From NCBI GenBank assembly GCA_030268105.1, contig BSDZ01000017.1:1426001-1490000 (forward strand): 64,000 bases of DNA. The letters are read 5' to 3'. The notes beneath the pieces are model-generated. The model did no database searches. It had not been told where the DNA came from and worked only from the letters and a program-made list of their open reading frames with translations. The translations under genes and the position numbers were made by a program. The stretch is from Volvox africanus (taxonomy: Eukaryota > Chlorophyta > Chlorophyceae > Chlamydomonadales > Volvocaceae). Positions 1 through 64,000 of the stretch are shown piece by piece (the first letter of the stretch is position 1; every line of letters starts with the position of its first letter).

Positions 1-1804
1 TTCCGTTGTGGGAGGAGTTACCTTGGTGGTTTGATCAGTCTGTGCTCTTCACTGCAAACAGGGATCGCATCTTTAAGCGTTAACGAGCGATGGTGGCAGG
101 GATGCACCCGCTTTCGTAACAAGAATACACAGACCCAACCTTCAGGTTCGGTGCTGCTTCTGCCCGACTTATAAATTTCAAGAGCCCCTGGGCTTATTAT
201 TGTGCTCACCTTGATGTTTCTGCTACTGAAGAGGGCGAAGCGCAATTCCATGCATAAGAATTTAAAATGACAGGCACATCGCGGTCTTTTTGGTTGGTAA
301 CTTGGTGCAGGGGAGATGCATACCCTTTGCCTGCGCGCGAATGATAGTTCCATTCGTTTTAATCGGTGACATGGCGTTGGCATGGCGCTACATGGCTGTG
401 GGGTAGATGTAATGTTGGGATGTGTAGTGTAGTGTGGGTAAGGCATGGTGGCATAACGGACTGGAGCAGCGGTTTTGGCGTGCTCTGGCGGTAGAAAGAA
501 AGGCGGCTGGCATTGTCGGCCGCGTTGATTGGATGCACAACGCATCGAACGGTGAGAGAACGCGATCTTTTGTTGATCCTCCTTCTGAACTCCGCAAGGT
601 TGCGACTCGGCGGCTTGGTTGCGCTGGGATATACGCCTGAGTTTTGGGCCGCAGACGTGCCCCAGAAGGCGTGTTCACCTGGTTGGGCCGTGGGACGCAA
701 CCAGAACGCGTTGGCCTTTGCAAAAATCGGTTTGAATGCGAACGGCTAGGTGGGTATTCCAATGTATGATGGCTTTGCGAGAGGCTAAATAATGCCATTG
801 TAGCTGCCCTTGACGGCGTCTGTGGCTTGCGGGTTTGGCACCTGTTAAGTGACAGGACTCTCTGCACGAGGACATACTCTACAGGCGTTCCATTCGGTTG
901 CGATTGTGATAGGTACGCCCGCCCAAGCCAGGATCGCGTGAGAAGGCGTAGCGAGTAGTAGCTGCCATTCATCAGACTCACTGCCGTAGGCTGCCGCGAG
1001 GGGGCCATTGTCTCTCGCAAGCTGAGCTACATATCTGGATAGTTCCGAGGTTTGCTAAGATTCGGAGCAGGTGTCGCTCCGTGCGGAACGTGCGACCAGG
1101 TTCAAGGCACCGCTTGTTGACTCCATGGCGATCCGTGGTCAACCGAAAGCACAGAGTTTGGACCGTGCGTTCTGCAGGAGCGACAGTAGACGTTCATGGT
1201 GTGCATATGAACTGATTTCCTCGGATCGGGTTTGTTCGCTTGTTGCGCAATCGGGTTTTAAATCAATAATTGCTGTAAGGTGCACACGTGCGCCGTTGTT
1301 TCAAGGGTAGGTCCAGCAGGCCGGCGCTGTTGCATGCCGCTACTCCCCGACGTGATGGGCAAAGGACACGCTGCGTGTCCTGGAGCAACGGCAAGCTGGT
1401 GATGACGACTTGGACGACCGGCCGTCCTTAAGGCCTATCGATCCCCTTAATCAATCATGAACGGCAGCAAGAACATCTTCAGCACTCGCGATCGTTAGGA
1501 AGGGCTGTTTTGAGGATAGTTCCAGGAACTTCAGTAAACTCGTAACCTGGCGGGACATGGTGGACTCTTATCAGAAAGGCGATAGCACGATTTCCGAGGT
1601 ACAGCAAAAACGGTTCTATATCATAGTGCAATATTTGATCATTCGTTTGGTTGTAACAGTACGCGCCTTACGCATACGGGTACGGAGGAAGCTGGGTCGG
1701 CGGAGCCGAAAACGTCATCAGGTTCGCGGGTGACGAACTGCGTCTAATATGTTTCTTATCTATCGTTTTGATTATGAATAGGCAGTGTTTGTATATTGCA
1801 GAGA
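1..1804. other. 5' flank with no recognisable gene
   Basis: I see no conserved protein in any frame. The open frames here (for example minus 388-1020) have composition of chance reading frames and contain no domain I recognise. The segment presumably holds the promoter and 5' UTR of the HGH1-like gene that starts at 1805, and perhaps the end of a gene outside the window. Confidence 0.5.
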
Positions 1805-3564
1805 ATGACAGTTTCTGACCTAGGAGAACTCATAGGCTTTCTGGAGGACTCACGTGATGAGGTATGGAAGTGGGTTAACGTGCAACGATGATGCCTATAG
1901 ATGCAATCTTCATCACATGAGGTTTGGCGGCGCAGGTTCGGGCGATGTCTGCAGAGATAGTGGCCGGCTTGACTGCCAATGCGGAAGGCTTGGAAAAGTT
2001 AAAATGTGTACACCAACCACTCATCACTAAGCTCCTCCAATGCGTGGTACTTGGGGGAGACGCTGTAAGGAAGGCGCTGGTTGCGCTTGTAAATCTTTCC
2101 CACGACCCGGCCGTTGTGGAAATGCTTCTAAATTCGAACGTCATCAATCGAGTGATGGAATTCATCCGCGATCGCACTACCCCGCACGTTGACTTGATGG
2201 TCAGTTGACGGTTAAGTACTTCATTGTTTATAACTTCTTTGGCCCTTTTGACCCCTGGGACGTCAGTGGTGGGTTACCGATGCGTTTCGCGTCGCAAATC
2301 CCGCATAATCGCCGTTTTCAAGGATGTCTTGATGCCTTGAAGATCAAGAACCGCATTTTGCAATTGTAGGTAAAAGTCTGTCATTTACCATACCGTTTCG
2401 CATTTTCTAATCCGGAAGCTTAACTCCCTTCCAATTTATCCTGGTTGGGTTGCTGCAGACGAGCTTACTGGCAAACATCACTATCAGTGAACGAGGCAGC
2501 ATGGAACTGCTTCAACTTGGGAAAGGCAGCATGGAGGGCCAACACATGTGGGTCGCCATAGCAGCAGGATGGGCTCTACGTAGAACGGGATTGTGCTGGA
2601 CCAGCATACTGCACGGGCGCGCTCGTGAAGAAAGATACGGGGCTAATTACTGTGACAGCGTCATGTCACAGCCTTAGTGTCGCGCGCTGTTTGCATGCCT
2701 CGAAGAGCCATGAGCCTTTGCCTCAGTTCGCATTGACACGGCCTCGGATGGGCACCGCCCAGCCACCACAAAACACAGAGACTTAAAAAACACAAAACGT
2801 AGAGACTTAATCCAGACATTTATTCTCGAACTGCTTCCGCAGACCTTCTTGCAGCGCATCATCTCATTGCTCACCCAGCCGGACAGCTGATTCTCTATGA
2901 GTCGGTCACCCGGCACCTCATTCCGATGCTGATCCTTCACCGAGCCTAGTGATAAGTTTTGCATTAGTTGCCCCCAAACCCACAGGTCTGTGCTGCTGAA
3001 GAAGTTTGTGATAACGGGCATCACGAACCGCCCCGGTGGCGACGATGACCTGTACGAGCATGTTGCGTCCGTACTCACGAATGTGACGCGGCTGCGAGAG
3101 GCGCGGCTGTTGCTGCTGCAGCCCGGTCGGGAACTGCTGCTGGCGCTGGTGCCGCAGCTGCACTCGTCGAACGCGCTGCGGCGAGTGGGAGCTGCCGGCG
3201 CCCTCAAAAACTGCATCATGTCTGCGGAGGTGATGACCCACCGGCGCTATGGCGAACCGAGGGGATATATTTCGGTTTCAGGGGATCAGGGTTTCCGTAC
3301 TTGCGTTGGTTTGGACCGATCCTCTTAGAGCATTATGACAACTTGTACTCTTTCCGGATGAAAATGGCTGATGAAATGTCCGCAGGATGATGGCACCCTC
3401 GACTGCCTGTTGGAAGATCGGACCGTACTGACCCACATGCTTCGATGCATCAATGGCCAAGCACCATTGGAGAAGGAGGACACGTGAGTCCATTCCCACT
3501 ATACACCATCGCCTTGCCGCAGTCGTGACCCCTTCAGCTGCAGCAGCACCAGCAACAACAACAA

Positions 3565-3596
<32 letters not shown>

Positions 3597-3627
3597 CCAG
3601 CAACAACAACAGCAACAACAACAGCAA

Positions 3628-3659
<32 letters not shown>

Positions 3660-4823
3660 ACAACAGCAACAACAGCAACAACAGCAACAACAGCAGCACT
3701 ACTACCAAACACTAACACCAAACACCAACACCACCAAACATCACCAGCAGTGGCAAAAGTATCTTCTTATATTGTACCGCATGAAACACAGTACTCAAGT
3801 AGTATGTAGTATCAGATCGATATATTTTGGGCTCTGCATTAAGAATGCGTCGTAAGATTCCTGGCCATTCGGGTTCTCCGTCATACCTTGTTATATCTGG
3901 AAATATGTAAACATCGCGAAGTTGGATGCCATCGAGCGGAATCCTGGGCGGCCGTGCTCAGCCTTCCAAAGGAACCTTCCCTCTGCCGCCACCGCCGCCA
4001 CGCTCCTGGCCCATGCATGGCCCGTCCTTTCTACGCCCTGTGTGTTCACAGGTTTAGTCGTGAAAGCGATGCTGTCCCATCCTCTGTCATGTCCATCAGG
4101 GTGCGGGAGCGCATAGCGGAGGCGATTCTGGTGTTGGCGGGCACGGACAAGGGCCGGGACGCGCTTTGGGAAGCGGGCGCTCCTGAGGCATTGCGCAAAG
4201 GGTGAGCGTAGGTTAGGGAGAAGGAGCCGCCCTTCAGGGAGGGTCATCACGGCCTTTTTCCATGCATCACACAGCACCCCTTTGCGGAGTGAGGAGCTCC
4301 CACGGCCGGGCATGCGTGCCTCTTTTTAAAAAAGAGGTTCCTTTGAGATACCAATTGTGTCCTCGATTTACCAACTGCGCAAACATCGTGTTGGGGGGAA
4401 AGGCCGGCATCTTAGGTCCTAGTGTACTCTATCTTCACTTGGGGATTGCGCTCGTGTTTGTTGTACGTGTTATGTATTGTATGTGTTATAATCCTTAATT
4501 TCATATTGTATGTTGTGTCTGGCTATGTTCATATGATACAATGCCGTTTGTATTCAGCCATTATGCGGTTATGGGGTCTATCTGTGCGTGCGTCCTCTGC
4601 ACATTTCAGGTACGAGGACGAGCAGCACCCTGGCGTGTGTTTGGCGATGGAGCGCACCGCAGAGATCTTTCTGTCGCACAGCACTATTGACAGCGGTCTC
4701 ACGCCGGGCGTATTGGGCTTGGCGTCCTCTGCTAAGCAGCAGCAGCGGCAAGAACTAGCACAAGAGCAAGGAGAAGGGGAAGGAGAAGGACAGGAACAAG
4801 AGGGACGAGGAGGTCTGCATTAG
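1805..4823 (+). CDS. HGH1: HGH1-like armadillo-repeat protein (FAM203 family)
   Basis: Seven exons join in phase: 1805-1861, 1936-2199, 2459-2547, 2986-3229, 3386-3483, 4100-4201 and 4610-4823, giving about 355 residues, the normal size of the family. The start ATG at 1805 opens MTVSDLGELIGFLEDS, matching where plant HGH1 proteins begin. Family landmarks follow in order: VRAMSAEIVAGLT, KALVALVNLS (armadillo helix), SLLANIT, LYEHVASVLTN, then RVGAAGALKNC and the C-terminal GYEDEQHPGVCLAMERTAE segment. HGH1 is known in yeast as a cytosolic cofactor that helps the chaperonin TRiC/CCT fold elongation factor eEF2; that role is inferred here from homology. The tail after residue ~330 is a Q/E/G-rich low-complexity stretch. 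Intron 5 carries a CAA/CAG tract. All introns are GT-AG. Confidence 0.93.
3538..3701 (+). repeat. CAA/CAG trinucleotide tract in HGH1 intron 5
   Basis: About 160 bases of nearly pure CAR triplets (CAA and CAG mixed) lie within the intron between exons 5 and 6 of the HGH1-like gene. It creates long poly-Thr/Ala, poly-Val or poly-Leu reading frames on either strand that are artefacts. Confidence 0.95.
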
Positions 4824-5013
4824 CCGTAGTAATGGAACCTGGTTGCAGGGGCAGGATGAGCGTTGGGGAGGAGAAGGTCTCAAGATGTGTGTATATGTGT
4901 GCGTGGCTGGGGGGAAGGAGTTGGGTTTTTCGCAGTAGCTGTGCGATTTGACGGGTTAATATGTGTGGTGTCTTTGCTGTGCCTAAAAGACTACATGCCG
5001 CGGCGGTTTGGTG

Positions 5014-5018
5014 TGTAA
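5014..5018 (+). terminator. Poly(A) signal UGUAA, HGH1-like gene
   Basis: TGTAA lies about 190 bases after the HGH1 stop. UGUAA is the usual polyadenylation signal of chlorophycean green algae, in place of AAUAAA. Confidence 0.6.
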
Positions 5019-5886
5019 ATGCAACTTCTAGGTTTGGGAAAAGAATACACAGAAGATGGGCGGAAGTGGTGAGTGGCAATTAGGTGAGGATATCTTTTCA
5101 CTTTCTACACGGACCAGAGCGCTTTGCTGGGGGGCTGCGTGTCGCTTGTATCAAGGACCTGCAGAACCTTGCCCTTTCTTCCAGTCGTGTGCAACGGCCT
5201 TGCTCCTCTCCTTTTCTATAGCCTGGTTGATTTGGTTGATTTGTATTGATGATTGTGGTCATGGATCAAGCAGGTAGCTCCGTGGGATAGTAGACGCAAA
5301 ACCATCACGCACACGTCTGTGCGCAGCGTGTGGTATGGTGTTGCTCGACAATCCCCGACGCGCCACACAGATACAGTGGCGTGCACAGGATATCGTTTAC
5401 TGTATAGGTGCTAGTCCAATAAAAATATTACTAAAATATTACGGTCCTTTGAGCTTCCTGGCCCGTATGGGCCTTACGGGCTCTTGGGAGCTGGTAATTC
5501 CACATTATATCACAACCTAAGGACAATTTCCGGTGGAATTTGGTACGGTCAGACGGTAACCCGAGTACTCAAGCTGTCAGAACGGTGCCCCCCTAGCAAT
5601 TATGAAATAAAGATGTCTCGCCGGAAGGCCAGATCCTGGATATGACGAAATAGTGATGAATGCCGTAATAAAAGTAAACTTTGGCACATGTGACATTTTC
5701 CTTTCAATTGACGTCTGACCTTTCTCGCCGGATTTCCAGCATTCTATGCAGAGCAGATTTGTGCTCTAAATCCGTGTATGCCGCGCATGTCCAAAGGGTT
5801 CCGACGAACTGTAGCGAAGCGAAGTTGTCAGATGTACAATACTGGCATCGAATTTACCACCGAATTTACCAAAACGGCCTTATAAA
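5019..5886. other. Intergenic region between HGH1-like and ATP11-like genes
   Basis: There is no conserved coding signal on either strand. This tandem intergenic stretch should contain the ATP11 promoter. I recognise no TATA box or other element with confidence. Confidence 0.5.
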
Positions 5887-8442
5887 ATGTATATCGCCTC
5901 GAACAGATTAATTCGCGCTTTCTTAGGGTGCGGTCGACAACATGGTGGCTCATTTGTGAGTTTTCTATTCTCCTATTCCCGGCTTCATAGTCTTACGAGA
6001 ATTCATAAGATAATTGTAGTATAATAAGTTTTGTTCGGTGTAGGCATTATGGTCTTTCGTCCGGAACCAGCAGGCGGGCATCAGCGGTGTGTCGGCTCCG
6101 TCCCCAAGCCAACTGAGTCAGGTGGTCCGGCTGGAGGAGCTGCTGAAGAAAACCCGCGAAGAAGTCGTGGAGATCTGGCTTGGGGTAAGATTTCACCCCA
6201 TGTTAGCACCCCATGTAATTTTGATGGACACAAATGAATGTCCATCCATGGTCCCGTCCATCCCCCGATGCCCATAAAGACGGCCAGATCGCCATCTGGA
6301 CCAAACCCAAATCGTTACATCCTACGGGTGGTGGCAACCATATAACACCGTGTTTATATGGGCCGGAAGGGAGAGCAGAGGCCTGCTAAAATTTTGATGG
6401 GCCGTCCTACTGTCGTGGGCGTCATAGTCCTTTGGGTGCAATTCACTTTGCCTGACCAACCTTGAAAGTATCTTTTTGGAGGCGCATGTCACATTAATGA
6501 CTGTTCTGTGAAAGGCCGCCTCGCCGGGACGCTACCTGCTACTCTTACACATTCGGAAGATATGACGACATGAGACACATGGGGAACGCTGCTACACATA
6601 TGTACAGCCCCTAACCTTTTTGGGGGGTTGGGCTATGCGTGCTGCGTGGGGAGGCTCTCTGCAAGTCTCGCGTCCCTTGGACGTGCCAAGGGACGAAAAA
6701 TGTGGCGTTTCGCACCTTGAAAACGGGTAGTGCTGCTTTGGAAAGCACTAGATCCACTTTGTTTTCCTCCTCTAATCCAGTACCACGCGGATGCAAAAGC
6801 AAGACGGGTAGGCTCCGCTCTCAACGCCCAGGAGTATGGTACCTTCGTTGACCACGCCAAGGAGAGGTAGGTGCACAGGACAGCTGGGCGCGGGGTGTGA
6901 CCGTCCGTTTGATGTGTGACATGTACTGTGCTGGCCCCATTGTTTCCTGGGCGCTTTTGAAGGCGTCCTCGGAGATTTTGGGTGCGACTAAAGAAACCAA
7001 TCCTGTAGCTGCGAAGTTGAACCCGAAAGTTGCAACCGAAGAAAGGCACTTAGATGCAGACTGCAAGGCGCTGACCGGATATGTATTTAATGTCAGCGCC
7101 ACTCCCAACTACACATTAATTCATCAGCTCGCACAATAGGGAGCTAACGCCAGGCGCTGGTGGCTCTCCTGCACTGTGCTCCTGTGTCCCGCAGCCCCAT
7201 GTTCGTACTCCCATTGACAAGGCCCGGGGGTTACGAGACGCTCCTGGTTCAGTGTCAAATGCCGTTCGTGCTGGTTACGGGGCTGGAGGAGTTTAAGAGG
7301 TGCGGGTGACTCTCGCACGTGGTATCCAACGTGTACAACATACCGGAGATAGGCTCTTTGGGGATTAAGGGGCGGCGCAGAGAAGCGCATTGCGTCATCA
7401 AGCCCTATGTCCGTGTGCGTGTGCGTATGCTTGTGCTTGTGCGTGCGCAGCATTTCCATCCGTCTTTATGTTCCTGGAGGATTTGCTCCTCGCTCGTGCT
7501 TCCATGTTTCCATCTGATGTATCATCAACCATTATTCAGCGTGCGCCCGCGTGTGTGTTGGGGAGGGGAGAGGCTGGGGTAATGGATAATTTTGGCAGCT
7601 ACCTGGCGAGTAAGGAGCTGCGTAGCATTCACACGAACGCATTATAATTTTGTGCTGTACGATGTGTTGGAGTGGCATTCTGCGTTAATTACTGCGTTAC
7701 TACATATGAGGTTAGGCATAGGAGCCAAACCCAAACTAAATGTGGACGCGGCAGCATTGGGATACCAACGGCTGTGGCTGCAGCCACAGTATTGTCTAGC
7801 CGCTTTGGCAATCCGATCGATGGACCCATGGGTCGCAGGAACGGTGTCAGTGCACCACCGTACCTTACGCTCACCCACTATCCCGAGTTGTGCGACTCGC
7901 ATGGCGTGGTTCTCGTACGAGGTGACGTCATCCACGACAAGGGCATGAATTTGGAGGAGGTAAGCCGGCATTGGGGCCGGGAGAGGTTTACCTGGCAGGG
8001 CTGCTGCAGTAAAACGCCATTGCTTCCGATTAGAAGCACTTACCTGGGGGTAAAACCCTAAGCCCCTGCCTTCAAGCGCTATTTCCGGCTGCAACGCACA
8101 ATCTTCGGCGACAAGTGCCCTGACGCCCCTCGGTACGCGCCATCAGGCTTGAGAGCATACCCTGCTGGCGCTGCGAGATGCCACTGATTGATGCCTTCAT
8201 GCTTTCATACCTTCGTACCTTCTGCCTTCATACTTTCCACCACCTTAATATCTCCGCTGCATTCAGCCGCCCGTGTTATCACATTGTATGTGCAAATCCC
8301 ACTCCAGGCCCGCACCGTCATGGAGCTCATCCGCGCATTCTATACCAGCCCCGATGACTACCCACTTGTGCACACCTTCAACAACAAGCCAGCACAGTTC
8401 AACTTTGGTGCACTGCTGCAGAAGCTTAATATCACCGCATGA
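5887..8442 (+). CDS. ATP11: ATP11-type F1-ATPase assembly factor, mitochondrial
   Basis: Six in-phase exons: 5887-5955, 6044-6184, 6781-6866, 7195-7299, 7851-7959 and 8308-8442, about 214 residues. Exon 1 encodes MYIASNRLIRAFLGCGRQHG, an Arg-rich, acid-free amphipathic start typical of a mitochondrial presequence. Exon 2 ends in the helix LEELLKKTREEVVEIWLG; exons 3-4 give HADAKARRVGSALNA and SPMFVLPLTRPGGYETLL; exon 5 APPYLTLTHYPELCDSHG; exon 6 the terminal RAFYTSPDDYPLVHTFNN and FNFGALLQKLNITA. These are the ATP11/ATPAF1 hallmarks. The family is a matrix chaperone that binds F1 beta subunits before alpha3beta3 assembly; this role is inferred. The gene converges on the SET gene downstream. 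I saw no UGUAA close to the stop. Confidence 0.93.
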
Positions 8443-9177
8443 ACTTAAGTGCATGCGTTGTAGGTGGAGGACTGAGGTTAAAACAGAACATCGGCAGCAC
8501 ACTATCTGAAAGCCATTGTGAGAAGCTATTTCTTTGAGGCGTCGAACCTGGCTCGGCGGCAGGCTTGGGGAACTGGGAACTTGGAAGTAGCTGTATATTC
8601 GAGCAAGGAGGCGCCGGCTGTGATGTGCGGCAGCTACACAGCAGCGGTGGAGGCCGAGCCCAAGCCTAGTTGGACCTCAGAACCGCTCCACGTCGGTGGC
8701 ACTGGCAGTGATCCTCCATTTTATTCATTCTCGTACACACACACACACATGCATTCACACATGCGGGAGCTTTTTGGACGCATCACGCATATATACAGAC
8801 CTCTCATTGCATATCGCAAGTATGTGCCATGTACGGACGATGATTAAATGAATGCATCTAGCTCAGCACCCTGACCCCTGGGGCCCTAACTGCACATGGT
8901 CAAATTAGCCGGAATGAAATGTGTGAGCTGCAGGAATTGCCCTTGCTACCAATAGACTCGGGCTCCAGGTATTGCAACAACAAGTGGTTTGACAGTTGCT
9001 TTAAGATGAGTTGCTTTGCTATTGAGCTGGTTGGAAAAGAACTGGTTGGAGACAGACCGAAACGCATAATTGTAGGCTTCTTCGTTTCAGTCGGTTTTGG
9101 TGCTTTGAGTTAGCCTGGCAACAAACTAACAGCAAACGTGCGTGGTCTTCACGATGCCTTTTCCGAGTCTAGGTGTT
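8443..9177. other. Convergent intergenic region (ATP11-like / SET gene)
   Basis: Two convergent genes end here, so this stretch should hold both 3' UTRs. I found no conserved coding sequence and no clear UGUAA on either strand. A short CA tract lies near 8737-8755. Confidence 0.5.
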
Positions 9178-12100
9178 TCAGTTTTGGGGCTCCGCCTGCC
9201 CGTCTGTCTGTCTGTGTGTCTGTCCGTCCGTCCTCAGTCCAGGTCCTAAGCGAGGCACATCGTCAGGCCGACGCTGTCGCTGTCGCTGCATAAGGGAACT
9301 CAGGTCTTTCCCCACCACTGCCCCGCGTCCCGATGCACGTGCCGCCCCCGAAACTCCCTCCAGTCCTAGGACACCCTCCGCACACCGCAGCGCACGCAAC
9401 AAAATTTCTTTTTGCTGGATGCGCCATTGAAGCGCTAGCCCTGTGCACGTTAGACCGTCGGACAGCGCCACCCTCGTCACCAGTGGTGCGGGTGCAGCTG
9501 GAGCGACTTGCTTCGAAGCAGGCCCTGTTGCAGCTGCGGCTGCGGCTTCTTCGGACACCCTGATGGTCCTCCCAGTAGGTCTGTGTGATTGCGGCGAATC
9601 CTGCAGCTCCGGAATCTGTCCCTGGTGTTGTGGCCCTTGCTCCCGGGAAGTAGCCTGGGATAATTGTTGCTGCTGTCCCGGCCGGTGACATCGTTGCAAC
9701 TCCTGCTGCTGCTCCTCCTGCTGCTCCTGCTCCTGCTGCTGGTTTTGCACATCTTGTTGAAATTGGAGTTGGCGTCGCAGCTGCAGGTCATCGGAGAGAG
9801 TAGTGGGCAGCGCATCCAGCTGGCGGCTACATGCCACATGAAGCCATTGAAGCGCTCGACGGTCTCCCTTGCACAGTGGAGATTGTGAGCAGCAGAGTAT
9901 GTGGGGTTAAGGATGCGAATGTACTGAAATACCAGAGGACAGGCTCACTTGTGGCGGCCACTTGACAACACGAAACTTATGGACCAAGTGAAATGAGCGC
10001 CATTGGCTCACGATGGCCGATAATGAACAAGGAAGCGCCACACGACCGCAGAATCTTTTTCCAAAAAATCCAGTAAATGTTCCTGCCCCTGTCTACCTGC
10101 TGGCTGACTGCCGCACCAGCCGCCATCCGGTGGCCTGCACTGCGACGCTCTGCGGGGCTGGCGGCGCAGTAGCGGAGGAAGTGCAGAAGCTGCCAGCTGG
10201 GCTGTCCGTTGGCGTGTAGAAAGCAGTCAGCAGGGGTCAGGCAAGGTGAGCCGGCGGAGGTCCGAGCGGCAGAGGGCACGGGCAGCAGCGCCGGATCCAG
10301 CAGCGCTGTGTCATGCGGGTTGTACTGCAGTTACACGGCAAAAAAGGAGGTCTAACCCATCAGAAAGCTGCTATTACACATCTTTCCGGCTGAGATTGTT
10401 AACAGGAATGCGGACAGGGGCTGAAGCAGTCTGGACTGACTGACTTCAATGAGTACAATGCGATACCCCGTCCTCATGTATGACCCCTCTGCGCCGATTG
10501 CGGGTACGAGCGCAACGGTAGCAGCAATGGAACAACAGCCGTCGAAGCCGCCCGTGGCAGCCGCAGCAGCAACAGCCATCAACGAGCAGCGGGTCTTACA
10601 AGGCTTAGTGCTCTGCGGTTCGGTTCGGCAATCACGTCGTAATGTTTCGGTGTATGGCCGGTCGTTCTGGTTGGGCATACACCAAACTGCCCCGTCCCCT
10701 TTCTTCTCCTCAGACTCACCTGCAGCACGAACCCGTAATGTTCCAAGAGCTCTAGGTTCGTGTAGCGACCATAGCAAAGCATCACTTGCTCACCACGGCG
10801 GTACCACCGCCGAGCGACTATGCAGTATTGCTGTGCGGCTTCGTCCCACATGCCATCACCGGCAATTGAAGGAGCTTCCTCCGCCTCGTCCTCTCCCCCC
10901 CTCGTTTCTTGATCCGTGTTTACGCCTCTATCAGGTGATACTGGATATGATGGTGGATCCAGGCCGCCAACACCCTCATCATCACGCGCACGCCAACGGC
11001 CGCCGACCTGATCGCGGCCGCCACATCCATGCTGCCTCACTAGGGCCCCGTCTTTGCCCCCACCTTCGGCGCAGCAATTTTGCCGTGGAGCTGGACAGCT
11101 GCCAGTAAGACGACGCGCGGGGATCCGGAAACCGACGGGACTATTTCCACCAGCCGCGGACTCGCTGCCAGAAGCCTCAGCATTGTCCCGCTGCCCATCG
11201 GCACCGGTGCCATTGCGAACATCGCTGCCGCCACCACCACCACCACCACCACCACCACCACCACTAACGGCGCTAGGGCCGGGGCCAGAGCCGCCGCTGC
11301 TGCTGCTGCATCCTCTATTGCTGGATCTGTCAACGACGCCGTTGGGATCAACACCATCATCCCTCGCGGCCCATTGGGCAGTAAAGTATGCTCCGGAACC
11401 GCTTTCTGCTTTTACATCGTCACCGATTGCCAGCAGAGTTAAAGGCTCTCTTAAAGCAGTCACCTGAGAAATGACATCCGACGCGACCCCTACTGCCGTA
11501 CTTGCAGCTTCTGGACTTCCGACTGATGCGGAAGTGGATAGGGATGATTCATTCTCCGCCGGTATCCCAACAGTTGCAGGCGGGGTGGTGACACTCGCGA
11601 TGCAACACGGCGATGTTGCAGCTGATGCAGCTATACTTGTGGCCGGCGTGCGTAGCTGCGGTGTGTACGGCGCCGGAGGTGGTTGGTAGTTGTGAAGGTC
11701 ACCGTAAGGTGTAAGCGCTCCTGCGGGGCACCAGGGAAGGTACATTGTACGGCTCTGTAGAGTCGAGGTTGCCCAGAGCCAGCCTCGGAAGGCAGTGAAG
11801 CGCTTGGGCAGACCTGCGGAGCCAGGGAAGAATGGTACCAATCACTCATCAAAGTGCTTTACCGTCCTCGCCACGCAGATAGATCCAATCCACGGAGGTT
11901 CATGGCAGTGCCAAAACTAAACTTGTCAGCGGGACAGTAGATGTGGGACTTCGCTCTCGCTGTCTCGCACCCACCGTGTCCCCTCATTCCAAAGCCCATC
12001 TGGGAGGCCGTAACATCAGTCGACCAGTACTGGAAGCTGGTGGTGAGTGCTGAACCCCCAACAAATGCATGCATGTTGAAGTCGATCGGGGAGGGTGATG

Positions 12101-13015
12101 AATGGATGCGGGCGTCCCGCTAGCACATCAGGGAGAAGCACGGCTATAGCTACGCCTCCCAGCAGGTTAGGTCAGGTCAGGTAAGTGGGCCGTTGACGGT
12201 GAGAGGAATGCCACCACCACCACCCGTCACCCTGTTACAAAAACTGCATACAACCAGGCTTATATGACTGCACAGACGCGAATACCCATACACGTATACA
12301 CCCACCCAGGTCCTGTAGAAGCGGCAGCACCTCCCGCCACTCCTCGCGCGCACGGTCTATCGCCGCCGTGGCCACGTCCCTTGCGTGCTGCAGCTGCAGC
12401 TCCCCCACGACATCGTCAACGAAATTGGCTAAGGAGGTGTAGCTTCGGGGCAGCTGCTTCAGGTAAGGCCACCAGAAGGAGTCCGGACCCCGGGACACCT
12501 CCAGCAGCAGGTGACAGCCTAGAACCTGATGCGGACTCAGAACTTTGCCGTCACCACCGTTCTGGCCCACGCGGTGCCGCTGCAATGCAGCCACGAGCTG
12601 TGGGTCTCGTGCTGCGCTGCGAGTTGTCAGCAACAGCCGTTCCGGGACTCTGAGCACTACCTCACCTGTTGCCAGTGTGGGTAACAGTAGAGAAATGGGG
12701 AGAGGCAGCCATTGGTGTGAGATACTGAAGGGGTCAGGGTGGGTCTACGAGTTACCAGTATGCCGTAAACACGCCGTCCTCAGGAGCTGCAAGGGTGCTC
12801 TATATCAGAGTAGGGGGAGTAAGAGATGAGTTCGATTGGAGCATTTTACGGAAACGTCGAATGTGGAAAGGAAGGGAGGGAATTAGTCACGCACCAGGTT
12901 GCAGGTCTTTGGTAGCTATAATGCCGCGCCAACCCTCTGATACGAAAGCGGCAAGAATTCCATTAAAGATTGTGCCATTTTGTTTACACCAATTAGTGAG
13001 CTCCGGATCTGCCAT
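9178..13015 (-). CDS. SET-domain protein, SDG40-like lysine methyltransferase
   Basis: Five exons on the minus strand: 13015-12895, 12665-12306, 11813-10720, 10324-10097 and 9867-9178, about 830 residues. Exon 1 opens MADPELTNWCKQNGTIFNG and ends in WRGIIATKDLQPG, reading through the junction into EVVLRVPERLLLTT. Exon 2 carries LSPHQVLGCHLLLEVSRG and FWWPYLKQLPRSYTSL. Exon 3 holds GALTPYGDLHNYQPPPAP, then a ~260-residue G/S/A-rich insertion, then GEQVMLCYGRYTNLELLEHY. Exon 4 begins YNPHDTALL and exon 5 contains a Q-rich tract and LALQWRIQQKEILLRAL. The NY form of the SET 'NH' motif and the CYG-YTNLELLEHYGF end match plant SET DOMAIN GROUP 40, one branch of the Rubisco-LSMT/SETD class. The substrate is unknown. 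Confidence 0.8.
12121..12260 (+). repeat. Intronic dispersed repeat, copy 1
   Basis: About 140 bases in intron 2 of the SET gene are nearly identical to 15467-15606, in the same orientation. The shared core includes the start TAGCACATCAGGGAGAAGCA and the doubled GGTCAGGTCAGGTAAGTG, ending with an ACC triplet run. Identity falls away around both ends. It lies antisense within its host gene. Confidence 0.85.
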
Positions 13016-14571
13016 GGTGCTCCGTTGTTTGAAAGACTGCGGCTCCGAAGACGTTCGTCACTCGCTCGCAAGAAGACATCCAGGGAACTTTTGTTCATGG
13101 GTAACAAGCACCGTATCCTTTTATGCCAACCAATAATCTATACTGGTTTCACGAGTACTTTTCTTACGACAAGTCTCTTCCTATTCTCACAAAGTCTGTA
13201 CGGTTGAAATCATAACTATAAGCGTTGCAAAATGTAAAAGTGTAAACTATATTACAATGCACTTTAATCATTCATGGCATCCAGACCCATACATTTGAAA
13301 CAGATGCCAGTTACCTGCACGACATTAGAATCCACGCTGTCAGCAATGGACAGCGTCCTCCCGCACTTGTCCTTCTTCAAATATATATATCCATATTCTG
13401 AAACACTACACAATTATCAACACGATTCACATCTCAAACTATAATGGGATACGGAAATCACTCATGCATTTCGGTTAGCCGTTGCAGCCATAGCGTTGCA
13501 GCCATAGGTACCTGACAAGACAACTATAGACGGTACTCGTGCTTTTATATTAAGAACATTCCTCATTCTGCTTGACTATTTGCGCACACGCGCAACACGC
13601 GCAACTAAATTTTTGATGTCTCACAGTACGCACTGCTAGGACGAAATAAGGGATTAAAACACAGCTGTGATACAATCATCACGCCAACAGAGGATGACGA
13701 ATTCAATCAACACTGTACCTCCCTAGGTTCCAGATTGTGTCAGGGTATATTTAAACACGCAGCCACGCACTTTAAAGCCTCAGCTCACAACTCTCACGAA
13801 TACGAATACGAATATCACACAGTCAGCTGCTGACCAGCTGCACATTCGTACGCCATCAGCCATCAGCTCTCAGACAGCACTAGCGCGCATACGTCAAACA
13901 CCCGCCAAGCAAGCCGCAATTACAAATTCAAGGTCGAGAAAAACACAAACTAACGGATGCTCTGCTTGCTGCTTTTAACATATTATTCGTTAATTTATGA
14001 TCTTTATGAGCTGCCGTCAAAAAAAGGAAAGGGGCACCCACTAGAAGAAGCCCCAGCCTGTTGCACCGCGCGAGCTGAACGCCGTCATCGGGCGAATGAA
14101 CGTCTCCTCTCTCCTCTGGGTCCGCTTCCTTGAAAGGATTCCACTCAAATGCTAACCAGGAAAAACAAAACCGGCAGTCCCGCTACGAGACTCAACCCGA
14201 AACTTGCCAGGATAAATAAAACAAACACGCAGACGAAACACGCTTCCTTTTATTGAGGGTACAGCGACCGCTCATAAGATGATACATCTAGCAGCGGCCT
14301 TTGCACTGAACTCGTTGTCAACAAACAATGCATCGTACGGCTGTAATTACGACAACGGCCAGCCACGTCCTCTTCGCCACGCGCTCCAAACACGCAAGAG
14401 AGATGGGTCCTATCCGCATCCGCTCCGAACCAACAACCGACAACTGATAACCGACAAACAAAATATCCCCCTCCTCCAACTATCTGCCTTGTCCCCAACT
14501 AGTCGCCCAAGTCGAGTCCAATCGTGCGCTAATCGCAGTTCCCTCATGGACTCGTCCCTTATGACAATGCG
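13016..14571. other. Intergenic region between SET gene and TFIIS-N-like gene
   Basis: From about 13.1 to 14.3 kb there are no long open frames and base composition is more AT-rich than in neighbouring genes. It lies upstream of the SET gene (minus) and downstream of the next minus-strand gene, so it should hold the SET promoter. No motif recognised. Confidence 0.5.
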
Positions 14572-14576
14572 TTACA
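14572..14576 (-). terminator. Poly(A) signal UGUAA, 14.7-23.2 kb gene
   Basis: TTACA on the plus strand reads TGTAA on the minus strand, 80 bases after the stop at 14656-14658. Confidence 0.65.
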
Positions 14577-14655
14577 CGTTGATAAGTTATGCGTTGTACT
14601 ACGTTGTGTACGTTGTACATTAGTACGTTCTGCTCTCAGGATCAGGTTCTTTTAG

Positions 14656-17600
14656 CTAGATGATGCGCGCTCGCCAGTTACGGCAATCCTGGCTCCTGAC
14701 AACGGTCATTTCCGCTGAAGCCGAAGCCGCGTCCTGCTGCGCCTGCAGGGCCGCGGTGGCAGTACTCAGTGCCTCCGCCGCCTTCCAATGCCACGCCGCC
14801 GCCACCCGCTGTGCCGCCGCCGCCACGGCGGTGCTGCCGCATTCGCGCAGCCGCGCGATGGGCTCACTCAGTATTAAGGACAACCGCAGGTTGAGTCGCA
14901 TCTCCAGGAGCGTGTTCAGAATCGCCAGCACATGATCCTCCGCGATCGGTAGCACTCCACCGGCATCGGTGGCAGTCTCACCTTCATCCCTACCATAGCC
15001 ACCACCATTACCACCACCACCACCACCACCACCACCACCCGGGCTACCTGCCAAGGACTTGCACGGCGCTTCAATCAAATATTGAAGAGGGACAAGATTA
15101 CGGGTATTTGGTCCCGCAGCAGCTTGCCGCATGGCAGTAGCGCCAACAGGAGGAGACGGCTGGATGGGGTAGTCGATGTCCATGTCACAGGCCGCGTGAT
15201 CAGGCATTGGTGGCTGCGCTGCGGCCCGTAGATGTGTGTGTTTTAGAGCCAGGGGGCTGATTCCCATGTTCGTGGCGGTGGAGGGAAGGGCGGCGTGGAA
15301 GGCGGCGAATACGGCCAGCTGTTCCGCCCAGAACCTGAAGGCAGCCGTCGTCTCCGCATCGGGCACCTCTGCACGGGCCCTCGAAAGGGGCATACACATC
15401 GGAAGGTGGGGTACGGCACCGGAGGGTCGTTAGCGATAGAAACTTCAACCCAAGTTGGCTGAGCGATAGCACATCAGGGAGAAGCAGGGCTCCAGCTCCG
15501 CCTCCCAGCAGGTTAGGTCAGGTCAGGTAAGTGGGCCGTTGACGGTGAGAGGAATGTCACCACCACCACCATCACTCTATTACGATAACTACATACAAAC
15601 TAGGATGGCAAGGGGCAGAAAAGCAGGCGGGCGACTTCATCTCTTAGCTCCAGATGAACATGGGTTTCTGAAAACCCAAATGGATCTCGAATCAAGAACT
15701 GGTGATGTTATTCATATATTGGTATATGTTCTGATTCAGGCAGCATTCCACAACACAACATCGAGAGATGCGATATGTCGCAATTTTATCGTAATAAAAT
15801 TAATCGTGTTGTACGTCGTATTCATTGTATTCATGTAATAATTATCATCATCATCATCATCACCGCCCATCATCACCATTTTACGCACCACATACCGGTA
15901 ACCCAGTCAAGCAGGCCGTTTGAGCTGCGCTGGAAGGCGGCGCGCACGTCCGGGGCCGTGTACGGGTCGAAGTCAGGCTCGGGGTCGGGCGCCACCAGGC
16001 AGCAATCCATCATCATCGCGAGGAGCCCCGGGCTGTCCGCCGGGTCGCCAGGCTCGGGACTGAACACCCGGCAGCAGGACACGGAGTCTTCCTCTGTCAT
16101 ACAGGCCCAAGAGGGCGCAGCTATCGCGGCGGCTGCAGCCACAGCATCAGACGCCGCTGGCCCCCCAGCTGGCTCTCCCAGGACCTCTTGGGCCGTGGCG
16201 GCTGGAACATCAGATGGGCAGATGTCCCCGGCCCCGCCCCCGTCATCGTTGCCATCATCACCGTAAAGCAGCCATTGGGTAAGTTCCCGGGTAGCTTCAT
16301 CTTCCTCGAGATCGTCGTGCGGCAGCGGCGGCAGTGGCGGCGGCGGGGGAGGTTCATGCATTTGCGTTTGTCGCGGCGGCGGTGATGGCTGTACTGGTTC
16401 TGGAACGGGATCCATGCTGGGCGGCTCCGCAAAGTCTTGCTCGTCCATTGGGTGGTCCTGACCTGCAATCTGTAGATCTGAGGGAAGGCACGGCGCCGCT
16501 GCCGCTCTTGGCCTTCTTGACGTAACCGGGCCGTTCGTTGCATCAAGGGGGGAGAGCCCAGGGAAATGAAGCTCCAGGTGGGTCTGTTGAAGGTTGGGAG
16601 TTGGAGCCAAGTTGGTACAGACATGCGGAAGGGAGGAAAACGTAGTACGTGACGCCGCCGGACGAGGAGTTCGCTTGCTGTGTACGATGCCCTTGTGTGT
16701 TTTAGGGTTCTTCAGGAGGTTAGTAGCTGCTTGTACCGGGGGTCACGGGGGCCACTAGAATTCCTTTCCGAGAACGGTTTCTCCGAGACCCTAACTGGGT
16801 AGGCCCTAAATCGCTCCGGGGGAGCCCGGAACCTACCAAAACGTTTTCCACAACGGGCCACACAAATGTTGTGTCCAAATGACAGTTGAAATAATCTACA
16901 ACAGGATTTAAGGTTCTGGAGCTAGCAATGTTCCCCGGAACCGGACCTTGCGTTTTAGGAAAGTTTTCGCGTAATGAACCCAGAGAAAGCGTGTTTTCCT
17001 CAAGGGGGTAACATTGTTCTGTCCCCGAATGGTTACGCTTCACCGGGGGCTTTTCTAAAGCCCCCGGGGGCTCTTGGAGCGGGTGAAGTTCGGAGCGGTG
17101 TGTGTCTGTCCGTGTTTCCAGCTGTTTTGCCCCGACCCCCGACCCATGGGAGTGGGAGGTGTCCCAGACCCCACTGCTCTACTTGCACGACTGTGGAAAA
17201 GTCCACGTCCAGTCCAAAGCCCCTCCACGACGGGGCATCATTCAATCTAAAACAAGCTAGCTTCCGCATAGGGCCCCTCTTCCTAGTGCGGATAACATCG
17301 GAACGCTGAAATCGCCGCATCCTATGCTTCGAAGTGTCCGCACCTCCAGACGCGTCTCGGCAGGATGGGGCGACCGCAGCTGCGTTCCTTCTGGGCTGAC
17401 TGTGGCTTGCTCTCTCTGCCTAGGAATGGACAATTCAAAGCACAGAGAGCCAGCGGTTAGACGAATGCAGATAACCCCGCTGGTGATGAGGGCTAAAGAT
17501 GAGCTAAAGACGTTGACGCCGTAACGCATACACCTAACCGACGGACGCAGTAGACCCCCTCCTAGTCAACGCGTCCAGCCGGTGACCCGGTGACAATCAA

Positions 17601-20600
17601 CACCCGGCTCGCCTCTCACAGCTTGTAAAAGTGCACGTGCGATTGCACTCTCGCACACCTTGTCGCGGTTCTGCAACGGAGTTGTTAGGAAGCCGGGTGA
17701 ATGGGACTTACCTGGCAGAAACCGTGTGGTCGGGTCGTTCCAGTCCGTTGGATGTAGTTTCAGAAATCCTCAGACCGGGCAACGCCCCCGTGCTGGTGCG
17801 ACGCGGCGTCCACAGTCCGGGAGTGTCTTCGGACGCCAGCCGGTGCCATACCTGCTGTTGCTGTTGCTGTTGCTGTTGTGGGACCCAAGGTGAGATGGGA
17901 AATGCCCAGGCGCAGCCGCCAGCCGTCGGCGAAGCTTCACCTACCTGGATCTGCTGCGGCTGCTGCTGATGTTGCTGCTGCGCGTGTTGTTGTGGGGATG
18001 GAGACGGGCTGGTAGCCTCTGTCTGGCGGAGCTCTTGCGCAAAAGCGGCGGCGTGAGGAGGATGGCCGACAGGCCCAGATGCCTGGGAGTCCCAGCAGGC
18101 CGGCGGCAAACCTAACTTAGTCGATGCCGGGAGGGATACCGCCGTTGGGCTGCTGCCGCCGCCGCCGCCACCGCTGTTACCGCCGCTACTGCCGCCGCCG
18201 CCGCCGCTACTGCCGCCGAAGTTCTCCTGAAGGCTACTCGCCTTGTGTGCTGGGACGGGGAGCGAGGGGCCGGTGGTGGCCCCGCTGTCGCCACCTGAGC
18301 TGGAGGTGTGATGTCCAGGTACCAGGGGAAGTGCTAGGGGGCTCACAGAGGTGGAGGTGGGTGACGCAAGCGGCCGGGAGAAGGGATGCGACCGCCGGCC
18401 CTGAAGGGTTTTTCATATGGGAGCGACAGACGCGGCCATGTCTCTCAGAAAGCCATGTCTCTCAGACCGGCCGGGAGAAGGGACTGATGCTGAAAACTCT
18501 CTCGACGACGACGACGAGGTGGGCAGCACCATGCGTGTTCTCATACTGGCGTTCGGCAGGATGCGCCGTTAGTAATTTGTTGGTCAGGAGAGCGGGGTGT
18601 CCTAGCTCGAGCTCGACAGGGACGGACAGAGGCGGACAGGACAACTAGTCCTGACAACTAATCCCAGTAAACAGCTTTCCTCTGGACTTGCTTACGGGCG
18701 CAATAGATATCTCCATTAAGCAAGCTAGGTACGACACGCATCAGGACGCGCACCGGATTTGGTGGCGCCCTCCGCCGAGACGTTTGCGTGATCTTGACGG
18801 TGCGCGGGGCCGGCCGGGACAGCTTCCCGACGATGAAGTCCAACCACTCCTGGATGCGGGAGCGGCGGGAGCGGCGGGAGCGGCACTATTTATTCCCGGC
18901 ATCGCGAATAAATAGTTCATGCGGCTAACACGTCGGCAGTTAGCAGTTATCCGTTGCAGTAGCAAGGGACGTTTATGAGACGAGGACCTTTTCTTAACAG
19001 CATCTGCACCTCCATCGAGTCGTTCGTTCAACCCACGCACCGCTAAAGGACCTACGGCAACCAACCAACAACTGACTCACTCACCTTCGCGCAGTTGCCG
19101 TTCTCGAACACAAAGCCGCCAAACTCCTGCAGGGCCTTATACGTGTAGCGCCTGGGGCGACCGGACGGACTTTCAACCTTCGGGGTCATGTGTGGCTGTG
19201 TGCGTGTGGTGGGGATTTCTTCCTTATTACGCGTGAAGTGTGTGTGAAAGGAGGAAGGGGACGATTAATAGGGCACCGCGTGGTGGTGGAGGTGGAGGAG
19301 GTGGTGGTGATGCGGTCCCTGGACACGATAGCTACCAGCCGCATCTGCGCACAGAGTGCTATGGGGAAGCGAAATGGATTTCATTACATTACATTTTCAA
19401 GTACCGGTGCTTGTCCGGGGACTGGGGGCTGGGGACTGGGGACTGGGGACTGGGGACTGGGGACTGGGGACTGGGGACTGGGGGCTGGGGACTGGGGACT
19501 GGGGACTGGGGGCTGGGGACTGGGGACTGGGGACTGGGGACTGGGGACTGGGGACTGGGGACTGGGGACTGGGGACTGGGGACTGGGGACTGGGGACTGG
19601 GGACTGGGGACTGGGGACTGGGGATGTTTTGGAGCCGCCATGGGTGGGGGGCACAACGCAGGATGGCTATGTCAGCACCGACATCTTTCTCTTCCCCAGC
19701 GCTCCAATCCGCGACGCACCTGTCACGTCGGTGGCTGTCCTCGGCCGTCACCACGAGGCGGTCCGGGCAGTCCCCTCGCCCTGGTGCAGCCACCAGCCAG
19801 AACTGCTTCAAGTGCCGACCATCGGGTAGCACACTGACCTCCTCCCGCCATGATACGTACTGCCTTCATTTTGTGAAGCGGTTACCATATGGGCGCGCGC
19901 GCGAGAGAGAGAGGGACACAGAAAGCAAAGGGGCGTGACCATATCAAAAGTACTAGCTGTGGCCGCCAGCTCCTGCCAATTTACACCATAACTTTACCGG
20001 CACAATCGGCAGATGGCCCTCCTAAGATTGCACCATCGATGATTGACCGTCCCGCTTTCCTTGTCTGCATTTCATGCGATAGGCACCGTCATTTGCACTG
20101 GCGCCGTCACCACGAATATCCAATATTGTTAAAATGGCTACGGGTTTTAAGGTAAGGGTTACGTGGCTTCGTTCTGTGGCTTCTTGTTGTTTTTTGGTTG
20201 CTGCTGCGAAAATCCGGTTCCTGCTTCGAAGGAAGGAACCTACGGGTCACCTCTGAAAGGCGCAGCTCTGGAAGCCACCCGGGGGAACCGAGACAGCGCA
20301 TGTCCGCTCACCGGTCGAGGACCGCTTCGGGTGGTCGGGAGTAGAGTGGGTCGGATGACTCCAGCAGCTCCAGCTCGTGCGGCCGCAGCGGGGGGATGTG
20401 TAGTCTGGAGGTGTCCGCGGCCTCCACTGCGAGGGGTGAGGGAATGCACGCATGGACCAGGGCCAGGACCAGGGCCAGGGCCAGGGCCACGATTCAGCGG
20501 GTCAGGGCCAGGGCCAGGGCCAGGGCCAGGGCCAGGGCCAGGGCCAGGGCCAGGGCCAGGGCCAGGGCCAGGGCCAGGGCCAGGGCCAGGGCCAGGGCCA

Positions 20601-23234
20601 GGGCCAGGGCCACGACCAGGGCTCGGACCAGGGCCAGGGTCAGGGCCAGGGCCAGGGCCAGGACCAGTGTCAGGGCCAGGGCCAGGACCAGGGCCAGGGC
20701 CAGGGCCACGATTCAGCGGGTCAGGGCCAGGCCAACGATTCAGCGGGCCAGGGCCAGGGCCAGGACCAGGGCCAGGGCCACGACCAGGGCCAGGACCAGG
20801 GCCAGGGCCACGATTCAGCGGGTCAGGGCCAGGGCCAGGGCCAGGGCCAGGGCCAGGGCCAGGGCCAGGGCCAGGGCCAGTGCGGGTCAGGGCGGTCTCA
20901 CAGTTATTCGTTTGGTGTGCCTCCTCATTATCATAGCAGCATCTGTAGAAATGTAACAACAACACTGCCATAGTTGAGTAATAACAGCATAACATGATGA
21001 ACATCCGTGCATGATTGGCGGACTGAGGTGCCAATTATAGGTCCCCTAGCTAGGTGCCCAAAGCGCGTAAACGACACCCGGCGGATAGTTGCTTGCTTTG
21101 TTTGCCCTGCAAAGCAAATATAACAATTTATTCAGATTAAGATCGTAAGAAAGGCCAGAGCTTGCCACCCGCAGTCGCCTGCGATATGCCCGGCTTCAGT
21201 CTGGACGAGCGGGTGGTGAAACAGGGCGAATGGCGCAGAAGCGCCACTGTTACAGGTGGTGACCGAAAGTCTTTCCAAATGATCCGCCGATAAACAGCCA
21301 ACAATATGTGGTCCGCAGTGGCCTACCGCAACAAAACGATATTAGGCACCAAAAGGATGGTGGAAACCTAAACTAACCGCGCGCGCACCTGCGCCCTGGG
21401 CTGCGAGCCAATCCATCACCCGGTTGCGGTTGGTGCAGCGCAGGGGATTGCCCACCACCGGGCACTCGGGCAGCGTGGAATAAATGAAGTGGCCGGAGAA
21501 GCGCAAGTCCGTGCCCTGGAGGGTGGATGCGAGGGACTGGAGTCGCCCGGCTCTACGGCGGGAGCCTGACGCCAGGAGTCTATTTCCGCACGCCATGCGC
21601 TCCAATGAGCCAACGGAAGTGGTAGATCTTCCACAGGTTTATTACCGTGCAACAAATTAAATTAATTCATACATAATGTTTCGTACATCGTTTCGTACCC
21701 CAAAGAGCGAGACAGAGGATGAATTCATAACACCATCCTTCATCATTAAAATATATAAATATAACTTAATTATTTTCCTTTTGTTTTACAATAATGATAC
21801 AACTTACTACGACCGCAAGCTCCGCGTTGTAATGCTCGTCTACCAAATAAAACAGAATATGGTTGGCGGTTGCTTGCCAGCGTAGGATATGGTAGTAGCG
21901 CCATTGCCTCACGCGGATTCCATTACCTCCAGTTCCATTTGTGGAAGAATCACATTGAATATTTAAACCGAATGAAGGCAATTGGTCTTGTTGTGGCTGC
22001 TGCTGTTGTAGTTGCTGTGCTGGCTGTGTTGGCTGCGGTTTCGCGGATGACAACATCGCGACCGTTGATGCGTAATGTCTTTGCACCCAGGCGTCTGTCC
22101 CCGGAGTCCATGGCTGTTTCTTTTGCGTAGGCAAACGCTCCTGCTGGTACTCGTGTAGCTGTTGCTGCTGCTGTTGAAAACAAGGTTGAACCCCGGGCAG
22201 CGGCAGCGATGGGGACATGAGGTCCGGGCATGGCGGCGAGGTAGCGGGCTGCTGCCTCCCCTGAGAGGCTGCCGCAGGACATGGAGTCTCTTCACTGCTC
22301 TTGTCATGGAGTGTGGCAGGAGTATCCGTCCCGGGTGGCGCCCGGCCGCTCGCCAAGGGAGGCATTCCGGGCTCCGATGCTGTGGAGGCGGTGGCGGAAT
22401 GCACCAGCTGCGGCTGAATCCGTGTGGAGAGCTCCCCAGCCGGAGGTGGTGGCCAGGTCCAACCGCACCCCAAGGACGCCATGTCTCCAATATTCTGGCT
22501 GTGCCCACCATGGCCACTACGGCCTTGCTGAGGCCATCGGTGCTGCATGTGCTGCTGTTGCTGTTGCTCATGATGGGAAGGTAGCAGGGGCAGTGGCGCA
22601 CCGGCGGTTAATGCTAACACTGTCGGCGCGCATTGCGGCGGGTCCCAGGAGCTAACCTGCGGGTGGCTCTTACTGGTTGGGCCGCCAGGAGGGCTTACCG
22701 TCCAGGCTTGCTGCTGGTGCTGGTGCTGCTGGTGCTGCTGGTGCTGGTGCTGCTGGTGCTGCTGGTGCTCCTGGTGCTCCTGGTGCTCCTGGTGCTGCTG
22801 GTGCTGCTGGTGCTGCTGGTGCTGCTGGTGCTGCTGGTGCTGCTGGTGCTGGTGCTGCTGGTGCTGCCGGTGCTGCTGGTGGATTGGTCGCAGATCATTC
22901 GGTGGCCATTCGGTGGGTATCAGCCCATCCACACGCGGCGACACCTCAGATGATGGCGGGTGTAGCTGCTCCGAGTACTTTGGCTGCAGCTGATGAGAGG
23001 AATTCTGCTGTTGTTGTATAGGGGGTGGTGGCAGGGCCGGGAGGGGGATATATGCTTGCGTGCGTCCGGTGGTGCTGGGAGGATTCACATCGTTGGGAAT
23101 GCGGGCAGATGGGCCGGCGTAGAGAAGCGGTGAGGCGGGCGGGGTTGCGGGCGCGGAGGGGACCGCCGAGCCAGGGTAGCTGGGAAATGGCCGGGAGAGC
23201 GGCACTACTGCCGGCGAGCGCTGCGACCTGCTGC
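14656..23234 (-). CDS. Large protein with a duplicated unknown domain and TFIIS N-terminal-like region (5' end not found)
   Basis: In-phase exons: 23234-21808, 21515-21389, 20426-20312, 19863-19720, 19151-19085, 18849-18754, 18400-17945 (may extend towards 17708), 16583-15896 and 15368-14656 (stop TAG). The first listed exon begins mid-codon, so at least one upstream exon is missing. It encodes P/S/Q-rich sequence with a long His-Gln tract and ends RWQATANHILFYLVDEHYN plus AELAVV. Two similar ~75-residue units then appear: FYLV..AELAVV..DLRFSGHFIYSTLPE..NRVMDWL and FWLV..DRLVVTAEDSHRRDRRYTYKALQE..EWLDFIV. Q/G-rich linkers follow. Near the C-terminus, AILNTLLEMRLNLRLSL, a LSEPIARLRECG helix and WHWKAAEAL resemble the TFIIS N-terminal (LW) fold used by transcription elongation factors. 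A nuclear transcription role is inferred only. Many introns carry tandem repeats. Confidence 0.6.
15467..15606 (+). repeat. Intronic dispersed repeat, copy 2
   Basis: Second copy of the ~140-base element at 12121-12260, here in the intron between the last two exons of the TFIIS-N-like gene, again antisense to its host. A few substitutions separate the copies, mainly in the ACC-rich 3' part. Confidence 0.85.
19412..19625 (+). repeat. GGGGACT heptanucleotide minisatellite
   Basis: About thirty tandem copies of a 7-base unit GGGGACT with occasional GGGGGCT variants, all in one orientation. It lies in an intron of the minus-strand TFIIS-N-like gene between the exons ending at 19720 and starting at 19151. 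Four-G runs every seven bases can form stacked G-quadruplexes in the plus strand. Confidence 0.95.
20455..20885 (+). repeat. CAGGGC hexanucleotide array
   Basis: Roughly 430 bases of CAGGGC units with scattered CAGGAC, CACGAC and CACGATTCAGCGGGT interruptions that recur as a higher-order pattern. It sits just upstream (in the minus sense) of the exon starting at 20426, inside an intron. The Gly-Pro, Arg-Ala and Gly-Gln frames it produces are artefacts. Confidence 0.95.
22713..22880 (-). repeat. Coding His-Gln repeat tract
   Basis: TGCTGG-type units on the plus strand read as CAGCAC-type codons on the minus strand and encode an HQQHQ tract of over fifty residues inside the exon 23234-21808. 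Unlike the two intronic arrays, the frame is kept open through the whole exon, which supports its being translated. Confidence 0.8.
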
Positions 23235-26173
23235 CTGCGGTGAAACTCGAAAGGAGACACGGACACACACGCGCGCGCGCGCGTCGGCGTCAAATGACAA
23301 ATGGATAGAAGGGAAATTTATTCATGTATCATGTGGACGATAGCAGCTAAAGCTTGGTGGTGCACTTCGTTTCCTGTGGCAGTTATCCAAGGAAGGTCAA
23401 CCAACAGCTGGCTGCGTGGGTTTTCAGGAGCCTATCCGTCGGTCAAAATTATTAATTTCGTTTCCATAAAACATTTACAATGAATCCAAAAGGATTGCTA
23501 GTATGTATGTGCGATTTGCCGGACTGTGAACAACTTCGAAAACTGCAAACCATAAACACGTCGACAGATGAGAACATGCACCGTGTTCAGAAATTTTCAG
23601 GTCTTTCATTATACAAACTGTGCGGCAAACGAAGGCGCGCGAAGCATCCGCAGGTTCAGCAACAGGGATCATGACGAATTCAACAGTAAAACGCTAGGAA
23701 ACATCTTTCATCCCTATACTGCAGCACCGAGCAGCAAATAGCAGCAAGCAGCGATGTTCCGTTGACAATCAACTAAAACAGAACGTTTCATGTGCCTCCA
23801 ATTCGGGAGGCGGCAATACCAGAACCAGGTTGGTCAGTGGCTCCCCGGACGCTGCCCGTAAAGCTCAAACCTCCTGACCTTGCTCAGTATGCCCTACAAG
23901 GTTCTGTGCGTCGTGATATTTGAGCTGCTGGAGCGGAGGGGTTTGGCACCAAGCTGTGAAGTCACTCATGGTGAAAGCGGGTGTCAGAGCGCAGCGGTTG
24001 GACCTTGAAGAGCGCGCGCGCCCCGGAGCGTTGCTGTAATGTGCTGGAAATTTCAGAAACTTATATTCATATCCGATACTTGAGGCAGCTCATGCAGTCG
24101 TGCTAGGTTGCTTGCAGGATCTTGGGAGTTTGGGTGGTCAGTGCCTCCCACGCGCATCGGTCCTCCTCAGCTGCCGAGAAAAGGAAGGAAAGATCAGATT
24201 GCAAGACCCGACTTTCCAGGTGCTGGGGCCGGATATATGGAATGTAAAGCTTGGACGTGGAAGTGTACGTTATCGTGTGAAGTGTTCAGTTCTGGGATTT
24301 GGACGGGTCGTGTTCTAATTAGTTTAGTGAAAACTATCCCTTTTGAAGAGAAGGACTCATTCAGTTCACGCAGTCACATCCCAGCCGTAGCACAACTATC
24401 TTTCATTTACCCAGCACTGGATGCCGTGTGCAGTAGGCCCAGAATAAAATCGATGTGGCCATTACAGTACAAGTTCACAGTTTTGCCGCATTCCATTGAC
24501 CAGTTTCTTGGAAGAACCAACGTAACGGAATGTGCTGGGGCAGAAATCATACCGGTCCCAGCCTAGGACGGACCCATGCGCCATGTGGCTGATGTCTGTT
24601 GTGAGAAGTGCGAGGCCACAAACGGCGCAAGGATATGCTGTGTCTAACATTCGCTAACTAGCTAGCTGATTATTGGGTTTTCAAACCCAATCGGCGCGTT
24701 ATGCGAAATTGCCCTCATTTTGACGTAGGAATTTGCTTCACAAACTGAAGCAAATCCCTTAATAAGACAAACGGTATGGGTTGAGCAGGGTTGAGCTGGG
24801 CGCCGTCGCTGCTGTGGTTCCGGATAGCAGCCGGATGACACAGGCTCCCGAGGCTCTGCCTCATAATGTACTTTCACCATCGGACGATGAGTTGGCCATG
24901 CTCTCACGTTTCATACAGACTAAATAGCGACACCGTCTTTAGGAATTACGTTAAATTGCGCTCCACCAATGGGCCACCAAAGATCGCCTCCGGTTTCACA
25001 TCTCATTTGAAGTCGTAGACCGTCCCCGGTTCTTTCCCACCCCTCCTGGGACATGTGAGCCTATAATGCAGGAATGCAATCCGGCGGTGTTCGTCAACTT
25101 GATGGACGATTTACCAACACAATTTGCTGGTGAGTCAGAGGAGTGGTTCCAAACGGCAACAGCTGATATCCTGGCCAGTTCCAGTGTGAAGGCCCCCGGC
25201 TTGGAAGGACAGAAAGGGCGCCCTTCTCTCCATGTTTGTACGGAATAAGAAAAGACCTTGTAAGAATGTCGATGAGCAAGAACCCTCAGCCCCATCATGC
25301 ATTGCATTTCAAACCCTAAAACCCTCCTACTTGAGAGTGAGGGTCATCTTGAGGGTGAGGGTCATCCTGATCAACACTGAGCAACGCGCGGGTTTCTTAG
25401 GCATTACGATGCCATCCAGGAACACAATAATACGCTCCAAGCTCCCACTGCTGCCGTTTTCACAATGGAAGCTGCTTCTCCATTATGCATGCTTGTGATC
25501 TAATCCCATTCCCTCATTCCCCAATCCCCCATTCCCACATACACATACACACATACGCATACACACATACACACATACACGGCATCTACCTAGGATAACA
25601 CACGATACAAATGCGCATACAACAACACAGGCTGTTCCCCCAAAGAAGGGAGAAGCAGGGCTCCGTCTAGATTAGCGGTTATTGGTGGACCCCTAACTGG
25701 TAAAAAAGACTATTGATCCTGTAACCCCCTCAAATACACAGAAATCCAGTGAACCAAGCAGTTGTCCTTATGGAATCCTCGTTCACTGCAGGAGAATACC
25801 CGGCTTTATGTCCCGGTACGTTGTTGGTCGCTCAAGCCGCAACGGTTCCTGATACCCAACAGGTATCGCTTCGCAACGGCTAAACGCGTGTCCAGCAAAA
25901 CTCTCAATAGTGGGTGTTATTATTTCTCACCCTCATTCCCCCCCTTGTCCTTGCCCTGTGTCGCGGATACCAGGATTGTGTGCTGTCAAAAACCGCAAGT
26001 GACCCACAAAGCGGACCCCCTGACCCAGTATCAACTTCACCGTGATCAATGAGACCAAAGAGAACACAAGCTCACGCTTCCAAGGAAGGCGCAGGATCCG
26101 ACTCAAACCCTGACCCCGGCTAGGCCTTCTACAGGCACTGGGTCATACAGAAGTAAGACAAACACGTCGACAT
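23235..26173. other. Region without a recognised gene
   Basis: It lies upstream of the TFIIS-N-like gene and downstream of the RING-PUF gene, both minus strand, and should hold the missing 5' exon(s) and promoter of the former. Short open frames (24108-24566 plus, 25066-25248 plus) show no conserved domain. CA/TA-rich microsatellite sequence occurs around 25540-25580. A GC dinucleotide run lies at about 23270-23282. Confidence 0.5.
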
Positions 26174-26178
26174 TTACA
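26174..26178 (-). terminator. Poly(A) signal UGUAA, RING-PUF gene
   Basis: TTACA on the plus strand is TGTAA on the minus strand, about 280 bases beyond the stop at 26456-26458. Confidence 0.55.
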
Positions 26179-26455
26179 TTTAAGACCCAGATATCGCTGT
26201 TGGCGTTACGTCCTTTAACTATCACGTCGTTGTACACTTGCCTTCTCGACCGTTCGTTCATTCGTTCAGCTGCACGGCAGATACCCATCAGGACACTCTC
26301 GTTTACGCGACTATGCGCCATTGAGGTCAGCCAAAAGCCTCGAAACATGTGCCGTGCCAAACGGCAGCACCACCATACACTTGCCCCTCACGCTTGCAAT
26401 GAATGAGCTCCTCCGCTTCCTCCTCCACACATGACTTTACGTATACCAACGAACT

Positions 26456-29400
26456 TCACAACGGCAGCTGCTGCAGTCCCCGTTCACAGCCGCAAATTGC
26501 ACAGGCGAGAAACTGCGCCTCCGGGCCCTTGTGTTCATAAGTGCATATCTGGCACTGCCACGGCGGTGAGCTGCCTAAGCTTGCCGTGGTTGCGGCCCCA
26601 CGTACCGCCGCGTCCGGAACGGGATCCGCCACGGGCGGCAGAGGCAGTGAGCCTGCCGGAATCGCTGGTTGGGTCTGGGATATGCGCGCCGGCACGGAAG
26701 CTGTCGTCTCAGTGCGGCGCGGCGCCGCAGCAGCGGCACTCATGTTGGCCGATGCATCAGGCCCCGTGGGCTGCACGACGGCTGACGACAGGGACGCTGG
26801 CTGGGGTGCAACGGGCACAGCTACCGGCACTTGCGCAACAGGTACTACTGCAGGTCGCGGTGTGACTATATTACTGGCATGTGGAGCAAACGCAGAGATG
26901 GCGGAGGTATTGTTCAACACGGCCAGGACCGGGTTAAGCAGCGCCATAGGGTACGGCATCCCTGGCGCCGGCGGAGCGTACGGCGGCAAGTACGGGATCG
27001 AATTGGCCACCGGCGCCGCTGCCGTCGTACCCATGCCATAGGTGGAACCAATTTTGAGGTGCGTATCTGGAGCAGTGCGGACAATGGGCGGGTGCGGGAG
27101 CGACCGTTGTTGAGGGGGTTGCTGCGGCTGGGGTTGCGGTTGGTGGAACGCTGACAACTCCACGGTGGTCGGTGTTTTGGCCGCAGCTGGTGTCTCCGAC
27201 GGCAACGGCAGCGGCTGCTGTTGAAGGTTTGCTAGTTGTGGCTGCAGCACTTGCACCGACACGGGCACTGCGCGTTGGGGCTGCTGTTGCTGCTGTTGTT
27301 GTGGTTGCTGCTGCACTTGCTGTGCTGTTTGCGCGGCCTGCTGACGTGCATGCATAGCCGCGTACGCTACCGCACGCGCAGCTGCAAGCGTGGGATTGAC
27401 CGCCAGACTTGGGGACAGCCCCAGCCCAGTGCGGCTGGGGCCAGGTGCTGCGGTGATTGGGAGTACCGCGGGTGGGTTCTGCGGCACGACCGGCGGCTGT
27501 GACTGCGAGGGTGGCTGATACGCCGGAGGGACAGGGGCAGCTGCGTATCCACCGTTGTTGACAGCCGTTTCTGGGCCTGGCCGTCGCAGGGACTGTAACA
27601 ACATCTGACCCGCAGCCTGTCCATCTGGTTGTGCGGTAGACGGTACCGTGGCGGTGGGAGCAGGGGCCGGCGCCGCAGCCGCCGGCGCCGATGGAGCGGC
27701 AACATCCGCGCAACATCCTGCAGACGACAGCCAATCCTCGCCGGTTGTGACATTCGCCCAGGGGTCGCCACTCGGCGTTCCCCACTCGTCCGCGTCACTG
27801 GCAGTGCCGACGGCGACTTGGACAGGCGCCGCCGGGTCAAATAAGCCCTCTGCAAAGTACGATTCGTCGAATCTTGTGCTAATATTGTTGCGCAGTTGCC
27901 CACCGCGGCCGCCTTGTTGTTGGCTGCGCCGTGTGTTGCCAGAGCCTGTCGTTGGAGTGCCAGACGGACCAGCGGCCTCGAAGCCGGCAGCCCCCTCTAC
28001 CGCTCTTGGCGGCGGCGGCGGCGGGCCGGGGGGCATCTGGCCCCGTGCCATCATGTACTTCGTGCTCGGTGTAATGAAGGACGGTGCATAATAACGTGGC
28101 TCCGGCGGCTCGGGGTTGGAGTCTCGGCGGTTGCAAACATGCTCCTCCAAGGACCTCATCACGTCCTTAGAGGGCACAATCTGCGTGAAGGAGTGTGAAT
28201 GGGTCGCTTATCTCTGGGTAAGGAAAAGACACATTATGCACCGTCCAAAACATGTATGTGCCTAAAACCCGAATAAACTGGGGAAACAGGAATGGAGGAG
28301 CTAGGGGGCTACGCCACCGGCACTGCTTAACCCGGCTCGGTCCGGCACGAACCGCCCATACCAGACTCCATCGACACATGCTGGTTATACGTAGTCCGTC
28401 AAGGCTGATTGGGCTTTCGGTTTGAACCAACTGAAGAGCGTAGATTACTCCAAATAGCAAGACGACCGACCGACCGAAATGTTAACAAACCTAAACGCCA
28501 TGCTCGTAAGAAGAATATTGACACTCTCTGCTCGATGAGTGTGTGCTACTTGTCCAGTGTTGATTACAAGATGGCTGTCCGTGCTTACGTACTTAAAAGA
28601 TTTGCTACCCATACAACATACCATTGAAGTCCATAGGCAGGACCGGGAGGCCATAAGGCCTTCAACAGTGGATACGATATTCCTGCTTCTATCGACTTGC
28701 TTAGCACCGCAGCCGCTCACCACGTATGCCTTGCCCCCTAGCCCTGGGTGACGGGCTCCGTTACCGGCACACATCCAGAACATCCAGCGCCTTTCCCCCC
28801 CTCACCACATACACATACACACGCACGCACGCACTTCTACGACGTGAGACATCCAGCGGCTGCTCTTGCCACTACGTGTTGCCACTGTGTGGCGGCCTGC
28901 CCACGTAGTGTACGTTGTTGTGATGCACATAGCCCCCGGTTGGCACTGCTGCGTCCCTTCCACACCCAAATCACGCTCCCCCCACATACACATACACAAA
29001 CATACACGTACACAAATATACGTATACACATACACACTATATCTCTGCGGTTCAGTTCATAACACACGAACTTACCCTCGGGCATCCCCTCACCCGTTTC
29101 GTTCTGATTCTTTATTTACAACATGTGTGTGTTCAGCGTTATGGTTGTATGCATCCTTCACTGTGCTCTGTCCCTCTGTCTCCTCCACAGCTCCCTTCAT
29201 CGAGGGGCACACACGCAAGCACGCACGTACCCACACAAATACCTGCCGCAGCTGCGTGATATGATCGACGACGGTCTCGTCGTCCTGCACGTTAAAGCAC
29301 AGCGCATCTTTGAGCACATCCAGAGCCTCCTGGTTCTGGCTGATGGTGTCGCCTGCATGTTTGGATACAGGGAGGCGGTACGATGGGGTCACCGGGGGCG

Positions 29401-32400
29401 AGGAGAGCAGATGTGCAGACGGACACAACAGAGCACGACTACGTAGGCGTTCTGGTTGTGGTGGTTTCGGAACCACAAGGGGCAAGTCACACAGCTCAGG
29501 ATCTTGATGATGATGAACGTAATGATGATGTCGAACGGTTCACAGCGCAGTCCCCACTGAAAGGCTGACTAGGCAGGTCCTACTGGCCCCTTAACCCCCC
29601 CACCCTATCTTCAAACCGCTCATCGGCCGCTTATTAGACACCATTTCAGTCGGTTCTTCGGACTCTCATGATGTTGCTGCTACGCTTCAGCTTCAGCCTC
29701 GTTCTCTCATGCAAGGTGATTTCAAGATCTCACATTACTGGGTCGGTGCACGCAGAGCGATGCGGTACACGTTTTCTTGCAACAGATGGTCCAAAAAACA
29801 CATGAACACAGACACACACACACACAAACAAGCACACACATACATGCGGACACAAAGACACCGCACCGCACCGTTTTCTTTATATCCCACCGTAGTTTAC
29901 CAGCTCTTGGCAAATGGCGTCCAGCCAGCTGTCCTCGTGCTCCGCTGCCAGCCGCTCGATCAATTTGCGTACCAAAGTAGGTGCCCGGTCATCCTGGCAC
30001 GTGATCTTCATCAACAGCCCGTACAGGGAGCCCTGCAGCTTCATGGCGATTGTGCATACCAGATCCCGAACCAGCTCGTTGCACATCACGTCAATGGACT
30101 GCGACACGCCAGGGGCAGGAGAGGGGCCCGAAAGAGGGTGGGATGCGATAACAAATAAGACCCCAGCGGGGGGCACGTGGGTATGGAAGTGGTGTAATTA
30201 GATGGCAGCGGCCGGTGGAATCTCCCCTCCTTCAGTCCCGTGAACCGCCAGCTGCGCAGGGCCTGCCGTACTTTAGGCAGCGGGGTTTGGTCCGGGGAAA
30301 TAGTGCACGCGGTTGTGTGAGTTCGCACAACAACATGGGGTGAGCTCAGAGCCATAGAGAGCCGTAACAGCTGCCGCAAACCCAAAAGACGGCCGATGAG
30401 GACCCCGTTGGCCTGCAAGCCACAACGTAACTGCATGAAACTGTATAACCCGTCCCTTACCTCCCACCAAAACGTTACTAGCTGTGCAAATTTGCTTTGA
30501 TACACACGCTTTAATGTTTATATATACCGTCGTTTATAGCGTCAGCCATCACATTATCAGTTTTATTTCTTTTCCTCCCCTTCCCGTCGCTCCTCACACT
30601 CCTCACTATGCTCCCTCGCTGAAAACGGCCCCGCACCTCCATCTCCAGCACGGACAGCACACAGGCAATGCCGTTCTTGCTGGACAGGAGCCGCAGGGCG
30701 CTGGACGCCACCTGGGACCCAAGCTGCAGCGCACCGTACTGCGGCAAACCCAGCGCCACAGCAGCCGCAAGCACCTGCATACGCACGTCACATAAGCCGC
30801 GAAATAGAAGGAAGATAGAAGGAAGATAGAAGGAAGATGAAGATGCGAAGAGGTGGACTAAAGGCAGGACGCAGCAACGAAGAACAAATCCAGGAGTGTG
30901 AAAAAGCCGCGTAGTACGTTTTTTTCCAAGGTATTGTTCCAAGGCTTATAGCTTAACCCTTGCGCTTAACACGTCTGAAAATTCCTTGCTCGATATACGG
31001 AGACTATACACGTTGCGACACCAAATCATGATGCAGCGTGCCGCCACACCACCCCTTCGGCCACAAGCCTGTGCTATGGAGTAGTGCGCATCCCTCTCCT
31101 CTCCAGGCGCTCCGTCCGGCCGACACCAAACGCCCCCCTCTACCCCGCATGCGCTCCACAACCATCGATTCCGCACGGTCCCACCTGGCTTGCCACAGTA
31201 TTATATAAGCAGAACTTTAACTTGTCCGGCGCCTCCATGAAGTGCCAGCACAGCCCGTCAGCCAGCTCGCATGCATCAAAGCGATGCAGACCATCCGAAC
31301 AGACTTTCTGTGTATAGAAAAAGGGGGGCCAAGGGGGGCCCCAGCAGTTGACTACAGATGAAGCTCCGCAAGGCGGTTGTCAGCGGTTAATGGATACGAT
31401 CTCCATGAAGTGTGAGATCTTTGGATCCAATCCCGTACGGATCCAATCTCGGGGAAACTGAATGACGTCACTTCTTGAAACAAGACAGCGTCTGCCCTCC
31501 AGCCGCATTGCGTCATTACGAGAGAGTGTTATCAAGGAACTCGCACATGATCGCACAGTCGGCCTCAAAGCGGCCGACAAAAATAAAACAGCTGCGGCCC
31601 TTAACCCCGAACGTATTATCCTGCCTATTCGCGACATCCAAATTGAAACACGGTCATATGCAATCGTTCCACTGAGCTGTCTGGCCTGCGGCGGTGTCAT
31701 CTCTGAAGCCTTCTTGGGGTCATCCCGATCCGTTTTGTCAAACCTCCAGCTTCCCAACCAGTCTCCCCCGGCCTATGGTCCGCCCTCGCCTCCACCTCCG
31801 TCTCCGCCTCACCTGCACTTCCTCCGGCCATACAACGTCACCAGCTCACCCCCGAACCCTATAAGCCCCGAAACCCTAACACGCACCTTGAGCATGGTCA
31901 GGAGATGCCTCATGACGAACACACCCTTGTGGTCGAGGACGAGCGAGGGGCCCTGGTATTTGAATAGCGGAGAGTGGGGACACGATATTTGGCAATTGAG
32001 CACGAAACCAACCAACGCAACGATGATCACAGACGCGAGCGCTAATCATCCCCTGCCCTCCCTCCCGTTCCCCTTCGGTCCGCCCGGGAGGACGTCTTGG
32101 AGACTGAAAGACAGAAATACCGTCTTGAGCATCAGGTCCTCCAACCCTGATCTGTACGGCCCTCACGCCCTGGATAGCTGAGCGACATCGACAGAACCCA
32201 ACAAGACTGTTCCCGATTCCAAAGTCGCGACAATCTGTAGAGCTTGCTCCGTACCCAACCCAGAGTGGAAACATACCGGCCTTCTCAAAATTACGTAACG
32301 GTCTCCTCCTCACGTGCCTCTCTAAAATGCACACATACACATACACAGGCATGCGCGCGCATATATCACGTCTCTACCTCTACACCATGTAAACCCCACT

Positions 32401-33429
32401 CACCCATCCATGCCCCCGCACCCACCTGCGGGAAGATCGCTCCACACAGGTCCACCAGCTCCTGCGGCTCCGCATGATCAGCCAGTTTCTGAACTACAAA
32501 ATTTCCTAGTTCGTGCTTAGACAGCTCCACCGCGTTGGGCAGAGCCGCATACAGCAGCACCGCGTGAGGGTCCCGACCGTTGTGAGCAGAGCGGAACCAG
32601 CACAAGACGGTCTGAGCGCGGAGAACACAACAGACGAGGGCCACATTTGTGTTTATTTAGTGGTGCCCAGCTGCACCTCAACACGGCGTAACAAGACGGG
32701 CGGCCTCGGACCTCACGGAGTGTTACTGGTGCCAGCTGATCCGTCACATCCATCAAGGGAACAGTCCCTGAGGGCAGAAGCCGACAAACAGCAACAAGCC
32801 CGTGTAGCAACAAGAATACGGCTCATTTTTTTGCGATGTTCACCACAGCTACACTTAGCAAGGCGCACAGAATGGGTGTGTGCGGGCACGGTTGGCAACA
32901 TCCAGGCCAGGCACAGTACCCCTGGATAGCACACCAACCCACATGGCCCTGCGCGGCCGCCAGCTCGCTGGCCTCCCGAATCTTCAATGTAGCTTCCACC
33001 AGGGTCTGAAGCCCATAGTTGCCGAGGAAGTGGGTGGCGACTTCCAGAAATGTTTCGGAGTCTGTGGATGGAGAAGCAGGCAAGAGACGTGGGGCAATAA
33101 GAACCTTAGAATCGGGCTACGAATGGCCAGGCACAATCCCAGCCTAGGCAACTTACTGGCCAGAACCTTGACCAGGCGCATCAGACGCTCCTCTCCTCGT
33201 TGTTTAAAGGCGTTCAAAATGCGTTTAGGGGTATCCGCATCTGAAGAGGGGCAAGCAGAGGAGGATAATCGGACAATCCGAATCCTCAGCGTTGGTTACT
33301 GCAGAAGGCGATCGAGGTGCGCACAAGTTAGATAGCGGCAGATTCATCACTGAGTCCTCTGGATGTCTCATAAAGTGGCCGATGTCAGTCACAGCTGACC
33401 TGAACCAAAATCTCGTGGCACAAGCGTGA

Positions 33430-33484
<55 letters not shown>

Positions 33485-35375
33485 ACACATAAACAGACAC
33501 ACATAAACACACACGTGCACGCCCATGCACACAAATACTCGCATATGTCCGCCAGGTCCAGAGACACACCCCACCTGCACCCACCAGTGCAGATGCGGCC
33601 CTGTGAAAACATAAACCCAGCTTCCGAGTAGCAGCGCGCAAAAAAGGACTGGCCTCTCTCAAACATGTACCTGAAGGAGATGAAACATGGAGAGGTTGGA
33701 GACCCAAACGAGCGCATCTTTCAAATAAAGGTTGCATAAACAGGAACATAATATGCACCCGCCCTGGCTCTCCAAGCTCCCGTGCTGTATAGCAAGCCAT
33801 ACATGTATGATGTAGGCAACCCGCACGATCAGGGCATGCCGGAGCCTAAGGTCCTTATGGGTGATCTCTCCAGGGCGTCGATTTCTTCTAATTCCCACTT
33901 CCTTCACCTGCAGCCAGCTGAAGACCCACCCAATAATCTCCTCCTCGCTACATTTCAGCACGTCCTTGCTGCGCGTGCTCGCGGTCGCCCGCTTAGGCCG
34001 CGGGTTGGCCCGCCCGCAGGAGCTGCACTCGTCACGGTGAGCTAGGTTCAAGCAGCGGCAGGAGTTGCACATCCAGCTTTCCTCCACGGGCACCGCCGAC
34101 GCAGTGCGCAGGGCGGCGGCCGCACCGTTTGCGTCGGGTGCACGCCCTGCCATGGCAAAGGCTGCGGCGCGGTTGGCTTCATTGAGCAATCGCACCTGCT
34201 CTGGGTCAGCGCTGCAAGGGAGTTTGTTCCAAAATGAACAAACTGTCCCGTTAATATGGATTTGATTTGGGGTTTGGGTTTGCGGCTTTAAGGACCCTTT
34301 CTCCAAGTAACTATCATCTCCTAACGCAGCATGTATATGCTCCACGCCGATGGGGCTACGGCTTTCCGGTGGCCCTCTTTCACCCCGTTCGGTCGGCGCT
34401 TTCGCTGACCCCTTATCGGTAGCGGGCCAACAGGAACTCAACGGGGTGGGAATGGGACAGCGAGCACACATAAGACGCAAAAGACCTCCAGGGCCTTGGT
34501 GTGCGCAAGATATGTTATTGCATCATGGAACGCTTATTGCGATGGAATGCTCTCCAAGGTTGGCCCTTTCATATCAGCCATGATGCCTAGTAAGGGTAAT
34601 ATACGTATGCACATCCATATGTATTCGTCAAAAACGGCCCCGAAACGCACCTGTTGCAGGGTTCGTACTGTGTGACGTATTGACGGCAGAACGGACACTT
34701 GACGCCCTTATCAGCTCTATATGGAGGGGGGGACGCAAATGTGCGATGCAATAAGGAATAGAACCACAGAAGAAAACGAAGATGTTAAGAAGTTGAGGGG
34801 TCCTATGGCCAGTTCAATTTTACAAGTACTTTAAGAGGCTTCCGAGCTTAAGTTCAGGCGGGTTTTGAGATTCCGCGACCGTTCCAAAGCGCCTGACCAT
34901 CTGGCGGTGTGTGTCCATACATACACCCCAAGCGCACGCAAACAAAATTACGCTCCAGCTGCGTGATAGACGTCTTTAAGCATGATCCATACATCGCACC
35001 GCAGCCCCAGCGCACGGGCCTGAAAATATTCTTAGCGCGCAGGTTCTCCACACAGCCGAAGCAAACCATATGACCGCATGGCCTCAGCGTCACTGAAGCA
35101 GGTACGTCATCCTTGCAGATGTGGCATTCCTAGTCAAGGCATGAAAGCTGGCCGTCAGCCTTAGGATGAGATGGCACGAAATGCACCGACAATGCACAAT
35201 GCGTATACCTCTTCTCCCGGCTGTATTTTTTTGTTTGTGGCTGCCAGGATCGCCGCTTTCCCCTGGCCCCACACTGTCGCCGTCCTTCATGGGTGAGGCA
35301 CGACTTCGTAAGGTTTTGGCACGCCTTGCGGTGCCCGCAGTGGGAATGGCTATCGCACCATACAGATGAAGACAT
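26456..35375 (-). CDS. RING finger / RanBP2 zinc finger / PUF-like repeat protein
   Basis: Exons in phase: 35375-35364 (tentative, MSSS), 35129-35000, 34714-34651, 34211-33908, [gap], 33240-33157, 33061-32943, 32611-32426, 31952-31887, 31307-31197, 30774-30637, 30098-29891, 29352-29243 and 28180-26456. The N-terminal RING reads ECHICKDD, LRPCGHMVCFGCVENL and CPFCRQYV (C-x2-C, C-x-H-x2-C-x2-C, C-x2-C). A RanBP2 finger follows (WMCNSC..LNLAHRDECSSC). Helical repeats then include FLGNYGLQTLVEATLK and LSKHELGNFVVQKLADHA, the GNFVVQK core of a Pumilio repeat. The 575-codon last exon is Q/P/A-rich and ends in an NZF-like finger, WQCQICTYEHKG..FLACAICG. Predicted role: cytoplasmic RNA-binding ubiquitin ligase (inference). 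One exon between 33907 and 33241 is probably missing, because the phases do not meet. Confidence 0.78.
33430..33480 (+). repeat. CA dinucleotide microsatellite
   Basis: About 25 uninterrupted CA units in an intron of the RING-PUF gene. Shorter CA/TA-rich tracts recur at 28810-28830, 28980-29040 and 29814-29840 in other introns of the same gene. Confidence 0.97.
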
Positions 35376-36198
35376 TCTGCCGCAGCGCTGTCACCCAGAC
35401 AGAAACTGAGCTTTCAGAGTACCGATCAGGTTTATTAGTGTTACTCCTTGTCGGCACACATAATTCCGCTTAAACAGCATTATAAATCGAATTCTAGAGA
35501 AGTTTTTATTTCAGCAGGCCATGTCTATGTACAAGTGCGCCAGGACGGGCAAAAATCTAACCTCCCTCTGGCCTGCCAAAAGACTAGACCAGAAGACCGA
35601 CTATAAACAGAACCACAGCATTAAATTTGCATTACAAGCATCATGAATTTCCAAGGCAAGCCGACAAAACAGGTACGGTAAGCTCTACGGCACAATTTCG
35701 CATCATGGATTGTACCACATTCAGGAGCCATTTGAAAGGCTGCTTTGCATGGCTACTTTCTGGGATTAACTTGATCTCTTTGCCGCTACCCCTGCGCATG
35801 GAACGCATGCGGTTTGTGGCCGGTGCGTCCTCGGTTGCAACACCTCACGATCTCTCACGATGTCACGCGTCCACAGGCTCCAATACAAGAATGAACACAT
35901 TTCACCATGAAGATTTCCAACGCCCTTATTTCACCCCGTAATAATCAGTACAACGAAATTGACAGTTCAGATGCAACCGCATCGGCTGCACCTTATGTGC
36001 CAACGCTGGAACGAACGACCAAACATGGCTATTGTGTCTCGTGAACCTTCCTGAAAATAGAATGTCACTGACACAGTGGATAGTGGCCTCAAAATCTTCC
36101 AGACACCACCTGCTAACCCCATTAGGTTTCCATCATAAAACCCGTACCATTAGTCACTCGTGATGACGTTGATGTTACAGTTTGGAAGCGCCTTAACG
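35376..36198. other. Intergenic region, RING-PUF promoter side and phosphatase 3' side
   Basis: Both flanking genes run on the minus strand. TTACA at 35632-35636 (TGTAA on the minus strand) is a plausible poly(A) signal for the phosphatase; another TTACA at 36175-36179 lies only 20 bases past its stop. No coding signal was seen. Confidence 0.5.
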
Positions 36199-39100
36199 TC
36201 ACATAATTGTGCAGCTGGACGGCAACAAGGGTTTGACCGTCAAGAAGTCTTCCAGCGAGTCGACATACAGTTTAGGCTGCACCTTGTTTTCGGGGCTGAG
36301 CAACTGCGCCTCGCTCGTCACCCCTGCAAGTATGCACCATTACGAAATGAAAATACATCCACCGGGCGACCTGGGCAATACAAACACAGGCCACCCGTGT
36401 CGACCGCTTTGGGCCATCGGGCACGCAAAGCAGGTTCCGAACAGTGCACCACGCTTACTGGCCTTCCTGGCCCCAGCATTGCCACGGTCAGAAATACAAA
36501 CGAGGTGGGATGAAGTTCTGCCAAAAGAAATCCTCCCATAAGCAGCGGATTGGACCGCCTTCCATAAAAGCCGTCAGGGCAGCTTGCCGCTCATTTACTT
36601 CTCCATCGCCCCGAACCTAGGCTTCTTGCATCCGTTAGCGATCTCGCTGGTGTGGCTCTTATCCCCCACATGCCGTGGCTCTTATTACTCCACTATTACC
36701 CTACTTGCCTGACGCCCGAAAGAACCCCTTCGCCGCTTACCTGTGAGTACGCAGCAGGTGGCTACACCGTTCTGGTTGCCCCACAAGATGTCCGTATCCA
36801 GTCGGTCACCTGCCAACGGCACGATCCGCGAAGTAATATCATTTAAAGTTCCAGCAAACCCGGCAGGGTAAAGCCATTCTCACTCACTCAGGACGACGAC
36901 GATGTGTATAAGGACCAGTGGCTTCCATTTTTACATCTCAGCGCTGGACTACCACGCCGAATAGGGCCATACAGGTTTAAACCTCCTATAGACAGTCCAT
37001 ATCACCCCTCAACCATATCAGGGCTCCCCGATGCCCATCGGGTACGGTGTATTCAACTTGAGTGGCATAGCAATCGATGGCAGGTCGTGGCTTGTCCACC
37101 TCTCTGCTCCATGCAATTGGTCACAATTAGAACAACTCAGTACACCAATCCACATATCTGGATCCGTTCCATACCCGGTTTTGCTGTTCTGCTTACTCAC
37201 CGATGACGACGCACTTCTCGCGAGAAATCTGGTGCGTTGCGCACAGGTGGTCCAGGATGAAAGACGCGGGTTTGCCTGGCCATAAGGGCAGCGGGACACA
37301 TCATTTCAATGTCGAAGGTGGGACAGCATTACATAGCATGACGGGACTAGACCGTAAGCGGCGACCTATAAGGACTATCCTCAGGTACTCAAGGCGGCCC
37401 TAGTGGTCATGCACCGACCACATAGCCCGGGTACGAGTAGGCACGCCGAGTAGATGTCACGAGGTGCTGAAAAATCACATTTACTGGCATATGACCCCCG
37501 TTCCCCTCATTCCTTCAGAAGACAGCAGCCACCAATTAAGTAATATCAGGTGCCATCTCAGCCAGCACTGAAAACTTCCCGAGCTCCCCAAGCGGCATAA
37601 TGTGGATAGCCGGAAAGGCCTGATCGAAAACCAGCCCGTCCACCCATCCGCACTGACCGAGCAGCATGGGTTCTCGCTCACTGGACCCAATGATGGCCGC
37701 CACCATTGTGCCCGCCCCCGCCCACTCCTGCGACGAACTGAAGTGCCCTCGCGAATCCGTATTGCAAGCGATGAACCTACAATCGGCCCGAATCAAGGGC
37801 GGGAATCAATGCTCTGCTTGTACGGTCATAGCAGGTGTCAGGCGTTGAAAGCTTACACGTGCTGGAAAGTTATAATAGTCTGACCGATATGAAGCCACGC
37901 ACAATTGGAACGTATACATGGGGCATGGGACTTAGGATCTGAACGATATGGGCATATAGGGAGTAGGCGCACAAGGACAAGGGTAGCCCACGCAAGACAG
38001 GCGCCGTATTACTCACATGCAGGAGCTGTTATTCACGAGGCAGGTAGTTGCATACTGAAGCTTGTAGTAATTGATGTAGCGGTCCAGACCCACCACCACT
38101 GCCCCGATCTGGGTTGGCATACGTTGGCATACACGCGGTTGTTTCTTCGTAAGGATGATGGCTAGTGGGTGAAAGCCCTCATCCAGAGGTGGAGGTCGTG
38201 GCCATTCCGAACACTAATCAGGTTTCACTCCGCGTTTGGACGTCTTTCCGCTGACCATCACAATCACGATCTAACCCGTCCACGAGCTCCCCCCATTGTC
38301 GCTTTGGCTCGATCCCCTTTCTGCGCCACGACATAGACTGCGACCTGGCTTTTCAGCGACTCCAGGATTCGCTGCGCAATATCCACATCAGTGCAGGCGC
38401 ATCGCAGCGGCCGCTGCGTCCAAGTCCACCTCTTGCGGTCCGCCGAGCCCAACTTGAAGTTTCCTTTGCTGAACACGTTCCCACATGTAATGTGTCCATT
38501 TGACACTCCAAACATCGCTCTTTGGGACCCTCTGCTGGGAGATCAAGATCTCCGATTCCCCAAGATGGAACCCGATTGAGACAGCAACGACGCATTTGCT
38601 GGTCCCAGCACGCAAAACGCTCCGTACCGAGTCCCCCATACATGATCGAACCCGTCCAATCTCACAAACCATCCAATGCATGCTTACAGCCATGCTTCAC
38701 ACACAACAAAGGGGAGGTATACCTTCCCTGCGAGGAGTCATCACTATCGCTACGAATTCGAAGCGCTTGGGACTTGAGAACTTCAACCCGCCCAACGGAG
38801 GCGTTCCTTACCCTTGCGAGGTAACTTACCTCCGGATCCACCTCCACGTGCGGCTCTGGTTCACTCCAGTCCACCTCTTTCCCGACATGCTCAGGCCCGC
38901 CTACGCTGGTGATACCAGCCGCGGATAACTCATCCACCAGTCCCTTTTCCCCCACCACGTATGCCTGCGCAGCTCCGACAGCGGGGCCCCAATCCAGAGG
39001 CGCGACACGGCAAAGGCGGCCCATACTTTACGAATGCAGGAGGAAAGTTGCTACATGGGTTTGGATATGGGAGTGGGCTCAAGCCGCGTTGAAGCCGATG

Positions 39101-40062
39101 GGTATAAAATCTGTTTCTGGGTGGGCGTGAGCGACAGCAGAGGGATCGCACTCATCCCCTATGAGATGGCGGACCAATCGAAAAGGGACAACTCTCGGCA
39201 TGCAAGCGGACAGCAGGATAGAGAATGGACAGTTCGCAAGTAAGATTTGCAAGATTAGACAGTGAGAGTGCCTCATGTCTGTGTCACGCATGAGCCGTTG
39301 GCGGACTCACGTACCTTCTTGCTGAAGCCAATCGTTTTAAGATATGCCGCTGCCGCAAATGAGCTAGTGTACACGTCAGCCTGTTCTCAGCAAAGGGATC
39401 AGCCCCATTGGGGACAAAAACAGAATTATGATGCTTGCTGCAAGGGATGCAAGATTAGTGACACAGAGCGGCTAGCAACCCATGCCACGATGCACGTCAT
39501 TTGGGTACGTGGAGGTACGGAAGGCAGAACGAAATCAGACAGACGCACCGTCGTCGCTGCAATTCCCAAGCCAGTAAGCTTCGTCGCATTAGTGACTCGA
39601 GATTTCGTGGCATTATTAGTGACAAAGAAAACCTTCTTTTGCTGCGCACGGGACACACGCCAGCGCCCGTTGAGATTGGTAAGTCACTAGGGGGCTGCAA
39701 TAGACCGCGTAAAGCAAGTTTTTCAATCCTAAAATTGCATATTCTGTATTCTTACATACGACCTTAGTAGCTCTATGAACTCCTTGGCTCCAGGAATGAG
39801 CCCCGAGCCCTTCCAAATCGTGCCTGCACGACCAAGCAATGCCACTTCTTACGCTATTATCTATTATACCGTGATCTCAGGCCCCAGGGGGTCTGAAGGT
39901 AGCGCGTGGCAAGTAGCCGTGGCGAACTACGCGACAGCTGTTGCTACATTGACTCCAAGGCGCACCATCTAAGTCAAAGACCCAGGCTTCATAGTTTTGG
40001 AAAGCCGCTAGCTTCTCCTGATCGGTTGCCTTCTTTATACTGACGACCATGTTATGATCCAT
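36199..40062 (-). CDS. Phosphoglycolate / p-nitrophenyl phosphatase, HAD family
   Basis: Ten in-phase exons: 40062-39966, 39823-39756, 39641-39549, 39380-39315, 38964-38830, 38108-38017, 37776-37658, 37275-37201, 36809-36741 and 36323-36199, about 312 residues, normal for PGP/PNPP. The HAD nucleophile motif FDLDGTIWKG is split by intron 1. Motif II is FFVTNNATKSR, motif III lies with GKPASFILDHL, and motif IV is GDRLDTDILWGNQNG. Between them stand GGPEHVGKEVDW, VVVGLDRYINYYKLQYA and MFIACNTDSRGHF, cap-domain hallmarks of the PGP class. These Mg-dependent enzymes hydrolyse 2-phosphoglycolate and related toxic side products. No chloroplast transit peptide precedes the catalytic domain (about 27 residues before DLDG), so a cytosolic form is more likely than the photorespiratory plastid enzyme. 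It is divergent from the KAS gene. Confidence 0.95.
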
Positions 40063-40338
40063 GCAATTGACTCAACAAGTCACCGTCCAACTTTAACCCT
40101 ACCTCTCCTTTGAATTGTTATTGTATAATAGTGCTTCCTAAATCGTACACATGCATCGGCAGAACCTTTAACGTGTCCATGGAAACTGCATCATGCTATC
40201 CGTACGACCGGAAAAACCATGACCTTCATCAACTTCTACGACAGCATGCGTGGATCACGGTAAATCGTCGCAAGACAACCATAGATGAGATTACCTAACA
40301 ATACCAAAGGGACCTGGTGATAAAAGCGCCCGGCGCCG
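40063..40338. promoter_or_regulatory. Head-to-head promoter region, phosphatase and ketoacyl-ACP synthase
   Basis: The phosphatase ATG at 40062 (minus) and the earliest in-frame KAS ATG at 40339 (plus) are about 276 bases apart, so both promoters and 5' UTRs must share this stretch or overlap it. No individual element is recognised. Confidence 0.5.
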
Positions 40339-43300
40339 ATGCACGGTTGGATTTCGCACGCTATCCGGTTCAAAAGACTGCCAGCATGCCCTTTTCATTA
40401 TAAATTACCTTTCACTTGTCTGAACCATGCTAAGGTTACATCACAACAGATGGGGATTTGGTTTCCCCTCTTTGAAGCGATGCTCCCTAACACCTGCCGA
40501 GCTACATCCAGACTGGCCTCGCCGGATCCGGCTTACGGGTTCGGGCCCATCCCTCAGCTGCCCACACGGCGCGTTGTCGTGACCGGGATTGGTCTTGTCA
40601 CCCCCCTCGGAGTAGGTGTGAGAGAGACGTGGCGGCGGCTACTGGCAGGCGAGTCGGGTCTGAGACAACTGCAGGAGGTGGATTTTCCGGAGGTAAGAAA
40701 GGGCCATGTGTTTGTAAAGTCTTAATCACATCATAATCGCACAACAGCGAGCATTGGTGCTACAGCGATATCCCACCCGCCCGTCACCATTTGCGATGGG
40801 CGGGTGGGATATCCGATATCGTTTGAACGGTAATTGCAAGAGCGATATGGGGAGGTCACGGGGCTAGGTGAGCACCGCTATGGTGAAGGAGCTAAGAGAA
40901 CCTTGACCCAACCTCTCAACTCAAGGTTTGGGCTAGGCCTGGCCTCAGTATCGGTCATGTGCCATTCCACAGCACTGACAGCTGCCTCCCTCTTACTTAC
41001 GTTCACGCTCGCCGTCATCCTTTACCTTCCCTGCACACTAGCCGATGCCGTTTTTCATCCCGCGCAGTGAAGAAGATCAATTAGCTGGCCCATCAGCTTC
41101 CTTTTCCTTTAGCTCATGCCTTCTTGACCCGTCATCGGAATTCCCCCCTCCGATCGTGCTCACTTCACCTCATTTGACTGCCCCATTTGACCCTGCCCAA
41201 TTCACCTGATCTTGATCCTAATCCTGATCTTGACGTTACAGTCGCAACGATCTGCGCTAGGGTCCTTACCGTGCCGCGTGGCGGGCCTCGTTCCCGAAAT
41301 CCAGCTGGAAGAGGCATGTAACCGTATGGGACTTGTAGAGGTGAGGGAACTCGAGTGTGCCGTGTGGATGAGACAAGAGACGGAAGACGGAGCCGAGCGC
41401 GCATGGCAGGACCTCGACGCGGCGGATCTGTCAAAGGCTTTTGCTTAGGGTTTTGCACTTGCAGGCGGTTAAGGGCGGTGAAGGGCGGTTACGGGCGGTT
41501 GCGATTCAGGGTGAGCTCCTGAGGAAGAGCCCTATCCAAGCACAAAATGAAAGGTCCAGCACGCATAGATTCGCCGTGCTTTTGGGGCCCTTTTCTGGGG
41601 CCTGCAACGGTGCCTTCCCAACGCCTCTACGGCAGGATGTTCGTCGATCGTCACGCTTCATGGTCATGGCGTTGGTAGCGGCGGAGGAGGCCCTCGCGGA
41701 TGCCCGCTGGCGCAAGGGGGATGTGGATGTGCATTTGCCAGACGGGGGCGTGCGCCGTCGTCGCGTGACGGGTGTAGTGGCGGGAAATGGCATGAGCTGC
41801 ACCACGGAGGTGGCGGAGGCAGGAGCTCTGGTGTGTGAGGGACGCGGCCGTCGCGTGTCTCCATTCTTCGTGCCCCGCATCTTGCCCAACATGGCTGCGG
41901 GGGCGATCAGCATCCGGTGCGATGGGGCCACGGGATCGTAGGCGGTCAGGAGTCAGCATCCTGTGCGGGGGCGGGTGGTGAGAGCAGGCCAGGCAACAGG
42001 GGTGTTTCGTCTGCTGTGACGTCATAGACTCTAGTCTATGCGGGGCGGGGCGGGGCACCACATGCGAGATCCATGCCACCACATGCGAGATCCACAGCTG
42101 CCGTTGATAGCGATTGCGAAAGGTAGTGAAAGGCCGACGGATCCACGAGGGGAGTGCAGGTAGGTCTGTTGTGCGGGGTGCCAGGTCAAAAGGGCTGCGA
42201 CCATTTAGGGTGTGATCACAGACAGCTGATGTTTTTCTCTTGTATGCCTGACAATCGGTTTGCCCTTCAAGATGGTCACCAAGGTACAGAGGCGAGCTAT
42301 TTGTCGTATATCGCTTATTTCAGGTCGTGTGTAATAATTGTGCATTACGTGTATCGATTATCACTGAAACGCTCACCTCTTTACCGTCGACCGACAACTC
42401 CATCGAGCGAATACCCCCATCCCACCCGGCTGGGAGTTCCTCTCGCTCACGGCGTTCCGTTCACTCCATCGCCCAACCCACGGCCGGTTGCTACTGCAGA
42501 CACGGGCTCCATGGTCCCAACCTAGCTCCCTCCACCGCTTGTGCAACGGGGGGCCACGCAGTGGGAGATGCCTTCCGGATTATCCAGCGCGGCGAAGCGG
42601 ACGTTATGGTGAGGGGGCGGAAGGAACGGCGCCACTTGCTAAGAAGAAGAGAACGACTCAGTACGAGCCACCAGCGGGCGCAGAAGAGAGGGTGCCTAAA
42701 AGGGACGACGACCAGGGAGCCCTCACCTGAGGCGGGCAGGAAGCGAGATGTTGAGGGCTTTCGTGCACACCCTTATCCTTCTCATGTGGTTAAGTTCCTT
42801 TGTTGTTTTGAGCCCGCGGCATGGCGGTGGCTGCGGATCGCCTTTCTTGCTGCACTATGCCACGCTGCACTGCGCTGCCCGCCGCTGTTACCAATCCATA
42901 ACCCATGCAGGTCGCTGGCGCATCCGAGGCCTGTGTGGATGCGATCAGCTTGGTGGGCTTCAGCCGCCTGAAGGCTCTGTCCACAGGTTTCAACGATGAG
43001 CCGGAAAGGGCGTCCAGGTGGGCGTCTCACGGGGCTGGTAGCACTGGTATAACCCAGGGACAGGGGTTAAAACCTTAGGCACAACAAACCTTAAAAATCA
43101 CTGAGGCCCGAGAACCCGTGGGATTATTACGAAATTACGATTTGTAAGAATAATGAGAAACATTTGCTGGTATTTCGTAACCTCATAACTCCTTTAGAAC
43201 CTTAGATAACTGCTCAAACCCAGTTATGAATGTGACTAGAGATAATAGACGAATGGGGAAGAAATTGGCTTATTAGGTTTAGGCTCTTGGGCGTATATTG

Positions 43301-46300
43301 GTAATAATTGTCATATATCTAGTGGAGCTGGAATTGGAGGGGTCTTAGAACCGTTACAGGCAAAACCGGTAATTATTGAAGATAATTGCTTTGTTGGGGC
43401 TAGTTCACAGATTGTAGAAGGAGTCGTTGTGGAAGATGGAGCGGTGATTAGCACTGGGGTTTTTATTGGTGCGGCAACAAAAATCATTAATCGTAATAAC
43501 GGCGATATTATTTCTGGTAGGATTCCGGCTTATTCAGTAGTTGTACCCGGAGTACTCCGTCTTCCAAAAAGGACTTGCCCAGGATCTATTGTGCGGTTAT
43601 TGTAAAGCAGGTTGATAAAAAGACCCGGGAAAAAACGAGTGTTAATGAATTGCTTAGGGATTAATTGTATGGCTATAGAACAGGTTCTAGAAACTCTTAC
43701 TAAATTAGTTAGTTTTAGGTCGATTACCCCTTGTAGCAGTGGGTCACTAGAATATATTGCAGAATTATTAACCAAGTCTGGTTTTTCTTGTGATATTCAA
43801 GTTTTTGGGGAAAAAGAAGAAAAAATAACTACCAATTTATATGCACGATATGGAAATGGTAGCCCTAATATATGTTTTGCCGGTCATATAGATGTTGTAC
43901 CACCGCTGAATGAAAACTTAGGGGAGTATAGCCCTTTTGAGTTAAAAGTTATAGGGGAAAAAGTATATGGCCGCGGCACTGTTGATATGAAAGGTGCAAT
44001 TGCTTGCGGTATAGTATCAGCTTTAAATTATTTAAAAATTCACCCAGAACCAATTGGATCTATCAGGTTTTTGTCAACTAGTGATGAAGAAGGTTAAACA
44101 AACTAATAAAGAGCCACCCGGTTGATGGTACAAAGCACTATCTAGAAATATTACATCTTGCCGCCGTCAATAATTAGAGTGAAGTTGAAGCAGCTATAGC
44201 AGCTTTGATGGAAAGCAGGATCACTCCTAATATAGAGAAGGTTAAAGATTTATTATACATCAAATCGCAAGGTAAAGCTGCAGTTTATGTTGACCAACCA
44301 ATAGTGGAGCAATACGATTCCTTGCTTGAACTGGTAGCGTAGAGGTGTAGGACATGAGTAATAGTTTAACTGGTATCTTAATTGTTAATTGATGATCCCT
44401 ACTTATCATGCTACACCTAACCTTTAAATCCAAATAACTCAGATTTTTTTCAGCCAGTCACGTTCTACAGTCCACAAACTAATAAAGAGCTTTCCAAAGC
44501 TGCCGGATGGCTCCAGGGACGGTTCCAGGAATCAGTTTAGTGCGCGTTTATTGATGATGTCAATTGCGGAAGAGGTTCGAAGGGTGTGGTGGTGTCCATT
44601 ATGTGAGTCCCGGAGGCTGGCCCCTGGCGATTGCTTCGTCAGGCTTCATACGTGATGGGCCGTAGGCGCCCTCCTGGTCGCGGCGGAAAACGTTGCTTGG
44701 ATGTCTCATTACGTATTTTGAAAGGAGGTCGGATCTGAGCTATAATCTCATGGCTCTGCATCAAAAGGAAGCAGGCACTCGTCCCCATCACATGCTCAAA
44801 TGCCAGCGTATAGCACGCGTATGTGGGCCCATGGGGTGTACTGTTGTATGGCTTGTATATCTGCTCCCCATAGCCCATACCACCAGCAGACAACCGGTGC
44901 TACCCATTCTATATTCTTACAGAGTATTTCCTAGGTTTTTTCACAATATGCGCTTGTGCCAGTAGACCGCAGCTTACAAGCGGTGCAGTGCCAGTAGGCC
45001 ACTACAAGCACAGCACCGGTGAGTGGGTGCCGCACCATTTGGTGGTCGCCACGGCGTATTTGAGTACGGGAAGTTTTTCTTCTCCATCGTGTATCATCTT
45101 TAGCACATATTTATAAGGCGCATGCTCTGGGCGTCACTCAGACGTTGGCGCCATTGATGATTTTGACTATAACGAGCATTTGGCCGTGCTGAGTGTCTTT
45201 CAATAATCGGGATGCCTATCTTACTAGGCATCCCCAACGTTACTGTACCTTACTGCCCCGCCCACGCGATCTGTGCCCGCGCCAGGGCAGGCCATTCGAC
45301 GCGGCCCGCGACGGCTTCGTGATGGGTGAGGGTGCAGGCATGCTTGTGCTGGAGGAGCTGGAACACGCTTTGGCAAGGGGCGCCAATATTTACGCAGAGG
45401 TACGCAGCGCGGGCCAGCAACAGCAGCCTTGCGGGACGGCTGTGTATCGGGGCTTTCAGGGCTTCCGATTGAGCATGGGCTCAATGTGTCTATGTGTCGC
45501 CCCGGCCTCAATTATTGCGACTAGCTCCGTTGTTTCCCTGTTCCCATCCTTGCCCCTGCCTCATCTTCTCCTCCTCCTCTGCCCTGTTGTCTGCCCATGT
45601 CCTGAGTGCCAGGTGCGCGGATATGGTATGTCCGGAGATGCTCATCACATCACGCATCCGCATCCAGATGGTCTTGGTGCTGTGCTGTGCATGCAGCGGG
45701 CGCTGGAAGGCTCGGGGCTGACAGCTCGTGACGTGGCCTACGTCAACGCACACGCCACGTCAACTCCGACAGGCATGGCGCACGGGGCCTGGGTTGGTTT
45801 TAATGGAGATCACTTGTACGCAACGCTCAATACGTTCGAGTTGTGACGGGAGGGAGGGCGGATTCTGGAACGAGCAGGAATGGACTGCAGACGGCAACCC
45901 AAACAGCTATGGAAATGACGCCTGACCTTTCCCACATCGTCTTGGTTTTCCTCGGGGCGCTGCTTTCTGTATAAGAAAGGCTTTCCCATAACGCAGCAAA
46001 GCTCAGTCAATGGCTTCGATTCGGGTGCGTGGGGTTTGTAGGCTGAAAGGATGACTGTAGCTGGGCTGTTGGGATGGCTGTTGCAACCAATTGAAACACG
46101 CTGCAGCTCTACCGGAATGTCGCGTACATGTACAACCAGCAAGCACATACTGCTTTGTCCGCTCCTTGTTTCATATCTTCGCGAAAATGGAAACAAAACT
46201 TTCCCTGTCCTGCACCATGCATTGCTCGCTCATCCCAGGGGATGCAATTGAACAAGCCGCCATGTTATCCGTCTTTAGAAGTGGCGTTGCTGCCGCCACC

Positions 46301-47292
46301 GCTGCCACGGCGTGCAAGGCGGTAGCGGCCGCGCCTGCTGGAACGGCAGCTGGCGGGCCCGAAGCCGAAGGGCTCAGTTCCTGGGGGACTGCCACGGCCC
46401 CGCGGGTGGCGGTGAGCAGCACCAAAGGGGCGACAGGCCACCTTCTGGGAGCTGCGGGGGCCGTGGAGGCAGCGTTCACCATATTGGCGTTGAGAGACAG
46501 GAGGTGGGCCCATTGGTTATCTTACAACTAACTAAGATCATATACCTTTTAGGACTTATCGTATGATGATGTGGACACGAGGGCTGCACTATGTGCTGCA
46601 ATATGGTGGGCAGCCGGGCCTTCCTTCCCCCAGAAAGCATGCGACAAGAAGGTGGTAGAGGCAACGGTGCAAAACAAGTTGACCAACTGCTAAAACACGC
46701 ATGTGTCTTCAAACATCTGAATGTCATGTAAAACACAGAGATCTTGATCCTAGGAGCTATGAGAGTCCCTGGGACGTCGATCTGGCCACAGCACACAGTA
46801 GTGTATTGGAGGGTATGTGCTGCAGCAACTCTGTCGTAGAACATGGGGAATTGCGTTCTGTGTTCCCTGTTTGCCGCTGTCGAGTTAAGCTCTAGAGTTC
46901 ACGTTGCTGTATACAAAGCTCCGATCGACGCCACAACCTTTCACCTGAATGAGAGTTCGAGATCGGTGCGTTTCGGGGGCTGGTCTGTCTGTGAGGGGGA
47001 AAGAGGAGCACGCGTACAACAATGTGCACAATGACAAAGAGCATGCCAGGTATCCCAACCCAGGCGCGGCTGTTTGCAGCAACCCACCTCCTTCGGGTGC
47101 TTGGCCGCCTGCCTCTTCCTTCCTATCAGGGCACCGCCGACACGGAACCTGGAGCGTCCCGACCCGTCGCTGCTGCCGGGACTTGTGGGGCCCGTGTCCG
47201 TGCAGCTGCCGACGGACCGCCCCATCGCGGCACTCAGTAACTCGTTTGGGTTCGGAGGAACTAACAGCACTTTGCTGTTCGCAACAGTATAA
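40339..47292 (+). CDS. 3-ketoacyl-ACP synthase, mitochondrial type (KAS II/OXSM class)
   Basis: Nine in-phase exons: 40339-40692, 41242-41340, 41636-41916, 42500-42608, 42911-43017, 45291-45399, 45613-45772, 46239-46503 and 47130-47292, about 548 residues. The start is either 40339 (basic, presequence-like [20 protein letters not shown]) or Met 40450. [15 protein letters not shown] opens the thiolase fold. The catalytic Cys is in [16 protein letters not shown], His in [12 protein letters not shown] and His in [23 protein letters not shown] closes the fold. The enzyme condenses malonyl-ACP with acyl-ACP; the mitochondrial isoform feeds octanoate to lipoic acid synthesis. Intron 7 appears to be GC-AG (ACAG/GC at 45773). 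Intron 5 (43018-45290) contains bacterial dapD, dapE and IS21 remnants, yet the flanking exons stay intact and in phase. Confidence 0.94.
40767..40813 (+). repeat. Perfect 16-bp inverted repeat (hairpin) in KAS intron 1
   Basis: GATATCCCACCCGCCC (40767-40782) and its exact reverse complement (40798-40813) are separated by 15 bases. The short overhanging CGATATC extends the symmetry slightly. No gene product is associated. Confidence 0.9.
43282..43664 (+). pseudogene. dapD: 3' part of bacterial dapD (tetrahydrodipicolinate N-succinyltransferase), frameshifted
   Basis: The frame from 43282 gives [51 protein letters not shown] and [15 protein letters not shown], the left-handed beta-helix of DapD. 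Near 43558 the frame slips by one base; the +1 frame then continues [20 protein letters not shown] to ELLRD and stop 43662-43664, the normal DapD C-terminus. So this is the last ~125 codons with a one-base deletion; the N-terminal half is absent. DapD is an enzyme of the bacterial succinylase lysine/diaminopimelate pathway. Green algae and plants use the LL-diaminopimelate aminotransferase route, so this is foreign. AT-rich codon use differs sharply from the surrounding gene. It lies in KAS intron 5, 4 bases before dapE. Confidence 0.92.
43669..44097 (+). pseudogene. dapE: 5' part of bacterial dapE (succinyl-diaminopimelate desuccinylase), truncated
   Basis: ATG 43669 opens [20 protein letters not shown], then [13 protein letters not shown] (first metal-ligand His and Asp), [16 protein letters not shown] (bridging Asp region) and FLSTSDEEG (catalytic/ligand Glu). 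These are M20 peptidase family landmarks of DapE. The frame then ends at TAA 44095-44097, after about 142 residues of a normal ~380. The break coincides with a 17-base sequence repeated at 44474. The DapD stop and DapE start are 4 bases apart, the arrangement of a bacterial operon. It cannot be translated as part of the host mRNA, being inside an intron. Confidence 0.92.
44121..44342 (+). pseudogene. istA: IS21-family IstA transposase C-terminus (remnant)
   Basis: The frame reads [13 protein letters not shown], an in-frame TAG near 44175, then [20 protein letters not shown] and [11 protein letters not shown] before stop 44340-44342. The pattern LxILxLAA..sEvEaAL..Ll and a YDxLL ending are those of the IstA C-terminus. 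The upstream transposase core is missing, and the in-frame stop shows decay. Confidence 0.75.
44354..44392 (+). pseudogene. istB: istB start codon region (remnant)
   Basis: Twelve bases after the IstA stop, ATG begins [12 protein letters not shown] and stops. Position and spacing match the istA-istB order of IS21 elements, but only the first codons remain. Confidence 0.45.
44493..45290 (+). other. 3' part of KAS intron 5
   Basis: After the bacterial block, base composition returns towards that of the alga. A direct repeat of a CTTACAAGCGGTGCAGTGCCAGTAGGCC-type motif occurs near 44970-45000. No coding sequence was seen until exon 6 at 45291. Confidence 0.5.
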
Positions 47293-47641
47293 CATACTCC
47301 CCTCCACACACACACACACACACATACAGACGAACGGATACGCAATGTGCGGTGGCCATCTGCAGCCGTGACATGTAGACGGAGATCACTGATCGCTGGA
47401 TCACAGACTCGTTGGCAGCTGCTCAGGGCGAAGGGCTTGCGTTGACAAGGCGTATGGATTGTAGAAGGGCACACGTTTCGGCGTCGAGGTCTGTGTGGGA
47501 AACGTTTTGGGGGCTGACGGAATTAGTACGGTCGTATTCGCTGGCGTTTTAATTTTGACTACAGTTGCCATCTTGTTGGTGATTGGCTCTTGCGGGTGCA
47601 ATCACTAAGGCTGCAATCTATGTATAACTATTCAATGAAAT

Positions 47642-47646
47642 TGTAA
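47642..47646 (+). terminator. Poly(A) signal UGUAA, ketoacyl-ACP synthase gene
   Basis: TGTAA lies 350 bases after the KAS stop at 47290-47292 and is the first convincing candidate. Confidence 0.55.
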
Positions 47647-48185
47647 GGCGCGGTGGTGCGTGATGGATGAGGTATCAGGGCGGGCTTTGCCGAAATTCGG
47701 TGCGCAGGAAAGCATTTGACTCGCCGTGATGATGTTTTCACTCGCTGCGTCTAACGCACGTCTAAGACAACAACATCTGCCAAACTTATATCTGGATTGC
47801 GCAGATCCCTGTAGTTATTACTATTACTGTGAATAAAGGGGATCGAAGCACGGAGATAGAGGTACTGTTCCCTACCTACGGAACACTTCAAAAACCGATG
47901 TCGACTCAGCTTATTCCTGGTTATATGTTATGCACTCTTGGATGTAGTAATCCGGAGTCTAAAGGTTATGTTTAATCATTGAATCAACTGCCACCCAATC
48001 TATCGTACATCTTGCACGCGGTTCTGATGCAAAATACTGATTATTGATAGCATGAAGAGAGGCTTAGAAAGTCTGCATGGAAGGGCATTTGCAACTTGAT
48101 ATTTCGCGTGTTAGACCTGAGGTCCCAGGCGCCTTTCCGTGTCAAAAGCTTTTCCTTTGCTCCGCTCCATCCTAAAGCAGTGACG
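47647..48185. other. Intergenic region upstream of the ABC transporter gene
   Basis: There is no conserved reading frame until 48096-48186. It should contain the ABC transporter promoter and 5' UTR. Confidence 0.45.
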
Positions 48186-51100
48186 ATGTTACATTTGCGC
48201 TCCTCTATACGCGATCAATGCTTACGGCCAGCATACTTTCGCCGACTACCAAGACCGAAATGGAGAGGATTGCCGCGAGTAGCGCAGCCACGACAGAACG
48301 AGAACTCATTGACAGTGGACTTAACGCGAGCGGACGGACCCAGTACAGACCTGCGAGTAATCCTGGATCGCCTGGTCAAGGCAGGTCGTTTGCGGGTTGC
48401 GCGTGTGGCCCCAAATGCTTGGCGAAAGACGGCGGCTGGCTGGCCAATTTCTACTCTTGCACGTGGCTTCTCATTATAAGAAGTTGCCTAATTTGGAAAC
48501 TTTCCACTGCAATCGGTTACACCCCGTACCGCATATTCTTGCAGTTGGGGCTGCCTTACTGGCAGACGGAGAGCTCCGCACGCTGGAAGCTCGCTGGCGT
48601 TGTGGGCCTTACACTCGCGACTACAGCCGTCAGGTCAGTGCGCGCGCTTGCTCAATCGGTATTTCGCTCTACTGCGTTGCGCGGGAAGGGAAAAAATTGG
48701 CGACCAGGGTGTCAATTGTATGCAGTAGTTCTGTTGCGCCAGCGGGCTGGAGGCCCAAGACGCACCCGCCTCCTTCGCGGGCCCCCTTCCGTCCTCTGCC
48801 CCTTCTTGACCTCTGCACCCCGCAGTGTGGTTTTCAATTTTCTGGGTCGCGACTTCTTCACCGCTCTGTCGGAGAAGGATGAGGTGCAGTTCAAGTACCA
48901 GCTCATCAAGTATCTGGCGGGGTTCGCTCTGGGCATACCCGTGTTCGTGTTTAAGGGCTACTTCCAGGTACCTGAAAGAAGGCCTGGGGCCTGGCCGTGG
49001 AGGCGGGGAGTTACTTTCAGGTCGTGGAGGGGGAACTGGGGGCTGGTCGCGGAAGGGGGGCCCCTACTTGTGGTGGGTAACTAGGTGTGTAACATCCTGG
49101 TGGTTAACATCCTGGACAGGACTATCGTGAGGGTGCCTGAAGCTGCTAATGAGGTGCTAAACGCACAATGGACCCGGTCAAAGGAAGGCACAGAGGTCTA
49201 GGGGTCCGCGACACATTTACGGAATGGATTTGGCGCAGATCTTCTAAAAGCTGAATGTCGACTAGCTGCTGGAGGATCCTGGGGCCTGTGGGGCTGGTTC
49301 GCTGCGCTTGTCAGCTCATCTGTTTACCTGTGCTGTGCTATACTGTGCTATGCTGTGCTGTGCTATACTGTGCTGTGGTGGCACCTCGACCTGACCTGAC
49401 TTGTTTTTCCTCGCTCTCTTTTTTCCTCGCCACCTGCCGTACCTGTCGCCACACCGCCCGACTGACTCGCACAGAGTAAGCTGGCTTTGGAATGGCGGCA
49501 GTGGATGACAGAGCGGTTGCTGAACGATTACTTGGCGGGCCGTACATTCTACGGGCTACAACAGAGTGGCGAGGTGGACAACCCAGATCAGCGTATCGCA
49601 TCTGACGTGGCGTGAGTGTGTGTGTTTGTATCTTAAGGAACCCAACCGGGTGATGTGAATTCCAGAAAAGCAGGTGCAAGGGTCAAGTCTGCTAGTGCGT
49701 TGCCAGGAAAGATTGGGAAGACGAACGTGATGTTTTGATGTTTTGTTGAAGATTGAGGCGCGCGGATAGGAGGAGAGGACTGGGGTGGTCCATTAGGAGA
49801 CGGCGGGGCTTGGGCAGTTAGGAATTCGCAACTGGGAGAGTACTCCGCAATACGTAATATACGTCATTTATCGCTCCACCTGGTGTTTTCTGCGGCACGG
49901 CTACGTTGCCATCTTCCCAAACGTCCCGGCGCACTGCGAAGCTCACCTTTTTACTGCGTTCCCCTCCATCCTCCAACTTGCATAGATGGACGTTCGTCCA
50001 CTTTTCCCCAGCCCAGCGTCGCCCTCCAACGCCCCCTGATACGCCGCCGCAGCAATTTCACGGATACTGCGATGGGGTTGGCCTTGACATTGCTGAATGC
50101 GGGAATCGATCTCGTATCCTTCTCCGGCATCCTCTTTTCCATCTACCCGCCACTTTTTGCGGCGCTCATTTTGTATTCGGTGGGAGGCACTGCGGCGTCC
50201 GTAGCACTTGGAAAGGTACGGGTTGGGCATACACACTTACTTACTTATTCATATACACAGACACACAGACACAGACTACACATGCGTGTATTTTTGCGTT
50301 TGTGTACTTAGGGTATTTTGGGTACTTTGGGTACGCGGATACTCGGAGTGGGAAACGGATGATGCGGTCTCTGAGATAAAGCGTGATCAGTCAGGACGGC
50401 AGCCAACCGGGTTGAGGTCGGAGGACTTGTATTCTTGTTGTCGTTGTGAGGAGGGATCGCCTAGCATTTGGATGTCGTCGCATATTTCCACTCTGCCACT
50501 TGAAGCAGTTGCAGCAACCTGTTCTTTCTCGGCCTCATCACGTCGCTGCTGTTCCCCCCTTACACACACACATACATGGTTGGTGCACATTACAGCCCTG
50601 GGGCCTTCAGTTTCCATTTTCGTGTGTTTTCACCTCCACCTCCACCTCCTCCTCCACTTCCTCCTCCTGCTTTGGCGGTCCCTGCTACAGAATCTGGTGA
50701 CGCTCAACTTCACCCAGGAGGCCCGCGAGGCCGATTTCCGGTACGGTCTTGTACGAATTCGGGAAAACGCTGAGAGCATTGCATTCTACGGAGGCGACCA
50801 GGAAGAGAAGAAGTTGTTAAAGCAGGTAGGGGTGCTTAGTCAGGCAACCTGGAGGTCAGACAAATACACCCAGTCGCCCACTTAGGCAAAGTAATGTAAG
50901 ATTTTTGACAGAGACAGACAAACAAACAGACAGACAGACAGAGAAAGGGGGGGCCGCCCTCGTATGTTAATCCAAGGGCCTAGACTCCGCGCCGTATCTC
51001 GTGCGGACTGCGAATCTTTCCAAGCACGCGACCGGCCCGCCTCCTCCTCCTCCGCCGCCGCCGCGAGTATACCTGCTGTCAAACCCTACATATGTAGAAG

Positions 51101-54100
51101 GGGCTTTTGTAGGAGGGGCTTCAATCCCCGCGGACCCCAGCGTGGTGATCTTCCGGCCTCAGGTTATCTGTCGCCCCATCTCATCTGTCGCTCCATCACC
51201 CCGCAGCGTCTCCAAGCCGCAGTGTCCAACTACCTGGGTTTGTTGATGGCGTCTCGCAATTTGGACTTCTTCACGTCCTTCTATCGGTACCTCATTCAGC
51301 TGCTACCTGCCGCTGTGGTGGCGCCCTTGTTCTTCCAAGTGAGCACCCCGGAACCCATCCACCTCGCCCGGTCGTGTGGGCATGTGGGGAGTGGGGGTGG
51401 GGAGTGGGGATGGTGTCATTTGCAGTGCGATGACCCATAAGGACACACACACTCAGTTCGTATTTGATTGTTGTGATGTGTCCTTGCTGATGTGTCCTTG
51501 GTGGTGTTGTAGCATGTCGCTTTTTACACAACTTATAAACCCTTTCATTGCCATTTTGGCGTCAGCCCACATGTGTATGTCGTACGTGCAGGGCAAGATT
51601 GACTTCGGTGTGATCAACCAAAGCCAGTCCGCTTTCAACCACATATTGAGCGATGTCTCACTTGTCATCTACCAGGTACGACATCGCGACGTCCATCCGC
51701 CTAGCCGGCCTCTATCGGGTGATGACCTGCATGACGCAGCCGACCACACCGGGGGACCCGCTCCCTCCCCGTTGTAACTCCCTCCCGCCCACACCTCCCC
51801 CTCCCGCCCAGCATCTATAATGGTCAACCCTTGTCGTACACAGCTCAGCTTCGGCCTTCTGTGTCCGTTCTGGCTCTCCTCTTCCGGGCCCTCCTATTTC
51901 TATACCCACCAATCGGCCCACTGGACACACACACACCTTTATATATATAAACCCTACAGTATTTTTCGTTTATATATATATATATATATATAAACGAAAA
52001 ATACTGTAGGGTTATAATAAATGAATTACTCATTTTCCTAATTGACAAGATACCTAAATTGCATACATTAAAAAAATAAATTCAATGCTTTATTATAACC
52101 CTACTGTATTTTTCGTTCTGTTCTCTTATAAGACTTTGTTGTTTTGATGCTTGCATTCAAAACTCGATAATATTTTGACTAATTTCATCATTTTTCTTGG
52201 GATTTTACAACTAACAATTTACTATTTTACAGTTATAAATGGCGTTTTATTTCTTCAAGTTTTACATAGCGCATCTTAAATATCAAGAATTCTTTGGCAT
52301 TTCATATTATTTGCTTTTTTATATGTGCGTTTTTGATAGAGAAAAATCAGTATAACTATTAAATTCAAGCAAGTTTAAGCTCGATTACTCGATCATGCCC
52401 TGACAAATCTTTGGAAATGACGATTTCAGTAAATAGATGCTCTTTTAGCATGTTAATTAAGGCTTGAGATTGATTAAATCCAATTTCTAAAAATATTTCT
52501 TTAATCCAAAAATTATCTTTTTATAATTAATGAAACCATTCTTCTTGGCAAAAAGCGCCAATCCTGGCCAAAATAGTTGGGATAGGGTTATTTCTCCTGA
52601 TTTATTACGTCAGGAATATGGAAGAATAGTTAAAGACCATTAAATAGCAGTTCTGATGGCAAACCAACCTAATATACTTGCAGAACAGATTCTAAACCTA
52701 TATAAATAGGTTTGTAGGGGGATTTAAACTGAAAGGTTTTAGTTTAATTGAAAGGGAATTAAAATCATATACGCCACCAATTCTATTACAATATTTCATC
52801 CCAGAAAGGGATTATAATAGTGAGTTCAATTACATTTATAATAAAATCAGAATATAAGAATTAGGTTGACTATAAAGGCAATCATAAATAGAAATGTATT
52901 ATATAATATTTAATTCAAGTTTTACTTTGGGAATTGTTAAATTTTATGAATAAAATACTGGTTACCGGTTCTGCGAGAAAACAGATAATTGAATTCCGCT
53001 TCTTTGGTAATGCTGTATTCCAGATTCCATATCTTTTTCATTAACCTGTCTTCTTTAAGTGTTAATTCAGTTTTATATGTTTCTTCAAAATTTTTCTGCT
53101 GTGCTTCGTAATAACTTTTGTATTGGGTAGACGCTTATCAAATAGTTATTAATAATAAAATAAATCATAATTTAAAAACTACTAACGACTTAATTAACTA
53201 CCTAACAACTATTGCTCCGCAAAAGGTTATAATACAAACGCACCCTGAACGATGGGCGTATTCGTATCCTACTTTTATTTTTTTATTAATTTTAGACGGG
53301 GAAAGTAATTTGATAAAATTTCAAGGAAGTTTTCGATAATTAATCAGTATTGCTGGAATCAGTGTAAAGAATTATTTAATTCTTATATATATATATATAT
53401 ATATATACGTATGTTTGTATGTATGCAATAGCCCAAAACATGTAAAACTTGTGAAATTCAATTTGGGCAAAGAGTTTAAAAAAGATCAATCAACTAATAA
53501 TGAGGTTAAAGAAAGAATGATTTAAAAGGTAAGATTGCACGTTACCGGCTATATGAATCCGGACAAAAATGATCTACTCATCAAAGGAGTATTTATGTAT
53601 GTATGCATGCATGTATTATGTATTATGTATGTTATACATGTTTATGTTGATAATATATATAAGCACACACGAGCACTTCCGCCCGCCCGCTTTCACACGC
53701 GGGCACACAGATTGAGGCTCTCGCGGGGTTCAGCGCCGTGGTGGATCGTCTGGGTGAGTTCCAGGAGGCTATGACGGCCCGTCAGCAGCAGCAGGCTCGG
53801 CTTGCGGCAAGCGGGGAGGGAGAAGGCGTCGCTGCTGCGGCTGTTGTTGAGGGGAGCCAAAAGAACCAGGACTTCAGAACAGAGCCGGAGGCGCTACCCG
53901 GCATTCAGCTCCGATTCCTTAGGAGCCAAGCGGCGGGGGAGAGCAGTAGCGGCAACGAGCATGTCGGACCCATGGGTCAGCCGCTACTGCGAGTGCACGA
54001 CTTGACGGTGGTGACACCGCGAGGCAGCAACCTGCTGTTACGGGATCTCAACCTGGAGGTATGGGTTTGGATTTGGGGAGGAGGGCCGCGGAGTGGTGTG

Positions 54101-56499
54101 TAGAGCGAGCTCGGGGAGGTTTTCGCACTGGGGGGGGGAGGTGTAGGCGGGAAAGGGGGAGAAAGCTGGCGGGGCGCATGTCCCATATTGTAGAACCAAT
54201 GGTCACTGTCGGGGTTTTGCGAGAGGCTCCTCAGCCGCACCTCCCAGCGGTCTCCCAGCTGCTCCATCACCCAGAGCGGTGGTGGCGGTGGTCGAGCGCG
54301 CGCGTGTGTATGTGTGTATGCGTGTAGGTTATGTGTGTTTGAGAGAGTGTGTATGTGTATATGTGTGTATGTGTGAGTTTGTGTGTTTCGGTCGCCACTT
54401 GCAGGTGCCCCAGGGCTCGTCGCTGTTGGTGATGGGGCCCAGTGGGGCTGGCAAGACTAGTCTTCTGCGGGCGGTGGCGGGGCTCTGGAGTGACGGTTGC
54501 GGCCGCATTGAGCTCGGAGCGACACGCGGGGAGGTCATGTTCCTGCCGCAACGTCCCTATATGGTACTCGGCTCGCTCCGAGACCAGGCGCTGTACCCTA
54601 GGTATGCAAGAAGGGTGAAGAGGCGACGGCGATGATCCCGGATGGAGGGGGGATATTGAGAGGACGAGGTTACGGTGGGAGGGTGTTGGGTAAATAAGGG
54701 CTGCGCCCCACATTGCTGTCAATCGCTGTTGCTCTGGTTCGTGTCTGCATTGATTTGCACCACCGCTACCTTTCCAAAACACACATGCGGAACGTTCACC
54801 CCCGCGTGGAACCCCTCCAGACGCTGCGAGGACAACGGCAACAACCCTGCCTCCAGTCCCCAGCTTGCGGCTGACGGCACTGACGGCGACTCCCCCCGCC
54901 CCTCCTCCCCTCCAACCTCCTCCCCTCCAACCTCCTCCCCTCCAACCTCCTCCACCCCGTATCCTCTTTCTGAAGTCCCGGATGATGCGGAGGTCGTCCG
55001 GGTGATGGAGCTTGTGCAGCTAGGGCACCTGTTGACGCGATACGGTGGGCGATGGGGGGAGGGGCCGCATCGAGAAATGACCCGCAACAGACGCCGGGAA
55101 TCATGCCATTGGAGTGACCTCATTTGTTCTCATGTCCTGATGCCTTCACCGCTCCGCAGCCTCCTTGCACCTTCCCCCCTTCTTTCCCCCTTCTTTCCCC
55201 CTTCTTTCCCCCTTACACCTCCTCCCCATCACACACACATACACACACATGACACAGAGACCGATTGCATGCAATCGCTCCTCCCAATCCTCCTGACTTT
55301 CTATCCCGTCTGTTCGTCTATCCGTCTGTCTATCTGTTTGTTTCTTCGTTGTGAATTTCCGACACGTCAGGACATCACGGACCCGGGGGAGCTCTCCGGG
55401 GGAGCACACGGGGAGGGGGGCGGAGCGGCGCCGATAGCAGTAACGCAAATGAGAACGGTAGCGGCAAGGGGCAAGGCACCGAATCGACAAGCGCCACGTC
55501 CGAAGGTGCTGCGTCCGTCTCCGCCTCCGCCTCCGCCTCCGCCTCTGCCTCCGCCTCGGATAGTGCTGCCGCGTTGGATACAGTCGTGGACTGGTCCAGC
55601 AGTCTGTCCCTCGGAGAGCAGCAGCGACTTGGCTGGGCGCGGCTGTTGCTCTCGCGACCCAAGCTGGCGTTGCTTGACGAAGCCACCAGCGCGCTTGATC
55701 AGGATACAGAGGCGCAACTTTACAAAGTGCGTGTGGGGATGGTGGTGTCTTCCCTCGGAAAAGAGCAGCCCCTGACAACTCAGGAATTCATGGCTAAAGA
55801 ATATCAACGTTCAACGAAGGGAGGGAAGGCGACAGCGAATAAAAAGGGAAGAAAGAAGAAGAGGATTTGGGACGGGGCTCATCTAGGGGAGCAGGAAGGG
55901 ATGCGCGCGAGGGGTCAGAGGGCGCACATCTTCCGCTTTCCAATTCGTCCCCCCCCATCACCACCAGAAAGAGGGGAGAGCACATGCAGAGGACTTTCCA
56001 TTCATCTGTGCGGAACCCCCTCTGCGGTATCTGGGCAGACGGCAACCACGGCTTACCCCTTGCTCTCCCCTCTTTCAACAGCAGCGGCACCAGGTCCAGG
56101 TCACCTCCATTCGCTTTTGAAAGGCACCCGGGGGCCACATGGCACCCCGCTACGAGGCCTTAGAAGAACCCAACCCTTAGGGATGTTACCGTATTTTGGT
56201 ATTATCTTTGTTTTTCTCTTTTTATGCACGAAAGTAGAAGGTAGTTGTGGCGTTCAAAACCTTAAATTAGCACCTGCCTTGGAACACCACCCGTTGGACT
56301 CCAGGTGTTGGAGCAATCAGGTATCACGTATGTCTCAGTCGGTCACCGTTCGACGTTGAAGGAGTTTCACCGCACATTATTGCAACTTCGGCCTAGCAGC
56401 GCCGGCGGCGTCGTGTGGGAGGTGCGCAGCTTGGCGGACGCGGCTGCTGTGAGGGCGGCAGAGGCGGCGGAATCTGGTGCGGCGGGAGTGCCGGCGTAG
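48186..56499 (+). CDS. ABCD-type half ABC transporter (SbmA/BacA-like membrane domain plus ATPase)
   Basis: Thirteen in-phase exons: 48186-48395 (3' end uncertain), 48545-48633, 48826-48967, 49475-49611, 50053-50215, 50691-50825, 51207-51338, 51592-51675, 53711-54058, 54405-54601, 54821-55044, 55371-55726 and 56305-56499, about 800 residues. The basic Ser/Arg N-terminus could be a plastid transit peptide; an ATG at 48096 is also possible. The membrane domain shows FNFLGRDFFTALSEKDE and WRQWMTERLLNDYLAGRTFY, hallmarks of ABCD proteins. The ATPase domain has Walker A GPSGAGKTS, Q-loop LPQRPYMVLGSLRDQ, signature LSLGEQQRL, Walker B LALLDEATSALD and the H-loop VGHRS. It resembles plant ABCD2 (plastid) more than peroxisomal full-length ABCD1; substrate unknown. 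Ser/Pro- and Ala/Ser-rich insertions lie between Q-loop and signature. Intron 8 holds a bacterial block. Confidence 0.92.
51950..52013 (+). repeat. Long inverted repeat around a TA tract
   Basis: AACCCTACAGTATTTTTCGTTTA is followed by a TA dinucleotide run and then by its exact reverse complement ending in GTAGGGTT at 52013. It forms a hairpin of more than 20 base pairs even without the TA core. It is the left edge of the bacterial-derived block. Confidence 0.9.
51993..52117 (+). repeat. Small palindromic element with ~30-bp imperfect terminal inverted repeats
   Basis: AACGAAAAATACTGTAGGG (51993 on) continues GTTATAATAAA; the reverse complement of both (one mismatch) ends at 52117. The ~65-base core between the arms is AT-rich and non-coding. 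The left arm doubles as the right arm of the hairpin at 51950-52013, so three copies of the same arm stand in alternating orientation. Confidence 0.85.
52365..52523 (-). pseudogene. prmC: C-terminal fragment of bacterial PrmC/HemK (release-factor glutamine methyltransferase)
   Basis: The minus-strand frame reads FWIKEIFLEIGFNQSQALIN, then MLKEHLFTEIVISKDLSGHD and RVIELKLA before the stop at 52365-52367. The EIGFNQSQAL..V.KDLSGHDRV order is the C-terminus of PrmC, which methylates the GGQ glutamine of peptide-release factors. Only about 52 codons remain; upstream sequence diverges immediately. The alga's own organellar copies would be GC-richer and spliced. Confidence 0.75.
52946..52981 (+). 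pseudogene. Start of a bacterial NAD-dependent epimerase-like gene (fragment)
   Basis: ATG at 52946 opens MNKILVTGSARKQ, resembling the first strand and the beginning of the glycine motif of sugar-nucleotide epimerases. The resemblance ends after about a dozen codons. Weak on its own; it is listed because a cell-surface polysaccharide gene fragment follows. Confidence 0.3.
53118..53339 (+). pseudogene. C-terminal fragment of a bacterial polysaccharide-deacetylase-like protein
   Basis: The frame contains TTNDLINYLTTIAPQKVIIQ followed by THPERWAY. A 'HPERW' motif after a hydrophobic strand is typical near the end of polysaccharide-deacetylase-like proteins of surface-polysaccharide loci. It is very AT-rich and starts without a proper upstream region. 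Function is not assignable beyond this. Confidence 0.45.
53387..53406 (+). repeat. TA dinucleotide microsatellite
   Basis: About ten TA units, followed by TATG-rich simple sequence that recurs at 53590-53650. It marks the right edge of the AT-rich block. Confidence 0.9.
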
Positions 56500-56924
56500 C
56501 GCAGGGAAAGAGATTGATAAGCCCTTCCTGCCATTGGCACCTACGAACAAAACAACACACTAAGCCAACCCCCACAAACTGTATATCCGAAGAGCACTAA
56601 GGCGTTGGAAGGCGTGCTCGAGTGCTTGTGTATGTGTTAACGGAAAGAAGGGGTTAAATGCCACGAAGGCGGCGTAGAAGAAACCCCCTCTCCAGTTCCC
56701 GGAGAGTTCCCGGAGCGTCAAAAAAGGTTTTTTAATGTACGGCCCGTACATCTTGATGTGAATCTTGATAAACGTATAAAGCTTGTATTTTTGTACTGAA
56801 CAAATACAGTTTTTGTCGGATACAGTTTTAATTTAGTGTGTGTGTGCAGGTACGTGCTCGTAACGTATTTATTGTACGAAAACACAGCTGGTACGGCACG
56901 TCGAGAACATGGTGCGACTGTTGC

Positions 56925-56929
56925 TGTAA
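56925..56929 (+). terminator. Poly(A) signal UGUAA, ABC transporter gene
   Basis: TGTAA lies about 425 bases after the stop at 56497-56499; no earlier copy stands out. Confidence 0.45.
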
Positions 56930-57361
56930 CAGTAAACGTAACTCGAAAATATGCGATATCTATCGGGGGAGCGGGGAGAGAGCATGACTCGTACTCGCAA
57001 GTTGTGATGAGCCCTCACTGACGGGTGCCGGATGCTTAAATGGCGTCTGTTAGGACGCACAGCCTAGGCCAGTACCATCCTCACCGCGCGATGCGGATCA
57101 CTGGGTGCTGCGGTGAGAGAGTCTCATGGCACATTGCAAGTCCTTGTTAATTAACTTACGCAAGGCGCACATATCGTTATGTGGACAGTCCCGAGGGGCC
57201 CCGACCTCACCACCATTGTGAGTCGCGAGCTGCGTGTCGCGGTGCGCATCATCAGCCCCCCCGTAGGTCGGGGCATTCCCCCTAACTCAGCTCCCCGAGG
57301 ACAGGGGGTCGTCTCCATCGGGGTGGATGGATGTCGTATGCGGGTCGGATGTGCGCTTACG

Positions 57362-57478
57362 GAATTAGTATTAATTCGGGGATTGAGATTACCGGATATC
57401 CATCTTGACGGGCCAGGAAAGATATGCCGTTATCTTGGTATTACCACCAGGGATAACGGCATTAATTTAATAATCTAA
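57362..57478 (+). pseudogene. C-terminal fragment of 3-methyladenine DNA glycosylase (AAG/MPG family), probably bacterial
   Basis: The frame from 57362 reads ELVLIRGLRLPDIHLDGPGK then ICRYLGITTRDNGINLII and stop. VLIR followed by GPGKhC..LGI is the conserved C-terminal core of the alkyladenine DNA glycosylase family, which excises alkylated purines. The upstream 360 residues' worth of sequence is GC-rich and unrelated, so only ~38 codons remain. The sharp GC-to-AT change at about 57360 suggests an insertion edge. Confidence 0.6.
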
Positions 57479-57522
57479 TTTCCAGTTTCCTTTAACTGCA
57501 TAAATTGCTACACCTTTTTCGA

Positions 57523-57553
57523 GTCTGTAATACACAAAGTGTATTACAGACTC
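57523..57553 (+). repeat. 13-bp inverted repeat, probable IS end
   Basis: GAGTCTGTAATAC and its reverse complement are separated by five bases. The right arm overlaps the end of the IS256-type transposase frame on the minus strand, and GTCTGTA-type ends are common in IS256 elements. It could be the joined ends of two copies or one degraded terminus. Confidence 0.7.
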
Positions 57554-57735
57554 AGAAGGGATATTTCCTTGCCTTGTCCTATGGCATCAATTACTGAAGA
57601 TGTAAATGTAACATAAATTTGTTCAACCCCTCTATTCTTAAGCTCCGTAATGATCTGCATCCAGAATTTGCTACCTTCATTCTTCCCAATCCAAATACCA
57701 AGTAACTCCTTCTTTCCCTCACGTATCAGTTGGGT
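57544..57735 (-). pseudogene. IS256-family transposase fragment
   Basis: The minus-strand frame reads REGKKELLGIWIGKNEGSKF then WMQIITELKNRGVEQIYVTF before diverging and stopping in the inverted repeat. The block K-E-hLGhWIGxxEGxKFWxxhhxELKNRGV is the hallmark of IS256/Mutator-type transposases, near the second catalytic Asp. Both ends of the gene are missing and a later segment is joined directly to the core, so an internal deletion is likely. Confidence 0.85.
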
Positions 57736-60234
57736 TCTTCATCACGCGGGGCCAAAGTGCGCGTAATCATTGAGTACTGGTGATTGATTGATTAGTTTCT
57801 GTGTCTATGAAGATGGCGTGGCCCGGTTTTGCGCACCCGCCATAGGGTACGGTTTCGGCTATAGCTGTTTTACGGCGTCTCCCTTGTATCCAAGAGCGAA
57901 GTTTTGCAGTGATAAGGCTTGTCAGGAGCCTTTCCCGCTCAGGTCTTCCTTCCAATGGATGTTAGGAAACACTAGCGCGTATCTCCATGGCCGCCGGTCA
58001 TGAAGTGGGGGATGCGACTATTGCCTGTTGTACGTCAGCTCACTGAAACACTTCAGAAGACTGCTTGCAGTTGGGACACGTCGTGTACGACACGACTGTT
58101 TTGATAACGGAAATAACCTCTCAGAAGCACCTTCCTTATTGAATTCGGACCCTGCCACACCACCACACCCATTATTTTCTGAGAAGAATTGCCGCAACCA
58201 AAACCTCACCCAATTAAGTTCACACAGTAGAATTGATTGGCAATACGACAAAGCTCGCAATCCCGTATTTGACGGGCGCCAGTCACAAAGTCGCTCTCCA
58301 GCTGTACCTGCCCCTCTATCATCAGGCTACTAACGCAGCCACCAACCCCCAAAGAGGGGAGTAGCGAATAGCCGGCATTACAACAGCACCACTGCCACCA
58401 CTGCTCGGAGTAGCAGCGCCAGCGGCAACTGCCGCCCCTTGCATGAATCAGCAATGATATGTTGCAGGATAGCGCTCACGGCATCAGAGGCATCACCACT
58501 AACATCACCGTAATCCGGATGCCAACTTTTTCCACCACTAGGGAGAATCATAAGCATGTTGCCGCCGGATTGCGCCACACGCACAATAAGTCACGCGCTC
58601 CATTTCCCCGACGCAAAGGCGACGACAATTACTGGCACCGCACCGCACCGCACACCAACATGCGGAAAGATTTATCTTGCAGCAGCAAGCATTTATGTTG
58701 CGTTGCGTCAATAGAACTTTACCTGCATAGCACAGCACAGCACAGTGAGCAGACGGTCACAAAGACTCCCGCCTGTGCTGTGCTGTGTTGTGTTGCTATT
58801 CATCGAATCCACGCGCACCGAAACTATGCTCTCGGAAAACACATCCATCAAACCGAACCACTCAAAGCTCAGTGCACAACCTTTTAATATACGCGCAAGC
58901 CAGCGCAGCCAAAACAGCATTTGCTATAAAATGGATGATACATGAAAGCCGTTGGCGTAGGCGTTGGTATGCAACGAAAAGTGATAACAATATCCCGGAG
59001 GAGGGGATGGAGAGTGGTAAGGAGACAAGGAAGAGAGTGGGATTCAACACGCACGCATGCCACCAACGCCAATCAGAGACCTACGCAAAGTACCGCCCAG
59101 CCCTCACCGAAGCCCGGCGAACTTTCCCGCGGAGCTGGAGACTGCTGCAACCCTCCTCCAACACTCCTAGGTGGTAGGGATCGCGCAGGGGGCCTACCCC
59201 AATTCCGAGAATCGTCCTTGTCGTTGTCGCGGTCGTGATTTATCTCACCCTTTTCACGGAGTCATTCAAAGAAAGTCAATGTCAGGCAGTCTTATGGCAC
59301 GGGTACGGAAAATCGGCGCCTCATGCTCACAAGCACACCCCTGCGCCTCCGTGCCTGTTCAAAAACATTCGCGGGAACAATGCAACATACAGAACCTCGA
59401 GGGCACAATGGAGAGACACAGATACACGAACACACGCACGCACATGATGTCAACTCGGGCCTTGCCGTCCAGAAAGCAAACATTAAACGCCGAGCCAAAG
59501 AATACCGCTGGCATCGGCTGGCTGTGCTTGTCGCTACATGCGACAAGTGCCTTCCAAATAGCCTAACTCCCCCCAATCCCGTTCCGGTTGAAGAAGTCAT
59601 CTTTGAGTTCTCACGACTAGAGCGCAAAAACGACAACAGCTGCTGCTCGCACCTCTTTCTCACAACCCTCTCACCTATATCTTTCAAATGCACCCATGTC
59701 TCCCCGCGACCGACCGTCCTTGCGATGATCCCGCCAGGACAGACCATTTGCTCACGTTTCCTTCCTCTCGCGCAGAGTCCACCACCATAGGTTTCCGATA
59801 CGGCTTTCCGTACCATGTTGCCGCCGTCCAAGAGTGTGGGAATAGTTATGAGGACTTAGCCACGTTGGAAGCCGTCATTCACATTTCACAGGCAGCGGGC
59901 CATCCCCGTCTGCATCCCCCTTTCGACGACGACTCCGATAACTTTTTTCAATTTCGAGGGACTGCGACTGCCTACGTGGCATATTCTGCCACGTGACGCC
60001 ACAATCGACCTACAATACTTTTGAAGCCACCCCAACTCAGGCCGGGATCGTCACCTCCGATGCGCTCAGCATACCGAGCCAGCCCCGTTTCCCCTACGCG
60101 CCGTAAATAGGAAGCCAAGCGCACCTCCCACTTCTAAAACCCCCAGGCGGCTCACAGCCATGCTAACGCCACTGTGGCACTGCCCAGAGGGGAGATGCCA
60201 AAGCTGCAAGTTTGCCTGGAGCATGCTCGCTGTG
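57736..60234. other. Intergenic region without recognised gene
   Basis: Composition is GC-moderate and algal. Open frames such as 59292-59831 (minus) and 59323-59790 (plus) overlap each other and contain no known domain. GCACA/TGTGC simple repeats occur near 58730-58800. The bZIP gene on the minus strand ends at 60235, so its 3' UTR should lie at the right side; I saw no clear UGUAA there. Confidence 0.5.
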
Positions 60235-62094
60235 TTAGTCGTCATCATCATCGTCGTCGTCACGGGCCTCCCGCGCTGCCCTGTCCAGCTTACGGCCGCC
60301 GTCGCGGGACACTTTACCCACGTCCGCCCGGCCGCGCTCACTGCCTGCACCTCCGGCACCACTGCCACTGCGCTCCCGAAAGCCAGCACCCCCCCCGCCG
60401 CTGCCTAGCCCAAGGCGACCGTTGATGGCGGCGCCATGCTTCGTCGAGTGCGTCCCATTCACCCCCGCCGCCACCAGGTTCCGTGAGCGCTTGTCCGTTT
60501 CTAGCTCGCTAACTGTGGTGCCGGGATGCTCCTCAGAGCTGCTCTTATCCGAGTGCCGGTGGCGCTTGGCAGGCAGCTCGTCGTCGCTATCCACATGAAG
60601 GCGCCCGCGGCCACCGTAGTGACCATAGCCACTGCGGTCTTTGCGGTCTGATATCTGAATTACGGAGGGAAGGACGACGGCGAGTAAAAACGAAATCGGC
60701 AATAAATGGATCTAGGGAATCTTTGGCCAATGTAAACGTCGGGGCTCCCACCTCTAGACGCCGCGCAAATAACGATGGCGAGTCTTCGAAGCAGGTGGAG
60801 ACAGATAAGGTTGGAGCATAGCAGTCCGGGGGAAAAAACCCAAGTCCCCATGGGCACAGGTCCCTTAGCACCGTAGGCCCTACCTCCGTGCGGAGGAACC
60901 GCAGCTCATCCCGCAGCCGCTCGTTCTCGTCCTTCAGCCGCTTGTTCTCGTCCTCTAGAGACTGCGTGCGCCGTTCAAGTGTATTGATTTGCTGCTCAAG
61001 GTCCCGCCGCTCGTCTTCCAGTACGTTACGCTGCGCGGTTCGCCGAAGGACGTAAAGCCCAGCCGGCAATGTTGAAAAGCAAATTAATGGTCTTCAATGG
61101 AAATGTAGTGCTGAAGCCAACCGTATGATTGGCAAATAGAAACACTGAGCTACAATTCCATTCTTCTCCCGGAATCCCCAAAATTGGCAGGCCGACCTAC
61201 CTCCTCCTCCAATTTGCACAAATGTTCCTGTTTTCGACGTCGAGACCTCCTCGCTGACTCGCGGTTGCTCAGCATTCTGCAAGCACAACCCTTGATCAAT
61301 GACCAAAACGTCCATTAGTTGCCAACTTGAAAACCTCACCTCCGAGCACGCCTCTGATCCACTCTATCCATATCCTTATCAGAGCTTACTCCAGCTGCCG
61401 TTGAATTGCTGGTCAGCCGCGCGCCTAGAGACCCGAGCTGGCCGAGCTGCAATGCGGCAGCTGCCGCAGCAGCAGGCGTAAGCGCCGCTGTTAAGGGGCT
61501 AGGCGAAGCTGCAAAGTGGGGCACGCCCTGCAGAGCTGCACCACCGACAGCTGCAAGCGATGCCAGGTCCGATAGCACGGGAATCCCCGGCAGGGGGTAT
61601 CCCGCAGGTAACGGAGGGGCGGCCGGCAAGGCTACAGGCGCAGGCAGGGGTGGCACCCCCGTTGCTTTTAGTACATCCGCTGGTTCTGGAACGCGGAACG
61701 CTGAGGCGCCTGTGCTACCAGGTAGTGCCTCAGCCTTTATTGATGGGGCTGCGGTTGCTGCTGGCACGGACGACGCCGAACCTGGGTAATGAACGAGCTG
61801 CCGCAGAAGTTCCAAAGAAGGCACTCGAGGAATTCCACCGACAGCTGCAGCAGCTGAGGTAACCACATCGGAAAGAACTACCGAAGGCAGCGCCGAGGTT
61901 GAGGCGACCGGCTGTGAAGAAGTCGCACCCGCGTTCTCAGCAACGGCCGCTGCAAGGTTTGTGGTCGACGGTATTCGCTTTAGAAATTCTTGAAATGCTG
62001 CCTCGGAGTCAGTTCGGCCCATTCCGGCCTGGCCAAGTCGCCAGAACCCGCCTAAAAGGTCGTCGACGCTAGTCTGCCTCTCCATCACGTTCAT
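60235..62094 (-). CDS. bZIP transcription factor
   Basis: Four in-phase exons: 62094-61340, 61276-61201, 61030-60884 and 60654-60235, about 465 residues. It begins MNVMERQTSVDDLLGGFW, an N-terminal motif seen in plant bZIPs, followed by an Ala/Pro/Ser-rich activation-type region. The exon 1/2 junction completes the basic region RRARRMLSNRESARRSRRRK, with the invariant N-x7-R pattern that contacts DNA. Exons 2-3 give the leucine zipper: HLCKLEEE, then VLEDERRDLEQQINTLERRT and a coiled coil to DELRFLRTE. Exon 4 is polar and Gly/Ser-rich and ends in a run of eight Asp. It should be nuclear and bind ACGT-type sites as a dimer; target genes are not inferable here. Confidence 0.95.
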
Positions 62095-63599
62095 AGCTTT
62101 TGTATAATTTTCTGAATGAGTGGTGTAAAATTTCTGAAGCAGGAATATTTTTTACAAGGTACGTCTTTGCAAGTGAACTGGGTTCGGGACCGCTCCTGCG
62201 GCTGACGTTGGATGAACACGTCGACGGTACGGAGCCCTCGTCCCCTCGTACTGTTGCTGCGCTTTTGAAGCCCGTGGGTACACAACGCGCTAAAAGATTT
62301 CTTTAACTAACTTGTAAGGAGCTAGCGTTCAAGGCGCTGAAGGTCTTGTGATCAAGTAACTGCCAATCTGAACGTCAACTTTAAGAGGAGATTTTATTTT
62401 GTAGTTGCTTACAAGACTATAATGCTTGGAGTCACAGGGGCCCCGGGGCGTAATGTTTTGGAACGCGGGCCCTGTTGTAACACGAGTGCAACTATGGTCC
62501 AGCCCGTTAAATACATAAAGGAATCGCACTCACGCTCTGACTGTCTTTTGGCAGTTTTAATGTTACCTAAAAGAGGTGTACCTGGGCGCTGTACAGCCAG
62601 GTTTCACAAACGCCCAACCTTTTGCCGGGTTCATGAAAGCTTTATAGCGTGTTATCGTCTGCTTTAGCAATCCGAATAAAACCATGGACCTCATATAATT
62701 CTTATATGTACGAAGCACCACGTGTCTCCCAATCATGTTTATAGGAGGCCGGGTTTACGTCGGCTGCTTTACTGAATACGCGAAGTAGTGCGAAATGTCG
62801 ACAGTAATCTCACTCCGACCTGAAACGCGTTGACCCCAACGTATCTACTGCCTACAGTCTGTGCTTAAGCCAGGGCCACAAGAAGAAATGGAATAACGTA
62901 ATCGGGACATCTAGAGCCGCGCGTACCATGTGTCATCGGGCGCCTAGGTATGGCATCCTCCTTGATGAAATCCTAACCTGCATGGCCTCGTCTTCATCGG
63001 CCCCTTCCCCCTACTCCCATTTCGTTGGAAAATGGCCCACGGGTCCGGTCTCTCCATTTGCCTCCGTGCGGACCTATGTCCGCCTCTTTGGGTGGGTCCT
63101 GTGGACCAAACCTATAAACATGGAAGCTTGGCCGCATTTCACTTGCGAGCCGTTTGTCGAGACTTAAATCGCGACAAGGCAAAGAATGGCACCTAACAAC
63201 CATTCTAGCTCCATCCACACTAGCTCCGTTTGCATTTGCAAATCACCTCGGCAAAATTCTATAAACAGGTCCGCGACCCAGATCCGCTACAGCAACGAAC
63301 AGCGTCACTGGAGCCGCTTGTTGTGTCGCAGACCACTTCTGGAGGAAAGGTTTTGTCGAAGATTTCCACAACTTTGAACTTCCTGACGAGCACTTCTGGA
63401 GTCACAGGTCGTAAAAGCGCACGCGTGTTCATCTGCAGCTCAGAACCCTGTCAAGAAGCATCCCGCCACGGCTCATGCCCGGCCCCCCATTATTCAATTC
63501 ACTTCACAAAACCCATACGCCACATTACGCATCTGCGCTAGAGAGTGCCTGCCCTTGATGCGCAGAAGCCACACCCACCTGGCATCTGAACCGAGCATC
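62095..63599. other. Intergenic region, bZIP promoter side
   Basis: The bZIP gene is transcribed away from it and the next minus-strand gene ends at 63600. I see no conserved coding sequence; it should hold the bZIP promoter and the 3' UTR of the next gene. Confidence 0.5.
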
Positions 63600-64000
63600 C
63601 TACCCGTCGTCGCCTTCAAACATCTGGTCCTCCCCGAGCAGTGGTATCACGTCCTCCTCCACGACATCATCGCCCTGCTGCTCGTAGCCCTCCTGCTCAT
63701 TCCTCTCCGCTGGTTCCCCAGACCCGTCAGCACCGCCTCGCCCCTGCTGCTGTCCCTCGTCTCCATCGACAGGGACAGCCACCGCAGCCTCCTCACCCTC
63801 CCGGGTACCGCCGGGACCCAGCGCGGTGCCGCCAGAGGCTCCAGAGCCCCCCCTGCCTGGCCCCCCTCCACCGTCCCCGCCTCGCCCCTGGTAACTTCCT
63901 TGCATCCGTTGACGCTTGAAGTCCTGCCGCCCACCGGCGCCGCCATCCATGCCCAATCCCATCTGTTCCATCATCTCTGCCTGCATGATCTTGCCATAGC
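63600..64000 (-). CDS. C-terminal exon of an unidentified protein (5' part outside window)
   Basis: The minus-strand frame is open from the window edge to the stop at 63600-63602. It begins YGKIMQAEMMEQMGLG, then a Gly/Arg-rich stretch with RQDFKRQRMQGSYQGRGG and an acidic tail rich in Glu, Asp and Gln (QQGDDVVEEDVIPLL). RGG-type and acidic low-complexity segments are common in nuclear RNA-binding proteins, but no domain is visible here and I do not name it. Confidence 0.55.
   Translation of the reverse strand, partial: YGKIMQAEMMEQMGLGMDGGAGGRQDFKRQRMQGSYQGRGGDGGGGPGRGGSGASGGTALGPGGTREGEEAAVAVPVDGDEGQQQGRGGADGSGEPAERNEQEGYEQQGDDVVEEDVIPLLGEDQMFEGDDG

What the first reader, a model, noticed from the sequence alone, without database searches (positions are those of the whole stretch)
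43282..44490. Bacterial dapD-dapE operon fragment and IS21 remnant inside an intron of an algal ketoacyl-ACP synthase gene
The end of DapD, four bases, then the start of DapE, then IS21 istA/istB remnants lie in intron 5 of the mtKAS gene. Gene order and spacing are bacterial, and composition is AT-rich against a GC-richer host. Known biology: green algae make lysine by the aminotransferase (DapL) route and should lack DapD and DapE. A Rickettsiales endosymbiont is the likely donor, since such bacteria live in volvocine algae and carry many IS elements; donor assignment is inference.
Basis: partly seen in the sequence, partly recalled or inferred. Interest (0 to 1): 0.88.

Follow-up and report, generated by a model that had tools for sequence, protein, structure and literature searches.

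The report
Volvox introns carry lost-symbiont DNA
An intron of a Volvox gene holds broken pieces of two lysine-synthesis genes from the intracellular bacterium Candidatus Megaira, apparently one of thousands of short scraps of such symbionts scattered through this alga's nuclear genome.

Summary
The core observation holds. Window 43282-44102 is an 88% nucleotide match to dapD (3' part)-dapE (5' part) of Ca. Megaira. It lies in intron 5 (43018-45290) of a mitochondrial-type KAS gene of Volvox africanus, and the deposited protein splices across it. A DapE tree groups it with Megaira, 100/100 support. It is dead: a frameshift in dapD, both genes truncated. The IS21 label was not confirmed.

The thing is bigger than reported. 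The same intron holds a further 48-bp Megaira piece, and an ABC-transporter intron about 8 kb downstream holds pieces 98% and 100% identical to Megaira. Searching the host genome with six Megaira stretches (91 kb) gave 202 matches (four of the six capped); a 10.4-kb Rickettsia control gave one, dapE itself at 65%. Extrapolation is rough: about 2,000-4,000 fragments.

Best reading: symbiont DNA scraps captured during DNA-break repair, decaying neutrally in introns. A 9-kb insert of this kind is published for V. carteri (PMC4324946) and Wolbachia 'fossils' are the animal parallel, so this is a new, heavy case of a known kind.

The parts
43018..45290 (+). Intron 5 (2,273 bp, GT...AG) of the host mtKAS gene, which holds the insert
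   Evidence: Deposited protein P0001 (VaNZ11_007101) mapped to 9 exons; boundaries read
43282..43664 (+). dapD remnant: C-terminal part, upstream part missing, 1-bp deletion relative to both Megaira genomes near 43556
   Evidence: TIGR00965 E 2e-45; 88% nt to L002/L003; 43662-43664 is the TAA that matches Megaira's dapD stop
43669..44095 (+). dapE remnant: N-terminal 142 codons from the ATG, then cut off (homology runs to 44102 with MegNEIS296)
   Evidence: dapE_proteo E 1.5e-34; 85-87% aa identity to Megaira; tree
44098..44114 (+). 17-bp direct repeat, copy 1, at the end of the dapE piece
   Evidence: Exact copy at 44474; no other copy within 3 mismatches in the window
44117..44342 (+).
   Evidence: Five nameless metagenome proteins, 64-89% identity; IS21 not confirmed
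44377..44475 (-). End of a transposase-type gene from a Megaira-like genome, antisense
   Evidence: 95% over 100 columns to the Erken MAG, L086; ORF, Pfam HTH_28 E 1e-5 and HTH_Tnp_1 E 1e-4
44474..44490 (+). 17-bp direct repeat, copy 2, last bases of the AT-rich block before host-like DNA
44882..44929 (-). 48-bp Megaira piece, reverse orientation, from a long ORF at about 156.4 kb of MegNEIS296
   Evidence: 92%, E 9e-10 against 1.2 Mb; ORF
51676..53710 (+). Second invaded intron (2,035 bp, GT...AG, boundaries by my reading) in an ABC-transporter gene; AT-rich island 51949-53640 at 27.6% GC
   Evidence: Flanking exons give ABC_tran E 1e-8; boundaries and GC
52807..52975 (+). Megaira piece, 98.2% over 169 bp, about 48.3 kb of MegNEIS296 (end of one ORF and start of an epimerase-type ORF)
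53142..53255 (+). Megaira piece, 100% over 114 bp, about 1067.5 kb of MegNEIS296

Best explanation
This is nuclear DNA of endosymbiont origin. Fragments of Ca. Megaira chromosomes entered the nucleus of a Volvox africanus ancestor and were joined into the host chromosome, sometimes several unrelated fragments at one place. In introns they were tolerated, and they are decaying as non-coding filler that is spliced out. The dapD-dapE piece has no lysine-pathway function. SHOWN: origin, intron position, truncation and frameshift, several pieces in one intron, a second invaded intron, and very many further sites in the same genome. INFERRED: entry by fragment capture during double-strand-break repair (end joining), by analogy with organelle DNA insertions; removal by splicing, from the deposited protein; more than one donor lineage or time of transfer, since identities run from about 70% to 100%; and that the donor symbiont is now absent, which I did not test.
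For: 88% nt identity to two Megaira-type genomes with gene order kept, Rickettsia and others far lower; tree 100/100, 31 rows, 30 of the 80 loci fetched. Three pieces from unlinked Megaira places in one intron (two on MegNEIS296 at about 1013 kb and 156 kb, one found only in the Erken MAG), one of them reversed. A 340-bp micro-mosaic on C20 with 55-, 68- and 58-bp pieces from three Megaira places. Genome-wide: 202 matches from 91 kb of Megaira query against 1 for 10.4 kb of Rickettsia. Five of the six searches merged: 169 separate host segments on 40 contigs, 36-875 bp, median 109. No chance matches in two controls on the window. PacBio 197x and Illumina 166x assembly with bacterial-like contigs removed (passages of PMC10291315).
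Against: No reads were available, so no junction was checked on a single molecule. Junctions have no clear repair signature; the only repeat is the 17-bp pair, which could have other causes. Much of the AT-rich sequence (43040-43281, 44103-44376, most of 51949-53640) matches neither Megaira genome and is unexplained. The excess of amino-acid-changing differences on the host branch (13:13 against 21:7 synonymous:non-synonymous) is not significant (Fisher p 0.09). I could not read the sequence around the other sites, so 'introns' is shown for two places only.
Confidence: 0.9

Rival explanations
1. Assembly chimera or contamination: reads of a Megaira living in the culture were joined into algal contigs.
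For: Some pieces are 98-100% identical to a present-day Megaira, and the deposited study does not mention Rickettsia in its main text (0 occurrences), so an unnoticed infection is possible.
Against: Pieces are tiny (36-875 bp), on about 40 multi-gene contigs, several from different donor places in one intron, with divergence of 2-30% and a frameshift; contigs matching bacterial DNA were removed and coverage was about 197x long-read. A comparable V. carteri insert was confirmed by direct sequencing of PCR products (passages).
Confidence: 0.04
2. A domesticated, functional transfer: the dapD/dapE sequence or its transcript does something for the alga.
For: The dapE frame stays open over 163 codons stop to stop.
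Against: dapD is frameshifted and lacks its first half, dapE ends at about codon 142; the protein model skips the block. The host has DapL-like exons.
Confidence: 0.02
3. Inheritance from the mitochondrial or another old alphaproteobacterial ancestor, or from a Rickettsiales other than Megaira.
For: The family is alphaproteobacterial.
Against: Other loci are at most 57% identical in protein against 85-87%; the orthologous Rickettsia region matches only dapE at 65%; tree 100/100 with Megaira.
Confidence: 0.03

Closest known systems
Rickettsial (hydra group = Ca. Megaira) insert of about 9 kb in the Volvox carteri EVE nuclear genome (Kawafune et al. 2015, PMC4324946; passages seen)
   Same: Same donor genus, related host, truncated genes (16S, murB, ddlB, ftsQ) mixed with host repeats, endosymbiont lost in the host strain; authors infer at least two rickettsial lineages.
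   Different: Other species, other genes, and here very many dispersed short pieces. Their S1 Table lists further V. carteri hits that I could not see, so V. carteri may be alike.
Wolbachia genomic fossils: Dictyocaulus viviparus (PMC4046930; abstract and part of the results) and nuclear Wolbachia transfers in filarial worms (PMC12693587; abstract)
   Same: Rickettsiales symbiont DNA in short, disabled nuclear fragments, used as a record of past infection and of several donor lineages.
   Different: Animal hosts; here the host is a non-phagotrophic green alga and the donor is Megaira. The D. viviparus set is about 1 Mb in 193 contigs; the figure here is an extrapolation.
NUMTs, NUPTs and mosaic organelle insertions (PMC6215612; abstract)
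   Same: Single or composite cytoplasmic DNA fragments joined into nuclear chromosomes; end joining is the accepted route.
   Different: The donor is a facultative bacterial symbiont, not an organelle; end-joining signatures were not shown here.

Membership tests
Nuclear insertion of endosymbiont DNA (as nuclear Wolbachia transfers) | Donor sequence identified to a symbiont lineage by similarity and tree | tested here: met
Nuclear insertion of endosymbiont DNA (as nuclear Wolbachia transfers) | Joined to undoubted host nuclear sequence in one contig | tested here: met
   Inside an intron of a spliced KAS gene on a 3.6-Mb contig
Nuclear insertion of endosymbiont DNA (as nuclear Wolbachia transfers) | Disabled genes, no selection on coding function | tested here: met
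   Truncations and a frameshift; the substitution pattern alone is not significant
Nuclear insertion of endosymbiont DNA (as nuclear Wolbachia transfers) | Junctions supported by single reads or PCR | not testable with these tools
   No reads held
End-joining capture (as NUMTs) | Microhomology or small filler at junctions | tested here: inconclusive
   No clear microhomology on the left; a short ACAAA at the right edge shared with MegNEIS296; a 17-bp direct repeat around the next block
End-joining capture (as NUMTs) | Several unlinked donor fragments in one insertion | tested here: met
   KAS intron and C20 micro-mosaic; 10 of 130 clusters in the genome sample hold more than one segment
   No IS21 match; an intact-looking IstB of Megaira does score (PF01695 E 2e-55), so the library can see the family

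The most novel reading that the evidence does not exclude
The V. africanus nucleus is peppered with thousands of micro-fragments, often composite, from at least two Megaira lineages or times of infection (identities of one Megaira region to host copies run both 80-87% and 94-100%), so that short stretches of symbiont DNA supply intron sequence throughout the genome; and Megaira scraps have been multiplied inside a tandem array of about 11-kb units on two contigs. Such a genome would be a readable fossil record of repeated, lost infections in a non-phagotrophic multicellular alga.
Probability: 0.6. Interest if true: 0.72.

Novelty: new member of a known kind. Interest (0 to 1): 0.6.

Why it matters
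If the density holds, Volvox would be a plant-lineage counterpart of the Wolbachia fossils in worms: past infections could be dated and assigned from an apparently symbiont-free culture, and the pieces would show how bacterial DNA reaches the nucleus of a cell that does not eat bacteria. It also makes a direct test possible of whether introns grow by capturing cytoplasmic DNA, and it warns that Megaira screening of algal genomes by similarity can report inserts in place of living symbionts.

Tried and rejected
IS21 identity of 44178-44376: not supported; five nameless relatives only (62). rRNA as the reason for the 98-100% matches: rejected, no Rfam match in the window or in the two Megaira stretches. 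The ~11-kb array as rDNA: not tested; the search for eukaryotic SSU rRNA did not complete. The repeated Megaira piece itself is protein-coding (end of one ORF and start of the next), not rRNA: the Rfam search of that stretch found only a tRNA elsewhere. Fragments of the host genome around the other sites: could not be fetched. The 52092-52176 match (75%, E 1e-7) is left out of the parts: AT-rich and partly a sequence repeated locally. Search for full-length DapD/DapE elsewhere in the host by family model: not done; the DapD fragment as protein found only itself and the DNA found one more 55-bp copy. Genome match counts are lower bounds in four searches (40 candidates scored of 55, 81, 49, 74); two Megaira stretches (L090, L138) were chosen because they match the window, the other four arbitrarily; multi-copy Megaira genes raise site counts; two Megaira stretches share a repeat and hit the same places (merged). 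Structure prediction was not used.
Full report
WHAT WAS CHECKED. The dapD-dapE part is right. NCBIfam places 43249-43602 in dapD (TIGR00965, E 2e-45, profile 144-237 of 271) and 43606-44094 in dapE (PRK13009 E 1.2e-37). A scan of one genome per prokaryote species with the DapE frame (322 relatives, best 80 kept) puts two Megaira-type genomes first, at 85% and 87% over all 163 residues: Ca. Megaira of Mesostigma viride (MegNEIS296, L002) and an Erken lake MAG (L003). The next loci, mostly Rickettsiaceae, reach at most 57%. In DNA the block 43282-44095 is 88% identical to both, in one piece, running from dapD across the TAA-4 bases-ATG joint into dapE. A tree of 31 DapE rows (30 of the 80 loci, chosen by me, plus the window) unites the window with these two at 100/100.

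THE HOST AND THE GENE. The window lies on C17 of a 141.0-Mb genome. The contig length 3,611,764 is that of the contig listed for the protein VaNZ11_007101 of Volvox africanus, and PMC10291315 describes V. africanus TH strain 1101-NZ-11 with 141.0 Mbp and 129 contigs (passages); 126 contigs are held here. So the host is this strain (inference from matching numbers). The deposited protein maps to nine exons between 40339 and 47289 and crosses the insert as RASR|PFDAAR; the intron is 43018-45290 with GT...AG ends.

THE INSERT IS DEAD. dapD lacks its first part and has one base deleted against both Megaira genomes; dapE stops after about 142 codons. Window-only changes in dapE are 13 synonymous and 13 not, against 7:4 and 14:3 on the two Megaira branches; the direction fits loss of selection but is not significant (Fisher p 0.09).

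WHAT ELSE IS IN THE INTRON. 44377-44475 is 95% identical to the Erken MAG, antisense to the end of an ORF with HTH_28 (E 1e-5) and weak HTH_Tnp_1 matches. 44882-44929 is 92% identical over 48 bp, reversed, to a long ORF at about 156.4 kb of MegNEIS296. A 17-bp direct repeat sits at 44098 and 44474, at the ends of two Megaira blocks.

A SECOND INTRON. A blast of the whole window against 1.2 Mb of MegNEIS296 gave five matches; reversed and Markov-scrambled Megaira gave none. Two lie in an island of 27.6% GC at 51949-53640: 52807-52975 (98.2%) and 53142-53255 (100%). The island is in a 2,035-bp intron of an ABC-transporter gene (flanking exons ABC_tran E 1e-8; boundaries by my reading). The fifth match, 52092-52176 at 75%, I do not count.

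THE WHOLE GENOME. I searched the host with six Megaira stretches. Matches at E<=1e-3: L090 45, L120 42, L138 43, L100 41 (20 kb each, only 40 candidates scored of 55, 81, 49, 74), L125 8 (5 kb, 8 of 8 scored), L110 23 (6 kb, 22 of 22 scored). Together 202 in 91 kb. The syntenic 10.4 kb of Rickettsia RiCimp gave one match, this dapE at 65%. Merging the first five searches named (179 rows; one search came later and is not in this merge) leaves 169 host segments on 40 contigs, 36-875 bp, median 109. Best identities: 23 at 95-100%, 47 at 90-94%, 56 at 85-89%, 23 at 80-84%, 20 below 80%. Some low-identity rows may be conserved genes and not inserts. Extrapolating to the 1.448-Mb chromosome gives about 2,060 from three arbitrary stretches with arrays removed, two of them capped, and about 4,080 fragments and 0.56 Mb from the two uncapped stretches (31 matches, 4,246 bases, 11 kb; 25 of 31 at 80% or more). 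These are rough.

MOSAICS AND DONORS. Ten of 130 clusters (array removed) hold more than one segment; those on C3, C13 and C36 join pieces from different Megaira stretches and orientations. On C20 three pieces of 55, 68 and 58 bp from three Megaira places sit within 340 bp. One Megaira region (L090 8-17 kb) has host copies at both 80-87% and 94-100%. That suggests more than one donor or time, though recent exchange among Megaira strains could blur it.

HOW IT MOST LIKELY AROSE. Infected ancestors released symbiont DNA; fragments reached the nucleus and were joined in at breaks, as for organelle DNA, where composite insertions show end joining (abstract of PMC6215612). Introns hide them. Entry, repair route and loss of the symbiont are inferred.

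WHAT IS KNOWN. PMC4324946 reports a PCR-confirmed ~9-kb rickettsial insert in V. carteri EVE and infers at least two rickettsial invasions (passages); PMC9098888 cites it as partial inserts of Megaira genomes (passage). Wolbachia fossils in nematodes are the animal counterpart. My searches (open-licence PMC only) listed no report on V. africanus or on such numbers; the S1 Table of PMC4324946 was not seen.

VERDICT. Real, correctly placed, donor refined to Megaira; IS21 label unconfirmed; not functional; a heavy new example of a known phenomenon.

Noticed in passing
G000:C36 (14 copies) and C69 (4 copies), e.g. C36:97202-97683: A 484-bp Megaira piece (88%, end of one ORF and start of the next) recurs at mostly 11.1-11.7-kb spacing; a 54-bp Megaira piece recurs nine times on C36 at similar spacing. 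Symbiont DNA inside a tandem array whose unit I could not identify.
   Followed up: partly
L083:1501-1838 (G000:C20:1510484-1510821): Micro-mosaic of 55-, 68- and 58-bp Megaira pieces; the first is the same dapD/dapE joint as in the window, 93% identical to it.
   Followed up: partly
window 51950-52013: Perfect palindrome with 32-bp arms around a TA run at the left edge of the AT-rich island; part of the arm recurs at 52099.
   Followed up: partly
window 44098-44114 and 44474-44490: Exact 17-bp direct repeat bracketing the transposase-type block; origin unknown.
   Followed up: partly
L090:1051-2650 (MegNEIS296 about 41-42.7 kb): This short Megaira stretch alone has about 24 of the 45 host matches, many at 76-80%; probably a multi-copy Megaira gene family, not checked.
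   Followed up: no
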